64,000 bases of DNA, taken from Porphyromonas vaginalis. GTDB taxonomy: Bacteria; Bacteroidota; Bacteroidia; Bacteroidales; Porphyromonadaceae. The stretch spans positions 2,356,001 to 2,420,000 of the forward strand of contig NZ_CATQJU010000001.1 of assembly GCF_958301595.1 (NCBI RefSeq). The letters are read 5' to 3'. Of the stretch, positions 1-64,000 are shown piece by piece. Each line of letters starts with the position of its first letter. Positions within the stretch are counted from its first letter, which is position 1. The notes beneath the pieces are model-generated. The model was not told where the DNA came from and did no database searches. It was given only the letters and a program-made list of their open reading frames with translations. The position numbers and the translations under genes were made by a program.

Positions 1-398
1 TCACCCTCGGGCATCTCGCACGCTTTCTTGATCAGCTCCTGAATGAGGTGACCATAGTGGCGGTAGATGATGTCGTCCTCGGGATAGGACAAGGATTCGG
101 GCGCACCACGAAGTGCCTCCTCGTGAATGGGCTCTATGGGGTAGTCAATGTCTAGCGCAAAGTGCGACATGATGGCGAGGTGATCCCAGAGGACTTTGTG
201 ATCCTCCGACTTCTTAGCTTGCTCAGGCTGTATGATCGCCATCGCCTTGACAATAGCGTGCGCGCATCGAGTCCGCTCATCGCGATCCTCAATGGTCAAG
301 CAGTGGTCTACCATGTGCTGGATATGGTGTCCATACTCAGGGAGAGGGATGACCTCGTGGTAGCTTTTCTGGGGGGTTGTTTGTATCGTATCTGTCAT
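1..398 (-). CDS. DUF4290 domain protein, C-terminus cut by window edge
   Basis: Leftward reading frame starting at an ATG at 398 and still open at the window edge, so only about 132 N-terminal residues are visible. The start reads MTDTIQTTPQKSYHEVIPL, followed by an EYGHHIQHMVDH segment that I recognise as the start of DUF4290, a conserved Bacteroidetes protein of unknown function. It begins about 20 bp after the pgi stop codon, so it is probably the last gene of the lysS-gpsA-pgi operon. No catalytic motif can be named. Confidence 0.8.
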   Translation of the reverse strand, partial: MTDTIQTTPQKSYHEVIPLPEYGHHIQHMVDHCLTIEDRDERTRCAHAIVKAMAIIQPEQAKKSEDHKVLWDHLAIMSHFALDIDYPIEPIHEEALRGAPESLSYPEDDIIYRHYGHLIQELIKKACEMPEG

Positions 399-418
399 TG
401 TTGTAATCTGTCGTAAGT

Positions 419-1786
419 TCATTTGTTGAGCCGCTGGCGCATCGCTTTCGTCTCGCTCTCGAAGCCTGGCTTAGCGAGGAGGGCAAACATATTGCGCTTG
501 TAGTCCTCCACACCTGGCTGGTCAAAGGGGTTGATCCCCATCATATAGCCACTGACCGCAACCGCATACTCCATCGTATAGATGAAGGCGCCAATCGTCC
601 TAGCATCGATCTGCGGCAACTGCAACTGCAAGACTGGCACACCGCCATCTTCGTGTGCTAAGAGCGTGCCTAGATGTGCCTGCTCATTGACATGGTGCAT
701 CGTTTCGCCTGCTAGGTAGTTGAGCCCGTCTAGGTTTTGCTCGTCAGTCGGGATGGTTATGGTGTCTCGCGGCGTGTCGACGACGATCATCGTCTCGAGG
801 ATATTGTGGGGACCCTGCTGTATCCACTGCCCCATGGAGTGCAGATCGGTCGTATAGGTCAGAGAGAGCGGGAGTAGTCCCTTGCCCTCCTTGCCTTCGC
901 TCTCGCCAAAGAGCTGCATCCACCACTGCCCCATGGCACTCAGCCGAGGCTCGAAGGCTACCAGCACTTCGCTCACAGCGTGCTCCCGATAGGCTGCTTG
1001 TCTTGTCACGGCATACTGCACGGCTGGAGTCTCTAGCGGATGCTCCGTACTACGATATAGGAGAGCCGTGTCACTAGCGCCTTGGAGCAAAGCCTCAACG
1101 TCAAAGCCTGCCAAAGCAATCGGTAGCAACCCCACAGGAGTCAGCACGGAGAAGCGACCGCCTACATCATCTGGTATGACGAAGGTATCGTACCCCTGCT
1201 CGTCTGCTAGGCGACGCAGAGCACCCCGCTTCTTGTCGGTAATGGCTACGATACGTCGCTTAGCCACCTCCTGCCCATCACGAGCCACTAAGTATTGGCT
1301 CAGCATGCGGAAGGCAATGGCCGGCTCGGTCGTCGTGCCACTCTTAGAGATATTGACAATGCCAAAAGGCTTGTCCACGACCAGATCCATCAGATCGTGC
1401 AGATAGTCACTGCTGATATTGTTTCCAGCGAAGAGTACTTGCGGGCGTCCCAGCTCCGGCTGACGATGTGCGGAGAAGTGGTCTCCGAGTGCCTCCATGA
1501 CGGCCTTGCCACCTAGGTAGCTGCCCCCGATGCCTATACATATTATATATAGGCACTCATGGCGAAGCCTGTCGGCTACCGTCTGTACTCGCTTGCAAAG
1601 GTCACGCTCGAGCATCTCCTCGGGGAGCGTGAGCCAGCCTAGGAAGTCGTTACCAGCGCCTGAGCCCGTGTGTAGCGTCTCAATCGCTGCGAGCGCATCT
1701 TGCTCTGCCTGGCGGATGGTCTCTGCCGATAGATGAGCTTGCGCATGTGTTGTGTCGATCTGTATGAGCGATGCGACTGTCTTCAT
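419..1786 (-). CDS. pgi: Glucose-6-phosphate isomerase
   Basis: Cytoplasmic enzyme interconverting glucose-6-phosphate and fructose-6-phosphate in glycolysis and gluconeogenesis. The 455-residue protein carries the family signatures GIGGSYLGG (residues 85-93), the sugar-phosphate-binding NISKSGTTTEP, and GESEGKEGKG followed by QGPHNILET. The length matches the shorter bacterial isomerases rather than the roughly 550-residue E. coli form. It lies 59 bp after gpsA and 20 bp before the DUF4290 gene, all leftward, which suggests one operon driven from upstream of lysS. Nothing looks broken. Confidence 0.97.
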   Translation of the reverse strand: MKTVASLIQIDTTHAQAHLSAETIRQAEQDALAAIETLHTGSGAGNDFLGWLTLPEEMLERDLCKRVQTVADRLRHECLYIICIGIGGSYLGGKAVMEALGDHFSAHRQPELGRPQVLFAGNNISSDYLHDLMDLVVDKPFGIVNISKSGTTTEPAIAFRMLSQYLVARDGQEVAKRRIVAITDKKRGALRRLADEQGYDTFVIPDDVGGRFSVLTPVGLLPIALAGFDVEALLQGASDTALLYRSTEHPLETPAVQYAVTRQAAYREHAVSEVLVAFEPRLSAMGQWWMQLFGESEGKEGKGLLPLSLTYTTDLHSMGQWIQQGPHNILETMIVVDTPRDTITIPTDEQNLDGLNYLAGETMHHVNEQAHLGTLLAHEDGGVPVLQLQLPQIDARTIGAFIYTMEYAVAVSGYMMGINPFDQPGVEDYKRNMFALLAKPGFESETKAMRQRLNK

Positions 1787-1845
1787 GGTTGTATCGTCTG
1801 TTAGGTTAGAAGGTTTCGTCCGTCAGCAGGGTCTTGAGCCAGTGT

Positions 1846-2853
1846 TTAGCGGAACTTGAGCGAGAGCCGCTCAATGGTCTCCTTGGCCGACTGCTTATTA
1901 TAGAGTATCTCGTAGACAGCGTCCATAATCGGCATATTGACTCGGTAGCGTGTCGTGTTGAGTTCGCGCACACACTTAGCTCCGTAGTAACCCTCCGCCA
2001 CCATCTCCATCTCGACCTGCGCTGCCTTGACGCTGTACCCTTTGCCGATCATCGTGCCGAAGGTACGGTTGCGACTATAATTGGAGTAAGCGGTCACGAG
2101 CAAATCGCCTAGATAAACCGAGTTGGTGATGACACGATGGTTGAGCAAGTGTACCGTATTGACAAAGCTATTCATCTCAGCAATAGCGTTGCTGATGAGG
2201 ACGCTCTGGAAGTTGTCTCCATAGTTGAGTCCGTTGCAGATACCCGCAGCGATGGCGTAGATATTCTTTAGTACTGAGGCAAACTCGATGCCGACCACAT
2301 CGTCTGACGTGGTACAGGTGATGTAGTCACACGAGAGCGTGTCAGCCATCAGATGCGCCAGCTCATCGCTGTAAGACCCTGTGGTCAAGTAACTACGACG
2401 CTCCTGCGCCACCTCCTCAGCGTGACAAGGGCCACTCACCACGCCGATCTGCTCCTTCGGTAGGGAGAATTCCTTAATAAGGAACTCCGAGACCAAGAGG
2501 TTTTCGTCAGGCACAATTCCCTTGACCGCATTGATAACCTGCTTGCCCCGCATGCTACTACGCTTCACCTTCTTGAGGTAGTGCTTGATGTAGGGCGAAG
2601 GGGTCACCAAGATGATGGTGTCACTATTGCGAAAGAAGGGGTTGATCAAGCCCTCCGTATAGAAGGTTATCCGATCTGTATCAAAGGCAGCACTAGAGAG
2701 GTAGTCGGGGTTGTGCCCCGTAGCCTTAAAGCGCTGCACCTGATCATCACGACGCACATACCAATTTATCTCAGGCGTAGACTCTAGAGAGATCTTAGCC
2801 AGTGCAGTAGCCCAGCTACCACTACCTAGTATGCCTATGCGACCAATATCCAT
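1846..2853 (-). CDS. gpsA: NAD(P)H-dependent glycerol-3-phosphate dehydrogenase
   Basis: Reduces dihydroxyacetone phosphate to sn-glycerol-3-phosphate, the backbone of membrane phospholipids. The 335-residue protein has the Rossmann nucleotide motif GSGSWATA (residues 10-17), the family motif GPCHAEE (141-147) and the catalytic lysine in LKNIYAIAAG (Lys196). The length is normal. It sits between lysS (61 bp upstream) and pgi (59 bp downstream) on the same strand. This lysS-gpsA-pgi order is, as far as I recall, shared with other Porphyromonas. Confidence 0.97.
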   Translation of the reverse strand: MDIGRIGILGSGSWATALAKISLESTPEINWYVRRDDQVQRFKATGHNPDYLSSAAFDTDRITFYTEGLINPFFRNSDTIILVTPSPYIKHYLKKVKRSSMRGKQVINAVKGIVPDENLLVSEFLIKEFSLPKEQIGVVSGPCHAEEVAQERRSYLTTGSYSDELAHLMADTLSCDYITCTTSDDVVGIEFASVLKNIYAIAAGICNGLNYGDNFQSVLISNAIAEMNSFVNTVHLLNHRVITNSVYLGDLLVTAYSNYSRNRTFGTMIGKGYSVKAAQVEMEMVAEGYYGAKCVRELNTTRYRVNMPIMDAVYEILYNKQSAKETIERLSLKFR

Positions 2854-2914
2854 ATTAACTGTATCGTATACACGCCATGCCCTCTAGCGAGAGAGGGACA
2901 TGCGTGAACTATGA

Positions 2915-4654
2915 TTATTTCGTAGACTCCTCTCCCACCCACTTGGATATTTCCTCCAGTGCGGGGATCTGCAAGCCTAGCTTATACTTCTTATTGATAT
3001 CCATCATCTGCTGCATCACCTTGCCCGGAGCTTTGCCCGTAAGGTCTGCGACAGTGAGGTAGCCCGCCTTCTGCAGGAGTGGCACCCACGTCTTGTCAAT
3101 GCCAACGGCTACATAAGCCTCCTCCTTGTCACGCTTAGGCTGTATCTCAGGACGCATCTGCGGGAAGAGCAGCACCTCCTGAATACTCTCCTGCCCCGTC
3201 AGGAGCATCACGAGACGATCCATACCGATACCCATACCAGATGTAGGGGGCATGCCAAACTCTAGAGCGCGTAGGAAGTCGTGATCGATATACATCGCCT
3301 CATCGTCTCCACGCTCGCTCAGACGTAGCTGATCCTCAAAGCGGTGACGCTGATCTATCGGATCATTGAGCTCTGAGTAAGCATTGGCCAGCTCCTTACC
3401 ATTGACAAATAGCTCGAAGCGCTCCGTCAGATCGCTCCTATCACGGTGCTCCTTAGTGAGCGGAGACATCGCCTTAGGATAGTCTATGATGAAGGTGGGC
3501 TGTACCAAGTGTGGCTCAGCAACGGCACCAAAGAGTTCGTCGATTAGCTTGCCGACACCCATCGTTTCATCTATCTCTACGCCCTTATCTTGGCACACCT
3601 TGCGTAGCTCAGCCTCGTCCATGCCATCAATATTGACCCCGCCATACTCTTGGATAGCGTCGATCATCGTGAGGCGACGATAGGGCGGCTTAAACTCTAT
3701 CGTGTGCTCCCCTACCTGAATGGCCGTAGAGCCTAGTACCTCCTGACAGATATGCTCGATCATCTGCTCCGTCATCTGCATCATCCAGCGGTAGTCCTTG
3801 TAGGCGACGTAGATCTCCATACAGGTAAACTCAGGATTGTGCGTTCGGTCCATACCCTCATTGCGGAAGTTACGGCTAAACTCGTAGACGCCCTCGAAGC
3901 CACCCACGATCAACCTCTTGAGGTAAAGCTCATTGGCGATGCGTAGGTAGAGCGGTATGTCAAGCGCATTGTGGTGCGTCACGAAGGGACGAGCCGCAGC
4001 ACCGCCAGGGATAGACTGCAGGACAGGTGTATCCACCTCTAGATAGCCACGCGAATTGAAGAAGTTGCGCATCGACTGAAAGATCTTCGTACGCTTGATG
4101 AAGATGCCCTTCACCTCATCGTTGACTATCAGATCCACGTAGCGACGGCGGTAGCGTAGCTCTGGATCGGTAAAGCCGTCGAAGACCTGATCATCCTTAG
4201 ACTTGACGATAGGGAGCGGACGTAGTGCCTTGCTCAGCAAGGTCAATTCCTCGGCATGCACCGAGATCTCGCCCGTCTGGGTACGGAAGACAAAGCCCTT
4301 GACACCGACGATGTCGCCAATGTCGAGAAGCTTCTTAAAGAGCTTGTTGTATAGATCCTTATCCTCTCCTGGGCAGAGGTCATCACGCGTCACATAGACC
4401 TGTATACGCCCTGAGGCATCTTGTAGCTCCATAAAGGAAGCCTTGCCCATGATGCGTCGGCTCATAACACGGCCAGCGATGCTCACCTCCATGCGAGGTG
4501 CCTCATCTTGATATTGGTCCTGTATCTCCTGCGCATGTGCCGTCACGGCATACTCGGCTGCTGGATAAGGGTTGATGCCCATCTGACGTATCTCGTCTAG
4601 GCTGTTGCGACGTGCTATCTCCTGGTCACTAAGTTCTAGTAAGTGTAAGTCCAT
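2915..4654 (-). CDS. lysS: Lysyl-tRNA synthetase, class II
   Basis: Charges tRNA-Lys. The 579-residue protein has an N-terminal OB-fold anticodon-binding domain (roughly residues 55-150), then a class II catalytic core with motif 2 ([15 protein letters not shown]) and motif 3 ([14 protein letters not shown]). It is about 70 residues longer than the E. coli enzyme. The extra part is a C-terminal tail ([20 protein letters not shown]) resembling a small helix-hairpin-helix-like region found in Bacteroidetes LysS. It is the first gene of the leftward operon. A consensus Bacteroidetes promoter lies about 145 bp upstream. Confidence 0.97.
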
Positions 4655-4797
4655 AACTATAGTTAAGTATAAAAACGCTCCACCCGCTGAGTATACAGCA
4701 ATAATAGGTGGTAAATACCCATCCCGTCCCCCTCAGATCGGCTGGGGAGGAAAGACAGGCTCAAGCTAGCTGAGGCGTATCTGCAATACACCCTCTG

Positions 4798-4828
4798 CAA
4801 AAGTACTCATTTTAGCCCTCACTACCAA
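4798..4828 (-). promoter_or_regulatory. Promoter for lysS operon
   Basis: On the minus strand a TACTTTTG -7 box (4805-4798) is preceded by TTG (4828-4826) with 20 bp between, matching the Bacteroidetes TTG / TAnnTTTG pattern. Transcription would start near 4791 and leave a leader of about 135 nt before lysS. This box and the opposite-strand promoter at 4933-4962 account for most of the 371-bp gap between lysS and the next gene. The rest shows nothing clear except a short GATGCGTCA repeat at about 4885-4912. Confidence 0.6.
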
Positions 4829-4932
4829 AAGGGGCCCACAAAACGTAGATTCCCTACTCCTCGCTAGTCGTCATCTGTAGCTCCTGACGGAGTGAGTATG
4901 ATGCGTCATCCCTGTGTGGCCTGCCCTTTTCG

Positions 4933-4962
4933 TTGCAGATTAAAATAAAAGTAATATATTTG
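4933..4962 (+). promoter_or_regulatory. Promoter for the UDG-like gene
   Basis: TTG at 4933-4935 and TATATTTG at 4955-4962 with 19 bp between fit the Bacteroidetes housekeeping consensus. The expected start near 4969 leaves about 57 nt before the ATG at 5026. Confidence 0.65.
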
Positions 4963-5025
4963 TAGCGCGTGGCGAGGCCCTTTGCCTCGTTATTCGATGG
5001 CTTATAAGTTTAATGCAAACGAACT

Positions 5026-5817
5026 ATGGGATTAAGCTACCAACTGGAGCTGCTTTACGATGAGAAGTGGTCCAAACTAAATGAAGCACTAAAGGCTCAT
5101 GAGATTGCGATTCGCACGCCTTTTTTGCTGAGTCTAAATAAATACGACGAAGGGGATACAGAGAAATGGTACACCGATGCCGATCTGAAAGTCATGATAT
5201 TTGGGCAAGAGGGGAATAGGTGGGAACTGCCTGCTGATAAACGTCCATTTCCTGCCAATTTTATGGAGCTGTATCAAGAGTTTTATAACGAGAATTACAA
5301 GGAAGATGCAACTGGCAAAATCCCATTTCCGGGGAGATCTTCTTTTTTCAAGCTCGGCTTTAATCATTTTACGAACTCCATCTTCGATTTTCTACGCGAA
5401 AAGTTTCCCACTAAAAGAGCTGCATTTCTTTGGAACAACATCTCCAAGCTTGCTGCTGTGGGTCGAAATGGGACAGGTGTATCTGTGAATAGCTTTACCC
5501 ATCAATTAGAGCAAGAGTTTTTTCGTGTCATTCCTGACGAAATAGAAATTCTTAAACCAGATGTCCTCATTTTCCTCACAGGTGTCGACGAAAAGTACAA
5601 TAGATATATTGCAGAAAACTTCATTATACGCGATAACCCTATCCAGCTATCAGGGTTGCCAATAAAAGATGTCGCCAAGCTGAATATTGAGTCAGTGAAA
5701 TTGGCATACCGCACCCATCACCCTGCGGATAGATCCAGTGGCGATGACAGACAGATGTGGTATCAAGCTATTCTTGATGACCTTAAAAGCAACCTAAGGG
5801 GAATACTTGGAGAATGA
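5026..5817 (+). CDS. Uracil-DNA-glycosylase-superfamily-like protein
   Basis: 263-residue soluble protein. I do not recognise it as a named family, but the motif layout resembles the UDG superfamily. There is a first-strand motif VMIFGQEGNRW (residues 56-66) where UDGs have GQDPY or GEAPG. In the middle are an aromatic-rich region with WNNISKLA and a strand KPDVLIFLTG. Near the C-terminus is RTHHPAD (229-235), in the place of the HPS/HPA leucine-loop motif. If correct it would act on damaged or modified bases. It has its own promoter, and its base composition is more AT-rich than the lysS operon. The assignment is from motif order only; it could be an unrelated fold. Confidence 0.55.
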   Translation: MGLSYQLELLYDEKWSKLNEALKAHEIAIRTPFLLSLNKYDEGDTEKWYTDADLKVMIFGQEGNRWELPADKRPFPANFMELYQEFYNENYKEDATGKIPFPGRSSFFKLGFNHFTNSIFDFLREKFPTKRAAFLWNNISKLAAVGRNGTGVSVNSFTHQLEQEFFRVIPDEIEILKPDVLIFLTGVDEKYNRYIAENFIIRDNPIQLSGLPIKDVAKLNIESVKLAYRTHHPADRSSGDDRQMWYQAILDDLKSNLRGILGE

Positions 5818-5845
5818 GGTATAGAGCATACAAACAGCGCACATT

Positions 5846-6358
5846 ATGAGTAAATGTGGATATTGCGGAAAAGAATATGGCGGCGACGGCCTCTGAAACG
5901 ATGGCTTCTGTGGCGGAAAGTGTCGTGCTTTGGCCAAGAAAAACGACATAAATGGGAAGCTCCCCAAGGGATATCTCTATATACTCCTGATTTTCTTTGC
6001 CTTCTGTCTGTTGTGTGGACTGTTTAGTAAGTGCACTCATAGTGATGACGAAGAGATCAGCCCAGCTGTCGAGAACGTGTCCCATAAAAGTGACCAAAAG
6101 GGAAGCAGAACAGTAAACCACAAACGAAAAGCAGAGAGTAACTCACAAGTAGCGGAAAGTAGTAACGCAGAGGAACTTCCAAATGAAGAAGAGGAACTTC
6201 CAAGTGAAGTAGAGGAACTTCCAAGTGGAGAAGAGGTACTTCCAAATAAAATAGAAGAGGATACGTCCGTTGAAGAAATCTCTCCATCTGCACAGCCTGA
6301 CTCTCAACCCAGTACAGAGGACGTCGAAGTTGACGCCGAAATATCTCCAACGGAATAA
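5846..6358 (+). pseudogene. Zinc-ribbon membrane protein interrupted by in-frame TGA
   Basis: From ATG at 5846 the frame reads MSKCGYCGKEYGGDGL, then TGA at 5894-5896, then continues in the same frame with NDGFCGGKCRALAKKN to a TAA at 6356. Both halves of a CxxC...CxxxC zinc ribbon are present on either side of the stop, so the stop splits one domain. After the ribbon come one membrane segment (YLYILLIFFAFCLLCGLF) and an acidic tail with imperfect repeats such as EELPSEVEELPSGEE. A TTG at 5930 could still give a ribbon-less protein of 142 residues. The gene follows the UDG-like gene by 28 bp. Confidence 0.6.
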
Positions 6359-6371
6359 CTTTTTCCTGACA

Positions 6372-6690
6372 GAGCGATTATGATGCGTCAGCCCTGGCTG
6401 GGCAAATTTAACGTTGGCTCGTTACAATAATTTAGAGCCGACTACATATCGAAACGGCATCGTGTCGGTGAAAAGTGATTTCCACGTGGATATTTCGAAA
6501 TCTCCACGTGGAGAATGAAAAATTCCTCGGAGGAATGAAATGAAACTTCGGAGGAATGAAATGAAACTTCGGAAGAATCAAAACGTCCCCACGTGGAAAA
6601 AGAAAAATATCCACGTGGAGATTTGAGATTTTCCACGTGGATATTCGAGAAAGGAGGGGATCGGACGAATTTCCCTGTAAAGATATGTAA
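6372..6690 (+). repeat. CACGTG-palindrome repeat element, copy 1
   Basis: A non-coding block with five CCACGTGG palindromes separated by TGAAACTTCGGAGGAATGAA-type units. The outer parts read GATTATGATGCGTCAGCCCTG on one side and CGAGAAAGGAGGGGATCGGA then AAAGATATGTAAA on the other. The same block occurs inverted at 33112-35000, where an IS3 element splits it. Short ORFs inside are low-complexity translations of the repeat. It fills most of the gap after the broken zinc-ribbon gene. Confidence 0.8.
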
Positions 6691-6691
6691 A

Positions 6692-6800
6692 GATGCTAGA
6701 GGTTAGAAATTAGAAGTTAGAGATTAGAGATCCGATCACTCTGATAGCTCCGATGGTTCCGATAGCTAACAGCCAATAGCTAACAGCCAACAGCCAATCC
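6692..6800. repeat. Cluster of three short tandem repeat types
   Basis: Contiguous tracts of the heptamer family (GTTAGAA ATTAGAA GTTAGAG ATTAGAG, about 6696-6729), the CTCCGATNN family (about 6731-6766) and the AACAGCCAA family (about 6764-6800). The same three families recur in intergenic gaps in the prophage and near lemA. No coding potential is seen. Confidence 0.75.
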
Positions 6801-6865
6801 ATGGCTGACACGTTATATATAATGCCCCATCTATGTCTCGCTTGTCGCTAATGGGTTGCTTCTGA

Positions 6866-7069
6866 AAAGACGATTATAAAGCGTCAGTCCTGCTTGCCAA
6901 CCGCTGGGACTTGCTACAGCAGATTAAACGTTCTGCACCTAACACAGACCTTTCTCTCTTCGAAGGATTGCTGTTCAAAGCGACCCGTTGCGAGGTGAGC
7001 CGTCGTGAGGATTACAGCGCAGATGGCATCGGCTTACCATCGTGCCGAAAGTTCTTCCATGGTCGATAA
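6866..7069 (+). pseudogene. 5'-truncated gene remnant
   Basis: An open frame of 67 codons with no start codon, reading KDDYKASVLLANRWDLLQQ and later SLFEGLLFKATR, then a TAA at 7067. The residue mix looks like a real soluble protein rather than chance translation, but I do not recognise the family. A stop directly precedes it (6863-6865). It is probably the debris of a gene belonging to the island that carries the Strawberry-notch helicase. Confidence 0.35.
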
Positions 7070-7174
7070 GCGCCGAACCTTACGCTTGAACCATTTACGT
7101 TTTGGACCATTCATCTTGGGCTTTAAGCTAAATGGTCGCAGTTGCCGTGTCCCTCCAGGACGTAGTTCCTTTCC

Positions 7175-7483
7175 GTGTATTATTTTATTGCATGCATTGA
7201 ACCACACATAAAGAGACCAGGCATAACCACGCTTGATTATTACATTGAGTTCCTGGATTGCAGTTGCAGCGAAGTGCAAAAGGTTCTTGCCTCCAAGTGC
7301 GACCGCCTTCGGGAGATACGATGCTTATGCTGCCACGAACTGCGTGAGATAACACTCAGCAATGAATCGCAATTAATCAAGATAGAATTCTCGTCAGACC
7401 ACAAGATTAAGGAGAATCCTTGGAATTATGTTCAAAAGACCATCCAACAGAACAATGGCGAGATAGAAATTTGGACTCCTTGA
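7175..7483 (+). CDS. Small Cys/Leu-rich protein or remnant
   Basis: 102-residue open frame. The C-terminal two thirds has a regular Leu/Cys pattern (ASKCDRLREIRCLCCHELRE, then SQLIKIEFSSDHKI) reminiscent of leucine-rich repeats and ends GEIEIWTP. The N-terminal 25 residues look less protein-like, so the real gene may have begun in another frame and been truncated. No function can be assigned. The following 170 bp up to 7653 hold a possible short frame from 7563 that I could not support. Confidence 0.35.
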   Translation: MYYFIACIEPHIKRPGITTLDYYIEFLDCSCSEVQKVLASKCDRLREIRCLCCHELREITLSNESQLIKIEFSSDHKIKENPWNYVQKTIQQNNGEIEIWTP

Positions 7484-7653
7484 TGATATTCTTGATGCCA
7501 ATGCCTCAATCTGGCATAGCCTCCATCGTAACTTTGCAGCACAATTCTAAAAATCATATAGTATGGCACTCAACATCAAAACAGTGAAAATCTCGTTCAG
7601 TCGTATTCGGAATAACGACCAGCAATACACCAAGACGAGTATGCTACCTCCCC

Positions 7654-8010
7654 ATGGCCACTATCAAGTACATAGACGCAAAGAAAAAACAGAAACAAGA
7701 GTTTCTGACAGGGGCCTCTCTCGGCGATATGGATTCCTGCGTCATCTCCAAGAAGACTTATCTCGGACTTGTCATTGGAGGTTCATTCTTCGCAGTCCTC
7801 TGCAAAGACAATATGTATCACTTCTTCGACGAAGAAGGCGAACACATTGCCTCTCGCGAAATAATCGGTGTGCCGGTTCAAGTCGGCGAGGACGATTTCA
7901 TCGTCAGGAACGGAGACATCTTGACAATGTATTTTGCAACCGGCGAAACGCTCAAATGGCGTCATCTTACAGAAGAAGAGAAAGAACAACTTAAAGAGAA
8001 CGACCAATGA
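7654..8010 (+). CDS. Hypothetical protein, first gene of helicase cassette
   Basis: 118-residue soluble protein (MATIKYIDAKKKQKQEF...), mostly predicted beta strand with a GxxxxxGGSFFAVL centre and a charged C-terminus (TEEEKEQLKENDQ). I do not recognise the family. Its stop codon overlaps the start of the next gene in an ATGA junction, so the two are translationally coupled. The start at 7654 is chosen because sequence upstream in this frame is not protein-like. A 5' extension in another frame (from 7563) hints at an older, longer gene. Confidence 0.65.
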   Translation: MATIKYIDAKKKQKQEFLTGASLGDMDSCVISKKTYLGLVIGGSFFAVLCKDNMYHFFDEEGEHIASREIIGVPVQVGEDDFIVRNGDILTMYFATGETLKWRHLTEEEKEQLKENDQ

Positions 8011-8834
8011 CACGAAAAGAGAGCACAATCAATATTGAGCGCATTGAAGCGGCCAAGGATGTCGCAACCTTACGCGAGTTATTGCTGTCAGTGGAAGAAG
8101 ATATAAAGGGTATTGTCGGAAACGATCCATTGAGTTTCTATCTTGAACGTCCTTCACAACAGGCCATGGAAGAAATAGACAACTACATCGGTCTGAGAAC
8201 AATGATACTGGACAAGATGTTCACCTATGCTCCCGACGAGATTGAACGTATGGAGCAGGTGAACACGCTCCTGACCGACTTGCGGAAGAATATGTATCGG
8301 CGTACCTGTGCATTGTATCGCACCTTGCTGGCTCATGGCGTTGACAAGAGTTTCGATGATGACTATGAGGTGGAAGGTAAACTGACTGTAGGAGTTGAAT
8401 ACGATAGCAATGAGGGCGATTATGGGACCGTCCTGCATCTGGAAAACGATGCTTACTATGGTTCAGACTTTGCTTATATGCTGTATGTTATCATGAACAA
8501 CGAAGAAAAGAGACGTTGCGCTCTTGGCTACATTGACAACTGCTGTGTGCGGCACGAAGAAGGAAACACGCCAGACATGACGGACGAGGAATTGCTTGTC
8601 GTTGACTTCGCAGATTTGGACGATGGCACCAGTTGGGACGAGTGCCTGCATCGCGATGATCTCAAGCATATCTGCTTTGGGTACGCATTCCATTCCCTCT
8701 ATACCCATAACCCTTATTCGCTGGCCGACATCTTGCGCATCAACAGTTTTGATGTGAATGTTCAATTGGTTTGTCAACGGCTAACAGACCAGGCCGGTCG
8801 GCGATACAAAGACATAACCAAGGACAATGAGTGA
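8007..8834 (+). CDS. Hypothetical protein, second gene of helicase cassette
   Basis: 275-residue acidic soluble protein overlapping the preceding gene by 4 bp (ATGA). The N-terminal half is helical with coiled-coil character (ERIEAAKDVATLRELLLSVE). The C-terminal half has a mixed alpha/beta pattern with DLDDGTSWDECLHRDDLKH and a final helix. No known motif is visible. Its position directly before the Strawberry-notch helicase in the same orientation suggests a shared transcript and function. Base composition is AT-richer than the core genes. Confidence 0.75.
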   Translation: MTRKESTINIERIEAAKDVATLRELLLSVEEDIKGIVGNDPLSFYLERPSQQAMEEIDNYIGLRTMILDKMFTYAPDEIERMEQVNTLLTDLRKNMYRRTCALYRTLLAHGVDKSFDDDYEVEGKLTVGVEYDSNEGDYGTVLHLENDAYYGSDFAYMLYVIMNNEEKRRCALGYIDNCCVRHEEGNTPDMTDEELLVVDFADLDDGTSWDECLHRDDLKHICFGYAFHSLYTHNPYSLADILRINSFDVNVQLVCQRLTDQAGRRYKDITKDNE

Positions 8835-8958
8835 TTTTGACAAGAAATGCCAGGAGGACAACAACTTTTCGACAGCGAGTGGGGCAGATGCTTCACGCTA
8901 ATGACAGAAAAGATTGTGCGTGTAAGAATATCTGCTGCTAATTTACCCAGAGTATAGT

Positions 8959-11900
8959 ATGGAGGTCCTTTCTACAGAATACAAAGGCATATCCGCTGGT
9001 GCTCAAGAGCTTGGCACTAAAGTGCCAAGCCAGTTGGCCAATGACACCACACATGCGCTTGAAAAACTGCGAGATGCCCTTGGCGGGGATGTTAGCGGAT
9101 TTGTGGCCAAACGACTTCACTTTTCTCAAAAAGAACTGTTTCAAGCATTGGCTATGGAGCAGATAGACAGTGTGGCCATGGCTATCTATAATATCGAAAT
9201 GCGGAGTCAGGCCGTTATCATTGGAGACCAGACTGGCATAGGTAAAGGGCGACAAGCTGCGGCTATGATCCGCTATGGTATGTTGTCCGGCTATCTGCCC
9301 GTTTTCTTCACTGACCGCTATACGCTTTTTAGCGACATGTATCGTGATTGCAAGGCGTTGGGCATACAAGAGGCACGACCGTTGATAGTGAATAGCGGTG
9401 TCTCGGTTGTAGATTTTGACAAAGTGATAGAACCCGAGTCAATGCCTGATGCGCCTGACGAAATTTGGTCTCCTACAATCGGTGAGGATGAGGAGGCTGA
9501 TGACAGCGGATTGATGACACTCTACCAAAAGCAATATGAGGTTGTATATAAATCGCTGAAGAAACGTGAGATGGAAATCATATACAGCAAAAGAGACATT
9601 CCTGAAGGTTGCTACGAGTATTTGATGATGACCTATTCTCAACTAAAGGATGCCAAGAAAGACAAGACACGACTCGATTTCCTCAATGCGCTTTGCGAAA
9701 AGCATCGTCTGCTTTTCATCTTTGACGAAGCACACCGCAGCAGTAGCGTCTCGGCTGGCAACGTGTCTGTCATCACCCAATGCATAAACTCTGTGCTGGA
9801 AAATAGTGCTGAAGCCCAATGCGTTTTCCTCTCAGCAACATTTGCCAAACGTCCTGAATGCCTGATAACCTTTATGCAGCGCACTGCTTTGAGTGCTTTG
9901 GCCACAAAAGCAACGCTTCAACTTGCTTTTGCCAGCGGAGGTGTACCCATGCAGGAATTTGTATCTTCTACCTTGGCTGCAGAAGGGCAGATGATACGGC
10001 GTGAACATTCAAACGAAGGTATTCCTGACCCTATTTACACCTATCTTGATGACGATTTGGTGGTACACTCCGAGCTGTTTGACAGGGTAATGTATTGGTT
10101 TCGCGAATTGGTAACATTGAGTCAAATGGTTCATCAGACTATTGCGCTTGGAAGGCTCTACCAACTCATAGCTGATTGGGGATGTTATCCTACACGCGGA
10201 CAGTTGTTTTATGTAAACAAGATCCTATTGATTGCCTTGAAAGCCAAGACTATCGCCGACGCAGCTGTTGGGGAGGTTAGGCAGGGACGTAGCGTGGTTA
10301 TCGGAATGAGCGATACGTTGGAATGCGTGCTGCAGGATGTGGTGAAGGATGAGAAAGGTAATTGCTCTGGCGATTTTTCGGCTATATTGCTTCGTTTATT
10401 GGAGAAGACGGTCATAGACACCCACTCCTATATGTCTCTGTTCAAACTCACTTTTGATATGGACTTACCAGGAGCAGAAGAAGTCGCAAATGCTATTGCT
10501 GAGGTGGAAAATTTCTATGAACTACTCAAACATGGCATTAAGGAAGATACCTTTCATCTGCCTCTTTCGCCCATTGATGTCATTAGACAATTGATAACAA
10601 GGGAGACCTTTGAGGCTCCAGACGGGCGTTTTATTCATATTCGCTTTGAAGAGTGTACAGGCCGTGTCCACCAGTTGGAATACACATGGCCTGACGGAGA
10701 GGACGATTTCTGTGCGGCTACCATCGTGTCTCGACGTAAGGTTCACAGTAACCGTATCTTTAACGATTTTCAGAACAACAAACTTGATGTAATCCTTATC
10801 AACGCATGTGGTGCTATCGGAGCAAGTGCCCATGCCATAGCCACAGCAGAGGTGCCCGAATCGCAAGTGCGTCAGCGCAAGATGCTCATTGTGCAGACAG
10901 ACCTGGATGTAAACATAGACCTCCAAAAGCGTGGACGTATCAACCGCACAGGACAGCGCATGGACTTACCTCCCCTTTACGAATATATCATCACCTCCAT
11001 CCCGTCAGAGAAAAGGCTAAATATGATGCTTCGCGCCAAATTGCGACTACTGAGTGCAAATACTGCGGCCAATCAGGACCAGGATCGCAAGCAAGCCGAC
11101 TTTATTGACTTGAGCAATAAATATGGCAATCAGGTGGCACGTGAGTTTCTTGAAGCACATACGGAGTTGTCCTTTGTGCTAGGTCTGAAGCCAACATCTT
11201 CTCTTACTGCAAGCCGCCTGATGGCACGCCTTGCCATGCTTAGCGTTACTGCACAACAGGATGCCATCGACGAACTCTTTACTGCTTACCAAGCACTTGA
11301 AACGGACTTGCGCCGCATCAATCAATGGGATCTCGAACGAGAGCATCGCGATTTTGAGGCTGTTTTTGTTCGTGATGAGTTCTTTACGGCTGCGCTCGAT
11401 GACTCTCGATTAGGCGGAGGGTCGTACCTCACTACCTACCGCTGCCGCCATCGCACTTTCCCCTATGATTCAAAATCACTCCAAAAGGCCATAATAGAAG
11501 CCCAACAACAATATGGCCTACCATTCAGAGAGAATAGTGTATTGCATAAGGAGGTGGATGCATACTACAGACTGCAACGCAAGAAAGTGCGAGAGCGCAT
11601 CGCACAACGTCAGGATATCCTAACGCTGAATGTTCGTGAGTCTCTGAAGAAACATATCACGAATGACGAGTTGGTAGATGAACTGATAGCCATAGCACAA
11701 CAGCCCTATGAGTCATGGTGTGGTATGGCAAAAGAAAAAGTAAAGGGCTTGCATATGCGGAATACAATACTGCGCCGTCTGAAATCCTATTCTAATGAAT
11801 GGATGGCCAATGCGCAGCGCCTTGACAAGAACCTCAAGAAGATTAGCGAAGAAGGTAAACGTCTGCGCACCATTCTTTCGGCTGCTAAACTGGGCTTTTC

Positions 11901-13353
11901 ATATGATATGAGCGGCTGTGTTGAACTGGAATTTGAATGCGATTATGTCATTGGTGTCTTAAAAGACATTCGCTTTGGACAAGACATTGAGAAGAAATTC
12001 CTTCCGGGCAAGGTGGAATTGGTATTTGCTCTGTCTGCTGGTATGCGTGAAATCACCATCAATCTAGTGCATTCTGAAAAGAACAGCAACTACAGCAAAC
12101 TGGAAAGTATCATGAAATATGGACAGCCATATCCCTTCGATGCAATGGTTTGGAACGAAGAAATAGCCAAATATAACAACCGGATTATAGAGCGCAAAAT
12201 CGTCACAGGCAATATACTCGGAGCTTATAGCGACCCAGCCATAGCCAAATTAAAACCTCGTTTCATCACTTTTACACTCGCCCCAGATAAGGCCGGAAAA
12301 AAGACTGTAGCTCATGGCCTACTGATGCCTCTCGACGAGGTGCGTCTGCGTGAAGTGTTGAAAAATGTGACACTGCCATTAGCTGATGGATTGCGTTATG
12401 CAAACTCAACATCTTCTGTATACTATGTTACTGGTTTGGATGTCACATTCTTGCTTATGCCCATCCGTGAAAAATCAAACGATGGACTGAAATTTCGTAT
12501 CAGTGTGGATGAAAGAAGTACCAAGGCATTTGAGCAACTCTATGCTCCAATACGCTCTTTATTCATAGCGGAGCCAGTGTCTTCCAAATGGTCAGAACGT
12601 GACAAAGCTTCAAACAACCCGAAGCAACGCAAAACTCGTATGAGATACTATACGGACAATCTGCGTTTTGAGAGTGAGCCCATGCAGAGCATCATTGCCT
12701 TTTGGGTAAAGAATAAAGCGATGATTGTCGTACCACGCGAACAGATTACCATCGGTGAACTTAAACAATTTGAATCGCAATCGCTTCATGAAGAGAACAT
12801 GGCTTGGCCTGTTCTCGACTGGCAAAACGAGACAGAACAACCGCTTCCGCCCTCGCATCGTGAGGTTCTTCTACACATCACACCACCCATGCTGAAAGAC
12901 GATGATGAAGGTCTGGACGTACAATCATACTCGCCATTTGTGACTCTTTGCAAAGCCACATTAAAGTTGGAAGGATGCAGTATGAAGGATATGGCAACAA
13001 GATTGCAGTCCAGAAGCCTCTATTTCAACTGGCGTTCTTGCTCTCATCTTGAAGACAATGAACGTTCGTTACGTCGTGCCGTATTGGACGAACTGCGCCA
13101 TGCCCTGATTGAACCGACCGATAAGATTAGTTTGGCTTGTTACGATAGATTATACAAGGCAAGTTGCAAGGAACGTCTCGATGTTGTTACGAGTATTAGA
13201 GAACGCTTCAAAGAAGAATTTCTTTTCATGTCTCCACCACGAGAACAGGTTATGGAGTTCCTTAACAACTGCCCTTGTAGTAACCGTCTTGAGCATATAG
13301 TGCAGTCTTTGAGAAGATACCTTGACGGAGAGACTGACGTAATAATGGATTAA
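8959..13353 (+). CDS. Strawberry-notch-family SF2 helicase/ATPase
   Basis: 1464-residue protein of the bacterial Strawberry-notch (Sbno) type. The N-terminal ATPase has Walker A GDQTGIGKG (residues 89-97), preceded by AMEQIDSVAMAIYNIE, the region typical of this family. Walker B is DEAHR (256-260) and motif III is LSAT (291-294). The second RecA-like domain ends with the arginine-finger region KRGRINRTGQ (about 656). The C-terminal half (about 700 residues) has no domain I can name. In bacteria such proteins usually sit on phages, plasmids or conjugative elements, often beside DNA methyltransferases; none is visible here. It is 4 bp before the LPD23-like gene. All nucleotide-binding motifs are intact. 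Confidence 0.85.
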   Translation: MEVLSTEYKGISAGAQELGTKVPSQLANDTTHALEKLRDALGGDVSGFVAKRLHFSQKELFQALAMEQIDSVAMAIYNIEMRSQAVIIGDQTGIGKGRQAAAMIRYGMLSGYLPVFFTDRYTLFSDMYRDCKALGIQEARPLIVNSGVSVVDFDKVIEPESMPDAPDEIWSPTIGEDEEADDSGLMTLYQKQYEVVYKSLKKREMEIIYSKRDIPEGCYEYLMMTYSQLKDAKKDKTRLDFLNALCEKHRLLFIFDEAHRSSSVSAGNVSVITQCINSVLENSAEAQCVFLSATFAKRPECLITFMQRTALSALATKATLQLAFASGGVPMQEFVSSTLAAEGQMIRREHSNEGIPDPIYTYLDDDLVVHSELFDRVMYWFRELVTLSQMVHQTIALGRLYQLIADWGCYPTRGQLFYVNKILLIALKAKTIADAAVGEVRQGRSVVIGMSDTLECVLQDVVKDEKGNCSGDFSAILLRLLEKTVIDTHSYMSLFKLTFDMDLPGAEEVANAIAEVENFYELLKHGIKEDTFHLPLSPIDVIRQLITRETFEAPDGRFIHIRFEECTGRVHQLEYTWPDGEDDFCAATIVSRRKVHSNRIFNDFQNNKLDVILINACGAIGASAHAIATAEVPESQVRQRKMLIVQTDLDVNIDLQKRGRINRTGQRMDLPPLYEYIITSIPSEKRLNMMLRAKLRLLSANTAANQDQDRKQADFIDLSNKYGNQVAREFLEAHTELSFVLGLKPTSSLTASRLMARLAMLSVTAQQDAIDELFTAYQALETDLRRINQWDLEREHRDFEAVFVRDEFFTAALDDSRLGGGSYLTTYRCRHRTFPYDSKSLQKAIIEAQQQYGLPFRENSVLHKEVDAYYRLQRKKVRERIAQRQDILTLNVRESLKKHITNDELVDELIAIAQQPYESWCGMAKEKVKGLHMRNTILRRLKSYSNEWMANAQRLDKNLKKISEEGKRLRTILSAAKLGFSYDMSGCVELEFECDYVIGVLKDIRFGQDIEKKFLPGKVELVFALSAGMREITINLVHSEKNSNYSKLESIMKYGQPYPFDAMVWNEEIAKYNNRIIERKIVTGNILGAYSDPAIAKLKPRFITFTLAPDKAGKKTVAHGLLMPLDEVRLREVLKNVTLPLADGLRYANSTSSVYYVTGLDVTFLLMPIREKSNDGLKFRISVDERSTKAFEQLYAPIRSLFIAEPVSSKWSERDKASNNPKQRKTRMRYYTDNLRFESEPMQSIIAFWVKNKAMIVVPREQITIGELKQFESQSLHEENMAWPVLDWQNETEQPLPPSHREVLLHITPPMLKDDDEGLDVQSYSPFVTLCKATLKLEGCSMKDMATRLQSRSLYFNWRSCSHLEDNERSLRRAVLDELRHALIEPTDKISLACYDRLYKASCKERLDVVTSIRERFKEEFLFMSPPREQVMEFLNNCPCSNRLEHIVQSLRRYLDGETDVIMD

Positions 13354-13357
13354 ACAA

Positions 13358-13990
13358 ATGTATCTTGGCGAAAAAGGTATCGCAAATACAGAAAACGCAG
13401 AAGTCCTAAAGGCGGCACTTCACACGGCTAAACAGGAAATGCGTATGGGGACAACCATGTCTTGCATTAAAATGCGGACAGGTTGGGAACTTGGCGTGGA
13501 GGGTTTGTGGAAGTTTGAATACCCTGACCCATTCCACCCCAATGCCGTCATCGAAGATCACGTAAAAAGACATTACGGCGAACCAATAAACATAGCTCTA
13601 TGTATGGCTGATACCTCCTTGCTTTCGGCATATCCCGCCTTTAATCGGCTAAGATTGTTCTCTTCTTACACTTCGAGAGGAGGCACGTTGGGCTACTTTG
13701 ACCCCATCAATTATGGTATGGTGGTGACAATCGGAACCCCCAATGCACCCTTCGACCAACAGATTGAAGGCGTGTTGCTTCACGAAGTACAACATTTAAT
13801 ACAGGAGGCAGAAGGTTTTGCCAAAGGTGGTAACACATCTCAAGGATATTCCCGCTATCTTCGTCTTGCAGGCGAAGTGGAAGCCCGCAATGTGGTGATA
13901 CGCCACAGCCTCTCGATAGAGAATCGCCGTGCCAAACTCCGTTCAGATACCCAAGACGTGCCCGACGAAATACAAATAATCGTGAGATAA
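13358..13990 (+). CDS. LPD23-like HExxH metallopeptidase-type protein
   Basis: 210-residue protein resembling the large polyvalent-protein-associated domain LPD23. It opens with YLGEKGIANTENAEVLKAA, has MRTGWELGVEGLWKFE in the family position, then the zinc motif HEVQH (142-146) followed by GFAKGGN, and GEVEAR (172-177), likely carrying the third metal ligand. Such domains are usually fused into very long polyvalent proteins of phages and conjugative elements; here it is a stand-alone gene. It starts 4 bp after the Sbno helicase and ends just before the ISL3 element. Target unknown. Confidence 0.7.
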   Translation: MYLGEKGIANTENAEVLKAALHTAKQEMRMGTTMSCIKMRTGWELGVEGLWKFEYPDPFHPNAVIEDHVKRHYGEPINIALCMADTSLLSAYPAFNRLRLFSSYTSRGGTLGYFDPINYGMVVTIGTPNAPFDQQIEGVLLHEVQHLIQEAEGFAKGGNTSQGYSRYLRLAGEVEARNVVIRHSLSIENRRAKLRSDTQDVPDEIQIIVR

Positions 13991-14062
13991 AGAAAGATAT
14001 GCTTTAATATGGCGGCTAAATCCTATTTTGAGGTGCTGGGGGAGAAAGCCATACGCAAAAAA

Positions 14063-15169
14063 CTAACTGAAGTGAACGGAGATGCGGTAGAGGAAGAAGT
14101 CACCATTTCGGGTTCCATAGTTGATGGCGATAAAGCGTTGGAGATTCTGGTTGAGTGCTTCTGCTGAAGCGTTGGGCTTATAGCCTAGGAAGTAGTTGCA
14201 GATCTCTCCTATGTGCTTGACCATAAAGTGAGCGATGTTCTTGGCCTCTTCACATGGGCTACTGAGGTGATTGGTGATGATCTCTAGTAGTGCCTTTTTC
14301 TTGCGCTCCAATAGGTGTCGGGAGGGCGTTATGAAGCTGCCATCTCGCATGGGACGTTGGTACCACTTCCGTAGCGCTACGGAGAATTTGTACGCTTCTT
14401 TGATGTCGGGGAAAAGCCTAAAGAGTAGCCGAGCGCGTAGCTTTTGACTGGCTGTGTGCTCGTTGTGAAGCTTGTGTAGTAACCCTTTGCTACGCGGGAG
14501 AAGCTGTAGCTGGGTATCTCCATTGGACAACTCCTTTTTGAGATCTTTGAACTCTCGCTGGATCTTGGGATCGGGCTGCAGTTTAGGCTGTTTGCGACCC
14601 ACCTCCTCCAGTTCTCGTTGCTTGCGAAGAAGCTCTTGCCGGTAGCGTATTCTTACGCTCTGAACTTGATCAATGATATTTTTGACGACGTGGAATTTAT
14701 CCGCAACTTGGTAGGCATTGGGGAAGAGTTCGCGAGCCACCCAGTCGTAGTTTGGAGCCATATCACGGGTTACGCAAGAGACTGCGAAAAGTGCTTCTTG
14801 GGAGATGTTTGATCTCAAAATGTGGACGATCTGGGAGGCTCGGAGCGTGTTGACCATTAGGACGATTTTGTTCGTCTCTGGGTTCGACACGATGGTGTAG
14901 CAATCCCCGTTGATGTTCTTTTCGTCTATGCAGATGGTGGAGCCCATATTCTTCTCATTGAGAATGGGGATCTTCAGATCAGAACTTACAGTGCTTTTAG
15001 CAGAAGACTTGCCTGGAGATCGTGAGGCTCCAGTCTTCTGCAAATGGCGTTGGTGTGCTGGCCCTTTGTATCCGCTCAGGATATCTTTGTACCAGCGAAA
15101 AAGTTTCTTCGAGCTCATGCCCAGACAGTAGGCGACTTGCCCGATACTGGTGGGCTTAGACCCAATCAA
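14063..15169 (-). CDS. ISL3-family transposase (catalytic ORF)
   Basis: 368-residue transposase. It has an N-terminal helix-turn-helix (SIGQVAYCLGMSSKKLFRWY), then the catalytic region with CIDEKNINGDCYTIV, VTRDMAPNYDWVARELFP and YQVADKFHVVKNI, typical of ISL3 DDE enzymes. It has a long basic coiled-coil insertion and ends close to the left terminal repeat. Its start overlaps the end of the upstream N-terminal ORF (15156-15549) by 14 bp, as in two-ORF ISAon1-type elements. The ORF is intact, but the broken partner ORF may make the element inactive. Confidence 0.85.
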   Translation of the reverse strand: MIGSKPTSIGQVAYCLGMSSKKLFRWYKDILSGYKGPAHQRHLQKTGASRSPGKSSAKSTVSSDLKIPILNEKNMGSTICIDEKNINGDCYTIVSNPETNKIVLMVNTLRASQIVHILRSNISQEALFAVSCVTRDMAPNYDWVARELFPNAYQVADKFHVVKNIIDQVQSVRIRYRQELLRKQRELEEVGRKQPKLQPDPKIQREFKDLKKELSNGDTQLQLLPRSKGLLHKLHNEHTASQKLRARLLFRLFPDIKEAYKFSVALRKWYQRPMRDGSFITPSRHLLERKKKALLEIITNHLSSPCEEAKNIAHFMVKHIGEICNYFLGYKPNASAEALNQNLQRFIAINYGTRNGDFFLYRISVHFS

Positions 15170-15549
15170 TCTCTTTTAAAAAATCGCCGAAAGCCTTGGT
15201 CGCTTTCATGCCTTTTTCAGTGTATGAGTAGCTGTTGGTGTAGCTCTTTTGCTCTTGTCGTTGCTCCTGTTTTATCTTCCAACGACGACGCTTGAGGTAG
15301 AGGAAGACCTCTTTGCCCATTGCCGGAAAAGTCTGCAACTCAATGTAGTTCGTATAGCCGTCTAGGACTATGTTTGAGAGATCTCCGTTGACCTCTTTTT
15401 TTCAACTCTGCGGGGATGTGGTCAGCGTCTTCTTTCTCTACCATATAGATGCGGTAAATGCCGTCTTCTTCGACCAGCTTTTCGAAGTCAAAGTCTCGGA
15501 GAATTTCTTGTGGAGCGAATAGCTCAATCCAATCTAGTTCTTTAGTCAT
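15156..15549 (-). pseudogene. ISAon1-type transposase N-terminal ORF, frameshifted
   Basis: The leftward frame from ATG 15549 reads MTKELDWIELFAPQEILRDF and leaves frame after ELKKR. The correct continuation (VNGDLSNIVLDGYTNYIELQ, then TFPAMGKEVFLYLKRRRW and GMKATKAFGDFLKEI) is in the frame ending at 15156. The junction is a run of seven T on the plus strand (15396-15402); six would restore the frame. A -1 slip at this run gives the wrong frame, so a one-base insertion (or a base-calling error) is likelier than programmed frameshifting. Confidence 0.7.
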
Positions 15550-15734
15550 ATCTAAGGTGGTAAGGGGGAGGGCGAAAAGCTCTCCTCATTCATTTGGGGG
15601 TGCAAGTTAATCAATTCACTTCAGTTAGTTTTTTGCGTATGGCTTTCTCCCCCAGCACCTCAAAATAGGAATTAGCCGATTGTTTTTTCGCCACACAACC
15701 TGAGCAGGCTCCTCTGTAGTCTCTTCCTTTTTTG

Positions 15735-15742
15735 TACCTTTA
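15735..15742 (+). promoter_or_regulatory. Possible -7 box for pyrBI
   Basis: TACCTTTA differs from TAnnTTTG by one base and lies 28 bp before the pyrB start. No good -33 TTG is seen at the usual spacing. It sits about 60 bp outside the ISL3 right end, so the IS did not remove it. Confidence 0.35.
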
Positions 15743-15770
15743 CGGATGAATTGAATATAGCCTGTGCCTT

Positions 15771-16688
15771 ATGATGAAGCATATCGTATCTATCGAGCAG
15801 TGTGATGAGCAAGATATACTACGTATCCTGGATCGCGCTGCACTCTTTGAGGCCAATCCTAATCGCCATCTAATGGATGGAATGGTGGGTGCCACCTTGT
15901 TTTTCGAACCATCGACGCGTACCCGACTGAGCTTCGAGACGGCGGTCAATAGGTTGGGCGGACGAGTCATCGGCTTCTCCGACCCTAAGTCCAGCAGCTC
16001 GACAAAGGGCGAGTCGCTCAAAGACACCCTCCTGATCGTCTCTAACTATGCCGACGTGATCATCATGCGGCACTACCTAGAGGGTGCTGCGCTCTATGCT
16101 ACAGAGGTCTCGCCCGTGCCGATCGTCAACGCTGGTGATGGTGCCAATCAGCATCCCTCGCAGACGCTCCTCGATCTCTACACGATCCGCTCTACACAAG
16201 GCACGCTCGAGGATCTACACATCGTGATGGTGGGCGACCTGCGCTTCGGACGTACGATCCACTCGCTCATAGAGGGGATGCGCTTCTTCTCACCTCGCTT
16301 TACCTTTGTCGCACCGCCTGAGCTACGACTCCCCGAGGAGTACCGGCAGTATTGCGATGAGCATCATCTACGCTATGAGGAGACTTCGCTCTTTACCCCT
16401 GAGGTGATCGCCGATGCCGACATACTCTATATGACTCGGGTGCAGCGAGAGCGCTTTACCGATATGGAGGAGTATGAGCGTGTCAAGGATGTCTACATAC
16501 TTAATAAGGAGATGCTACAAGGCACTAAGGACAATCTGCGCATCCTCCATCCCCTACCCCGTGTCAATGAGATAGCGATCGATGTGGATAGCAGTCCTAA
16601 GGCGGAGTACTTTCGCCAGGCACAGAACGGGCTCTACATACGTCAGTCGATACTCTGCGAGGTACTCGGTATAGAAGTTGATAAGTAA
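15771..16688 (+). CDS. pyrB: Aspartate carbamoyltransferase catalytic subunit
   Basis: Catalyses carbamoyl phosphate plus aspartate to carbamoylaspartate, the committed step of pyrimidine synthesis. The 305-residue protein has the carbamoyl-phosphate motif STRTRLSFE (48-56), [19 protein letters not shown] and [11 protein letters not shown], all standard. Two adjacent ATG codons (15771 and 15774) could start it. The next gene, pyrI, begins 14 bp after the stop, so the regulated class B holoenzyme (PyrB6 PyrI6) is expected. Confidence 0.97.
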
Positions 16689-16701
16689 CACACTACACAC
16701 T

Positions 16702-17187
16702 ATGAATGCTAAGTCTCAGAAAGCTCTAATCAAGCAGCAAGAGGGGATGATGGTCACAGCCATCTGCAATGGCACCGTGATAGATCATATTCCCCCCAGA
16801 AAGCTCTTTAAGATAGCCCACCTCCTACAGCTCGAAGGTATGGAGGAGCCTATCACGATAGGCAACAACTTAGATAGTCGCTACCTAGGCAAGAAGGGGA
16901 TCATCAAGATCTCCGGACGGATGCTCTCCGATGAGGAGGCAAGCCGTATAGCTCTCCTCGCCCCCGATGTGCATGTCAATATAATTAAGGACTACGAGGT
17001 GGTGGAGAAGCGGACGCTACACCTGCCCGAAGAGATTATTGGCTTCGTCAAGTGCCCCAATGCTAAGTGCATTACGAACAATGAGCCCGTGCGTACGCAC
17101 TTTCACCTCATTGACGCTGAGCACGAGGTACTACGCTGTCACTACTGCGGACGCAAAGTATCGGAGGAGCGTATCGAGCTACTCTAA
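16702..17187 (+). CDS. pyrI: Aspartate carbamoyltransferase regulatory subunit
   Basis: Regulatory chain that binds CTP/ATP and bridges the catalytic trimers. It is 161 residues from the ATG at 16702; an upstream TTG at 16678 is in frame but overlaps pyrB and adds residues that do not look conserved. The nucleotide-binding N-domain starts near MVTAICNGTVIDHIPP. The C-terminal zinc domain has its four cysteines in CPNAKC and CHYC. Feedback inhibition by CTP is expected. Confidence 0.95.
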   Translation: MNAKSQKALIKQQEGMMVTAICNGTVIDHIPPRKLFKIAHLLQLEGMEEPITIGNNLDSRYLGKKGIIKISGRMLSDEEASRIALLAPDVHVNIIKDYEVVEKRTLHLPEEIIGFVKCPNAKCITNNEPVRTHFHLIDAEHEVLRCHYCGRKVSEERIELL

Positions 17188-17222
17188 TCAAAGAACTCAC
17201 TAACAAACAAAGACTTAATACT

Positions 17223-17843
17223 ATGACAAATCAATCTACAGCCACTAAGTCACGTCGTGGTCTGACGACGACAATTATCATCGTGGCGGTCGTACTGCTC
17301 CTTGTCTTCTGGGGCGTGGGTCAGTACAACTCGCTCGTAGTGCTAGACGAGCAGGTCAACACCTCGTGGAGCCAAGTGGAGAACCAATACCAGCGCCGTG
17401 CCGACCTCATCCCCAATCTTGTCGAGACGGTCAAGGGCTACGCCTCTCATGAGCGTGAAACCCTCGAGGGTGTGATCAACGCCCGCGCTAAGGCTTCACA
17501 GCCCATCGTCCCATCTGGCGAGGGGATGACTCAAGAGCAACTCAATCAGTTCCAGCAAGCTCAGGGAGACCTAACCAGTGCGCTTAGCAAACTGATGGTT
17601 GTCGTGGAGCGTTACCCCGAGCTCAAGGCAGACGAAAACTTCCGTCAGCTACAGGCTCAGCTAGAGGGTACGGAAAACCGTATCACGACGGCCCGCATGG
17701 ACTTTAACAATCAGGCACAGCTGTACAATACGAAGATACGTCGCTTCCCAACGAATGTTTGCGCCGGTATCTTTGGCTTCCGCCAGCGTCCTTACTTTCA
17801 GGCAGAGGCTGGTGCAGAGCAAGCTCCTCAAGTAAAGTTTTAG
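17223..17843 (+). CDS. lemA: LemA family protein
   Basis: 206-residue membrane-anchored protein. It has one N-terminal transmembrane helix (about residues 15-32, TTTIIIVAVVLLLVFWGV), then the LemA helical domain with the family pattern YNSLVVLDEQVNTSWSQVEN, YQRRADLIPNLVETVKGYA and NQAQLYNTKIRRFPTN. The biochemical role is not settled. In many bacteria lemA is next to a TPM-domain gene, as here (113 bp downstream), and the two are thought to act together at the envelope. Confidence 0.93.
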   Translation: MTNQSTATKSRRGLTTTIIIVAVVLLLVFWGVGQYNSLVVLDEQVNTSWSQVENQYQRRADLIPNLVETVKGYASHERETLEGVINARAKASQPIVPSGEGMTQEQLNQFQQAQGDLTSALSKLMVVVERYPELKADENFRQLQAQLEGTENRITTARMDFNNQAQLYNTKIRRFPTNVCAGIFGFRQRPYFQAEAGAEQAPQVKF

Positions 17844-17910
17844 TTGTTAGAGGTAGAGGGATAGGATTTCACTAGAGCCTCTAGTGGCACTAGTGAGCCT
17901 AGCCCTCATT

Positions 17911-17947
17911 TCTCTCTAACTTCTAACCTCTAATCTCTAACCTCTAG
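17911..17947. repeat. Heptamer tandem repeat (TCTAAYY)
   Basis: Tandem degenerate copies (TCTCTAACTTCTAACCTCTA and onward) between lemA and the TPM gene, of the same family as the tracts in the prophage. A partial inverse tract (GTTGTTAGAGGTAGAGG) lies just after the lemA stop, so a transcript across the gap could fold. Confidence 0.75.
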
Positions 17948-17955
17948 ACTCCCCC

Positions 17956-19245
17956 ATGAAGCGCACCTTACTCTTACTCGGACTACTGCTATCCTTTTGG
18001 GCACTACCTGCTCAGAAGGCTGTCTCGTGGGAGGATATCCCAAACGTACAGCTACAGGACAGCACGCAGTTTGTCTCCGACATAGCGCACATCATCGAGC
18101 CCGAGGCGCGACAACGAATCAACGAAGCGATCCTAAGCATGCGCCAGACGCATGGCGTGGAGGGAGTCGTCATCACCCTCCCCTCCATCGGTCAGAGTGG
18201 CTCTATCGAGGATCTCGCACGAGAGATACTTCGTGGCTGGGGCGTGGGCTCTAAGATAGACAATAGTGGCTTTGTCATGCTCATCTCGCTAGATAGTCGT
18301 CAGATACGCATCGAGACGGGCTACGGACTAGAGGGCGTGCTACCAGATGCCCTCTGTAGTCAGATCATTGCTCATCGTATGGCTCCACACTTCAAGCGTG
18401 GAGACTACAGTACAGGTATCCTCTCTGGCGTGCAGGCGATACAAGAGACGATCACGGCAAACTACGAGGGAGCGACGCGCACCGATGGTGCTGAGGAGGA
18501 GCTAGAGGCACGGAGTGTGTTCAACGGATTGATGATTCTCTTGGTGCTGATCCTCTGTGTCGTCATGATAGCCTCTTATAAAGACGAGCAGACAGCTCCG
18601 GAGCAGCGCATCAAGCGACTCAATAGGCAGATCGTAAGCTTCCTATTCATAGCTTTGATCTTAATGATCGGTGGAAGCTTCCTCTTGATAGCGGGAGCCA
18701 TTGTCGTACTCCTCGCTCTCTACGCGATCTTGCGCCATCGGCTCTCTCGAGAGGCACTCATCTGTCACACATGTCATCAGAGCAAGCTACAGACTCTCTC
18801 AGACACGGCTAAGCTGTCGCTACTCACACCTGCACAGCAGCTGGAGGAGCGACTCGGCAGTGTGCACTACCTCGTCAAGCAGTGTGATAATTGTGGTGCC
18901 GTAGAGCGTTATGGCGAGGTAGATGGCAACTCACGCTACAAGCGTTGTCCGCACTGCGGGACCTATGCGCTGCAACACACTGGTACGCGCCGACTGCGCT
19001 CTACTGATCGGCATATCGCCTACATCCATCGTCAGGAGTATCACTGTCTCTACTGCGATCAAGACCATCACACAGACGAAACGGTCTACAAAGAGAGCAA
19101 CTCTGCTCTAGACGGAGCTATACTCGGCGGTATCATCGGTAGCTCCCTCGGACGAGGCGGTGGTGGTTTCGGCGGCGGCGGTTTCGGTGGCGGAGGCTTC
19201 GGTGGCGGTTCAGGCGGTGGTGGCGGTGCCACTGGAGGCTGGTAA
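17956..19245 (+). CDS. TPM-domain (YgcG/Psb32-type) membrane protein
   Basis: 429 residues. It has a signal peptide (about 1-19, LLLLGLLLSFWALPAQ), a TPM domain (about 40-165; REILRGWGVGSKIDNSG, IRIETGYGLEGVLPD), and transmembrane segments at about 190-207 and 225-260. A cytoplasmic-type region follows with several CxxC zinc pairs (CHTCHQ, CDNCG, CPHCG, CLYCDQ), then a Gly-rich tail (GGGFGGGGFGGGGFGGG). TPM domains have been linked to phosphatase activity and to folding of membrane complexes; the role here is not known. The pairing with lemA suggests a shared envelope function. Confidence 0.88.
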   Translation: MKRTLLLLGLLLSFWALPAQKAVSWEDIPNVQLQDSTQFVSDIAHIIEPEARQRINEAILSMRQTHGVEGVVITLPSIGQSGSIEDLAREILRGWGVGSKIDNSGFVMLISLDSRQIRIETGYGLEGVLPDALCSQIIAHRMAPHFKRGDYSTGILSGVQAIQETITANYEGATRTDGAEEELEARSVFNGLMILLVLILCVVMIASYKDEQTAPEQRIKRLNRQIVSFLFIALILMIGGSFLLIAGAIVVLLALYAILRHRLSREALICHTCHQSKLQTLSDTAKLSLLTPAQQLEERLGSVHYLVKQCDNCGAVERYGEVDGNSRYKRCPHCGTYALQHTGTRRLRSTDRHIAYIHRQEYHCLYCDQDHHTDETVYKESNSALDGAILGGIIGSSLGRGGGGFGGGGFGGGGFGGGSGGGGGATGGW

Positions 19246-19275
19246 ACGTGTACTACACCTTATATCTTAGGCATT

Positions 19276-20298
19276 ATGTCCATACTACTCTACTTCTTAC
19301 TGCTCATCTTAGGCTTGGTCATGATCACGGCTGGGGCCAACTTCCTCACCAATGGGTCTGTGACGATTGCTGAGCGACTAGGTGTGTCTCAACTAGTGAT
19401 CGGTCTCACGATCGTAGGCTTTGGCACCTCAGCCCCGGAGTTAGTCGTGAGCATCACCTCGGCTCTGGCCAACAAGCCAGACATAGCCATCGCCAACGTG
19501 GTAGGAAGTAACATCGCCAATATCCTCCTCATCCTAGGCGTCAGTGCTATGATCTACCCGATTCGTGTGACGCATGACGCTATGAAGCGAGACATACCGA
19601 TCGCCATGCTGGTCACAGCCATCTGTCTCGTCATGGCGAGCGATAATCTCCTCACGGGAGGCTTCTCGGGCAACATCATCGATCGTGGCGACGGCATCGT
19701 GCTCCTCTGCTTCCTCATCTTTTACCTTTATCTAGCCTTCATGTCTGCGCCCAAGGAAAAGGCACCCAAGCCTGACCTCTCGTCACTAGAAGATGATCTA
19801 GATAAGTCTAAGGCAAAGCATGCAACCAGGACACTGCTAATCTCTATCGCTAAGGTCATCGGCGGACTCGCTCTACTGATCTTCGGTGGACGTCTATTCG
19901 TAGACAATGCCTCTAGTATAGCACGCTCGTGGGGTGTGAGCGAAGCAATCATCGGACTCACCATCGTCGCTATCGGCACCTCACTGCCAGAGCTGGCCAC
20001 ATCGATCGTAGCAGCTGTCAAACGTCAACCCGACTTAGCCATCGGCAACGTTGTGGGAAGCTGTATCTTCAACATTCTCTTCATCCTCGGTGCCTCTGCC
20101 TCGATCACACCTCTAGTACCAGCCGGCATACAGCTCTTGGATTATCTAATGATGCTAGTGGCTGTCTTCCTCCTCTTTATCTTTAGCAACGTACTCGGAC
20201 GAGCTATGATCAGCCGCAAGGAGGGCATTGCCCTGCTCGCCGTCTACATAGCCTATATGACCTACCTGATCCTCCAGTCGCTAGGCACCGGCATCTAG
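19276..20298 (+). CDS. Calcium/sodium antiporter (CaCA family, YrbG-like)
   Basis: 340-residue inner-membrane exchanger with about ten transmembrane helices. It has the two inverted alpha repeats that define the family: GFGTSAPELVVSITSAL with NVVGSNIANILLILG in the first half, and AIGTSLPELATSIVAA with NVVGSCIFNILFILGA in the second. The acidic residues in the two PEL motifs are the cation ligands. It probably exports Ca2+ using the Na+ or H+ gradient. It starts 30 bp after the TPM gene. Confidence 0.93.
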   Translation: MSILLYFLLLILGLVMITAGANFLTNGSVTIAERLGVSQLVIGLTIVGFGTSAPELVVSITSALANKPDIAIANVVGSNIANILLILGVSAMIYPIRVTHDAMKRDIPIAMLVTAICLVMASDNLLTGGFSGNIIDRGDGIVLLCFLIFYLYLAFMSAPKEKAPKPDLSSLEDDLDKSKAKHATRTLLISIAKVIGGLALLIFGGRLFVDNASSIARSWGVSEAIIGLTIVAIGTSLPELATSIVAAVKRQPDLAIGNVVGSCIFNILFILGASASITPLVPAGIQLLDYLMMLVAVFLLFIFSNVLGRAMISRKEGIALLAVYIAYMTYLILQSLGTGI

Positions 20299-20428
20299 CC
20301 ACTCAGCCGCTCCCCCTTCAGCACTCGTTTTACAGAGTCATCTGGTTTAGCAAACTGCGGGATGCACTTTTACGGGCCTTTGAGTCTCTGGGGAAGGTCG
20401 AGCGATCAGTGCTAATCGCTTCATTTTG

Positions 20429-20436
20429 TATCTTTG
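20429..20436 (+). promoter_or_regulatory. -7 box upstream of RNase P RNA
   Basis: TATCTTTG matches TAnnTTTG exactly. It would start a transcript near 20443, about 50 nt before the predicted mature 5' end of rnpB, leaving a short leader to be trimmed. Confidence 0.55.
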
Positions 20437-20493
20437 CACCTGTGGAGGTCATTGCTCTAGAGTGAGAGCCTCCCAGTGACGTATCATGGATAT

Positions 20494-20888
20494 GGCAGTA
20501 GATCGGCTTGTCGCTGTCGCTAGTGGATGAGAGCCTCGGCTCCGCATCTCGTGCGAGAGAGGAAAGTCCGGGCAACGCAGAGTACCATACTCCCTAACAG
20601 AGAGCTATCCGCGAGGGTAGGTGACGTGTAGAAGAGAATGACCGCCCAGAGGTGCCTACGGCACGCTGGGTAAGGGTGAGAAGGTGAGGTAAGAGCTCAC
20701 CAGCAGTGTGGGTGACCCACTGGCTGTACACACTATGGGTTGCAAGATCAAGTATACCGACGCTATGAGGGCTACTCGTCCTAGTCGGAGGGTAGATTGC
20801 TAGAGGCACTCGGCAACGAGTGTCGTAGATAAATGACAAGCACCACTCCTCGTGAGTGGCACAAAACCCGGCTTATAGATCTACTGCC
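20494..20888 (+). ncRNA. rnpB: RNase P RNA, bacterial class A
   Basis: The catalytic RNA that removes tRNA 5' leaders. The universal P4 5' strand with its surroundings, GAGAGGAAAGTCCGGGC, is at 20556-20572. The 3' partner ACAAAACCCGGCTTA is at about 20861-20875. The closing helix P1 is visible as GGCAGTAGATC (20494-20504) pairing with GATCTACTGCC (20878-20888), which sets both ends at about 395 nt. It fills the 685-bp gap between the exchanger and the YihY gene. Confidence 0.93.
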
Positions 20889-20983
20889 CTCTCCGTGATT
20901 CGCTTCGCCAGCGCCGGGCGAGGTGATGCCCAGCAAAGCACACCTCCCTGTCGTACCATATATAATATAATATCGCTAACTTC

Positions 20984-22438
20984 ATGCCACAACATACCAA
21001 CTCTATACAACATAAGCGTCCCAGCTCTCAGCAGGCTACAACCGTAGAGCACGCCGCTCGCAAGCCCTCCACCTGGGTGCGCAAGCTCAAGGTGGGAGCC
21101 TACAAGGTGATTCGCTTCCTCACGAGCGACATGTGGCACATACAGCCACAGGAGGTGCGAGGCTTCAGACGGCTCTATATCAATACGCTCAAGGCTCTCT
21201 ATATGGCCATCAAGGGCTATGTGGATCAACGGTTGAGTCGCCATGCCTCGGCACTGACCTACCGGACGTTTCTTTCTATCGTGCCGATGCTCGCGCTTAT
21301 TGTAGCTTTTGCCAAGGGCTTTGGTTTTCAAGACACGATCTACGACTTTCTGATGACCTATATGCCAGGGCATCAGAACGAGCTAGACACGATGATGGGC
21401 TTTGTGGAGAACTATCTAGGGCAGGTACAGGGAGGGCTCTTCTTAGGTGTCGGCTTGGTGCTGTTTCTCTACACGATCTTCCTCCTTTTGGACACGATCG
21501 AGCAGACCTTCAACGTCATCTGGGGGGTGCCGCGAGGACGCTCCATAGGACGTAAGCTGACGGACTACATCACGATGGTCGTGCTACTGCCTATCTTGAT
21601 GACGCTCTCGTCAGGAATGACCGTGATGATGGCGACGATAAAGAACACGTGGTTCAACGACTACATACTCTTCACGCCTCTGTGGGAGTTTATGCTCAAG
21701 CTCTTCCCGTACATCATCCTCATCTTTATGTTTGTGGGTATATTTATGGCACTGCCTAACACCCGGGTCAAGTTCCTCCCAGCACTCATCGCTGGTGCCA
21801 TAGCTGGTAGTGCCTTCCAAATCCTGCAGGCACTCTACGTTAGCGGTATCCTATGGATCTCTAAGTACAATGCTATCTATGGTGGATTTGCCGCTATACC
21901 GCTCTTGCTCTTATGGCTGCAGGTGGTTTGGTCCATCACGCTCTTTAGTGCTAAGCTATGCTTCTCCATACAGAATGTGGTGAACTTTACCTACGCCAAG
22001 GACGCAACCAATGTCTCTCCTCGCTACTCCGACTTCCTGATAGTTCTGGTGATGGCTCACATCGTGCAGCGCTTCCTCGATCACACGGAGCCTGAGCCAC
22101 ATGATATACCTTCACTCTCAGAGGCCTGTCACCTGCCGATCAATCAGACCAGTGAGATCATCGCTAAGCTACTCGAGGAGGATCTGATCATCGAGGTAGT
22201 CTATAGCTCTCGTGACAAGGAGCTGCACTACAACCTAGCCGTCGACCCCGACTTGCTGACCGTGGGGTACCTCTTAGATCGCTTGGATCGCTCAGGACAT
22301 CGTAACCACATGCTCACGCAGCAGCAGTTTGCCGAGGAGTGGGAGCTAGTGGTCGCTTCACGCCGTGCCTTTACGGAGCCACCACTGACGACGCTACTCG
22401 CAGACCTGCCTCTGGGCAGAAAACAATCAACCACCTAA
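20984..22438 (+). CDS. YihY/BrkB family inner-membrane protein
   Basis: 484 residues with a basic cytoplasmic N-terminus (about 80 residues), the SRHASALTYRTFLSIVPMLA entry motif of the YihY/UPF0761 family, six predicted transmembrane helices, and a C-terminal cytoplasmic winged-helix-like region (SEACHLPINQTSEIIAKLLE). The family was once called RNase BN in error; its real role is uncertain and transport or envelope homeostasis has been proposed. It ends 11 bp before the patatin start. Confidence 0.9.
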   Translation: MPQHTNSIQHKRPSSQQATTVEHAARKPSTWVRKLKVGAYKVIRFLTSDMWHIQPQEVRGFRRLYINTLKALYMAIKGYVDQRLSRHASALTYRTFLSIVPMLALIVAFAKGFGFQDTIYDFLMTYMPGHQNELDTMMGFVENYLGQVQGGLFLGVGLVLFLYTIFLLLDTIEQTFNVIWGVPRGRSIGRKLTDYITMVVLLPILMTLSSGMTVMMATIKNTWFNDYILFTPLWEFMLKLFPYIILIFMFVGIFMALPNTRVKFLPALIAGAIAGSAFQILQALYVSGILWISKYNAIYGGFAAIPLLLLWLQVVWSITLFSAKLCFSIQNVVNFTYAKDATNVSPRYSDFLIVLVMAHIVQRFLDHTEPEPHDIPSLSEACHLPINQTSEIIAKLLEEDLIIEVVYSSRDKELHYNLAVDPDLLTVGYLLDRLDRSGHRNHMLTQQQFAEEWELVVASRRAFTEPPLTTLLADLPLGRKQSTT

Positions 22439-22449
22439 ATGAACCTGAT

Positions 22450-23367
22450 ATGGCACTCAACACTTCCGATCTAAAAGCTCAGGGAGAGCGTCTCATAGAG
22501 CGTAGCTCTGCCCTCATTTCCACTTCGCTCGATAAGCTGGTAGAGCGTGTCCGCACATGGACTTACGGCAAGCGACCTACCTTCGGTCTAGCTCTCTGTG
22601 GCGGAGCTGCTCGTGGGCTAGCCTACATAGGTGTCTTTCGTTTTCTAGAGGAGCATCACGTACGGCCTGACATCATCGCCGGGACTAGCGTCGGCTCGCT
22701 CATGGGGGCACTCTATGCAGACGGCTACAGTAGTGAGGAGATCTATGACCTGTCGTCAAATTTTGTCTTCATGAATATGACCTCGCTGACTACTCCGAGG
22801 CTCTCACTGCTCAAGACCAATAAGTATCGACAATTTCTCAAAGAGACCCTACGCCATGAGCGCATTGAAGATCTACCGATCCCCATGCACATCATCGCGA
22901 CCAACTTGAATAAAGCCGAGGCGCGTGACTTTACAGAGGGTGACCTAGCCTCTACCGTGGTGGCCTCCTGCTCGATACCGATCCTCTTCGAGCCGGTTGT
23001 CATCGATGGCGAGCAGTATGTCGATGGTGGGGTCTTTATGAATCTCCCCGCACGTCCCATCCGTGAGTCGTGCGACTTCCTCCTCGGGATCAACCTAAGC
23101 CCGGTGGTAGACAATACGCCTACGAAAAACATGCTCCGTCTCTCGGACCGTCTCATACGCATTATGATGCGTGCTAATGTGACTATCGACCTAGAGCTCT
23201 GCGACGTTGTACTTCAGTCACCCCTACTCTCGCACTTTGGTGCCTACGATGTATCTCCCGTAGATATCATCTCAGACATTGGCTACCAGCTCATCAGCAA
23301 GGCATACGAAGAGGAGGAGCAGTTTAGAGAGATCATCGACCTACTCTCACAGCAGGGCAAAGCATAG
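22450..23367 (+). CDS. Patatin-like phospholipase
   Basis: 305 residues from ATG 22450 (MALNTSDLKAQG); a longer frame from 22339 would overlap YihY by 100 bp and is rejected. The catalytic features are complete: oxyanion loop GGAARGLAYIG, nucleophile elbow GTSVGS (GxSxG) and the DGG of the Ser-Asp dyad in YVDGGVFMNLP. It resembles RssA-type bacterial patatins, predicted serine lipid acyl hydrolases. It has no signal peptide, so it is cytoplasmic or peripheral. It is followed after 3 bp by the GH13 gene. Confidence 0.92.
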   Translation: MALNTSDLKAQGERLIERSSALISTSLDKLVERVRTWTYGKRPTFGLALCGGAARGLAYIGVFRFLEEHHVRPDIIAGTSVGSLMGALYADGYSSEEIYDLSSNFVFMNMTSLTTPRLSLLKTNKYRQFLKETLRHERIEDLPIPMHIIATNLNKAEARDFTEGDLASTVVASCSIPILFEPVVIDGEQYVDGGVFMNLPARPIRESCDFLLGINLSPVVDNTPTKNMLRLSDRLIRIMMRANVTIDLELCDVVLQSPLLSHFGAYDVSPVDIISDIGYQLISKAYEEEEQFREIIDLLSQQGKA

Positions 23368-23370
23368 GCT

Positions 23371-25068
23371 ATGCGCACCATAATCTACTCCACACTAGTA
23401 CGTCTATGGGGTAATAAGAAAGCGCACGCTCAGCTGACGCCTCATGGCACTCTAGAGCAAAACGGCACAGGCACGCTCGAAGACTTTGACGATGCAGCAC
23501 TTGACTACCTCGCTTCGCTAGGAGTCTCTCACCTGTGGCCGATAGGGATCATACGCCACGCCACCCAGACACCTTTGCATAGCTGGACAGACTGTCCTGA
23601 CCAACACCCCGACATTGTCAAGGGGCAGGCAGGCTCGCCCTACGCCATCACCGACTACTACGACGTACACCCGACCATCGTGCGAGAGCCGATGAGGCGA
23701 CGAGAGACGTTTCGCTCTTTTGTAGAGCGCTGCCATCGTCATGGATTAAAAGTGATCATAGACTTTGTCCCTAACCATGTATCACGACAGTATGACGGCA
23801 CTCACACGCCCCAGGGGGCTACTCCGCTGGGAGCTAAAGATGATAGGAGCAAAGCATTTGATCCGAACAACAACTTCTACTACCTACCTAGCACTTCGCT
23901 TCAGCTACCCAATCGCTCCTCTAGCTATCACGAGGAGCCGGCGCGTGTCACGGGTAATGACTGCTGGTCTGCCACTCCCTCAGCCAACGACTGGTACGAG
24001 ACGGTCAAGCTGAACTATGGCGTGGACTACCGCCCCGATGGCTCTCGGATCTCACACTTTGACCCGATGCCTGCCACGTGGCTGCAGATGCGAGACATAC
24101 TCTGCTACTGGGCTGCCGAGGGGGTAGACGGCTTTCGCTGTGATATGGTCGAGATGGTGCCAGTGGAGTTTTGGCACTGGGTCATACCGCAGGTACAGGA
24201 GCAGTATCCCGTCACCTTTGTCGCAGAGATCTACCAGATAGACAACTACCACAAGTACTTAGAGGAGGGAGCCTTCGATCTACTCTACGACAAGAGCGGA
24301 CTCTACGACACGCTCTACCAAGTGATCACTCAGGAGCGCTCGGTCTCTGCTATCGAAGAGCGACTCATCTACAATAACAAGGAGTACGCTCCCGACGAGC
24401 TGCTCTACTTCCTAGAGAACCACGATGAGGTGCGTCTTGCCTCGCCTTACTTTGCCGACACGGCTCAGCGAGGACTCACCGCTATGACGCTGCTTGCGCT
24501 CGCTACCCCTAGCCCCCTACTCCTCTACGCGGGTCAGGAGTATGGAGAGAGAGGCGTCGATGCCGAGGGGTATAGTGGTCCTGACGGACGAACCTCGATC
24601 TTTGACTACTGGAGCATCCCCGCTCTGGGTCATCGTGACCCTGCCGACCCGATCTATCAGAGCTATCATCGCCTCATGCAGTGGGCGCAGAATCCAGTCA
24701 TCCTGAGAGGAGCTTTTCACTCGATACAGGAGCAGGCTCGTCAGTGGGGAGGGTTCAATGCTGAGCGCACCTACGGTTACCTACGACTACTAGATCCCGC
24801 AGAGCAAGAGGCTGGCGAAACAATCGGCATCGCCGTCCTAAGCAATTTCACGGCAGACCCACAGCGTTACCCACTCTTCCTCCCAGTCTTGGAGGAGCGC
24901 GTAGAGACGCAGCAGCTGATGCGTGTGACGACACAGACCTATCTAGAAGCTTCCCAGGAGCAACTCTACGCCTTCCAGCCATGGGTTCCGCTGATCGTCA
25001 AGCTCCCCCCTTACAGTGTACAGGTCATCGAGCTACGAAACACAAATTCTGGTAGAATTAGTGGTTAG
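23371..25068 (+). CDS. GH13 alpha-amylase family glycosidase
   Basis: 565-residue cytoplasmic glycoside hydrolase of family 13 (no signal peptide). The four conserved regions are present: DFVPNHV, the nucleophile Asp in GFRCDMVEM, the acid/base Glu in FVAEIYQ, and LENHDE with the third acid. A C-terminal beta domain follows. It may act on glycogen-type or oligosaccharide substrates; exact specificity cannot be read from sequence. It is probably co-transcribed with the patatin and YihY genes. Confidence 0.92.
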   Translation: MRTIIYSTLVRLWGNKKAHAQLTPHGTLEQNGTGTLEDFDDAALDYLASLGVSHLWPIGIIRHATQTPLHSWTDCPDQHPDIVKGQAGSPYAITDYYDVHPTIVREPMRRRETFRSFVERCHRHGLKVIIDFVPNHVSRQYDGTHTPQGATPLGAKDDRSKAFDPNNNFYYLPSTSLQLPNRSSSYHEEPARVTGNDCWSATPSANDWYETVKLNYGVDYRPDGSRISHFDPMPATWLQMRDILCYWAAEGVDGFRCDMVEMVPVEFWHWVIPQVQEQYPVTFVAEIYQIDNYHKYLEEGAFDLLYDKSGLYDTLYQVITQERSVSAIEERLIYNNKEYAPDELLYFLENHDEVRLASPYFADTAQRGLTAMTLLALATPSPLLLYAGQEYGERGVDAEGYSGPDGRTSIFDYWSIPALGHRDPADPIYQSYHRLMQWAQNPVILRGAFHSIQEQARQWGGFNAERTYGYLRLLDPAEQEAGETIGIAVLSNFTADPQRYPLFLPVLEERVETQQLMRVTTQTYLEASQEQLYAFQPWVPLIVKLPPYSVQVIELRNTNSGRISG

Positions 25069-25083
25069 GTGGTGAAAAAGTCG

Positions 25084-25091
25084 TACCTTTG
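25084..25091 (+). promoter_or_regulatory. -7 box for nfnAB
   Basis: TACCTTTG matches the Bacteroidetes -7 consensus, 69 bp before nfnA. The -33 region is weak (TTAG). Confidence 0.5.
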
Positions 25092-25159
25092 GCAATACCT
25101 ATCTCTAGGTACCCTATCGAGACCATTCTTGATTAGCATATATCATATCACACAACGCT

Positions 25160-25945
25160 ATGAATCGTATAGTCAGTAAGACTTTTCTCTCCGAAAAAGT
25201 AGCCAAGCTGGTTGTCGAGGCACCCTTGATTGCCAAGTCACGCCGTGCTGGACACTTTGTCATCGTACGTGTCACCGACCATAGTGAGCGCGTACCCTAC
25301 ACTATTGCCGATGCTGATGTAGATGCCGGCACGATCACGCTGATCGTTCAGGCAGTCGGCGAGTCCTCTCAGCGACTGGTCGCTCTGAACGCTGGAGACA
25401 TGATCCACGACATCGTGGGCCCACTAGGACAAGCCACACATATTGAGAACTTTGGCACCGTAGTCTGTGCTGGTGGTGGTGTCGGTATGGCACCGCTCTA
25501 TCCTATCGCCCGGGCACTCAAGGCTGCTGGCAATAAGGTGATCGTCGTCGCTGCGGCACGTACTAAGGAACTCATCATACTGGAGAAGGAGTTCAGAGAG
25601 TTTGCTGACGAGGTCATCATCATGACCGACGATGGCTCCTACGGCACCAAGGGGCTCGTGACCGATGGTGTCGAGTCTGTCATCAAGCGTGAGAAGGTAG
25701 ACCTCTGCGTGACCATTGGTCCCGCCATCATGATGAAGTTTGTAGCTCTGCTTACTAAGAAGTACAACATCCCTACCACCTCCTCACTCAATACGATCAT
25801 GGTCGACGGCACGGGCATGTGCGGTGCTTGTCGTATCACCGTCGGAGGCAAGACGCGCTTTGTATGCGTCGATGGACCTGAGTTTGACGCTCACCAGGTA
25901 GACTTTGACGAGCTACTGATGCGTCTGAATACCTATAAGAAGTAA
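25160..25945 (+). CDS. nfnA: NfnA-type FAD/[2Fe-2S] subunit (ferredoxin:NADP+ oxidoreductase alpha)
   Basis: 261 residues of the PyrK/NfnA/SudB family. It has an FAD-binding beta-barrel N-domain (YTIADADVDAGTITLIVQA), an NAD-binding domain (CAGGGVGMAPLYPIA) and a C-terminal [2Fe-2S] cluster motif (TGMCGACRITVGG ... FVCVDGPEFD). Because the next gene, 31 bp away, is a GltD-like NfnB subunit, it is most likely NfnA of the electron-bifurcating NADH-dependent ferredoxin:NADP+ oxidoreductase rather than PyrK of a dihydroorotate dehydrogenase. Sulfide dehydrogenase is an older name for the same pair. Confidence 0.88.
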   Translation: MNRIVSKTFLSEKVAKLVVEAPLIAKSRRAGHFVIVRVTDHSERVPYTIADADVDAGTITLIVQAVGESSQRLVALNAGDMIHDIVGPLGQATHIENFGTVVCAGGGVGMAPLYPIARALKAAGNKVIVVAAARTKELIILEKEFREFADEVIIMTDDGSYGTKGLVTDGVESVIKREKVDLCVTIGPAIMMKFVALLTKKYNIPTTSSLNTIMVDGTGMCGACRITVGGKTRFVCVDGPEFDAHQVDFDELLMRLNTYKK

Positions 25946-25976
25946 ACGTATCACTCTGAGTTAACCACATATTACA

Positions 25977-27452
25977 ATGTCAGAACAAAAGGATCTGATC
26001 ACTGCTCGTCGCAACGAACCTTGGCGCGAGGAGCTTCGCAAGGCACATACTGGTAAGGAGCGCATGGCTATACCACGAGTCAAGATGACTGAGGTAGATC
26101 CACACGAGCGTGCTCACAGTCTAACGAAAGAGGTCAACTGTGGTCTCACCGAGGCTGAGGCGCGTCAGGAGGCTATCCGCTGTCTCGACTGTGCCAACCC
26201 CTCTTGTATGGAGGGTTGCCCCGTATCAATCAACATACCCTCTTTTATCAAAAACGTAGAGCGTGGAGACTTTGCAGCAGCTGCGCACATCATCCGTGAG
26301 AGTAGCTCGCTGCCCGCTGTGTGCGGTCGTGTATGCCCTCAGGAGAAGCAGTGTGAGAAGCACTGTATCTACACGGAGAAGATGAAGCGCAACGCCGTCG
26401 CCATCGGTTATCTAGAGCGCTTTGTAGCAGATTATGAGCGTGAGAATGGGCTGTACGAGCTACCCGAGATGGCTCCCGCCAATGGCAAGAAAATCGCCGT
26501 CATCGGTAGTGGTCCTGCCGGACTCTCCTTCGCTGGCGATATGGCACGCTGGGGGTACGATGTGACCGTCTTCGAGGCTCTGCACGAGGTCGGTGGCGTG
26601 CTGAAGTATGGTATCCCCGAGTTCCGCCTCCCGCTACGCGTCGTCAATGCCGAACTCAAGATCTTAGAGCAGATGGGCGTACACTTTGAGACCAATGTCG
26701 TCGTAGGTCGTACGCTCTCTTACGAGCAGCTACAGGAGATGGGCTTCGTAGGCATCTTCGTGGGTAGTGGTGCTGGCTTGCCCAACTTTATGAATATCCC
26801 TGGCGAAAACCTCGCCGGCGTCATGAGCTCTAACGAATACCTCACCCGTGTCAACCTGATGGGCGCTGGTACCGAGGGTGCTGAGACACCTATCTATAAG
26901 GGAGACGTGGTCGCTGTCATCGGGGGTGGTAACACTGCTATGGACTCAGTCCGTACGGCACTCCGCCTTGGTGCTAAGCGTGCTATGATCGTCTATCGTC
27001 GTAGCGAGGAGGAGATGCCCGCACGTCATGAGGAGATCCTGCATGCTAAGGCTGAGGGCGTCGAGTTCCTCACCCTACATAACCCTATCGAGTACGAGGG
27101 CAACGAAAAGGGCAAAGTGTGCCGTATGAAGCTGCAGCGCATGGAGCTAGGCGACCCCACACCCGATGGTCGTCGCAAGCCGGTCCCCATACCTGGAGCT
27201 ATCGATGAGGTAGATGTAGATGTCGTCGTTGTGAGCATCGGTGTCTCGCCGAACCCACTCATACCACGCTCCTTCCAGGGTCTGGAAGTTTCGCCCAAGG
27301 GGACTGTCATCGTCAACGAGCAGAACCAGAGCTCTATCAAAGAGGTCTACGCTGGTGGCGATATCGTCCGTGGAGGTGCCACAGTCATCCTCGCTATGGG
27401 TGACGGACGCAAGGCTGCTGCCAATATGCACGCAGCTCTAAGCCAGCAGTAA
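25977..27452 (+). CDS. nfnB: NfnB subunit (GltD/glutamate-synthase small-subunit family)
   Basis: 491 residues. The N-terminal cysteine-rich domain (CLDCANPSCMEGCPV ... CGRVCPQEKQCEKHC) binds two [4Fe-4S] clusters. An FAD motif follows (AVIGSGPAGLSFAGD) and an NADPH motif (AVIGGGNTAMDSVRTALRLG), with RRSEEEMPAR near the end. Often auto-annotated as gltA/gltD. With no large glutamate synthase subunit nearby and NfnA directly upstream, the bifurcating NfnAB complex is the better reading. It would link NADH, NADPH and ferredoxin pools in an anaerobe. Confidence 0.9.
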   Translation: MSEQKDLITARRNEPWREELRKAHTGKERMAIPRVKMTEVDPHERAHSLTKEVNCGLTEAEARQEAIRCLDCANPSCMEGCPVSINIPSFIKNVERGDFAAAAHIIRESSSLPAVCGRVCPQEKQCEKHCIYTEKMKRNAVAIGYLERFVADYERENGLYELPEMAPANGKKIAVIGSGPAGLSFAGDMARWGYDVTVFEALHEVGGVLKYGIPEFRLPLRVVNAELKILEQMGVHFETNVVVGRTLSYEQLQEMGFVGIFVGSGAGLPNFMNIPGENLAGVMSSNEYLTRVNLMGAGTEGAETPIYKGDVVAVIGGGNTAMDSVRTALRLGAKRAMIVYRRSEEEMPARHEEILHAKAEGVEFLTLHNPIEYEGNEKGKVCRMKLQRMELGDPTPDGRRKPVPIPGAIDEVDVDVVVVSIGVSPNPLIPRSFQGLEVSPKGTVIVNEQNQSSIKEVYAGGDIVRGGATVILAMGDGRKAAANMHAALSQQ

Positions 27453-27477
27453 CTCAGCACAGCCAGTAGCTCTGCCT

Positions 27478-30075
27478 ATGCTGGCGCGCATCATCCTACC
27501 CCTAGCCCTCGAGGAGGAGTACACTTATCGTGTACCCGAGGCGCTGTGTGAAGAGGCGAGGGTCGGTATGCGTGTGCTAGTGCAGTTTGGCAGTAAGCGC
27601 TACTATTACGCTATCATATCTCAGCTGATCGAGGAGTCGGACAGACCTCTCGGTCAGCTGAAGTCTATTATAGCCCTACCCGATCGTGAGGCGATCGTGA
27701 CCTCAAGGGAGATAGACCTCTGGCGCTGGGGCGCCTCTTATTATATCTGTTCGCTGGGAGCCTGGCTCACCGCCGCTATACCGAGTAGCTACCTACCCTC
27801 TAGTGAGACGCAGGTAGCGTGGCGGGAGCCAGACGAAACGGCCGAAGGCGATCAAGCAACCGACTACAAAGCGACCGAACTATCGGAAGCGATACGCTAT
27901 GAGCTACTCTCCATGCGAGGACATCAGGCGAAGGTGAGCAAACTGGCGAAGATCCTTGGCGACCGCATCTATCCTGAGATAGACCGACTCCTGCAGGCTG
28001 GTGTACTCATCGGTAGTGAGTCTATACCACGTTACAGCCGCTCTGTGCAGGTCGGCTCGCCAGCCGTGCAGTTTGTCGAGGAGCTATGCTCTGAGGAGGC
28101 ACTCAGCGAACTTGTCGAGAGCCTCTCCCGCGCCAAGGCGCAGAAAGCTATGGTAGAGCAGCTGATAGACCTCCTCTACCAGCATGAACTACCGCTTGAC
28201 ACGCCTCTACTCCGAGAGACACTCGTCGGGAGAGACACCAATCGGCAGGCCACACTCCGTACACTCATCAAGCGGGGCATACTACGAGAGACGGCGACAC
28301 TCGCCGATCCGCTCATACGCCCCACGGCACAGCGCACCGCCTCAGCAGCTGGAGAGCAGCGACAGAGTCAGCTCTTCGAGAGTCTCATCAGCGAAACGTC
28401 CAAACCCGTACTCTACCAAGCTACAAGCAATGAAGAGCAAATAGAACTGGTCGTCTCGATGGTCGAGCAGATGCTCCAGCGCAACCCTGCAGCACAGGTA
28501 ACTATCTATGTGCCACAGCTCTTTCTCTTTGACCAAAGCCTACTCTACAATGCCCTGCAGCAGCTAGCTAGAGGCAGCGGAGAGAGACGACGGGCGACGC
28601 CCTTTGACCTCGTCCTCTACAGCTCCTCCACGACAGACGCCGAGCGGATGGCGCTACGTGCTAGGCTCCTCGGGCTGACACACCGAGAGCGTGGACTCAT
28701 CGTCCTCACCTCTCGCATGGGTAGCCTCCTACCCCTTTCGCACTGTGACCTCGTCATCGTCACCGACGAGGAGAGTAGTCGCTACAAGCAGTCCGATCCT
28801 GCCCCACGCTATCATGCGCGTGACCTGACTGTCGTCGCTTGCAAGAGCAGCCAGACGCCTCTCCTACTGACTACCGTCGCCCCCTCTGCCGAGGCACTAT
28901 ACAACGTAGAGCGGGGATACTACCGCTCACTCAATGACCTCAGTGCACCGAACACCCCAAAAGCACCACGACCCTTCGAGCTGATCGACCTATCCCTTCA
29001 GCGCAAGCAGGGCAAGCTCCCATGGGGACAAATGCTCTCCATCGAGCTACGCAAAGCACTCCTAGAGCAGTGCCAAGCGGGACGCAAAAGCATCCTCCTA
29101 CTCAATCGTCGGGGCTACGCTCCGCACCTTGTCTGTAGACATTGTCAGAAGACGCTCCAGTGTCCCAACTGCGATGTAGGACTGGTCTACCACAAGTCCA
29201 CACAGAGCGTCAGCTGTAGCTACTGTGGCTTCACAGCGTCTGCTCCTCGCATCTGTCCTCATTGTCATCAGAGTGACCAGGTTCCTCTAGACAAAACAGA
29301 AGTTGCGATAGACAACAGCCGGGGAGCCTTTAGCATACAGGGTTATGGTGTAGAGCGTATCGCCGAGGAGCTCACGCTCTTCATCCCGACAGAGGTTCAC
29401 ATCCTAGAACTCAGTGCCTCGCAATACTATAATAAGGAGGCGCAGCAACGGATGCGTCAGCTGATACGTAGCGACGAGCCTGCCATACTGGTCGGCACCT
29501 CAAGTCTTATCTATCTAGATGCTATCCGCAATGTGGGGCTCATTGGCTTGGCAAACCTAGATCAGCTGATCGTGGGCGATGACTTCAGAGCCAACGAGCG
29601 GGCCTATGCCGCACTCAGTCGCTTCGGGAGCAACTACCCCTCAGCGCAACTCTACATTCAGAGCTACCAGACCGACACACCCCTCCTCGAGAGCCTGCAG
29701 GGCGGTGACACGGCAGAGCCTTATGGTATAGGCGAGCTGGCAGAGCGTGAGTACCTCCGCTTCCCCCCCTATGTGCGCCTCATCTACGTTTATATACGAG
29801 GAGCCTCCGAGGGAGATGTCTGCTACACCGCAGCTGCGCTAGCACGTGCGATGCAGGCGGAGCCGTTTCAGCCACTCTGGCAGGCTTCTGAACCCAATGC
29901 ACCCTACGTCTCTTGGGTGCGTATGCGCCATATTCGCTATATTTGCATGAAAATTCGTCCCTCTAGCCCTTGGCGGGAGGTGCGAAGGCAGATTTCTCAT
30001 ATTATCTCCACGATACAGAAGAGTGCTATCCAAGCTCGGAGGGTGCAGATCTACTGCGACGTAGATCCACTCTAG
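27478..30075 (+). CDS. priA: Primosomal protein PriA with degenerate helicase motifs
   Basis: 865 residues. It is recognisable as PriA by the N-terminal 3'-binding domain (LALEEEYTYRVPEALCEEAR), the zinc-binding cysteines (CRHCQKTLQCPNC ... CSYCGF ... CPHCHQ), LLLNRRGYAPHLVC and DFRANERAYAALSRF. The ATPase motifs are eroded. The place of Walker A GVTGSGKTE reads LYQATSNEEQI, DEEH is DEES, GSATPS is TTVAPS, GTQMxxKG is GTSSLIYLD, and QVAGRAGR is absent. It could still bind forks and recruit the primosome, but helicase action is doubtful. It starts 26 bp after nfnB. The frame is intact over the full length. Confidence 0.88.
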   Translation: MLARIILPLALEEEYTYRVPEALCEEARVGMRVLVQFGSKRYYYAIISQLIEESDRPLGQLKSIIALPDREAIVTSREIDLWRWGASYYICSLGAWLTAAIPSSYLPSSETQVAWREPDETAEGDQATDYKATELSEAIRYELLSMRGHQAKVSKLAKILGDRIYPEIDRLLQAGVLIGSESIPRYSRSVQVGSPAVQFVEELCSEEALSELVESLSRAKAQKAMVEQLIDLLYQHELPLDTPLLRETLVGRDTNRQATLRTLIKRGILRETATLADPLIRPTAQRTASAAGEQRQSQLFESLISETSKPVLYQATSNEEQIELVVSMVEQMLQRNPAAQVTIYVPQLFLFDQSLLYNALQQLARGSGERRRATPFDLVLYSSSTTDAERMALRARLLGLTHRERGLIVLTSRMGSLLPLSHCDLVIVTDEESSRYKQSDPAPRYHARDLTVVACKSSQTPLLLTTVAPSAEALYNVERGYYRSLNDLSAPNTPKAPRPFELIDLSLQRKQGKLPWGQMLSIELRKALLEQCQAGRKSILLLNRRGYAPHLVCRHCQKTLQCPNCDVGLVYHKSTQSVSCSYCGFTASAPRICPHCHQSDQVPLDKTEVAIDNSRGAFSIQGYGVERIAEELTLFIPTEVHILELSASQYYNKEAQQRMRQLIRSDEPAILVGTSSLIYLDAIRNVGLIGLANLDQLIVGDDFRANERAYAALSRFGSNYPSAQLYIQSYQTDTPLLESLQGGDTAEPYGIGELAEREYLRFPPYVRLIYVYIRGASEGDVCYTAAALARAMQAEPFQPLWQASEPNAPYVSWVRMRHIRYICMKIRPSSPWREVRRQISHIISTIQKSAIQARRVQIYCDVDPL

Positions 30076-30164
30076 CACTATGACGAGCTAGACGCTCAGC
30101 CTATCGTGTGGGGATGTGAGCTTTTTTAGATTATACTCATTCGAGTCCTATATAAGTAGTATCC

Positions 30165-31547
30165 ATGCATTACTATCGCTTTACCTTCTTATTATCACTC
30201 ATCGCCCTTATCGGGTCATACCCCTTAGCAGCACAGGCAGATCACTCGGCGAGCCTCCAGAGCGAGGCTGACAGCGTCACGGCGCCCGTCGAGCTCACGA
30301 CCCTCAAGGTGCAGTACCTCCTCAATCGCTCCAACCCCGTGGCACCACTACCCAAAGAGGTACTCCCCACCACCCTACTGCTGCAAGCACCCCTCTCGTC
30401 GGCCGTGAGCGTCATCTCTACTGACCAAGCTCCCGAGCTATCTCTAGACTTACCCATCAGCTTAGTAAGCAAAAGCAGTCCAATTGCCACAGCACTGCAA
30501 AACGAAGAGCTACAGCTCCCCCTCTTACAGCAATACTACGAGCGTAGCTTGCAAAGCGTCAATCAGCTCAAGCTTGCCACCCCCACACTCATCACACGTC
30601 GAGAGGGCGATCTACTGGCACACCGCATAGATATGACCACCGTCGGGAGCTCGAAGCCTATCGTCGATGCGACCATTGATGCCCCATTTGCAGGCGTTAA
30701 TGCGTCAGACCAGCTTCACGGGGTAACGCTCGGCAGGAAGTACTGGTTCCCAGGACTAGAGAGCAACATACAGTTTAGCCAGACCTACATCTCGCCTAAC
30801 TGGCACAAGGGTGGTAACAGCGCCCTCGCACTCCATAGCAAGCAGCTCCTCCGCCTGAGCTACGAAAAGGACAAGGTCAACTGGCTCAACGAGCTAGAGT
30901 GGCGTCTCGGACTCAACGCTGAGATACGTGACTCGCTCCAGGGGTACAACGTCTCTGATGACCTCCTCCGCCTACGTAGCAACTTAGGTATCAAGGCCTT
31001 CAAGGGGTGGTACTACTCACTAGATGTAGAGGCTCGCACGCAAGCCTTCGAGCAGCGGTCTGAAGATAAGACCGTGGTCTACTCTGCCTTTGCTTCACCA
31101 CTCACACTCACCGCGGGTCTCGGTATGAAGTGGGTCGTAGACAACAAGTCCAAGACCTACTACGGGCGCCGCTTCCGACTAGACCTCAATATCGCTCCCC
31201 TCGCCTATGACTTCAAGTGGTCTGCACGCAAGGATATAGACATGACCCGACATGGCTTTGAGGAGGGCAAAAACATCTACAGCGCCATCGGATCTATGCT
31301 TCGCGCCAATATGATCTGGAACTTCACCGACACCTTCGCATGGGAGTCGCGACTCTACTACAATACCAGCTACAAGCGTATCGAGACCGAGTTTGAGAAC
31401 TCTCTCGTCTTTGCCTTCAGTCGCTACATCTCCACCCGTATCAACGTCCTGCTACGCTACGATGATGCCGTACCGCTCACTCCTGAGAATAAATCTCGTC
31501 TACAGATCTACGAGATGCTGACCATCGGCTTCGACCTCAAGATTTAA
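30165..31547 (+). CDS. DUF3078 outer-membrane protein
   Basis: 460 residues with a signal peptide (about 1-24, LLSLIALIGSYPLAAQA). The C-terminal 270 residues are beta-barrel-like with alternating aromatic strands. The DUF3078 signature includes SQTYISPNWHKGGNSALAL and LNELEWRLGLNAEIRDS. The family is Bacteroidetes-specific and of unknown function, predicted to sit in the outer membrane. It ends 12 bp before tgt, which suggests co-transcription. Confidence 0.82.
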   Translation: MHYYRFTFLLSLIALIGSYPLAAQADHSASLQSEADSVTAPVELTTLKVQYLLNRSNPVAPLPKEVLPTTLLLQAPLSSAVSVISTDQAPELSLDLPISLVSKSSPIATALQNEELQLPLLQQYYERSLQSVNQLKLATPTLITRREGDLLAHRIDMTTVGSSKPIVDATIDAPFAGVNASDQLHGVTLGRKYWFPGLESNIQFSQTYISPNWHKGGNSALALHSKQLLRLSYEKDKVNWLNELEWRLGLNAEIRDSLQGYNVSDDLLRLRSNLGIKAFKGWYYSLDVEARTQAFEQRSEDKTVVYSAFASPLTLTAGLGMKWVVDNKSKTYYGRRFRLDLNIAPLAYDFKWSARKDIDMTRHGFEEGKNIYSAIGSMLRANMIWNFTDTFAWESRLYYNTSYKRIETEFENSLVFAFSRYISTRINVLLRYDDAVPLTPENKSRLQIYEMLTIGFDLKI

Positions 31548-31559
31548 CCAGCTGACCTC

Positions 31560-32690
31560 ATGCAGTTTACCATAGACCATACCTGTCCCCATAGCGACGC
31601 ACGCACTGGAGTCATCAAGACCGCCCACGGAGATATACAGACCCCCGTCTTCATGCCTGTGGGCACTGCGGGAGCCATCAAGGCGGTCACGATGGAGCAG
31701 ATGGAGCAGGAGACCGATGCGCGGATCATCCTCGGCAATACCTACCACCTCTACCTACGTCCCGGCATAGAGATACTCAAAGAGGTAGGCGGCCTGCACC
31801 GCTTCGGCACTTGGAGCAAGCCCATCCTGACCGATAGTGGAGGCTACCAAGTCTTCTCATTAGCAGCCATGCGGCGCATCACACCCGAAGGCGTCACCTT
31901 CGCCTCGCACATCGACGGCTCCAAGCACCTCTTCACACCCGAGCGGGTTATGGAGATAGAGCGTGCCATAGGGGCAGACATTATGATGGCCTTCGACGAG
32001 TGCTGCCCAGGAGATGCCAGCTATGCCTATGCCAAGCAGTCGCTAGACACCACCGAGCAGTGGCTCGACCGCTGCATCAAGCACCTCGAGCATACCCCGC
32101 CTCTCTATGGTTACGAGCAGGCTCTCTTCCCAATCGTACAGGGATGTGTCTACCCCGACCTCAGGCGTCGAGCGGCCGAGCATATAGCTTCGCTAGGCGC
32201 CCCCGGCAATGCCATCGGCGGACTAGCCGTCGGCGAGCCTACCGACAAGATGTACGAGATGATCGAGCTGACCAATAGCATCCTCCCCAAGGATAAGCCA
32301 CGCTACCTCATGGGCGTCGGTACCCCAGCCAACATACTAGAGGGCATCGCACGTGGAGTCGATATGTTTGACTGCATCATGCCCACACGCAACGCCCGCA
32401 ATGGGCAGCTCTTCACCTGGCAAGGCACCATCAACATACGCAATGCCAAGTGGCGCACCTGTCACGAGCCGATAGACCCCGAGGGCACCGCATCGACCGA
32501 CCACCGCTACACCCGCGCCTACCTCTACCACCTCTTTAAGGCGCAGGAGATCACGGGGCTCACACTGGCTAGTATCCACAACATCGCCTTCTACCTCGAC
32601 CTGGTCAACCAAGCGCACGACCACATCGTGGCAGGCGACTACACCGACTGGATGCGTAGCGTCCTGCCCGCCCTCACCCGCCGGCTCTAG
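31560..32690 (+). CDS. tgt: tRNA-guanine transglycosylase
   Basis: 376 residues. It exchanges guanine-34 for preQ1/queuine in GUN-anticodon tRNAs. Visible are the catalytic-base region LTDSGGYQVFSL, the substrate loop GGLAVGEP and the nucleophile-bearing FDCIMPTRNARNGQLF. The usual CxCxxC zinc site before the TRAYLYHL helix is replaced by PEGTASTDHRY, so the structural zinc site seems missing. I believe this also happens in other Bacteroidetes Tgt proteins. Length and all other motifs are normal. Confidence 0.93.
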   Translation: MQFTIDHTCPHSDARTGVIKTAHGDIQTPVFMPVGTAGAIKAVTMEQMEQETDARIILGNTYHLYLRPGIEILKEVGGLHRFGTWSKPILTDSGGYQVFSLAAMRRITPEGVTFASHIDGSKHLFTPERVMEIERAIGADIMMAFDECCPGDASYAYAKQSLDTTEQWLDRCIKHLEHTPPLYGYEQALFPIVQGCVYPDLRRRAAEHIASLGAPGNAIGGLAVGEPTDKMYEMIELTNSILPKDKPRYLMGVGTPANILEGIARGVDMFDCIMPTRNARNGQLFTWQGTINIRNAKWRTCHEPIDPEGTASTDHRYTRAYLYHLFKAQEITGLTLASIHNIAFYLDLVNQAHDHIVAGDYTDWMRSVLPALTRRL

Positions 32691-32789
32691 CCTGTGCGTA
32701 CAGTCAATGATCACTTACGCAATATCTTTCTCTCGGGGGAATTGTCCGAAGAGGGAACTATCCGGAAATCCCGAATAGTTCAGCAAGAA

Positions 32790-32964
32790 GAGACTGTTGC
32801 AAAAGTCAACAGTCTCACAATCTTGCAAGCAAGATTGTCTAGACTTTGCAGAAAGGATGAAGCGCAAGGCGCTGAGGGTGAGGTCTGAAGGGAGCATACC
32901 TCCGTATGTGACCGAAGCCGAATCCCGAAAGCAACACAGCGATTCGCCTTTATGCAACAGTCTC
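32790..32964. mobile_element. MITE, 175 bp, with 5-bp target duplication
   Basis: The ends are GAGACTGTTGCAAAA and, reverse-complemented from the right, GAGACTGTTGCATAAA. AAGAA is duplicated on both sides (32785-32789 and 32965-32969). Inside are two perfect hairpins at the left end: GAGACTGTTG/CAACAGTCTC (32790-32816) and ACAATCTTGC/GCAAGATTGT (32817-32838). There is no transposase. The hairpins may also terminate tgt transcription. The remaining gap to 33069 shows nothing else. Confidence 0.7.
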
Positions 32965-33069
32965 AAGAAGGGTCTCGCTTAGTAAGCCCTGAGGTCTCTC
33001 TACCCTCTGGAAGCGATCATCGCAACCAGTACGCTGTACCCAACCACCTGACGGGACGCCAGTATGACG

Positions 33070-33196
33070 CTTCTAACTTCTAACTTCTAACCTCTAATCA
33101 CTATTTACATATCTTTACGGGGAAATTCGTCCGATTCCCTCCTTTCTCGAATATCCACGTGGGAAATCTCAAATCTCCACGTGGATATTTTTTATT
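33070..33196 (-). repeat. CACGTG-palindrome element copy 2, left fragment with heptamer tract
   Basis: Heptamer copies (TTCTAACTTCTAACCTCTAA, 33070-33099), then TTTACATATCTTTACGGGGA, CCTCCTTTCTCGAATATCCA and two CCACGTGG-type palindromes. This is the reverse complement of copy 1 at 6560-6715. The match stops at 33196, where the IS3 element begins, and resumes at 34771. Confidence 0.8.
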
Positions 33197-34770
33197 TGTC
33201 CTCTCCTGAAATAGTACACAGTTGGGAAGCCAACCCCAACAACTATGAAAGAAGAAAAAAGTAACCGAGGACGAAAGGGATATCCCCTAGATTTCAAGTG
33301 GAGAGTCATTGATGACCTCCTAGCCACTGGCGAGAGCATCGCCACGACCAGCCAGCGCTACGGCATTACCACACGCACCATTCGAAATTGGTTGCGTACC
33401 TTTGGAGTAGAGTTACCCAACCAAAGCAGCAGTAGCACTATGAGCAAGACAAACAAGAACAAAGACGTAGATCCAGAGTACGCAGAACTCAAGCGCGAAA
33501 ACGCTCGCCTCAAAGCAGCCCTCTTCCAGGCTGAGAGCAAGGCCTTAGTCAATAAGACACTACTCGAAGAGGTCTTGAATCGCTACCATATTGATCTAAA
33601 AAAAAAAGACCGATTTGCAGCCGTGAAAACGCTTGAATCCGCCAAAGTGAGAGGTCAAAAGCTCTCCATAACCTACCTTTGTCAGCTACTAGAAGTCAGC
33701 CGCAAAGGCTACTACAAGCACACCTTCACAGAGCAAGACGAAGATGTCAAAGTAGCCTCCGTCCTACACTATTGCCAGTATGTGCGCGGTCAACTCCCCA
33801 AAGCAGGCGTAGACACCCTCCAGCAGTGTGCCAACGAATACTTCAAAGGGACCTTCCAAGTAGGTCGCGACTGGCTATACAAAGTATTAGGAGCCAACGA
33901 CATGCTACTGAGAAGTCGCAAGCGCAAGCGTCCACCCCAGACGACCAAGGGCGTGGTCAATCACGGCTTCCAAGACCACCTGAACACCACCCCTAAATAC
34001 ATCGCCACAGACCATTGCCGGCTCACCGTCTCAGACATAACCTACGTCAAATGTTTAGGTGGCTTCGCATATCTCTCCCTGACGATGGACGCTTATAGCC
34101 GCATCATCACCGGCTTTGACCTGCAGCCCACGCTCTCCACAGAGGGCCCCTACAACGCACTAAGACAGACCGTTGACTTCTACCAGAAGCATGGCTTTGA
34201 CCTCAAAGGGCTCATCTTCCATAGCGACCGAGGCTGTCAATATGTCTCCAAGCAGATGACCGACTACGAGGCCAGCCTAGGCATCGTAACCAGTGTCACC
34301 CAGACAGGCAACCCTCTCCACAACGCTATGGCAGAGCGACTTAACGGGATCATCAAGAACGACTGGCTCTACAACTTCGAGGATAAGCCCATAGATCAAG
34401 TTCGAGAGATCCTCTCGCAAACGATTGCTCTCTATAACACAGCGCGTCCTCATCGAGCCATCAACAAGAAGACTCCGATGCAGATGCTCATACCAGATTA
34501 CCCCAACCCTATAACCACACAACCCTCTAAGAAACAGACATCTAAGAACAATTCACCAAAAGCTCCGAGCCTCAAATCTCCGAGCTCATGCCGCTTAACT
34601 CCACACAAAGACCTATCTTTGTGTACCTCCGCAGTAAAAACGACCACAAGTCGTGTACCCCAGCAAGAGCAAAACTAACAAATGAGTACACTCACAGGAC
34701 TAACAAAAATGACCCGAGTACCATCTCAGTAATACCTTCCCAACTGTGTACTTTTTTCAGGAAGAGGACA
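33197..34770 (+). mobile_element. IS3-family insertion sequence
   Basis: 1574 bp. The ends are TGTCCTCTCCTGAAATAGTA on the left and, reverse-complemented, TGTCCTCTTCCTGAAAAAAG on the right, each continuing into GTACACAGTTGGGAAG (imperfect by one base plus one indel). TG...CA termini and a 3-bp ATT duplication (33194-33196 and 34771-34773) fit IS3. It splits the CACGTG repeat element. One full-length transposase frame is inside. Confidence 0.88.
33245..34678 (+). CDS. IS3-family transposase, single fused ORF
   Basis: 477 residues in one frame where many IS3 elements need frameshifting between OrfA and OrfB. It has an N-terminal helix-turn-helix (GESIATTSQRYGITTRTIRN), a coiled-coil linker with Leu spacing (YAELKRENARLKAALFQAES) and the DDE catalytic core. 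The acids are in TVSDITYVK, FHSDRGCQYV and HNAMAERLNGIIKNDWL. The C-terminal 50 residues are Ser/Lys/Thr-rich and probably disordered. It looks intact and possibly active. Confidence 0.93.
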   Translation: MKEEKSNRGRKGYPLDFKWRVIDDLLATGESIATTSQRYGITTRTIRNWLRTFGVELPNQSSSSTMSKTNKNKDVDPEYAELKRENARLKAALFQAESKALVNKTLLEEVLNRYHIDLKKKDRFAAVKTLESAKVRGQKLSITYLCQLLEVSRKGYYKHTFTEQDEDVKVASVLHYCQYVRGQLPKAGVDTLQQCANEYFKGTFQVGRDWLYKVLGANDMLLRSRKRKRPPQTTKGVVNHGFQDHLNTTPKYIATDHCRLTVSDITYVKCLGGFAYLSLTMDAYSRIITGFDLQPTLSTEGPYNALRQTVDFYQKHGFDLKGLIFHSDRGCQYVSKQMTDYEASLGIVTSVTQTGNPLHNAMAERLNGIIKNDWLYNFEDKPIDQVREILSQTIALYNTARPHRAINKKTPMQMLIPDYPNPITTQPSKKQTSKNNSPKAPSLKSPSSCRLTPHKDLSLCTSAVKTTTSRVPQQEQN

Positions 34771-35000
34771 ATTTTCCACGTGGGCGCAATTCATTTCCTC
34801 CGAAGTTTCATTTGATTCCTCCGAAGTTTCATTTCATTCTTCCGAGAAATTTTTTATTCCCCACCTAGAGATTTTGAAATATCCACGTGGAAATCACTTT
34901 TCCCCGACACAGCGCCGTATCGATATGTAGTCGACTCCTAATTATTGTAACGAGCCAACGTCTCATTTGCCCAGTCAGGGATGACGCATCATAATCGAAG
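34771..35000 (-). repeat. CACGTG-palindrome element copy 2, right fragment
   Basis: It continues the inverted copy after the IS3 insertion: TTCCACGTGGG, repeated CCTCCGAAGTTTCATTT units, GAAATATCCACGTGGAAATC, GATATGTAGTCGACTCC, then TTGTAACGAGCCAACG and GGATGACGCATCATAATCG. It matches the reverse complement of copy 1 (about 6372-6560). The following 200 bp to the tetR gene hold only a weak promoter-like AACCTTTG (about 35152). Confidence 0.8.
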
Positions 35001-35202
35001 TTTCAAGAGCTATACACAACGATAAGCGAGGAGCCTGAGAGACATTGTCTATCACGTCTCAGTGTTGACTTCTATCCCCTCAAAATGGACATTAGCCATA
35101 AGTGATGAACAAGAAAGTTGAGAGAAAGTTTTGTCAAGTCAGAATTTATTGCAACCTTTGCCTCAGAATAAAAACATAACGTTCTGTATCGTCAGACAAG
35201 CT

Positions 35203-35808
35203 ATGAAGAGTACAAAAGAAACTATACTGAGAGAAAGCTTCAAGCTGTTCTTAGCCAAAGGTTATGATGGCACTAGTGTACCAGACATTGAGCGTGCTGC
35301 AAAGATTACTCGTGGAGCCATATTCCATCACTTCATCAATAAGGAGGATATATTTAAGCAGTCGGCGGACTATTTCGTACTTTCTTTTCTTGAAGAGGTC
35401 AACTACGGAGAGGAATACTTGAGTAGCTCAACCCCCTTAAAAGCGTTTATGGGTAAGTGCTTGGAAGTCATTGAAGCAAGAATGAAGACATTCGTACAAA
35501 AGACAAATGTGGAAATAACCCCCGCAAGCTTTATGAGCTTTGCCCTTTATCTGAAAGATCACTACGAAGGATGGCAAGAGAAAGCTCTTGAATACGAAAA
35601 GAGAAAGATAGATGCTTGGGAGAAAGCGATCAACTTAGCCAAAGAAAAGAACGAAATACACCCAGACACCAATGAGGCGTTGCTTGCAAGCACTTTTCAT
35701 AACCTATATATGGGGTTGTCCTATGGAGGAGCCTTAGTGGATAAATTGTCCATCCCTGACTTACAGAGACTTTGGGATTATATCTACCAGCAACAGGTCG
35801 TAAAATAA
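35203..35808 (+). CDS. TetR/AcrR-family transcriptional regulator
   Basis: 201 residues from ATG 35203 (MKSTKETILRESFKLFLAKG); the frame is open further up to 35131, but that part is not protein-like. The N-terminal helix-turn-helix is typical: GYDGTSVPDIERAAKITRGAIFHHFINKEDIF. The C-terminal ligand domain is all-helical. It lies 12 bp before a ketosynthase remnant and upstream of an outer-membrane protein group, so it may once have controlled a lipid or pigment cluster. Its leader resembles that of the barrel gene at 37511. Confidence 0.88.
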   Translation: MKSTKETILRESFKLFLAKGYDGTSVPDIERAAKITRGAIFHHFINKEDIFKQSADYFVLSFLEEVNYGEEYLSSSTPLKAFMGKCLEVIEARMKTFVQKTNVEITPASFMSFALYLKDHYEGWQEKALEYEKRKIDAWEKAINLAKEKNEIHPDTNEALLASTFHNLYMGLSYGGALVDKLSIPDLQRLWDYIYQQQVVK

Positions 35809-35820
35809 GAATCGCGGATT

Positions 35821-35958
35821 ATGGATAGACCTGCTTACATAAACCAGATCGCCTCTTTTCTGCCCAATATGCCAATTGAAAATGAAGAAATAGAGGCAAC
35901 GCTTCAAGAGTCTGTTCCATCCTCCTTAGACAGCAACAAGGGACGTTTCTCACTCTAA
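35821..35958 (+). pseudogene. Remnant of a DarB-like ketoacyl synthase III
   Basis: A 45-codon frame (MDRPAYINQIASFLPNMPIE, then NEEIEATLQESV). It resembles the very N-terminus of DarB/FabH-like beta-ketoacyl synthases of Bacteroidetes aryl-polyene or resorcinol clusters, which typically start with a YIN.I..FLPN pattern. The homology ends abruptly and a stop follows. The body of the gene appears deleted; the next gene is an unrelated surface protein. This rests on recalled family sequence, not a search. Confidence 0.4.
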
Positions 35959-35972
35959 AGTAAAACTACGCA

Positions 35973-37448
35973 ATGATGATGCCAATGAGAAGTTACCTTT
36001 TGATGATGTGTTTGGTCTTTGCCCTCTTTTTCTCTCAAAAGGCATGGGGACAAGTCAGTTTCTATGATGCGAAGGTGAGCGACTACGGTCAGTTGGAGCA
36101 AGTCTTGGGCGACAAGTGGGATACTGTGGATTCTTTGATCGTGCATGGACCTATCAACGAAGCCGATTTCACAACCTTGTGGAAATGCAGTTTCGAGGGA
36201 AAACTCACGGTATTGAATCTAGAGCATGCACAGGTGGAGAATAATAAGATCCCTGTACGTGCACTTTTTAAAAGAGACAGGCAACTCGTTGATGATCCAA
36301 GAGCATATGAAGGAGTCGTCTATCTGCCAATACGTCGTCTGATCCTTCCCGAGGGTATTCAGGAAATAGGAGATTTCGCTTTTTCCCGAATGAGATTAGA
36401 ACAAGTGAATCTTCCTAAGAGCCTAAGGAAGTTGGGGCGTTCGTGCTTTTCAAATTGCCATTGGCTGAGTACAGACCCTTTAATTATCCCAGAGGGGATC
36501 ACGGACATTCCCACCCAATGCTTCATTAACTGTCAATCTTTTGGTAAGTTGATTCTTCCTTCTACGCTTAAAAGCATTGGCATATCTGCTTTCTATAACA
36601 CAAGAGTGGTAGAGGTAAACTTTCCTGAGGGTTTGGAGCAAATCAAACTCGCTGCTTTTTTGGGATGTGACCTCATAGAAGCAATACTTCCTAATACAGT
36701 CATAGAGTTGGGAGAGAGTATTTTCTCTATGTGCCCAGCATTAAAGAAGATACAGTTACCAGAGAATATTAATACGATCCCCGCTTCTCTTGCGTCTTGG
36801 TGTCCTTTGTTGGAGACTGTGAATATCCCAAAGAGCGTGACAATAATAGATGAGGCGGCCTTTTGTGGGGATGTAATGCTCAAACCAGTAAACTTGCCCA
36901 ATGGATTGAAACGCATAGAGAAGGATGCTCTTTGGTATGTTGCAGTTGATTCTATCGTATTCCCAAATTCTCTTGAGTACTTGGGGGCAGGGACTTGTGC
37001 AAATTGGAAATACGTCAAGAAAATATATTCGCTCTCTCCTATTCCACCATCTTGTGATACTAACGAAGAGGGGAAACATGAAACTTTTCACGGCTATACC
37101 CCCAACGACATACCTGTGTATGTTCCCATCGGATCGGGCGAGAAGTACCGTGAAGCTTTCGGGTGGAGTTACTTTACCAATATCATAGAGACGGATAAGC
37201 TCCCTACAGGGATAGAAACGCCCTCGGCGGACGATGCTGGAAAATACAAGATCTATGGAAAAGACGGCCGACTGGTCATTGAGGCGACGGAAAGCCTTTC
37301 CTCTCCTGTTTCGTATGCTGTTTATGCCATAGATGGGACGCTGATAGCGCAAGGAAGCTTCATCTCCTCCTCCCATTCCATTCCAATGCCGTCAAGAGGT
37401 ACCTATATAGTCCGCATCGGTAACTCCATTCATAAAACATTGCTGTAA
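35973..37448 (+). CDS. BspA-like leucine-rich repeat protein with T9SS sorting domain
   Basis: 491 residues. It has a signal peptide (about 1-29, ending SQKAWG) and then LRR_5/BspA-type repeats from about 110 to 345 (RLILPEGIQEIGDFAFSRM, VNFPEGLEQIKLAAFLGCD, VNIPKSVTIIDEAAFCGD). It ends with a T9SS type A C-terminal domain (KIYGKDGRLVIEA ... SRGTYIVRIGNSIHKTLL). Such proteins are exported by the Por system and anchored to surface LPS, where BspA repeats often mediate adhesion. Several ATGs near 35973-35985 are possible starts. Confidence 0.88.
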   Translation: MMMPMRSYLLMMCLVFALFFSQKAWGQVSFYDAKVSDYGQLEQVLGDKWDTVDSLIVHGPINEADFTTLWKCSFEGKLTVLNLEHAQVENNKIPVRALFKRDRQLVDDPRAYEGVVYLPIRRLILPEGIQEIGDFAFSRMRLEQVNLPKSLRKLGRSCFSNCHWLSTDPLIIPEGITDIPTQCFINCQSFGKLILPSTLKSIGISAFYNTRVVEVNFPEGLEQIKLAAFLGCDLIEAILPNTVIELGESIFSMCPALKKIQLPENINTIPASLASWCPLLETVNIPKSVTIIDEAAFCGDVMLKPVNLPNGLKRIEKDALWYVAVDSIVFPNSLEYLGAGTCANWKYVKKIYSLSPIPPSCDTNEEGKHETFHGYTPNDIPVYVPIGSGEKYREAFGWSYFTNIIETDKLPTGIETPSADDAGKYKIYGKDGRLVIEATESLSSPVSYAVYAIDGTLIAQGSFISSSHSIPMPSRGTYIVRIGNSIHKTLL

Positions 37449-37510
37449 AGTCCCGTAGGGCCCTTAGTATCAGAACGAAAGAAACTACGCTCTGTATTAG
37501 CCGACAAGAT

Positions 37511-39931
37511 ATGAAGATTACAAAAGTAACTTCCACCATAGCTATAATACTGTGTTGCCTTGGTCTGTCTCTACAAGCCACAACTGCACAGGAAGTAACA
37601 GGTAGAGTCGTCTCAAAGGAGCGTACTCCGCTGGAAAATGTGCATGTGTTGCTATATAGTAACCAAGACTCCACATTGCTTACGATGGCTGTAACGGATA
37701 GTTTAGGTAGGTATGCGATGAGACTCCCCGAAAAGGCATTCAGCGTTACCTATTCACTCATTGGAGCTAAGCAAGTCACTATCCCATACGATGCCACACT
37801 AGAAGCTTACCGAGAGGTGATCATGGAGGATGATGACACTGCACTCGGAGAGGTGGTCGTCTTAGCGCATCAAGTGCGTACTAAGCCAATCGTAGGTGGC
37901 ATCGAGTGCCGCATCCTTAATCAAGACTTAATCAGCAATCGTACTGCCGTAGATCTTCTTGCCTATGTGCCGATGATCTCAAAGAAGGGTTTGGACAGCT
38001 ATTCCGTGGTGGGTACGGACGATGTTGTGTTCTTTATCAATGGTCGCCGCTCCCTTATGTCAAAGTCGGCCTTAATGAGCTATCTCAAGACGCTATCAGC
38101 AAGCCAGATCAAATCGATGAAAGTACTTTATCAGCCCTCACCAGAGTATGGCGTCGGTGAACGTACAGCAGTCATCGATCTTGTCATCGAGGACAACAAT
38201 GTGGGGTTCCAAGGGAGTCTGCGTGGAGAACTGATCCGCACGAGAAAGCGGAAGGAGACGCTCAGCACGACACTCGTCTATCAGGCACCCAGATGGCAAG
38301 TGCAGCTCTACGCTGGGGCTCGTAACTTGAGAGACTATGAGCGGTCTGAGGGAGAGACTCACTACTTGCAGTCAGGCGTGATCAATACCTCGGAGCAGCT
38401 CCGAGACACTCGTCGTCGTCAATATGACCTCAACTTGACGGGAGAATACAAGATTGCGGAGGGACATACGGTGGGAGCCTCAATAGATCTCTATCGCTAT
38501 GGAGGCAAGCCGCATACTACTATAACCGACCGTTATAGCTCCGTCGGCATAGACTCGACCTTCACGGGACAGATCAACAGAGACTACGTGGATAGCTACC
38601 TAGGGAGTATCATCTACTACCAAGGCAAGCTTCCCCGTGGTATGTACTTGACGGCAGAAGTTAGCGGTCTATGGAGTGACTACCGCCAGACGATGAGCCA
38701 ACGCTATAATAGGAGTGACCTGCCAAGTCTTCCAGCCTACTTGGACTACCAGTCCAACCTCCCGATGACAACGAGTGGCTACTCCCTTAAAACGCAACTA
38801 TCGATCCCGCTCTCTGAGAGACTATACCTCTATTTAGGCAACAATAGTTCGCTGAGCCAAGCTCGCTACAATGAGACCTACGACATCCGTGTGATCCCAG
38901 GCAGCTTTCGTCCAGCAGACCGCACATTGCATTACAGCGAGATGCTGCATCTCCCGTATCTCTTGGCATACTATCAGCTCCCGTACAATATCACGCTGTA
39001 TGGTGGGCTGTATGGACAATATCATAGTACATCGGGGGCTTATGATGATGGTGCGAGGCAACACTATTCTGGGCGATGGTACCTGCTCCCCTATGCCAGT
39101 GTGTCTTGGCGACAAGGTGCATTGAGTCTCTCGTATGGCTTCTCCATGAGTAATGACTACTCCTCCTTTGCATCGTACTCGCCCTTTGTCAAGTGGACCG
39201 CAATGAATGCCTACACGCAGGGCAATCCAGAGTTGAGACCAGCTCGCTCTATGTTTCACACCTTGACGGCTCGCTACCGCAACTTTTATGCACAAGCTTA
39301 TTACGGAGAGACGCGAGACAACATCGGCAGCTTTGCTATACTGACTCCTGATCGAGTAATTGCGACTAAGAGCTACAACTACGGTGTCGGTCGGTCGCTG
39401 AGCCTCTCTATGGGATATGGAGGTAACATCACCTCGTGGTGGTATGCCAATGCTAATGTGTCGGGACGATACACTCGTAATGAGGTGACCATAGCAGGAC
39501 TCCCTCAGTATGGGTGCAACTACCGAACCTGGATGGCGGACGGCTCCTTCAACAATGCCTTCACGCTTTCAGACCGCTACGACTGGACAGCAGATATCAA
39601 CTTCAGCTACTCATCTCCTTACCACTATCTCTACACCACCCAGGATGGGATGATGCAATGCAACATTATGATGAGCAAAGGCATTGGTTCCCGTGTGATG
39701 CTGACTTTATGGGCATACAAGTCTTGGAGGCAAAGCCTCGGACACGGCATCCACTCGTGGGGCTTATCAGAGAGTCACACACCGGACTTCAATCGGTGGA
39801 CGAAGTCGTGGGGTGAGGATATGGGCATCTCGCTATCCATCGCTTACTACTTCGGCAAGTCATCGCTCAATCAGAAGATCCAAGCGAAGCGATCTGACGC
39901 CTCACGCATTATTCCCAATGATGACAAATAG
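37511..39931 (+). CDS. Outer-membrane beta-barrel (TonB-receptor-like) protein
   Basis: 806 residues. It has a signal peptide (about 1-27, ending ATTAQ) and a carboxypeptidase-regulatory-like domain (EVTGRVVSKERTPLENVHVL, to about 110). A plug-like region follows (DLLAYVPMISKKGLDSYSVV, ... DDVVFFINGRRSLMS) and then a large barrel with many aromatic-ended strands. It fits the outer-membrane beta-barrel family related to TonB-dependent receptors; the substrate is unknown. Its leader and first codons resemble those of the tetR gene. It is 62 bp after the LRR gene. Confidence 0.85.
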   Translation: MKITKVTSTIAIILCCLGLSLQATTAQEVTGRVVSKERTPLENVHVLLYSNQDSTLLTMAVTDSLGRYAMRLPEKAFSVTYSLIGAKQVTIPYDATLEAYREVIMEDDDTALGEVVVLAHQVRTKPIVGGIECRILNQDLISNRTAVDLLAYVPMISKKGLDSYSVVGTDDVVFFINGRRSLMSKSALMSYLKTLSASQIKSMKVLYQPSPEYGVGERTAVIDLVIEDNNVGFQGSLRGELIRTRKRKETLSTTLVYQAPRWQVQLYAGARNLRDYERSEGETHYLQSGVINTSEQLRDTRRRQYDLNLTGEYKIAEGHTVGASIDLYRYGGKPHTTITDRYSSVGIDSTFTGQINRDYVDSYLGSIIYYQGKLPRGMYLTAEVSGLWSDYRQTMSQRYNRSDLPSLPAYLDYQSNLPMTTSGYSLKTQLSIPLSERLYLYLGNNSSLSQARYNETYDIRVIPGSFRPADRTLHYSEMLHLPYLLAYYQLPYNITLYGGLYGQYHSTSGAYDDGARQHYSGRWYLLPYASVSWRQGALSLSYGFSMSNDYSSFASYSPFVKWTAMNAYTQGNPELRPARSMFHTLTARYRNFYAQAYYGETRDNIGSFAILTPDRVIATKSYNYGVGRSLSLSMGYGGNITSWWYANANVSGRYTRNEVTIAGLPQYGCNYRTWMADGSFNNAFTLSDRYDWTADINFSYSSPYHYLYTTQDGMMQCNIMMSKGIGSRVMLTLWAYKSWRQSLGHGIHSWGLSESHTPDFNRWTKSWGEDMGISLSIAYYFGKSSLNQKIQAKRSDASRIIPNDDK

Positions 39932-40008
39932 GGCACTATTGTGTCGAAGTAAATGGCTACCTTTGCAAGCAAACAGAATAAGTCAATTAACGAAAATCAC
40001 AGACCATA

Positions 40009-40608
40009 ATGAGACGTATTAAACTTGCACTTACAATCGTCGCTTGTCTCTTGACAGCGTGTGCACCTGTTGCGACCAATTCAAATCCTCAGAGAAAGCT
40101 TGACTCAGAGATCACACGATTGGATAGTATTGCGATAATACTAGCTGAGATTAGAGCACTAGATCAAGGTATTAGAGACAACTCCAGTCTTTTCTTCGCA
40201 AACAGTCGGGCTTTTAATCTTCATACTGATAGTCTCTGCTTCTCCAAAGCAATTTGGGTCATCGAGCATTATGGGTATATCAAAGACTTAGGGAAGTACA
40301 ACGACTCTTTCGGATACCTATTGGAAGCCCTGCCCGCAGTGTTACTACATAATCCTCAAAGGCTGATAGAGCCACAGACTTATGACCTCTTGAAGCGAGA
40401 GGTGGAAGCTGGCAGACTACCTGCCGAATTTGTAGCCACCCTGCTTGATAAGTATTATGTGATGAAAGAGAAACGTACATTATACTTTTCGGGGTTTCGA
40501 CAGTGGCTACAACAGCCCTATCCTCAAAAGAGAGATCAAGCACTATCTGACAGTCTCAGACAAGACTTAGGACTACCAGTGCTTCCAGACAGTCTATTCG
40601 TATATTAG
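40009..40608 (+). CDS. Putative lipoprotein
   Basis: 199 residues with a lipoprotein signal peptide: basic start MRRIKL, hydrophobic core, and lipobox LLTAC placing the lipidated cysteine at about residue 18. The mature part is mostly helical and has no motif I recognise. It follows the barrel gene by 77 bp and precedes a strong terminator, so it is likely the last gene of that unit and perhaps a surface partner of the barrel. Confidence 0.75.
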   Translation: MRRIKLALTIVACLLTACAPVATNSNPQRKLDSEITRLDSIAIILAEIRALDQGIRDNSSLFFANSRAFNLHTDSLCFSKAIWVIEHYGYIKDLGKYNDSFGYLLEALPAVLLHNPQRLIEPQTYDLLKREVEAGRLPAEFVATLLDKYYVMKEKRTLYFSGFRQWLQQPYPQKRDQALSDSLRQDLGLPVLPDSLFVY

Positions 40609-40676
40609 TGCTGTACGCCCATCTGTACAGGATCCTAATCTATTGCTGTCCGACAAAAGGCTGAAAAGGCATATCC

Positions 40677-40724
40677 AGGGAGCTCAACCCTAGAATTGAA
40701 GCGATTGAAGCGGTTGAGCTCCCT
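40677..40724 (+). terminator. Terminator after the lipoprotein gene
   Basis: Perfect 13-bp stem AGGGAGCTCAACC / GGTTGAGCTCCCT with a 22-nt loop, followed by ATTTTG. Confidence 0.7.
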
Positions 40725-40826
40725 ATTTTGATTGCCAAGCCCTCCCCTTGAGCAAAAGACTCTTCTTCCGCTGAAAAACTTTTACAGTAATACTTCCCGA
40801 CTACGATCGAGAGAGAACTAAAAGAA

Positions 40827-40874
40827 AAAGCGAATTATTGGCAATACACTGAGGCATTGCCGACAATTCGCTTT
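40827..40874 (-). terminator. Terminator of tRNA-Ser transcript
   Basis: Stem AAAGCGAATT...ATTGGCAAT with ATTGCC...AATTCGCTTT. On the minus strand it ends in CTTTTTCTTTT, 33 bp past the tRNA 3' end. Confidence 0.7.
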
Positions 40875-40907
40875 CGCTTGTCTCTAGAGACACTTCGGAG
40901 TCTTTGC

Positions 40908-40998
40908 TGGCGGAGAGAGAGGGATTCAAACCCCCGAAGCGGACAAGCCGCTTTCCGGATTTCGAGTCCGGCCCATTCGGTCACTCTGGCATCTCTCC
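40908..40998 (-). tRNA. tRNA-Ser (anticodon CGA)
   Basis: 91 nt with encoded CCA. The acceptor arm GGAGAGA pairs with TCTCTCC. The anticodon stem-loop CCGGA-CTCGAAA-TCCGG gives anticodon CGA, reading UCG. A long class II variable arm is present (AAGCGGCTTGTCCGCTTC). The T arm contains GTTTGAATCC. Confidence 0.95.
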
Positions 40999-41034
40999 TA
41001 AGGGGGATAGCTCTTTACCCCCTATTACAGAGTG

Positions 41035-41065
41035 CAAAGGTAGCAACTATAATCCAAATGAGCAA
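41035..41065 (-). promoter_or_regulatory. Promoter of tRNA-Ser
   Basis: On the minus strand TTG (41065-41063) and TACCTTTG (41042-41035) are 20 bp apart, 37 bp upstream of the tRNA. Confidence 0.7.
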
Positions 41066-41161
41066 CTAATCACTTTCTCAAAATATGGGGAGAGCTTCGC
41101 CACCATAGAGGCATTTTCAAAAAAAGGCTAAGATCGCCACAATCATCTGAAGAATATTTGC

Positions 41162-41169
41162 TATATTTG
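41162..41169 (+). promoter_or_regulatory. -7 box for ferritin
   Basis: TATATTTG matches the consensus, 50 bp before the ferritin ATG. No clear -33 TTG is seen. No Fur-like operator was recognised. Confidence 0.5.
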
Positions 41170-41218
41170 CAACAGCGGACGATATAGGTTCGCCTAATAA
41201 AACTTAAATCAAAGCAAT

Positions 41219-41704
41219 ATGAAGATCAACGAAAAGATGGGCGCTCTGGTCAACGCTCAAATCAATGAAGAGTTTCACGCAGCATACCTTTACCTCGCTA
41301 TGTCTTTCCAGATGGAAGAAGAGGGATACAATGGCTTCGCTCACTGGTTCCTCCAGCAGTATCACGAGGAGATCGAGCACGCTCTAGAGATAGCACACTA
41401 CCTACAGACACGCTCTGGGCAGCCACATATCACAGGTGTAGCTGAGATGCCTCAGCACTTTGGTACTCCTATCGAACTCTTTGAGGCAGCCTACAAGCAT
41501 GAGTGCCACGTTACAGAGCTGATACACAACATATACAAGGAGGCTCTAGAGACGAGCGACTACGCTACGAGCTCGTTCTTTAAGCGTTACATCGATGAGC
41601 AGGTCGAGGAGGAGAATACCGTACTCGGTATCATCGACCAGCTACGCATGGCTGGTGAGAAGGGTATCTATCTCGTCAACGCACATCTCTCTAAGAGACA
41701 ATAA
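41219..41704 (+). CDS. ftnA: Bacterial non-haem ferritin
   Basis: 161 residues forming the four-helix ferritin fold. The ferroxidase-centre ligands are in EEFHAAYLYLAM (Glu17), HEEIEHA (the Glu and His of helix B) and the third-helix acidic residues around YIDEQVEEENT. It stores iron as a 24-mer and protects against oxidative damage in an anaerobe. Monocistronic: its own -7 box lies upstream and a long hairpin terminator follows. Confidence 0.95.
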   Translation: MKINEKMGALVNAQINEEFHAAYLYLAMSFQMEEEGYNGFAHWFLQQYHEEIEHALEIAHYLQTRSGQPHITGVAEMPQHFGTPIELFEAAYKHECHVTELIHNIYKEALETSDYATSSFFKRYIDEQVEEENTVLGIIDQLRMAGEKGIYLVNAHLSKRQ

Positions 41705-41730
41705 CTAGATCCTCGATAGATCGAGGCAAT

Positions 41731-41806
41731 GCAATGAGACATAGTCTTATGGACGGGAGCGCTCACGATACAGTCCCCCGCCAGTTCTACGTCTCATTGC
41801 TTTTTT
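41731..41806 (+). terminator. Terminator after ferritin, long-looped
   Basis: GCAATGAGAC (41731-41740) pairs with GTCTCATTGC (41791-41800), followed by six T. The 50-nt loop holds a further inner stem (GACGGGAG.../CCCCCGCC), unusually large for a simple terminator. A small hairpin CCTCGATAGATCGAGG precedes it. Confidence 0.75.
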
Positions 41807-41830
41807 CTTCTCTTTAGATCGGCAAGACAG

Positions 41831-41860
41831 TTGTCAAGACAAAAGTTTTTTGTACCTTTG
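41831..41860 (+). promoter_or_regulatory. Promoter of the tRNA-Tyr/tRNA-Gly unit
   Basis: TTG at 41831-41833 and TACCTTTG at 41853-41860 with 19 bp between; the first tRNA starts 42 bp later. Confidence 0.75.
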
Positions 41861-41901
41861 CACTCACTAAGGCGTTGACAGAGTAATCTAGACGACCGAA
41901 G

Positions 41902-41984
41902 GGGCAGTTACCAGAGTGGCCAAATGGGGCTGACTGTAACTCAGCTGGCGCAAGCCTACGGTGGTTCGAATCCATCACTGCCCA
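41902..41984 (+). tRNA. tRNA-Tyr (anticodon GTA)
   Basis: 83 nt. Acceptor GGGCAGT/ACTGCCC, anticodon loop CTGTAAC in the stem CTGA...TCAG giving GTA, a long class II variable arm, and T arm GGTTCGAATCC. CCA is not encoded. Confidence 0.93.
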
Positions 41985-42056
41985 CGATAAGGTCTACGTC
42001 TTCAAGCGACTCAGCCTGCCAATCATGGCTAGACTATAGGTAGAGTCGCATAGTAT

Positions 42057-42129
42057 GCGGAAGTAGCTCAGTTGATAGAGCATCAGCCTTCCAAGCTGAG
42101 GGTCGCGGGTTTGAGCCCCGTCTTCCGCT
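42057..42129 (+). tRNA. tRNA-Gly (anticodon TCC)
   Basis: 73 nt. Acceptor GCGGAAG/CTTCCGC, D arm AGCTCAGTTGATAGAGC, anticodon loop CTTCCAA giving TCC, and T arm GGGTTTGAGCCCC. CCA is not encoded. Confidence 0.95.
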
Positions 42130-42200
42130 CTAAGGTGAATAAACGATGGGTAGAGTGGCACTTGTGTCGCTCTATCTTCGTATCTGTAGGTAGCCTACAA

Positions 42201-42241
42201 ACAACAATAGAGCGGTAACCAAGTTATCGCTCTATTGTTGT
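42201..42241. terminator. Terminator between tRNA-Gly and the C69 peptidase gene
   Basis: 14-bp perfect stem ACAACAATAGAGCG / CGCTCTATTGTTGT. It lies between convergent transcripts and may serve both. Confidence 0.6.
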
Positions 42242-42302
42242 GTTATAAGGTATTGCTTCTAGAAGAGATTTGCCGTAAGAAGCAATGGCCTTACTCTACG
42301 GG

Positions 42303-43745
42303 CTAAGCTCCGTGGAAGAGGTACTCGGCCTGTATGTCGCGGGTCATCTGCGTGAAGAGCTCCTCGATCAGAGCATCAGCCACATCGAGTGCATGCCACA
42401 AGATAGTGTCCGAAGCTTCTTGTAGCATATCCTGCGCAGCGTGCGTCATGCCCTTGTCTAGCATGTGACAGTAGCGACGCTGTATCTCCTCAATGCGCTC
42501 ATCGCACTCCATCTCGAAGGCGTGGTAGCGAGCCTTGATCAGCGGAGCATACTTATTATAGTTCGTCATACCGAGCACCTGCACCTTGCGGAAGGTCCAG
42601 TAAGCCGACTCCTGTGAAGACTCTCCCCCACCCCGTGTATAAGGCTCTGGGTAAGAGGTCACACCCTGGAAGAGCGGTACGAAGAGACCTAGATCAGCCA
42701 TACCTAGACAAACGTGGTTGATGCGTCCGACAGCTACAGGGAGCTTAGGCTGCACCTGTAGGATGTGCGTCTGCGTAGTACGGAAGATAGAGACAGGGCG
42801 GTACACCTCGTGCGGATTGCTGTGGAGGTAAGGGTCATGCTCCGTGCCGTCGTAGTGAAAGCGGAAGGCGTGGCGCATAGCCTCCATCGTGATCGGCTTC
42901 TCAGCCTTAGCATAGACGGGGAAGTTGTTGACAGCCACATCTTGCTTCATCGCAGGGGTAAACATCTGCTGGAGTCCCCAGACGCGTGGATAGTTGTACG
43001 TCGTGTCTAGCTCCACGTCACGGATGTAAGCTTTGTGAAAGTCAAAGGCTCCCTCCTTCGGATCATACAGTCCATGCTCCTGGGCAAACTCGATGAGGTC
43101 GCTGGATGCCATAAAGTGCTCCTTGTCCTTGGGATCATACTGGCGGAAGCGGCTCTGATTACCCGTGACGAAGTACTGCTCCTCAGGGATGCGACAAGCT
43201 AGCCAGCGGTGCCCCGAGGCGGTCTCTAGATACCATATCTCATCGCTATCGACGAAGCCAATGCCAAAGCCCTCGCTGACGCCATACTCCTCGATAAGCT
43301 TGCCGAGACGCTCCACGCCCTCACGAGCCGTGTGGATGTATGGGAGGACGATGTTGAAGACTGAGTTCTCAGCCACGCCATCCTCTACTAGGGGATCGAC
43401 AGCCAGTGCAGCATCGCTGCTAAAGATAGACTCCGTAGCACTCATGCCGACACCCGACTCGTTGAAGCCCGCACTTCCCCAGTGACCTTTCAAGTGGTAG
43501 GGAGGTAGAGCCGAGTAGCTCTGCGCTTCGCCAGGCAAGTCGCAAGCGAAGGGGCTATCGAATGCATCAAAGCGCATCGGATCGACCGAGCCAGGCTCCC
43601 CTGGACGATAGATCGTGAGGTTCTTAGCAAACATAGCGTCCCAGTCTTCTGAGCGCGCTACGATGCGTGATCCATCAGCACTCATCCGACTGCCGACGAT
43701 GATGGTCGTACACTCAGAGGGTAGATTAGAGTTTTTCTTGTTCAT
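42303..43745 (-). CDS. C69-family dipeptidase
   Basis: 480 residues of the PepD/C69 Ntn-hydrolase family. A short N-terminal propeptide is followed by the nucleophile Cys12 in SECTTIIVGSRMSADGSRIV, exposed after self-cleavage as in other C69 enzymes. Further conserved blocks are RSEDWDAMFAKN and SATESIFSSD. There is no export signal, so it is probably a cytoplasmic dipeptidase, which fits the peptide-fermenting metabolism of the genus. Its own promoter lies just upstream. Confidence 0.92.
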   Translation of the reverse strand: MNKKNSNLPSECTTIIVGSRMSADGSRIVARSEDWDAMFAKNLTIYRPGEPGSVDPMRFDAFDSPFACDLPGEAQSYSALPPYHLKGHWGSAGFNESGVGMSATESIFSSDAALAVDPLVEDGVAENSVFNIVLPYIHTAREGVERLGKLIEEYGVSEGFGIGFVDSDEIWYLETASGHRWLACRIPEEQYFVTGNQSRFRQYDPKDKEHFMASSDLIEFAQEHGLYDPKEGAFDFHKAYIRDVELDTTYNYPRVWGLQQMFTPAMKQDVAVNNFPVYAKAEKPITMEAMRHAFRFHYDGTEHDPYLHSNPHEVYRPVSIFRTTQTHILQVQPKLPVAVGRINHVCLGMADLGLFVPLFQGVTSYPEPYTRGGGESSQESAYWTFRKVQVLGMTNYNKYAPLIKARYHAFEMECDERIEEIQRRYCHMLDKGMTHAAQDMLQEASDTILWHALDVADALIEELFTQMTRDIQAEYLFHGA

Positions 43746-43777
43746 AGTAGTTGTGTCTTGATGTATTACTCTAGGGA

Positions 43778-43785
43778 CAAAGGTA
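43778..43785 (-). promoter_or_regulatory. -7 box for the C69 peptidase
   Basis: On the minus strand TACCTTTG lies 33 bp before the start codon; the -33 region is weak. Confidence 0.5.
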
Positions 43786-43876
43786 GCTATTTTACTTCAC
43801 CTGAGATAGTCCCCGCCATACCCACTCTCAGTGAGTTTTTTTTCTGTGGGGAGGCTCTCATATCAGAAAAAAGCAT

Positions 43877-43884
43877 TACCTTTG
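43877..43884 (+). promoter_or_regulatory. -7 box for tRNA-Met/Ile2
   Basis: TACCTTTG matches the consensus, about 110 bp before the tRNA; a precursor leader would be removed by RNase P. Confidence 0.5.
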
Positions 43885-43995
43885 CACCACGACAGAGCGA
43901 ACGGCACTTTCCTACCAGTAGGAATACAGACCACTAGCTCTGAAGTAAAGCTCCTCAGAGCCAACCAAGAGACACGCCTCAGTGGCTAGATCTCG

Positions 43996-44072
43996 GGTCC
44001 TATAGCTCAGTTGGTTAGAGCACCTGACTCATAATCAGGGAGTCCTTGGTTCAAGCCCAAGTGGGACCACCA
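43996..44072 (+). tRNA. tRNA with CAT anticodon (Met, or Ile2)
   Basis: 77 nt with encoded CCA. Acceptor GGTCCTA/TGGGACC, D arm AGCTCAGTTGGTTAGAGC, anticodon loop CTCATAA giving CAT, and T arm TTGGTTCAAGCCCAA. Elongator Met and lysidine-modified Ile2 cannot be told apart from sequence alone. Its 3' end borders the prophage and is the likely integration site. Confidence 0.92.
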
Positions 44073-44086
44073 TAGCGGAATAGGCT

Positions 44087-44129
44087 GATATATAGCGGAT
44101 TAGAAAGAATAACTAACTCGCTATATATC
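44087..44129. other. Long inverted repeat beside the tRNA (att-proximal hairpin)
   Basis: GATATATAGCG (44087-44097) pairs with CGCTATATATC (44119-44129). The pairing continues inward to 44103/44113 with one mismatch and one G-T pair. It starts 15 bp after the tRNA. It may end tRNA transcription or be a binding site for the recombination machinery. Confidence 0.55.
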
Positions 44130-44155
44130 GTCGTATGAAAAAGTCAAGCCTACCA

Positions 44156-44237
44156 TTTGCAACGAATTTGCAACAAACGCCCCTAAATGAGGCATCGAAA
44201 GGACACAAGAGGACAGAATCGTTGCAAATGTTGCAAC
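44156..44237. repeat. TTTGCAAC iterons, likely integrase arm sites
   Basis: TTTGCAAC at 44156-44163 and 44167-44174 (11-bp spacing), then inverted GTTGCAAA at 44221-44228 and GTTGCAAC at 44230-44237. They lie between the tRNA and the integrase gene, where arm-type sites of tyrosine recombinases are expected. Confidence 0.45.
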
Positions 44238-44339
44238 GCAAACTACAGCCCGCTAGGGAAAACTCACTCGCAATACCAAGCATTATGCAAGTATCAGTAG
44301 TTATGGATAAGCGCAGAGCCAAGCAAGACGGAACTTATC

Positions 44340-45516
44340 CGTACATTCCACCCGCTAATGCAATTTCTCAAGAATGATGTTTTTGATGACTTCATTGGGT
44401 GTCTTATAGTTTAGGTTTTTACGGGGTCTATTGTTTAGTAGGTTCTGAAAGCGTCTAAGGTCAGCGTCAGTTAAGTCTTCGAAAGTAGAGGCCTTAGGAA
44501 TAAACTGGCGTAGCAGTTTGTTTAGGTACTCAATATGAGGCTTATCCCAGGATTGATAGGGGTGGGCAAAGTAGACGGGCGTTTTGAGAGACCTCTCTAT
44601 GGTCTTAAACTTGGCAAACTCACTTCCATTGTCGGTTGTGATCGAGTGTAGCAGTCCCATCTTCTTGTAGTACCTCAGAGCTTTATTCACCTCTCTGGCG
44701 AGAGCTTTGGCATCCTTGCCATGCTCCAGAAGTCGTATGATAGTAAAGCCTGTAACACGCTCTACAAGCGTTAAAATTGCTCCTTTCTGCTCTTTGCCTA
44801 TAATGGTATCCATCTCAAAATCTCCTACTCGTGCCTTCTGGTCAATGCACTCAGGACGAGTCTCTATGGACTTTCGCTTAGGCCAGTCTGTTTTTATTGG
44901 TACGGCCAGGCGTCGCTTGCGATAAGCTAGCCCATGCCTTGTGTGTTTGTAAAGCTTGCCTCCAGCTTTCTTGTCTTGATGCAGGAACTTGTAAATGGAG
45001 GTCTTACCGACCATCGGCTTGCCCTCCAGCTTTCGCCTTCCAGCAATTTGCTCTGGAGACCATTTATGCTCTACAATGCACTGGACAATATCAGCTTTCA
45101 TAGCATTCGTCAATTTAGCTCTTGCCTTGTTCTTCCAGTCTTGTCGCTCTTTGGCAAACATCTGAGCCTGAGTAGGGCTATAGTTGCCAGCGGGTGTCAA
45201 GTTCCTCTTAATCTCTCTACAGATGGTGCTAGGGTGTACTCCTATGACCTCTGCGATCTTTTTTTGAGGCGTGTTAGTCTTCAGAAGAGCAGCAATTTCG
45301 TATCTTTGCGCTTGGGTTAGATGCATACTTGTATATAGCTAAGTTTTTGTTTCCACAGCAAATATACTGCATTAACCTTAAAGGGACGGTGAGCGCATCG
45401 TCCCTTTTTTCGTCTCGGCAGCTCGCTACCTGCTCCTCCCGCCCTCCTAGGAGAGGAGGGGGCGTCCGGAGCAGGGCGAGCTCCACTCCAAATTGCATTT
45501 TGGAGTGGAAAATACG
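44340..45516 (-). mobile_element. IS30-family insertion sequence
   Basis: 1177 bp. The ends are CGTACATTCCACCCG... on the left and, reverse-complemented, CGTATTTTCCACTCC... on the right, matching at 21 of 28 positions including AATGCAATTT. The 3-bp duplication ATC is at 44337-44339 and 45517-45519. The transposase runs leftward. Its promoter TATATTTG is on the minus strand (45366-45359). Between promoter and right end are a terminator-like hairpin (AAGGGACG/CGTCCCTT plus T run, about 45379-45411) and a GC-rich inverted repeat. Confidence 0.9.
44355..45326 (-). CDS. IS30-family transposase
   Basis: 323 residues. It has an N-terminal helix-turn-helix (KKIAEVIGVHPSTICREIKR), a second DNA-binding region and the DDE catalytic core. 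The acids are in GDFEMDTIIG, SITTDNGSEFAKF and KPHIEYLNKLLR. The typical C-terminal block NNRPRKNLNYKTPNEVI is present. The ORF is complete and its promoter lies inside the element. Confidence 0.93.
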   Translation of the reverse strand: MHLTQAQRYEIAALLKTNTPQKKIAEVIGVHPSTICREIKRNLTPAGNYSPTQAQMFAKERQDWKNKARAKLTNAMKADIVQCIVEHKWSPEQIAGRRKLEGKPMVGKTSIYKFLHQDKKAGGKLYKHTRHGLAYRKRRLAVPIKTDWPKRKSIETRPECIDQKARVGDFEMDTIIGKEQKGAILTLVERVTGFTIIRLLEHGKDAKALAREVNKALRYYKKMGLLHSITTDNGSEFAKFKTIERSLKTPVYFAHPYQSWDKPHIEYLNKLLRQFIPKASTFEDLTDADLRRFQNLLNNRPRKNLNYKTPNEVIKNIILEKLH

Positions 45517-46670
45517 ATCCCATTAAGTTACGCTACCGATACCGTGGCTCCGCACTATACTACACGCTGCCCATATCTATACGAGAGGAGTACTTTGTCG
45601 ATGGCGTTGTCGTGACGACACGCAATAGGCGTATGCTCAACAACCTCATCGAGGGCTATCGTCAGAGAGCGCAGGCGCTACTGGATATGCTCACAGACAG
45701 TGGAGATATGCAGACGTTCGCCAAGCCTAGCGACCTCAAGAGCTATGTAGACAGCGTATTGTCAGGAGACATAGACCCGACAGCAGAGCTAGAGCAAAGC
45801 GAAGCCCCCACCCTTGTAGGCATTATGGAGCGGTTCATCGAGGAGCGCAAGCCCATATCAGGATTTAAGTATGTTGATAGCATGCGATCGGCACAGACGA
45901 AAGTCGAGGACTACGACCATGGCGTATTGCTCAGCGAAGTAACCGTCCGCTGGCTCAGAGCCTTTGAGAATTATTGTCTCTCCGAAGGTATGTCACTCAA
46001 TGGTCTTGCCGTATATCTCAGGAACATTCGCACAGTCATCAACTACGCCATCGATATGGAGTTGATGTCTATAGACCAGTACCCATTCAGGCGATTCAAG
46101 ATACGCACGCAGCCCACACAGCACAGAGCATTGACCGCCGAAGAGCTAAAAGCGGTGCTAACCTACCAACCGACTGGAGAGAGAGATGCTAGAGCAAAAG
46201 ATATATTTATCCTCTCGCTATGCCTCTGCGGTATGAACGTCAGAGACCTAATCCTCATGAAGAAGTCCGACATACGTGGCGGACGCATTGAGACCTTACG
46301 ACAAAAGACAGACGTACCCATATCGCTCGCCATACCGCCCGAAGCGCTGGAAATCATAGAGCGACACAAAGGTAGTGGCGAGTACCTGCTCAACCTCATG
46401 GAGGTCTATGCACAGATAGAGTCCGTGCCAGGGCATCTCAACAAAGGGTTGCGCTGCATACTGCCACACCTGACCACCTACTACGCCAGACACACGTGGG
46501 CTACAATCGCCGCCGAGCTAGATGTACCCGACCCCGTTATCGATATGGCGCAAGGACGCACACCCACGGGCGTGACGGCTATCTACGTCAAGCGCAACCC
46601 ATACAAAGCTGACGAAGCCAACCGCAAGGTCTTGGATTATGTCTTTGGAGAGATAGATAAATAGCCCTGC

Positions 46671-46700
46671 TTGCTATTCAAAAAGAAAGCATTACATTTG
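46671..46700 (+). promoter_or_regulatory. Promoter of hicAB
   Basis: TTG at 46671-46673 and TACATTTG at 46693-46700 with exactly 19 bp between; 20 bp before hicA. HicB probably represses here through its C-terminal DNA-binding domain. Confidence 0.75.
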
Positions 46701-46719
46701 CATATACAAAGACTAAGTT

Positions 46720-46905
46720 ATGAAGTATAGCGAGCTACACCGCAAGCTCAGGAAAGCGGGGTGCTACCCTACGGGGCTATCAATGGCTAAGCACCCACAG
46801 TGGTATAGCCCACACACGGGGCGAATGTTTTACACCAGTCACCACGACAAAGAAGAAGTGGCGGTCGGGACGCTAAAGAAAATCCTGCGAGAGGCGGGAC
46901 TCTAG
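46720..46905 (+). CDS. hicA: HicA toxin (mRNA interferase)
   Basis: 61-residue protein of the HicA family, a double-stranded-RNA-binding-like fold that cleaves mRNA. Visible pattern: LHRKLRKAGCYPTG, a central histidine in MAKHPQWYS where the catalytic His of the family lies, and the C-terminal GTLKKILREAGL signature. It is followed after 23 bp by hicB. Located between the integrase and the lysis genes, the pair probably acts in prophage maintenance or phage exclusion. Confidence 0.88.
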   Translation: MKYSELHRKLRKAGCYPTGLSMAKHPQWYSPHTGRMFYTSHHDKEEVAVGTLKKILREAGL

Positions 46906-46928
46906 TACAAACCAAAATCAATAAGACG

Positions 46929-47327
46929 ATGAAAGAGATTGTAGCACACATCGAGAGCAATATGCAAGGGCTTTACTCCATTTACGTAGAGGAGGATTTA
47001 GCTTATAGCGTCATCGGTGACGGCAAGACCATCGACGAGGCTAAGGCTGACTTCTTAGCCGTCTATGAAGCCTCTAGAGCAGACCACAAGGAGCGTACGG
47101 GAGAAGACGTAGCTTACACATTTCGCTTTGTGATGGACGTCACCGCCTTCTTACAGAGCTATAAGGGATACTTGACACTATCAGGGCTATCGCAACTCAC
47201 AGGCATCAACAAAGCGCAGCTCTCGCAATACGTCTGTGGCAAGAGACACCCTTCTGAGCGAACAGAAGAGCGCATCAAAGAAGCCGTCGAAAGCTTTGCC
47301 GAAGAGCTCAGCCGAGTCTTTGCGTGA
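46929..47327 (+). CDS. hicB: HicB antitoxin with helix-turn-helix
   Basis: 132 residues. The N-terminal HicB fold (about 1-60; GLYSIYVEEDLAYSVIGDGK TIDEAKADF, shown in two parts) binds and blocks HicA. The C-terminal helix-turn-helix (LTLSGLSQLTGINKAQLSQY, then VCGKRHPSERTEERI) should bind the hicAB promoter. Intact and in order toxin-antitoxin. Confidence 0.88.
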   Translation: MKEIVAHIESNMQGLYSIYVEEDLAYSVIGDGKTIDEAKADFLAVYEASRADHKERTGEDVAYTFRFVMDVTAFLQSYKGYLTLSGLSQLTGINKAQLSQYVCGKRHPSERTEERIKEAVESFAEELSRVFA

Positions 47328-47335
47328 TATAAAAG

Positions 47336-47408
47336 ACCTCACGGAAATGCCTCCAGCTAGATACCTCCTAACCATTTTCGTAACCTCACGAAAATGCCTC
47401 CAGCTAGA
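47336..47408. repeat. 26-bp direct repeat pair with hairpin
   Basis: ACCTCACGGAAATGCCTCCA... (47336-47361) recurs at 47383-47408 with one mismatch. Between them CATTTTCGT pairs with ACGAAAATG (47373-47396). It sits between the convergent hicB and endolysin genes, so a terminator role is possible. Confidence 0.6.
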
Positions 47409-47982
47409 CCGAGCCCAGCCGTCTTATATCCGCAAGCCTATTCAGCCAGCCCTTTAGGAAGCGTTTGTTCGTATACCGCAGCAACTCGCGCTCCGTAGCC
47501 TTGCGACCTAGCCGAGCCTCATAGCGTCGCACGCTACTATTAGTTATATCGTGTAGGTACTGCACACGAGCTGCATACAGACGCTCGAAGAACGCACTAC
47601 CACGACTATTCAACGCGCCAAGCGTCACATCACCCACCACACCATCACGCTGCACACCGAGCAGTCGCTGAGGGATCGTTATACCGTATGCGCCACTACC
47701 CCACACCCAGTCCACCAGTATGTTAGCCACACACTGAGACTCGATACGATCAGCCTGCCAGCGATCCCAGTACATACTCTTCAGTATATCCAGCCACTCA
47801 GCGTCCGTCAGTCGCCGTAGCCTGTCCACCGTAGGGCGAGGGTAGCCCTTACGCTTGCAGTACTGCGTATAGGTCGACAGTGTCACGCCCATATTCGTCG
47901 CACCGCCACGATCTGCGGGGTCATTCACAAAGCCCCCCTCCCACTTCTTTATATAGGGTGCTAATATCTCAACCTTTGCCAT
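47404..47982 (-). CDS. Phage endolysin, GH108 family
   Basis: 192-residue peptidoglycan hydrolase. The N-terminal glycoside hydrolase 108 domain has the catalytic Glu in [19 protein letters not shown]. The C-terminal part (about 100-192) has a peptidoglycan-binding pattern [15 protein letters not shown]. It has no signal peptide, so it needs a holin or similar for release. It is the last gene of the leftward late block. Confidence 0.9.
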
Positions 47983-47990
47983 TCTAATAT

Positions 47991-48041
47991 TTTGCTGTTG
48001 GCTGTTGGCTAAAAGCTAACGGCCAAAGGCTAACAGCCAAT
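47991..48041. repeat. AACAGCCAA-type repeat tract
   Basis: TTTTGCTGTTGGCTGTTGGC then GGCTAACAGCCAA: direct and inverted copies that could fold into a hairpin in the gap before the endolysin. Confidence 0.65.
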
Positions 48042-48808
48042 TAAACCCACGGGTAAGGTGACGAGCTAGAGGTGACGAGCCACGTGGTGGCGTCTTTACG
48101 CACAAAGCGGTAGGTCGTCTTGCTCTCTAGCCACTGATTGGAGGATAGACCATTGCCGGCTGCCGATAGCCCGAAGAAGGAGTGACTATTGGCATAGAGA
48201 TAGGCTTTGCGGCGGGTCTGTATGTAGATGCTCCTACCGATCTCGGCCGATAGCCCGCTGAATGATATGTACTGATCGCTAGCATCGCTCGTCAGTATCC
48301 AGTCGCCGTACCGAGGGTAGAGGGTAGAGCCTCGCTGACGTAGGTCAGTATTGGTGATGGGTGTGATCCGTGTCGCTGCCTCGAGCTGAGCGAGACGTTC
48401 TGAGATGATGTTTACATGTTTTCTCAGCGCATTGTGCGTGGAGCGTAGCGTGAGGGGGATCTGCTCCTTTGTGTAGGTAGGCTTCGGCTGGGTCTGAGGG
48501 GTGTACACACGACCTCTCGTCGGGATATCGTACCGCACACAAGACGCCTGCCTCTTGACCTCGATGACGCCACTATCAGACATGCCTAGCACCTGCAGGT
48601 TGCATAGCTGTGACTGCGTCTCGTTGATCAGCCCGATGGCATATTGGCTGCTATTATCTATCCTGCTATTGGCGGACTCGAGGCCTTGCTGTAAGCTTGT
48701 GGTTTGTTGCAGACAAGCATAAGCATCGCCAAGGGCTCTGGTGAGACCTCGTCTCATATCCTCAGTGACTGGCTCTTGTGACGTGATGCGGGTGCTATAC
48801 TCAAGCAT
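48041..48808 (-). CDS. Phage protein, probable tail-fibre or receptor-binding type
   Basis: 255 residues. The N-terminal half is helical with coiled-coil character (about 20-75). The C-terminal half has repeated Ser/Tyr-rich beta segments (GDWILTSDASDQYISFSGL, YLYANSHSFFGLSAAG). No catalytic motif is seen. The position next to fibre-like and lysis genes suggests a tail tip or fibre component; this is inference from context. Confidence 0.65.
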   Translation of the reverse strand: MLEYSTRITSQEPVTEDMRRGLTRALGDAYACLQQTTSLQQGLESANSRIDNSSQYAIGLINETQSQLCNLQVLGMSDSGVIEVKRQASCVRYDIPTRGRVYTPQTQPKPTYTKEQIPLTLRSTHNALRKHVNIISERLAQLEAATRITPITNTDLRQRGSTLYPRYGDWILTSDASDQYISFSGLSAEIGRSIYIQTRRKAYLYANSHSFFGLSAAGNGLSSNQWLESKTTYRFVRKDATTWLVTSSSSPYPWV

Positions 48809-48815
48809 AGACTTT

Positions 48816-48905
48816 ATAGATTAGATGTTAGAGATTAGAGGGCAGTTGGCTGTTAGCTCTAGTAGCTCTAGTGACTCTAGCCAACGGCCAAAAGCCAACA
48901 GCCAG
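48816..48905. repeat. Heptamer and AACAGCCAA repeat tracts
   Basis: TAGATTAGATGTTAGAGATT (48816-48840), then GTTGGCTGTTAGC and CCAACGGCCAAAAGCCAACA. Same families as at 6.7 and 48.0 kb, filling the gap between two phage genes. Confidence 0.65.
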
Positions 48906-48908
48906 CAT

Positions 48909-49274
48909 CTACCCCCTCGGTGGCTTGATATGCGGAGCCACCTTACGATAGTAGTTGAGCTGAGCCATCAGGGTCTCTTGATTGCGCAGCACCTCGTCCA
49001 GCTTAGCGTCCTTCTCCTTAAGCTTTAGGGTCGTATCCAGTAGTGCTTGCTTGAGAGATGCTATCTCCTCCTGCAGGCTCATAACCTTGCTATTCAGATC
49101 ACCATTGCGATCTGCCTGCATGGTGATCGTCTCATTTAGCTCTCGGATAGCGTCACTCGTATCCTTCACATGCTCTATGTGACGCTTCTTACGGCCCGCC
49201 CAGTATGCCCACACAGCACTCACGGCTCCGACGATAGCCGTCACGAGAGACGGCACTATATCTTGCCACATCAT
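48909..49274 (-). CDS. Membrane-anchored coiled-coil phage protein (holin/spanin-like)
   Basis: 121 residues. It has one N-terminal transmembrane helix (about 8-25, VPSLVTAIVGAVSAVWAYWA), a basic stop-transfer (GRKKRH), a long coiled coil (about 35-105) and a Pro-rich end. It is four genes-ends away from no other membrane gene in the late block: the endolysin is two genes downstream. A role in lysis (holin or inner-membrane spanin) is plausible by topology and place, but no family signature was recognised. Confidence 0.6.
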   Translation of the reverse strand: MMWQDIVPSLVTAIVGAVSAVWAYWAGRKKRHIEHVKDTSDAIRELNETITMQADRNGDLNSKVMSLQEEIASLKQALLDTTLKLKEKDAKLDEVLRNQETLMAQLNYYRKVAPHIKPPRG

Positions 49275-49277
49275 ATC

Positions 49278-50576
49278 CTAGAAGTTCCTGTACAACTCAA
49301 TATCGTAATACGCTGGCTCACTGGACTCCTTCACCAAGTCAGACTCAGACACATCACACTGCGCCCCCGTCACGATACGCTCTAGAGGTGCACTCGTACG
49401 ACCCTTATTAACCGTCCACTGCAGGCCACTACCCTTAGACGATGTCACATCTGCGCCCGTCAGGTTGCGTACCACAGCCGTATGTCGTATCACAGCTCCA
49501 CCACTACTATCATGTGCCGATGACACGATACGACCAGACACTAGAGACCCATCCTGAAACGTCTTGACCGTGTACAGCGACTGCACCTGCTCCGAGATCT
49601 TCGACGAAAAGCTATTCGACATCTTGCTCTCGGACGCCTGCACAGCAGATGCGATAGCACTCTGTCTATTCGTCGCCTCCTGCTTCAGATCTGTGCGTAT
49701 AGTTTTCATCTCTCCCGTCAGAGCCGTCTGCATATTCGTCAGCGCCTCTTTTCGGGCTATCTCCTCTTCGGACACCTTAGACAGGGCCAGCGTACCATCA
49801 TTGTCCGCCACCTTCTCCCAGTAGTACTGACCACTACTATTACGCACGAAGCGATACATCTTGCCACGATCACTGCCCGTGCCAGTCACGATATACGTAT
49901 CGCCTATATGTACGCTCGGATCTCCCCCCTTACCCCATGGCATCGTACGAGCCTTAATCGAAGACTCAGACTCGCCACTCTGAGGACTCGGCACTCCCGT
50001 ATCCGTCCACGTCGACTGCTCATTCTTAACCAGCGTCGCAAGCGTTTCAAGCTCAGAGGCCTTACTAATCACCTGACGAGACAAGCGGCTAAACTCTCCA
50101 GACTTAAAATCCTCAAAGTCCGAAGTCATCACACTATTCTGCTTCAGACTATTCAGAGATTTCTGTAGGCCATCCGCAAGCTTGGAGGTCTTCTCGGCAT
50201 TACTCTGTAGCGTAGTCAGACTACCCTCTGCAGTCGTCAAGCGGCCTGACAGCTGACCCGCCAGCGTCGCTGTATCACTGACCTTCTGATCCACCGCCGT
50301 AAGATGAGCATCTCGACCCTGACGGTACACACGACCAGCCTCCACGGCTGCCTTGATACGACTCCACTCATCAGACTCTAACCAGTTAGCCTCCGTATAG
50401 CTACCATCTTCCAGCTTGTGAGTCAGCGTCGCAAAGTCTTGACTGACAGAGGCCTTGTCCTTAGCCTGTATCAAACTACTAGTCAGCGTCAAGATCCCTG
50501 GCAAGCTCCCAACTACACCCACAGAGCCACTAGATAGACCCGAGACGCGCTTACTCCATTCCAAATACAATGACAT
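49278..50576 (-). CDS. Long coiled-coil phage tail-fibre-like protein
   Basis: 432 residues. Heptad-rich helices span about 90-200 and 260-330 (LAGQLSGRLTTAEGSLTTLQ, AIASAVQASESKMSN). They frame a small globular insert (DPSVHIGDTYIVTGTGSDRG ... YRFVRNSSGQYYWEKVADND) and a C-terminal beta domain. The insert resembles modules found in Bacteroidetes prophage tail proteins. Function is inferred from architecture and from its place between structural and lysis genes. Confidence 0.7.
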   Translation of the reverse strand: MSLYLEWSKRVSGLSSGSVGVVGSLPGILTLTSSLIQAKDKASVSQDFATLTHKLEDGSYTEANWLESDEWSRIKAAVEAGRVYRQGRDAHLTAVDQKVSDTATLAGQLSGRLTTAEGSLTTLQSNAEKTSKLADGLQKSLNSLKQNSVMTSDFEDFKSGEFSRLSRQVISKASELETLATLVKNEQSTWTDTGVPSPQSGESESSIKARTMPWGKGGDPSVHIGDTYIVTGTGSDRGKMYRFVRNSSGQYYWEKVADNDGTLALSKVSEEEIARKEALTNMQTALTGEMKTIRTDLKQEATNRQSAIASAVQASESKMSNSFSSKISEQVQSLYTVKTFQDGSLVSGRIVSSAHDSSGGAVIRHTAVVRNLTGADVTSSKGSGLQWTVNKGRTSAPLERIVTGAQCDVSESDLVKESSEPAYYDIELYRNF

Positions 50577-50596
50577 ATACCTATTCCTTTAGTTGA

Positions 50597-51364
50597 TTAA
50601 ATCTCTATTCCACCTCGCAGCTTAGCACTCACATACACCAGCAGCGCATCATACTTACGCATACCACACCTAAACTCAGTGCCATCATACAGTAGCGTCG
50701 GCATATACTCCGCATAGAGCTTACCACGCCACGATCTAGCCCACTCGCTATCCAGCTCCCCACTCCTATCCTTACCTCCTGGGCTGATACGCTCCCACCG
50801 CAGGGCAGGCTTATATTTTGACAATGCCAAGTAACGACGCTCCAAGCCATCACGCGACACAAGCTCAGCACTCAGACGAGACATACCACCATCTATCTCC
50901 TCCTCAACAACATCAAGACACAGCAGCGACGACCTAAGCACATCTCCCAGCGTGATATCATACGTCACTCCCTCAAGGCCTTTTACCTCCCTCGCGTCAA
51001 GCACATGACCTTTACTACGACCTGCATACCGCATCAAGCGACCAAACACGATCCTGTCCAACGGCATCGACAGCTCCAACTCCTTAAGACCACCTTCACC
51101 TCCATCCAGACGAGCCAACGCTTCACGCAACTCTCGCACATCTCGCTCATGAGTGGACTGCAGACTCTCTACAATACCATCCAAGCCATCAAGACGAGGT
51201 AGTAATTCACGAGCCACATAGTCTCCCACAGGCTCCTTATCGTGCAGGTACAGCTCCCCATCACGATACACCAACCGAATATCCCCCTCCGCATCACTCA
51301 GCACCACACGACCACCCGACAACCGACTATCCTTAAAGCGCCCTATACGTCTCAATTCTGACAT
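50597..51364 (-). CDS. Phage protein of unknown function
   Basis: 255 residues from ATG at 51364 (MSELRRIGRFKDSRLSGGRV). A further upstream start at 51409 overlaps the previous gene more. TGATG at the junction couples it to the upstream gene. An N-terminal beta-rich segment (DAEGDIRLVYRDGELYLHDK) is followed by a short coiled coil (ESLQSTHERDVRELREALAR) and a mixed domain. It is probably a tail or fibre-assembly protein by place; no family recognised. Confidence 0.7.
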   Translation of the reverse strand: MSELRRIGRFKDSRLSGGRVVLSDAEGDIRLVYRDGELYLHDKEPVGDYVARELLPRLDGLDGIVESLQSTHERDVRELREALARLDGGEGGLKELELSMPLDRIVFGRLMRYAGRSKGHVLDAREVKGLEGVTYDITLGDVLRSSLLCLDVVEEEIDGGMSRLSAELVSRDGLERRYLALSKYKPALRWERISPGGKDRSGELDSEWARSWRGKLYAEYMPTLLYDGTEFRCGMRKYDALLVYVSAKLRGGIEI

Positions 51365-52245
51365 CACGATTCCTTCTTCTCTTCTACACCTCGCCTTGTC
51401 AAGCCCCAAGCAATACTAGCCAACCGATCAGCCAAGGCTCCTCGCTCAAAAATCGTACTCACCAAACTAGCACACATCCATACCACAGCAGGACGCAACC
51501 AATCAGCCATATCCACACGCAAATCATCACCTCGATGACTCCCCAAAGAATTCAAACCTCCCGACAATGCCCCCTCAGCACCTACAACACCAGGCTCTCG
51601 CACAACAACCAAATAAGACAACTCGCCCGAACCCGCTCCCGACAAATTATACCGCCCACCCAACAACGGATAACGCTTGTCCAACTTAGACACATAACTA
51701 GGACGACAGTCCAGCGCACGCACACCTCGAGGACTATACACCTCAGCCACAAGAGGCTCGTGACGACTACCACCCACATACGGATTAAACTGCATCTGCC
51801 AAGCGACACCATCAGGCTCGCTCAGCTCACGAACCTCCTTACCCCAACCCGCCAGCTTAACAGCCACAAAGCGCAAGCAATCAGCAGGCAACTCCACCAA
51901 AACACTCCCCACACCTCCCTTATCGATATCCACACTACGCACGATAACTAGAGGACGATCATCACCTCCCTCCATATCCCACAAACCATCGCCCGCCTTA
52001 TCCCCATCCACAACCTTAAAGTCCTTTGGTCCCATACGAGTAGGTTCACCGCCCGCACCCTGCACCAGCCGTATAGCATCTGGCAAAACACGCCAGATGT
52101 ACTCGTCCAAATGAGTCCCGTCATAGAGCAGACGACTACCCTCTACAGTAGCCTCACTGCCCCAATCGTACTCATTCAGACGAGTCTCCACCTCTGAAAC
52201 AACCGAACCTAACAGAAACACAAAACCAAAAAACAGAAAAACCAA
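51364..52245 (-). CDS. Phage protein of unknown function
   Basis: Up to 293 residues. The 5' end is uncertain: the longest frame starts at a TTG (52245) and gives a Phe/Val-rich leader (VFLFFGFVFLLGSVV) that could be a membrane segment or mere translation of a T-rich leader. A GTG at 52191 (VETRLNEYDWGSEATVE) is a plausible alternative. The body is beta-rich with FNPYVGGSRHEPLVAEVYS and GRYNLSGAGSGELSYLVV, similar in style to a tail or neck component. No named family. Confidence 0.65.
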   Translation of the reverse strand: MVFLFFGFVFLLGSVVSEVETRLNEYDWGSEATVEGSRLLYDGTHLDEYIWRVLPDAIRLVQGAGGEPTRMGPKDFKVVDGDKAGDGLWDMEGGDDRPLVIVRSVDIDKGGVGSVLVELPADCLRFVAVKLAGWGKEVRELSEPDGVAWQMQFNPYVGGSRHEPLVAEVYSPRGVRALDCRPSYVSKLDKRYPLLGGRYNLSGAGSGELSYLVVVREPGVVGAEGALSGGLNSLGSHRGDDLRVDMADWLRPAVVWMCASLVSTIFERGALADRLASIAWGLTRRGVEEKKES

Positions 52246-52260
52246 TAAATCTTCAAAACA

Positions 52261-52430
52261 CGTGTAGCCCTTTATATGGGCTTGACGGCTCGTGAACCGT
52301 TGTGTCTAGCGTAGCACCCACCCCGCGAGCTAGTGCTGGAAGCCCCGTATTCGCTTCCGTTGACTAGCCCAGTCTGGGGCGGTGCTGTTGCTGTTAGTTG
52401 TTAGCCATTAGCTTTTAGCTAACAGCTAAT
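52261..52430. repeat. REP-like palindrome and AACAGCCAA repeats
   Basis: GTGTAGCCCTTTATATGGGC opens a REP-like unit (52261-52302) like those at 55.2 and 55.9 kb. GTTAGTTGTTAGCCATTAGC and TAGCTAACAGC follow at 52388-52430. No coding signal is seen. Confidence 0.55.
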
Positions 52431-52890
52431 CCACCTTCCAATCAGGAAACTCCAAACCATACTCCTCCACAAGGCGCAGCACCTCCTGACGATTATTCAT
52501 GCGCGCATACACTACACCGCACTCACGATTCAGATAGTCACGCACACCCTTCAGCGTACTCACCCCTTTCACCACCTTTCCACCCTCAGAGCCCTCTACT
52601 GACTCGACACTCGACTCTTCTACTGACTCGACACTCGGCTCTTCAGCAGACTCAACACTCGGCTCCTCAGCAGACTCGGCACTCGGCTCCTCAGCACATC
52701 GCTCAGTTACACGCCAGAATAAACGACACCCATCGGACAGCATCTCATCAAGGAGCTCCACCTCACCACCATCAGTCGTACTATACCGACAGCCGTCCTC
52801 CGCAAACGTCACACGACGCCACAACTCGCCACCCCGATAGAGTGGCAAGTTAAGGCGATTGTGCGCTTGATACACTACTCGTACCATCAT
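52426..52890 (-). CDS. Small phage protein with acidic tandem repeats
   Basis: 154 residues. The N-terminal half is beta-rich (VVYQAHNRLNLPLYRGGELW). Then come near-perfect octapeptide repeats of the type EEPSVESA (about 68-100), and a C-terminal small helical domain (KGVRDYLNRECGVVYAR ... EVLRLVEEYGLEFPDW) that resembles a putative DNA-end-binding or head-joining helix bundle. It lies 1 bp after the capsid gene, so it may be a head-tail connector or capsid decoration. Inference. Confidence 0.65.
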   Translation of the reverse strand: MMVRVVYQAHNRLNLPLYRGGELWRRVTFAEDGCRYSTTDGGEVELLDEMLSDGCRLFWRVTERCAEEPSAESAEEPSVESAEEPSVESVEESSVESVEGSEGGKVVKGVSTLKGVRDYLNRECGVVYARMNNRQEVLRLVEEYGLEFPDWKVD

Positions 52891-52891
52891 A

Positions 52892-54190
52892 TCACTTCAT
52901 CGAAAACGGGATCACACGCATGTGCGCATTCGGGTTCTGTAGATACAGTGCCGTACAGCGCGTCAGTACCTTTGCGTCCACATCACGCTGACCACTAGAG
53001 CGTAAGTCCAGATTCTGACTCTCGGACACACCCGCAAAGTCCTTACGACGCAGGAAGTCCTCATCGACAACAAAGGCACACTTACTCTTGCTAATCACAT
53101 CCAGCGACTCATCATAGATCACATCAAACGATCCAAAGTTCGTCGACATAGTCTGAAACGTCAGGTCAAATCTCGTAGTCGTAGTTACATTAACCTCATT
53201 ACCCAGCTGTAAGAGAGACAGGTCACTCATAAACTCGCTACCGCAAAACATCGTCTTACGCTTCGAACCATTAGACCCGACAAACGCCTCCTTAAACAGA
53301 TTCACAAAGTCCTCGGCCGTAATCTTATCACTCGTAGCACTACCCACGATCACATCCTTACCAGCCTGTGGCCAGATACCACCAGTCGTGTAGACCTCCT
53401 TCTTATTCTCATCATAGATAAGACGCTTACTACCAGCATAAAAGCTCACGCTCATACCTCGCATCATATCAAACAGAGCATCCTCCTCCATATCGCTCAT
53501 CGTGAAGTTAACCTCCTTATTAGCAATCTTCATTGCCGTGGACTCCTCAACCTGAGCCTTAAACTTCTGTGTGTTCTGCTCCTTAGGACGGGGATACACA
53601 GCATACGGAGACGTCTGTATATCAGTCTCATTGTGCGCTCTACCTGCTCGGATCACCTTACTATCCGCAGGTACCGCAGGAAACTTCACACTGCCACTAG
53701 CATCCACCGTACCATTCACCGCCGTGATCTTGACCTTACCCCCGTTAGCCTCGATAACGTACGCCATAAGAGGCGCATGAGGAGTCTCCTTACCAAGCTC
53801 ATCATATCCCTTCACATCGGGGAAGATTAGCGTCTCATACTTAGAGAAGATCTTATTATCTCGACACTCCAGCTCTGCTACCTCAGTCCCAGCCGAGATT
53901 GCCGTCTTAACAGACGTCTCTATAGGCAGCGTGTCCTGCTCATAATACTTAAACGCCTGAGTCTTAGTCGTACTAGACTGAGCTCGTAGCGCAATCACCG
54001 TCAGTGGATTACTCTGTGGTCGTATCTTAACCAGCACACGATCCACATCATTAACTACCAGGTCAGGAGACACAGCACGAGCCTGCTGTACAGTCTCTAT
54101 ATCTCCTACGCCTATAGCTGCTGCATCTGTTACACCAGCTACCGTATTAGTGCCATGCTTAGCATCTACCTCTGCATAATCCTTTGCCAT
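52892..54190 (-). CDS. Phage major capsid protein (SU10/DUF5309-like)
   Basis: 432 residues. The size, position after the scaffold gene and content fit an HK97-fold capsid protein: an N-terminal Ala-rich arm, central E-loop-like region (QDTLPIETSVKTAISAGTEV), strand-rich P-domain with KTMFCGSEFMSDLSLL, and a C-terminal NPNAHMRVIPFSMK. It resembles the SU10-type (DUF5309) capsids by pattern. It should be the most abundant late product. Confidence 0.75.
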   Translation of the reverse strand: MAKDYAEVDAKHGTNTVAGVTDAAAIGVGDIETVQQARAVSPDLVVNDVDRVLVKIRPQSNPLTVIALRAQSSTTKTQAFKYYEQDTLPIETSVKTAISAGTEVAELECRDNKIFSKYETLIFPDVKGYDELGKETPHAPLMAYVIEANGGKVKITAVNGTVDASGSVKFPAVPADSKVIRAGRAHNETDIQTSPYAVYPRPKEQNTQKFKAQVEESTAMKIANKEVNFTMSDMEEDALFDMMRGMSVSFYAGSKRLIYDENKKEVYTTGGIWPQAGKDVIVGSATSDKITAEDFVNLFKEAFVGSNGSKRKTMFCGSEFMSDLSLLQLGNEVNVTTTTRFDLTFQTMSTNFGSFDVIYDESLDVISKSKCAFVVDEDFLRRKDFAGVSESQNLDLRSSGQRDVDAKVLTRCTALYLQNPNAHMRVIPFSMK

Positions 54191-54223
54191 AACTTATCCT
54201 ATCTCTTTTGTTATTATACTATA

Positions 54224-55078
54224 CTACTTCATATCATACATACTCGGCCTGCGTAAAGGACGAACATCATCCTCAGCGTCAACGGCAGACTCCATATTAC
54301 TGCCTGTAGGATGGGGCAAACCATCACCCTCCGTACGCTTACGCTCCAGCTCGATACGCTCATTGCGCCCATCTACAAGGCCACGAGTCTCAGCCGTAGC
54401 CACATCTTGTGTGTACTGCATACCCTTCCACAACAGCTCCAGCGTCTCCTTACGCACCAAGCCAGTTATACCCTCATCAGCTATACGCACAAAGAGATCC
54501 ACGAGATCTCCCATCTCATCATCGCCCAGCTTATGCTCCTCCGCAAAGCTACTGATCACCTCGCCGCTCTCCTCCAGATTACGCTCACGACGCTCACTAT
54601 CATCACGCTCCTGACGCTCACGCTCTGCAGTCTCCTCGATACGCTTCTTATTCGCCTCAGCAACACGCTTAGCGACTTCAGGATCTCGCATATCTTCCTG
54701 CATCAAGTCATAGTAGTTCTTCGCAAAAGCCACACTAGGCTCCTCGCCGTTAGCCATATCATACATCACATCCACAAAGCGCGGATCGCGGCTAAACATC
54801 TCCTTGAGCTTCTCATCACTCTCTGCTAGACGATCATACTTACCACGCAGCTCATCATCATAATCCAGATAAGCACCATAGCGTGCATCCTCATCATCAT
54901 AATCCACGTCAGGGTAGTACGACCGTATGCGATCCATATACTCCTCACGCTTACTACGGGGAGACGCACCACCCATAGAGGCACCCTCCACATCTGTCCC
55001 ACCTGCTACGCCCTTTACACCAGTAGGTGCGTCAATCATAGCCGCAGCCTGCTCATCATAATCTCTTTCTGTAGCCAT
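54224..55078 (-). CDS. Phage scaffold protein
   Basis: 284 residues, very acidic and helical with a strongly charged coiled coil (KKRIEETAERERQERDDSER, about 145-170). A Gly/Ala-rich start and a C-terminal basic tail (RPLRRPSMYDMK) would bind capsid subunits. It is encoded directly before the capsid gene, the usual place for scaffolds. No protease motif seen. Confidence 0.72.
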   Translation of the reverse strand: MATERDYDEQAAAMIDAPTGVKGVAGGTDVEGASMGGASPRSKREEYMDRIRSYYPDVDYDDEDARYGAYLDYDDELRGKYDRLAESDEKLKEMFSRDPRFVDVMYDMANGEEPSVAFAKNYYDLMQEDMRDPEVAKRVAEANKKRIEETAERERQERDDSERRERNLEESGEVISSFAEEHKLGDDEMGDLVDLFVRIADEGITGLVRKETLELLWKGMQYTQDVATAETRGLVDGRNERIELERKRTEGDGLPHPTGSNMESAVDAEDDVRPLRRPSMYDMK

Positions 55079-55109
55079 ACGCTTCTACATTCATTCTACT
55101 TTACAAAAT

Positions 55110-55117
55110 CAAAGATA
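55110..55117 (-). promoter_or_regulatory. -7 box for scaffold-capsid unit
   Basis: On the minus strand TATCTTTG lies 32 bp before the scaffold start. The nearest TTG is too far (26 bp), so strength is unclear. Confidence 0.45.
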
Positions 55118-55157
55118 CATCACACACTTACATATACACGCCACAATATCCCAAATC

Positions 55158-55392
55158 CTCAGAGATTAGAAGTTAGACCTTAGAAATTAGAGCCGTGTAG
55201 CCCTTTGTAGGGACGTACCGTGGTGCGTCCGTTGTAGTACAGCGAGACTGCGCCTCCGATGGCTCCGATAGTTCTGATAGCTCCGATAGCTCCGATTACT
55301 ACGCGCCCTCTGATCACTCCGATCGCTCCGATTACTACGCGCCCTCCGATTCCCATCTAATCTCTAACCTCTAATTTCTAATCTCTAATTTG
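55158..55392. repeat. Mixed heptamer, REP-like and CTCCGATNN repeats
   Basis: Heptamers at 55158-55192 and 55356-55390 in opposite orientation flank a REP-like palindrome (GTAGGGACGTACCGTGGTGC, 55208 on) and a CTCCGATNN tract (55251-55353). The two heptamer tracts can pair and would enclose the rest. No coding signal. Confidence 0.7.
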
Positions 55393-55586
55393 GCGATATC
55401 CAATTCCCATATTACCTTTGTCTCCATAAAAGGATCTCCCTCATCTGAGATGCCTGCTAGAGGCGCAGTACCCACACCCATCCCCACCTGCGCTTCTATC
55501 TCTGAACCAGAGATCGCAGGCTCCCCACTCAGACGACAGGGGGATCTTTTTTACTTCCACCCCCCTCCGATTACTCCGACAAATGT

Positions 55587-55617
55587 TTGGATATTCAAAA
55601 AGAAACCACTACCTTTG
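55587..55617 (+). promoter_or_regulatory. Promoter of the structured ncRNA
   Basis: TTG at 55587-55589 and TACCTTTG at 55610-55617 with 20 bp between: a full Bacteroidetes promoter pointing against all neighbouring late genes. Confidence 0.75.
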
Positions 55618-55623
55618 CATCAG

Positions 55624-55842
55624 ATTATCGCCCTTAGGTGGAAAAAACTAAGGCTAGCCACTTCAGAAATGGAGTGGCTTATTTCTAGTGATATGACCTC
55701 CCACGCTTCCCACTAGAACAGCGCACCCGGGGAGGTCTTCGAGTAAAGTGCCAGCTTCAGCTTTTTGTCCTGAGGCTTGCACTATAATAGAGGGAAAAGG
55801 GGCTATATCCAGCGAAAGCGGTCGATATAGTCCCGTTTTTTT
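55624..55842 (+). ncRNA. Candidate structured small RNA with pseudoknot
   Basis: About 220 nt between a consensus promoter and an intrinsic terminator, with no convincing ORF. Helices seen: CCTTAG/CTAAGG (55632-55637/55648-55653); AGCCACT/AGTGGCT (55656-55662/55673-55679). A pseudoknot of TTCTAGTG/CACTAGAA (55683-55690/55711-55718) interleaves with GACCTCCC/GGGAGGTC (55695-55702/55730-55737). A 13-bp hairpin spans 55747-55783 (AGTGC...GCACT), then the terminator. Not recognised as 6S, tmRNA, SRP or a known riboswitch. Confidence 0.65.
55799..55842 (+). terminator. Intrinsic terminator of the ncRNA
   Basis: 11-bp stem GGGGCTATATC (55799-55809) / GATATAGTCCC (55824-55834), with an inner GCGAAAGC loop, followed by G and seven T. 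Confidence 0.85.
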
Positions 55843-55890
55843 ATACCCCCTCCCCACGAGTAGCACTTTGTAAGCACGCCACCACGAATC

Positions 55891-56050
55891 CTGTAGGGAC
55901 GCACGATCTGTGCGCCCGTTGTATCAAAGTGAGACGTCTAGCCCTCCGTAGGGGCGGACCTACGTGTCCGCCCGCCCGCCCCCGTCCACACCAGACTGCG
56001 CCTCCTCCGATCGCTCCGATACCTCCGATTGCTCTGATAGCTCCGATACA
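55891..56050. repeat. REP-like palindromes and CTCCGATNN tract
   Basis: Two palindromic units, GTAGGGACGCACGATCTGTG (55893 on) and GGGGCGGACCTACGTGTCCG (55950 on; stem GGGCGGAC/GTCCGCCC), then CTCCGATNN copies (56000-56050). They fill the space between the two convergent terminators. Confidence 0.65.
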
Positions 56051-56063
56051 GGCGCTCCTTCCC

Positions 56064-56108
56064 AAAAAAACATAGAGACCACGCACCCCATATAGTACGC
56101 GGTCTCTA
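56064..56108 (-). terminator. Intrinsic terminator of the CRISPR/82-residue-ORF unit
   Basis: Stem TAGAGACC / GGTCTCTA (56073-56080 / 56101-56108) with partial inner pairing. On the minus strand it is followed by ATG then seven T (56070-56064). Confidence 0.75.
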
Positions 56109-56172
56109 CTGACTTGATACCCCCGACATCTGCGATTAGAGAGGATCGGGGGAGGACTGTATGTAATTTGGT

Positions 56173-56421
56173 TCAGACAGTTGCTAATTCATACAAGATG
56201 TGGATGTCAGCCCCGTCCAACTCGTGCGGGTACTCAAGGTTGTACTCTTTTGACACTTCGAGAGCGTCCTGTAGCGTCTCACGGAGCTTCTTGTCCAGCT
56301 CGCCCATAGTCCGAGCGATGGCACTAGCACTAATATCGTGAGAAGATACGTACGCTGAGAGAGAGTTATCGTCACTCTCCAGCGTTGCGATTACGTTAAC
56401 ATTCTTCATCTCGTTTCTCAT
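56173..56421 (-). CDS. Small HicB-like protein encoded beside the mini-CRISPR
   Basis: 82 residues (78 if started at the second Met, 56409). MKNVNVIATLESDDNSLSAY, then ARTMGELDKKLRETLQDALE and ELDGADIHILYELA, fit a HicB-like RNase-H-type fold of the Bacteroidetes kind, but without the C-terminal DNA-binding domain and without a hicA neighbour. The only strong promoter upstream is beyond the CRISPR repeats (56594-56625), so the array lies in its leader. A weak box TACATTTT at 56445-56438 could also serve. Could be an orphan antitoxin, a CRISPR-interfering protein or a truncated HicB. Confidence 0.6.
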   Translation of the reverse strand: MRNEMKNVNVIATLESDDNSLSAYVSSHDISASAIARTMGELDKKLRETLQDALEVSKEYNLEYPHELDGADIHILYELATV

Positions 56422-56468
56422 TGATTATGATCTCAAAAAAATGTAGTGTCTTTGTAGATTGTCTTGTG

Positions 56469-56569
56469 GTTTCAATTCACGCACCCCGTGCGGGGTGCGA
56501 CAGTCGCTCGCCCTCGTTGCGGTTGCTGTGGCTCGTGTTTCAATTCACGCACCCCGTGCGGGGTGCGAC
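56469..56569 (-). CRISPR. Solitary one-spacer CRISPR, type I-C-like repeats
   Basis: Two identical 33-bp repeats (56469-56501 and 56537-56569) flank one 35-bp spacer (56502-56536). On the minus strand each repeat runs GTCGCACCCC...GTGCGTGAATTGAAAC, with the palindromic stem GCACCCC/GGGGTGC and the ATTGAAAC 3' handle typical of type I-C. The spacer length also fits I-C. A minus-strand consensus promoter 25 bp upstream gives the canonical crRNA direction. No cas genes are in the window. It lies inside the prophage between terS and the 82-residue ORF. Confidence 0.85.
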
Positions 56570-56593
56570 AGCTTCTACCCTCCCTTTACGATG

Positions 56594-56625
56594 CAAAGGT
56601 AGGAAACCCAAAGCAAAAAAAACAA
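56594..56625 (-). promoter_or_regulatory. Promoter of the mini-CRISPR unit
   Basis: On the minus strand TTG (56625-56623) and TACCTTTG (56601-56594) are 21 bp apart. The expected start near 56587 is about 18 nt before the first repeat. Confidence 0.75.
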
Positions 56626-56640
56626 TAGCCCAAACCACCA

Positions 56641-56714
56641 CTCCGATTACTCCGATCCACTCCGATCACTCCGATTCTCTCTAACCTCTAACCTCTAACA
56701 TCTAATCTCTACTC
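56641..56714. repeat. CTCCGATNN and heptamer tracts after terS
   Basis: CTCCGATTACTCCGATCCAC (56641 on) followed by TCTAACCTCTAACCTCTAAC (56679 on). Located at the 3' end of the terS gene, upstream of the mini-CRISPR promoter. Confidence 0.7.
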
Positions 56715-57137
56715 TCCCCCCTTCCCACCAAAATAAGTCTCAATCACAAACCGCCTAGCAGAGCTATTCAGCTCACGATCATCCTCGTGCTTAGTCTCTG
56801 GCACCGAGTACTTGTACATCGTCAGATAAGCATCAACCTGATCTCTAGGAGTCATCTTAGCAAACGCTGTATTGAAGTCCTCAAAGTGATCCTCAAGCCA
56901 AGCCGACATCTTAGCTCGTAGATTCACAGACACATTATTACCGCTACCCATACGACGGCCTGGACGTGCCACAGGTACACCCTCCACAACCTCCATAAGC
57001 GAGTTAAACCCTCGCTCTGAGACCTCCGTCACAAGGCACTTTTCACCCTTAGCACTCTTCCCTCTAGGCTTCTTACTCCGCACCTTACCCTGACCACCCA
57101 CAACAACCTCCTTAGACTTACCTCTACTCTCGCTCAT
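56709..57137 (-). CDS. Terminase small subunit (putative)
   Basis: 142 residues. It has a basic, probably disordered N-terminus (SKKPRGKSAKGEK) and then a helical domain (NVSVNLRAKMSAWLEDHFED, TPRDQVDAYLTMYKYSVPE). This fits the DNA-binding and oligomerisation domains of small terminases. It is adjacent to terL, and three phased iterons lie just upstream of its start. Assignment is by size, basic N-terminus and position. Confidence 0.65.
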   Translation of the reverse strand: MSESRGKSKEVVVGGQGKVRSKKPRGKSAKGEKCLVTEVSERGFNSLMEVVEGVPVARPGRRMGSGNNVSVNLRAKMSAWLEDHFEDFNTAFAKMTPRDQVDAYLTMYKYSVPETKHEDDRELNSSARRFVIETYFGGKGGE

Positions 57138-57172
57138 ACTAATCTCTAATCTCTAATCCAATCTCTCCAAAA

Positions 57173-57231
57173 TAGTTGCCCAATTATCATTTGATAGTTG
57201 CCCAACTATTTTTCATTAGTTGCCCAACTAT
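57173..57231. repeat. Three phased TAGTTGCCCAA iterons upstream of terS
   Basis: TAGTTGCCCAA at 57173-57183, 57195-57205 and 57217-57227: exact 22-bp spacing, two helical turns. Each is part of an imperfect palindrome ATAGTTG-CC-CAACTAT. They lie in the terL-terS gap. Candidate packaging site (pac) bound by TerS, or operator. Confidence 0.65.
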
Positions 57232-57297
57232 TTCCAGCCCCCCCACTGCGCCCTCCGATAGCTCCGATAGCTCCGATTACTATGCGCCAGCCAACCT

Positions 57298-59361
57298 CTA
57301 AATCGACGCCATACGTCCCTCACTCCTCACATACACAGCTCCCGCACTATCCACAGTCGTCGGCATAGGCATCTCCTCGTAAGCAACATACAGAGCTATC
57401 ATACGAGTCATTACACGGTCATCGTGATTACCATTGCCACTCACATTTCCATAAGACCCATCACTACGCTTCTCATAGATCAAAGCCTCATTAATCATCT
57501 CCTCACAACGCTCCACATAGCCACCACCATCGCGCACCTCTCGAAGCAACGATATATAATTATCGATGATCATACGCTTCGTAGCCTTATTCGTATGGAA
57601 ACCATACTTAGGTGGCACACCCTCACGAACCTGTACCTTAGACGCACGAGCATACAGATGTGGATAAACGTCTGAGATCAAACTAAAGATAAACTCACTA
57701 TGATCTCCGTCAGACAAAAAGCTCTCCATACGACTATCATACGTATTGCTCTCAAACACCAGCAGAGCATCCGAATACCACTTAGCTATCTGAGTAGCAT
57801 TCCATGCCAATAAATCTATATCCGTATGCCCGTGCCACTCCGCTACAATCTCGGGTACCTCACCATAAAGCATCCAGTACCTATCCAAGACGCAGATACA
57901 AGACGGGTCGCTACTACTGCTGCGCCCTCCAGGGTCTACAACAACCACATACCTATCGCGCACCTCCACACTACGATCAGGCCACTGCCACACCTTCAGG
58001 TGTCCATCACTCCGCTCTTCGAACGTCAACCCCTCCAGTAGCTCACCTCGCTTATGGAGATCCAGCTTAACCTCCGAGACACTCACACGACTAGAGTACA
58101 GCTCACCCACAGCGATAGCCTCCATACAACCACCACGCAGCTCCTCCAGACGCATACGATCGAAGATCATCTCCCCCGAATGCCTAAACGCCTCCACGTC
58201 CGTACTCGGGAACTCCTGCATCATCTGATCATCACTACCCAGCTCCTGACGCTTCAGACGATACCACTGGATAGCCTCCAGCGTTGCGCCTAGTGAAAAC
58301 AAACTCCGCTCATACCCACTCAAGCTACGCACAAAAGTCTCCTCATCACCCTCCACAGGACAACTATAGATGTCTATGCAAAACCACTCCACAAAGACTG
58401 GCACATTACGACCCTCACCACGCTTAGCCTTCAGCCACTCCGTGTGAAAGTAATTACCCACACCCTTAGCCGTACTCTCATACACAATCATCGAGAGCGG
58501 CACATTAGGGATAATAGACGTCACAGACGCTATAAGCTCCTCTGGAGTATTATTGGCCGTCGTCGGATAGATGCCAACCTCCGAAAAGTGCGCCAAGTGA
58601 ACCGACTGAGACCGAATACTATCGGGACGGATAGCACTTCCCACCGTTATACTACACCCGCGACCATCTATATTACGAGCCGTCTGCATACCATTCTTCG
58701 GCGACAACGTCAGGGCTACACGACCTTCCTCCACTGGCATCGACTCCACAGCATGATTATACATAGACATAATATTCCGTGCTGCATCTTGTGTATGTGC
58801 ACAGATTGAAGACGAAAAGCCCTTAACCAAAACAGTCTGAATCCACAAGAAGTACATCTGCACCAACGTACTTCCTCCCCACTGGCGAGCCTTAAGCAAG
58901 ATCACACGAATAGGCTCACGAGCCAGACGCATCTCCTCAAACACACCCAGCAGTCGCCTCTGACCCCTATTCAACACAAACCGTATAGGCAACCCACTCA
59001 GCTTATCCATAATCTTCAGGTTGGTGTAAGCGTAGTACTCAAAATCATACTGACAGCGACAACGGGCGAACTCCAGCAAGAACGCAAAGTATATATCCTG
59101 CGTAAACTTCCCTCCTCCAGACTCTACCAACCCACGCACACTACCACTCCTCGCTAAGTCGCGTACCACATCCTCCTTATCCCACATCTCACACGGCAAC
59201 CACAGCTCACCACCAGGATAGTCCGACAATTGCAACACACGCCTAGGCGTACTCACACAACCCTCCCCCGTAAGAGGATTGTGGCGTGACCCATGCTCTG
59301 CCTTACGACGAGCATTCTCAGCGATCACACTACCTATATCCTCAAACGTCCAATCCATCAA
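57298..59361 (-). CDS. terL: Terminase large subunit
   Basis: 687-residue packaging motor. The N-terminal ATPase has a deviant Walker A KARQWGGSTLVQ and Walker B MIVYESTAKG with the catalytic Glu. The C-terminal RNase-H-type nuclease begins at VVVDPGGRSSSSDPSCICVL and continues with LLVFESNTYDSR. It is longer than average, with an N-terminal extension of about 100 residues. It overlaps the upstream 208-residue gene by 4 bp (ATGA). It lies downstream of the portal in transcription order, the reverse of many tailed phages. Confidence 0.88.
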   Translation of the reverse strand: MMDWTFEDIGSVIAENARRKAEHGSRHNPLTGEGCVSTPRRVLQLSDYPGGELWLPCEMWDKEDVVRDLARSGSVRGLVESGGGKFTQDIYFAFLLEFARCRCQYDFEYYAYTNLKIMDKLSGLPIRFVLNRGQRRLLGVFEEMRLAREPIRVILLKARQWGGSTLVQMYFLWIQTVLVKGFSSSICAHTQDAARNIMSMYNHAVESMPVEEGRVALTLSPKNGMQTARNIDGRGCSITVGSAIRPDSIRSQSVHLAHFSEVGIYPTTANNTPEELIASVTSIIPNVPLSMIVYESTAKGVGNYFHTEWLKAKRGEGRNVPVFVEWFCIDIYSCPVEGDEETFVRSLSGYERSLFSLGATLEAIQWYRLKRQELGSDDQMMQEFPSTDVEAFRHSGEMIFDRMRLEELRGGCMEAIAVGELYSSRVSVSEVKLDLHKRGELLEGLTFEERSDGHLKVWQWPDRSVEVRDRYVVVVDPGGRSSSSDPSCICVLDRYWMLYGEVPEIVAEWHGHTDIDLLAWNATQIAKWYSDALLVFESNTYDSRMESFLSDGDHSEFIFSLISDVYPHLYARASKVQVREGVPPKYGFHTNKATKRMIIDNYISLLREVRDGGGYVERCEEMINEALIYEKRSDGSYGNVSGNGNHDDRVMTRMIALYVAYEEMPMPTTVDSAGAVYVRSEGRMASI

Positions 59362-59984
59362 AAGCCCATATTACGGATCGGATACCGATAACTCCGCAGA
59401 TACAACGTATCCACCAAGCCCCTGATGAAGTCCAGCTTATCCCCCAACGCTGCCTCTGAGTAACCCCTGAAGCCTTCCCTGATACCCATCAGCTCCATCC
59501 AACCTCCGATACAGACCGACACAATATAGTCCACAACTCGCTGCTTGAACCCGCGCTCCCAAACCTCCGTGATTGGGTACTCGGGTACACGACTCAGCAC
59601 CACAGTCACCTCCTCTCGATCCGCATGAGACTCACCATAACACCCGAACGCTCGCAAACGCTCTGACAACCCCACCAAAGCCTCATCAATCAGACCGCCG
59701 ACACTATAACTACGACCATTTCCATACAGCACCTCCTGACCATCCTCACCATACACGCCACGACCATCCTCGCTCACTACACGCAGCACATCATCCCACG
59801 ACACACCAAACGTTGTCGCATCCTCATCTTCTGTCAACGCCACCTTACGAAAGCCAGCCCCATCACTCGCCAACCGCACAGCTACCTGCGACAGATAGTT
59901 ATACACCCGATGCTTGATCTCCGTATAAGAGATACTGATCTCTATTCCCCCACACACCAATCGCTTATCTACTCCTTCCATCAT
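59358..59984 (-). CDS. Phage head-tail region protein, unknown family
   Basis: 208 residues, mixed helix and strand (GIEISISYTEIKHRVYNYLS, VSVCIGGWMELMGIREGFRG). It overlaps both neighbours by 4 bp, so it is translationally coupled to terL and the 962-residue gene. Its place between a portal-side structural gene and terL suggests a connector or neck protein. No motif recognised. Confidence 0.68.
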   Translation of the reverse strand: MMEGVDKRLVCGGIEISISYTEIKHRVYNYLSQVAVRLASDGAGFRKVALTEDEDATTFGVSWDDVLRVVSEDGRGVYGEDGQEVLYGNGRSYSVGGLIDEALVGLSERLRAFGCYGESHADREEVTVVLSRVPEYPITEVWERGFKQRVVDYIVSVCIGGWMELMGIREGFRGYSEAALGDKLDFIRGLVDTLYLRSYRYPIRNMGF

Positions 59985-62869
59985 CTCAATCGATTATCAA
60001 ATGCCTCTTCATATCGTATCACAACATCCCCAACCTCAAATCCACTAGGCACCAACCCCTCAAATGCCAACGCATAGTATCGCCAACCCCTACTCCTAGA
60101 CATACCCAGCACCACATCTCTATATCCCTCACTCAGCCAACCGCCCAAGCCCCTACGCACGCCTCGCAGACCAACCCACTGCACGCCATCTTGACTACCC
60201 AACAAATGAACCGTCACATAGCTCTCCTCACCTTCTATCTGTCTTGCTAAAGGCATACACAGCGATAGCTTAACACCCTCCACACGACTATAACCTCCCC
60301 CCAAAACCAAAGGAGCCGTAACAGCGCGCACCATCGTCAGAAGACCACCCATGAGCTCCAACGGTCGCCACGATAACCTAACCCCCTCCGACCCCTGAGA
60401 CACCCACACACACCGCCGAGACAACGTCATTATATCATAACTCCCCACGCAAGGCAACCGACTCCACACACCACCGCGCAACCAATAAACATACGCCTCG
60501 CCTACCAGCAACACGACAACTGCATCTCGTTCATAATCATACACCACCCTACGAACCTCGCTCATTCGAGACGAAAAGCTTCTCAAGTCCACACCCCAAG
60601 ACACAGGGTCGCTAGACGGCAATCCTCCCACAGCCCTCGGCAAGTTGCTCACAGCACTCTGACTATCCAGCACCGCACTCAACTCCTTACGACCCCCCTC
60701 ACTCATCACGCGCACACCCCTACTCGTACACAGCACCATACCAATAGGCGTACTAACCACACCAACGCCACTCACAACCACATCGCCTGACACCCGCTCC
60801 ATACGGCCATACACCACATTGGCTTCCCCCACGCTCATAGCATACACCCCATCAGTCGTAAACACATACAGCGGATACCGCCCATAACGATAGTCGGGTG
60901 CCACATCATGCTGCATCGTACTGACACTCACCACATCACCCTGAAACGAGTAGACACCCCTCGTCGTAAATGCCTCCCCATTATCAGCCTCACTCACACG
61001 CAGCACGCCCTTACGATCCAACCAGCTACCACACCCCCTCAACTGCTTAGCCAACACCCCCAAATCAACCTTACCACCGCCCGCACTAGGTTCACTCACC
61101 GCACTACTATCAGCGTTAGTACCACCAGGATTCCTAGCACTACCACCACCTGCCTCACGCTTACCACCATACCCACTCGTATCGCGACTATCCAAATAGC
61201 TAAACGGCAACAAGCTATGACGCTTATACAGCAACCGCTGCACATCGCTACCCCGCAAGCTTTCCTCACTGATACCCCCTGCTGGCGAATTGCTAACCAC
61301 CACACAACCCTCAACCAATGGATTCAGCGTCCACACAAACAAACCCTTACCATCAAACAGCCCCTTCCTACTAGAGCCCAAACAGACACGACCCGAGACT
61401 CCCATATCCACAACCACATACGTACCGCCACCACCCACAGCACTACGATCCCGACCAAGCCAATGAAGACCCAGCAAGCTACGGATACTAGAGTACTCAC
61501 GCACACCCACCAAGTGACTACGCCCATTGATCGTGACACCATCCCCCTGTATCACATCAACACTCTGCACACGACCAAAGTCAAACGGCTCCTCCTGAAC
61601 CCAGCGATCCATAGACCCCCATAGCGCAGCAACCTCGCCACGCCCCTCGCCTTCCCGCTTAGACAGGGTTGTCACCTCACCACCAAACCCCACATCACGA
61701 CCAAAACGCTTCACCAAGCGAAACCCGTCACATGACTCCACAATACTCTCCCCCACACGCCCCCCTTGCACCGTACAACTCCCCCACGCACCAGGACCAG
61801 AACCATGACCAGCATGTCCCCTCACCGTCACTCCCCCATCACGACCCACCACAGGGTCTCTATATGGATCATAGCGATAAGCATACAAGTCCACACTAGA
61901 CACCAAGTCCCACTCTGATCCACCAAAATCCCTGTCACTACTCCAACCCTGCAAACTCGCCGACACCTCAAAAGCATACATACCCACCTTTGCCTTTATC
62001 TCCCCACTATCCAGCGTTACCTTATCATGACTCACCCCACTCACCATAACAGTAAAACTGCCATCTCCATTGTCTGGGTAAATCTCCACCAAGTCACTCA
62101 CCCCTACATAGCTACCATCAAACAGACGAACAGCTGCAAACATCAGATAGCGATCCGTCACAAACTTACTCTCCTCATTGATGCCTCGCTTCACCTTAGG
62201 CATGATACTACACAACCCCTCAGGACGCAAAGCCGCATCCCAGCACTCAGGCCACCTGCCTCCCACTACATCAGACTGCACGCCACCATTATTAAGCTTA
62301 TAGGCCACCAAAATCTCCTCCAGATGAGACGCCTTAGAATCTGGCTCACCTGCTCGCGGAGTTCTTCCTGCGAATGCGTGTGTCTTCACGCGACGCCACG
62401 AAATACCCGCACGCAAGCCCGACAAGCGCACTAGACTATACCCTACCCCCTCACGCCACAGATAAGAATCATTACGCAGAGCATCGCCTAGACGAGACTG
62501 CACCGTCAGCAGATTGCCCACACTACGCATCGTCACACCCTCACCAACCACATAGCACAGACGCTTCCCCACAAGATCAAACGTGGCCGTATCGTTATTC
62601 TTCCACTCCCCACCACCAGGCACTACACTCCACCACAACTCATGACCCTTACGCACTACAACATGCTCCTCACCACTAGACACCACATGCACTCCTACCA
62701 CATTATCCACACCCTCACCACGAGCCAGCTCCACACTGCGACTCACAACACGCAGATGACCCGTCTCACCTGGATACATATTAACCAAGTCCACTAGATC
62801 TCCATTACCCTCACCGCCCCACACGCCCTCCGTGCGGTTGATACCGCCAAACCTTATACGCTTATCCAT
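59981..62869 (-). CDS. Large phage structural protein (tail/adaptor, beta-propeller-like)
   Basis: 962 residues, almost entirely beta-strand. Blades have a repeated pattern (YVVGEGVTMRSVGNLLTVQS; VYVFTTDGVYAMSV-like; TPIGMVLCTSRGVRVMSEGG). The start, KRIRFGGINRTEGVWGGEGN then DLVDLVNMYPGETGHLRVV, resembles propeller-like tail or stopper proteins of Bacteroidetes podovirus-type phages. It lies between portal and the connector-like gene. Its plus strand is nearly G-free in long stretches, so many opposite-strand ORFs are artefacts. Confidence 0.68.
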   Translation of the reverse strand: MDKRIRFGGINRTEGVWGGEGNGDLVDLVNMYPGETGHLRVVSRSVELARGEGVDNVVGVHVVSSGEEHVVVRKGHELWWSVVPGGGEWKNNDTATFDLVGKRLCYVVGEGVTMRSVGNLLTVQSRLGDALRNDSYLWREGVGYSLVRLSGLRAGISWRRVKTHAFAGRTPRAGEPDSKASHLEEILVAYKLNNGGVQSDVVGGRWPECWDAALRPEGLCSIMPKVKRGINEESKFVTDRYLMFAAVRLFDGSYVGVSDLVEIYPDNGDGSFTVMVSGVSHDKVTLDSGEIKAKVGMYAFEVSASLQGWSSDRDFGGSEWDLVSSVDLYAYRYDPYRDPVVGRDGGVTVRGHAGHGSGPGAWGSCTVQGGRVGESIVESCDGFRLVKRFGRDVGFGGEVTTLSKREGEGRGEVAALWGSMDRWVQEEPFDFGRVQSVDVIQGDGVTINGRSHLVGVREYSSIRSLLGLHWLGRDRSAVGGGGTYVVVDMGVSGRVCLGSSRKGLFDGKGLFVWTLNPLVEGCVVVSNSPAGGISEESLRGSDVQRLLYKRHSLLPFSYLDSRDTSGYGGKREAGGGSARNPGGTNADSSAVSEPSAGGGKVDLGVLAKQLRGCGSWLDRKGVLRVSEADNGEAFTTRGVYSFQGDVVSVSTMQHDVAPDYRYGRYPLYVFTTDGVYAMSVGEANVVYGRMERVSGDVVVSGVGVVSTPIGMVLCTSRGVRVMSEGGRKELSAVLDSQSAVSNLPRAVGGLPSSDPVSWGVDLRSFSSRMSEVRRVVYDYERDAVVVLLVGEAYVYWLRGGVWSRLPCVGSYDIMTLSRRCVWVSQGSEGVRLSWRPLELMGGLLTMVRAVTAPLVLGGGYSRVEGVKLSLCMPLARQIEGEESYVTVHLLGSQDGVQWVGLRGVRRGLGGWLSEGYRDVVLGMSRSRGWRYYALAFEGLVPSGFEVGDVVIRYEEAFDNRLR

Positions 62870-62881
62870 AACTCTTACTCA

Positions 62882-63043
62882 CTAGAAATTAGAAGTTAGA
62901 GATTAGAGGTTAGGCCTTAGACCTCCGATCCACTCCGATCCACTCCGATACCTCCGATTACTAAGCCCCCCTCTAATCTCTAATTTCTAACCTCTAACCT
63001 CTAACCTCTAACCTCTAATCTCTAATCTCTAACCTCTAATTTC
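62882..63043. repeat. Longest heptamer (TCTAAYY) array with CTCCGATNN tract
   Basis: An inverse heptamer tract (62882-62920, AGAAATTAGAAGTTAGAG) and a CTCCGATNN tract (62922-62960) are followed by about ten consecutive direct heptamers at 62971-63043 (TCTAACC/TCTAATC/TCTAATT). They fill the portal gene 3' end and gap. The last copies overlap the end of the portal gene (stop at 63022). Confidence 0.8.
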
Positions 63044-64000
63044 TCTCCCTCTCCCCCCGCCATATTACGCTCTATCGACGCCAACAGCTTATCTGCATAA
63101 CCCAGCGTACTATTCTCGATCAGCGTACGCACGTCTATAGCACCTGCACTAAACAGCTGCATCAAGAAGTCCTGCTGCATAGCTCGATACACAAGCGTAC
63201 CGCTACTCTCCGTCAGCGACAGCGTAAAGTCCACATCTCGTATCAAGGATGGATCATACAGATTATAGTCCCCATCACCTCCCACCACACCGATATACCG
63301 AGGCTCATCATAGTACTGCATCACCAACTTCATATTCTTCAAATCACGAGACTCACGCAAACCCCTAAAGCTCTCCATCAGATCCGACAGCATAGCACTA
63401 CTATTCTGAGACTGCGCTGCATACATAGCAAACGATTGATACCGATCATCACTACGCTGCCCCTGCAAAGCTCCACTCACACCCGACACATCATCAAACA
63501 TACGGAGCTGTACGCTCAGCATATCATACACACCCGTATTGCTCGCATTCGATATCAACTGACTAGGTCCAGGCGCGCCAGCCTTAGCCCGATACATAAT
63601 AATACCATTATGACGCTTCCACTCACTAGCTATATCATCGATACTCATACTGCTAGGTAGCGCATCCTCTGGCAAGAGCAGCACACCCTTAGCACTAGCC
63701 TTCTGTGTAAAGTCCTGCATCATCACCAAGCGATTGATATGACGCTGCACATCGATACTATCACTCACAAACGAACGTGCCACACCATTGTAAAACGGAT
63801 AAACCTTCAGACTATACGGATGCCCTCGATGCTTGTACGGAGTCTCTCCCTCTGCCAATACATCCCCATACGGACTCATATAGCGATAGTACCAATAACG
63901 ATCTATAATCCACTCAGCCTTGATCAACCGCACATCAGACACCCCCATAGCCTCTGCCTGAGCCTTGCGGCGTGCATTCTCCGCCAAAATTTCCTCCCAG
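63022..64000 (-). CDS. Phage portal protein, N-terminus cut by window edge
   Basis: At least 325 codons, open past the right edge (WEEILAENARRKAQAEAMGV is the first visible part). Portal-like features: SDSIDVQRHINRLVMMQDF, the DDVSGVSGALQGQRSDDR segment and a long helical stem (SAMLSDLMESFRGLRESRDL). It should form the dodecameric DNA gate of the head. Identification is by pattern and by neighbours (terminase, capsid); the missing N-terminus would settle it. Confidence 0.72.
   Translation of the reverse strand, partial: WEEILAENARRKAQAEAMGVSDVRLIKAEWIIDRYWYYRYMSPYGDVLAEGETPYKHRGHPYSLKVYPFYNGVARSFVSDSIDVQRHINRLVMMQDFTQKASAKGVLLLPEDALPSSMSIDDIASEWKRHNGIIMYRAKAGAPGPSQLISNASNTGVYDMLSVQLRMFDDVSGVSGALQGQRSDDRYQSFAMYAAQSQNSSAMLSDLMESFRGLRESRDLKNMKLVMQYYDEPRYIGVVGGDGDYNLYDPSLIRDVDFTLSLTESSGTLVYRAMQQDFLMQLFSAGAIDVRTLIENSTLGYADKLLASIERNMAGGEGEKLEVRD

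Follow-up and report, generated by a model that had tools for sequence, protein, structure and literature searches.

A two-repeat type I-C CRISPR unit, apparently a cas-less mini-array, on a prophage of Porphyromonas vaginalis

Does a prophage that carries CRISPR repeats of the type used by its host turn the host CRISPR machinery against a rival, or does it keep that machinery occupied? The question is raised by a unit in the window, that is, the whole stretch of 64,000 nucleotides analysed here, which lies within contig C1 of the 2.52-Mb host genome (G000). Because the repeats of this unit are within one base of those of the host, it probably does one or the other.

The repeat pair and the prophage that carries it

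The unit (56469-56569) consists of two repeats of 33 nt, identical at 33/33 positions, with one spacer of 35 nt between them, a size within the one or two spacers by which mini-arrays are recognized. Its crRNA sense is the minus strand, on which repeat 1 (56537..56569) is transcribed first, followed by the spacer (56502..56536) and by repeat 2 (56469..56501), whose 3' end is the ATTGAAAC handle; because AG follows both copies, the identity between the repeats stretches to 35 nt. The two identical repeats and the spacer stand as they were given in the preliminary description, and its label 'solitary' is better replaced by 'mini-array', since there are two repeats and one spacer. On the minus strand, each repeat comprises a hairpin followed by TGAATTGAAAC, which we take to be the form of a type I-C repeat. 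Across the window and 80 kb of surrounding sequence, nothing else resembles the repeat more closely than the reverse strand of the palindrome itself, at 11 mismatches, and the remaining 13 copies in the genome (three or fewer mismatches) all lie within the chromosomal I-C array, so a common dispersed palindrome unrelated to CRISPR, an alternative raised at the outset, fails to account for the pair.

The chromosomal I-C array (G000:C1:195225-196068) comprises 13 repeats, of which the distal one is degenerate, with 12 intervening spacers 33-36 nt long, a range that includes the length of the prophage spacer, and is adjoined by cas2, cas1, cas4, cas7c, cas8c, cas5c and cas3, all with open frames (the 771-aa frame of cas3 spans the contiguous stretches L009 and L047). 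Its repeat, also of 33 nt, equals that of the prophage at 32/33 bases, the single difference falling in the hairpin loop; the folds of the two repeats are alike, at -16.6 kcal/mol each, and the TACCTTTG box described below has the same orientation relative to the repeat in both. Unlike the prophage unit, the chromosomal array has 13 repeats with a leader and cas genes adjacent, and its 12 spacers do not include that of the unit. The comparison with I-C arrays of the same genome, proposed earlier as a check, thus yields a repeat one base different next to a complete and open I-C locus, and the objection that related hosts might lack an I-C system falls. Within the chromosomal array, at L009 12394-12496, two adjacent spacers are identical and, as judged by eye, could form a strong hairpin.

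Matches to the repeat with at most three mismatches occur in 8 of the 26 genus genomes, the host's own included, and among these eight the prophage pair is the only array-independent group, the groups of G024 and G025 being split over contig ends. In the array of G001, 29 of the 30 copies are the exact prophage repeat and the remaining one is a degenerate end repeat; the seven Cas proteins of this genome are 91-98% identical to those of the host. The assignment to type I-C is borne out in that the array with the identical repeat (G001) and the one with the repeat one base off (G000) both adjoin I-C cas genes. An array of Porphyromonadaceae bacterium FC4 (L062 2300-4540) contains mixed repeat variants, with two copies of the exact prophage variant; as a mini-array it was rejected, being a long I-C array.

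That the repeat equals the one in another genome of the genus (G001), not that of the resident array, could mean that the unit is a non-functional passenger, namely, a fragment of an I-C array of another Porphyromonas that entered the prophage by recombination and serves no function. The same reading draws on the failure to find a spacer target in the collections searched and on the restriction of the unit to one prophage in the data searched (relatives: the best 80 of at least 568). We consider it improbable: both repeats are perfect, and the flanks of the unit are, by eye, unlike array flanks.

The unit lies within an integrated phage genome. A 46-bp attachment core at the 3' end of a tRNA-Met gene (44027..44072, plus strand) is repeated exactly at G000:C1:2449483-2449528, and the presence of this att repeat at both ends delimits an element of 49.5 kb. 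The genes of the element include those for an integrase (45612..46664, plus strand; phrog_1, E=2.2e-26), an endolysin, TerL and the portal protein. The latter three are on the strand of the unit, so that the array and the late genes have the same direction; together with the att sites, this upholds the phage late-region setting described previously. A tblastn search with the seven I-C Cas proteins of the host (E<=0.1) detected no host-type I-C cas genes on the prophage; hence the unit resides on a prophage free of such genes, as mini-arrays do. The identity of the repeat to that of a genus array is also compatible with a role of the unit as a recombination or integration site for host CRISPR arrays. 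This we regard as the least credible of the alternatives and very nearly negligible, considering that the prophage has its own integrase and is inserted at a tRNA-Met gene with an att core of 46 bp.

Several other features of the element deserve mention in their own right. A polyvalent protein of about 4890 aa (4889 aa; L011 1465-16137) combines an N6-methylase, a helicase and two MuF-C stretches, and, by eye, it contains two nearly unchanged copies of a segment of about 100 aa. Beside the integrase, the region 46720-47327 of the window contains a HicA toxin gene (Pfam E=3e-9) and a downstream ORF of 132 aa, for which helix-turn-helix matches were sub-threshold only; a promoter-like site lies at 46693. 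Inside the prophage, adjoining the att site and the integrase, an ORF of 323 aa (window 44355-45326) reads like a transposase of the IS30 type.

Signals for transcription and the neighboring small gene

A Bacteroidota-type promoter-like site, TTG followed after 21 nt by TACCTTTG, is located at 56594..56625 on the minus strand and points into the array, with 24 nt between the TACCTTTG box and the first prophage repeat. We take this arrangement, TTG, a gap and TACCTTTG, to be the Bacteroidota promoter consensus. Sites of this form (gap 18-22) number seven when both strands of 48.3 kb of prophage sequence are counted, or about one per 14 kb of strand, from which the probability that one falls by chance within 100 nt and on the correct strand is near 0.7%; the occurrence of so infrequent a site at the right place and on the right strand also speaks against the passenger reading. 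No sigma-70 site was found upstream of the array, the scan having returned 2 matches in 2.4 kb versus 2.5 in shuffled sequences. Accordingly, the promoter in the crRNA direction that had been claimed is retained, as a site of the Bacteroidota type and not of the sigma-70 type.

The TACCTTTG box is found 8-9 nt before the first repeat in the leaders of G000, G001, G022 and G025, and also beside the contig-end repeat of G024, and its position is taken by TACATTTG in G003 and by TATCTTTG in G019; the leader of G013 has no box of this kind. Visual comparison with the leaders of the genus reveals nothing of a host-type leader at the prophage unit apart from the box, and for that reason the acquisition of new spacers by the unit is probably impossible.

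The terminator that had been placed at the end of the unit was not recovered there: none lies directly 3' of the array on its strand. The sole minus-strand terminator-like site in 55000-57400, a hairpin of 16 pairs with a T run, is at 56109-56072 (minus strand, 56072..56109), past an ORF of 82 aa (the scan gave 3 sites on both strands of 2.4 kb versus 1.3 in shuffled sequences). Since the likely terminator is located beyond this ORF, the array and the ORF probably share one transcript.

The ORF (56173..56421, minus strand) encodes an acidic protein, which we regard as a candidate accessory or counter-defence protein. It matches phrog_14457 weakly (E=1.6e-4, residues 11-80), and this family in turn gives matches in 9 of 247 genomes of the order, the host's own included, that are too weak for use. 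There was no PADLOC match and no Pfam match above the cut-off, although both resources may not contain known anti-CRISPRs; no homologues were found in phages (E<=1), in 37 other genomes of the family or in viral contigs. An AlphaFold model of the protein, made without an alignment, has a mean pLDDT of 61.

The minimum-energy fold of the 176 nt at 56425-56600 (z = -3.2) has the two repeats paired with each other, without individual hairpins; as modeled, such mutual pairing could compete with crRNA processing.

The unit is contained in a stretch of 2219 nt between TerL and a scaffold-like gene (55079..57297, minus strand), which also harbors an ORF of 142 aa (56709-57137) and which, judging from the sequence, looks like an accessory site. 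The corresponding gap in collinear relatives is about 130 nt in L059, and tblastn estimates are 596 nt in L118 and 1296 nt in L105. Within the same stretch, on the plus strand at 55587-55690, another promoter-like site of the Bacteroidota type (box 55610) precedes a terminator-like hairpin (55656-55679) by no more than about 70 nt; this arrangement, convergent to the array, is a candidate small RNA. Between TerL and the 142-aa ORF, at 57172-57237, three tandem units of 22 nt have inverted repeats around AGTTGCCCAACTAT, a possible operator or packaging site.

The spacer and the relatives of the prophage

The preliminary description had called for the spacer to be sought in phage, plasmid and Porphyromonas genomes, and no protospacer came to light in any collection searched. 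With up to three mismatches, the spacer matched only itself in the 26 genus genomes and in 393 genomes of the order (the host's own included in both), and the chromosome and the prophage likewise contain no match besides the spacer itself. A blastn search against phages and plasmids returned short, weak matches in unrelated organisms; a 29-nt spacer pattern with positions 6, 12 and 18 left free had no match in genome_contigs; and a 21-nt pattern retrieved two stretches from viral_contigs, the better of which (L060) matches at 25/35 positions and was rejected as a target, this score equaling that of the best shuffled spacer. In about 1.03 Mb of DNA from the best of at least 568 TerL relatives, the top match was 23/35, within the range of shuffled spacers. 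The missing target says little, given that the late genes have no DNA-level match among phage records and that the closest viral TerL among the matches listed is 50% identical.

CreA-like RNAs consist of two repeat-like parts and one spacer, and by this likeness in layout the unit could give rise to a regulatory crRNA, whose spacer seed would pair in part with a promoter of the host or a phage and so let the I-C complex repress that promoter. This appears very unlikely. The 11-nt seed pattern occurs nine times in the genome, one of these being the spacer itself, versus 13 times for the reversed control; the other eight sites have no TTC or TTT flank, and the best match is 21/35.

Close relatives of the prophage were not found in the collections searched. 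Single-protein scans of viral_contigs with TerL and with the capsid protein retrieved no relatives, and a two-sequence TerL profile yielded at least 568, of which the best 80 were kept. Of 62 relatives that have a capsid match, 57 carry it on the other strand; in L090, L093 and L094, the strand is the same but the match lies a long way upstream of TerL. Homologues of the 82-aa or the 142-aa protein were not detected in 81 TerL relatives (E<=1e-3; best of at least 568), 56 of which have at least 2.5 kb of downstream sequence. Neither a CRISPR-like pair, defined as an exact repeat of at least 23 nt at a distance of 45-89, nor a ATTGAAAC hairpin was present in any of the 80 viral relatives scanned (again, the best 80 of at least 568), and the exact prophage repeat is absent from viral_contigs. 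L115, considered as a direct-repeat array, was rejected as a coding repeat. In this limited sample (80 of at least 568 relatives), the unit was seen in no phage but this one.

A strict I-C-like pattern retrieved 18 stretches from viral_contigs. A single repeat is present in 12 of them, among which two pairs share flanks, while 2 contain two repeats and 4 contain at least four; several of the 18 are near the end of the sequence. With 12 single repeats against 2 double ones, the two-repeat form to which the prophage unit belongs is less common than the single-repeat form. The single I-C-type repeats include ten distinct ones on IMG/VR contigs (L071, L073, L074, L075, L077, L079, L081, L084, L085 and L086), which are RNA anti-CRISPR candidates, some of them near the end of a contig or stretch. 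In the viral contig L082 (2683-2781), two I-C-like repeats flank a 'spacer' that repeats a hairpin-like stretch found just upstream, possibly a decoy-type array. The short array L066, which is located on a MAG contig and showed no phage gene as a neighbor, was discarded as a phage-borne array. We found no report of a phage-borne CRISPR array in this genus in the literature searched, including the available text of the P. gingivalis phage paper (PMC10367356).

Guide against a competitor or decoy for the host

The original proposal of a prophage-borne, cas-less I-C mini-array that serves either to target competitors or to occupy Cas proteins is supported, at the level of sequence, by the host I-C locus, the repeats and the lack of I-C cas genes on the prophage. 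On balance, and with confidence just past the midpoint, we interpret the unit as a phage-borne type I-C mini-array whose crRNA would be made and loaded by host I-C proteins and would most likely be aimed at a competitor not represented in the databases. The prophage promoter would give rise to a pre-crRNA that host Cas5c would cleave at the repeat hairpins; the crRNA would be loaded into the host Cas5c-Cas7c-Cas8c complex, with Cas3, and the loaded complex would attack an element bearing the protospacer, most likely a competing phage, while the 82-aa protein is probably encoded on the same transcript. Attack on the carrier of the protospacer would, we propose, allow the lysogen to exclude a rival with the prophage and the host unharmed. 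Of the possible uses, excluding a competitor is the most probable, since a full spacer framed by two intact repeats amounts to a complete guide and since host and prophage are not targeted; the absence of a self-match in either would be as expected for a weapon against others.

This interpretation is favored by the I-C geometry of the unit, the open set of host cas genes with a 12-spacer array, the repeat identical to that of G001 and the promoter-like site. Against it count the lack of a protospacer in any collection searched, the lack of a similar unit with another spacer in the best 80 of at least 568 relatives, the predicted folding of the repeats with each other, the lack of a host-type leader and the one-base difference from the host repeat in the loop. 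Mini-arrays of phages have repeats identical to those of their hosts and target mostly related viruses, according to the available text of PMC11656645 and PMC6858448. Perhaps the most relevant precedents are SPV1 and SPV2 of Saccharolobus (Medvedeva et al. 2019, PMC6858448; reviewed in PMC11656645), which, as far as the available text goes, share with the prophage unit 1-2 spacers, host-type repeats, the absence of cas genes, a location on a virus and a promoter upstream. By the same text (PMC6858448), they differ in having several spacers with known targets in related viruses and host-like leaders; by contrast, for the prophage unit no target was found, there is a promoter-like site without a leader, the host belongs to Bacteroidota and the type is I-C.

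The main alternative, though a rather unlikely one, is a decoy akin to the RNA anti-CRISPRs, in which strongly transcribed repeats would occupy Cas5c and Cas7c or whole I-C complexes and so lower the immunity of the host to this phage; the spacer then need not match anything, and the 82-aa protein, from the same transcript, may serve as an inhibitory partner. A spacer with no target in the collections searched fits such a decoy, as do the unit's own promoter-like site and the probable sharing of a transcript with a small ORF. So does an I-C spacer of the congener G025, one of 124 spacers in the fetched arrays (the prophage's own among them), which matches the prophage at 31/34 positions (L011:4082), beside CTTT, whereas the best shuffled spacer reaches 25/35; hence I-C pressure exists on this phage lineage. 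However, none of the 12 spacers of the host matches the prophage (best 23/33 and 24/35), two complete repeats with a full-length spacer should yield an ordinary crRNA, and neither PADLOC nor Pfam, both of which may lack known anti-CRISPRs, gave a significant match for the 82-aa protein.

A Racr against type I-C that shares its RNA with AcrIC5 has already been demonstrated, as the available text of PMC10651486 has it. RNA anti-CRISPRs such as RacrIC1 (Camara-Wilpert et al. 2023) and the prophage unit each comprise a phage-encoded I-C repeat with a promoter-like site, no cas genes, a host with the matching subtype (here, a complete I-C locus) and a small ORF on the same RNA (probably so for the prophage), in the account available of PMC10651486. 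Unlike RacrIC1 as it is described there, the prophage unit has two repeats and a full spacer in place of one repeat, and the neighboring ORF is no known acr. The rule in the available text of PMC10651486 admits no second full repeat within 100 bp, whereas an identical repeat lies 35 bp away here, and the published search for such solitary units leaves out pairs of this kind as arrays. Because this family is defined, in that text, by a lone repeat, the unit is strictly not a solitary-repeat Racr.

A more elaborate combination of these elements, which we consider doubtful, would make the locus a counter-defence operon, in which an RNA anti-CRISPR of array type, with two repeats, would load host I-C complexes with a non-targeting crRNA, accompanied by a co-transcribed 82-aa inhibitor and with a repeat tuned to the sister species from which the phage came.

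Virus-borne mini-arrays are a known kind of element, to which the mini-array interpretation of the prophage unit adds a case of type I-C in Bacteroidota. With the phage unit, the matching I-C locus, the promoter-like site and the spacer of a congener all in hand, the choice between a weapon against rivals and a decoy for the host becomes directly testable.
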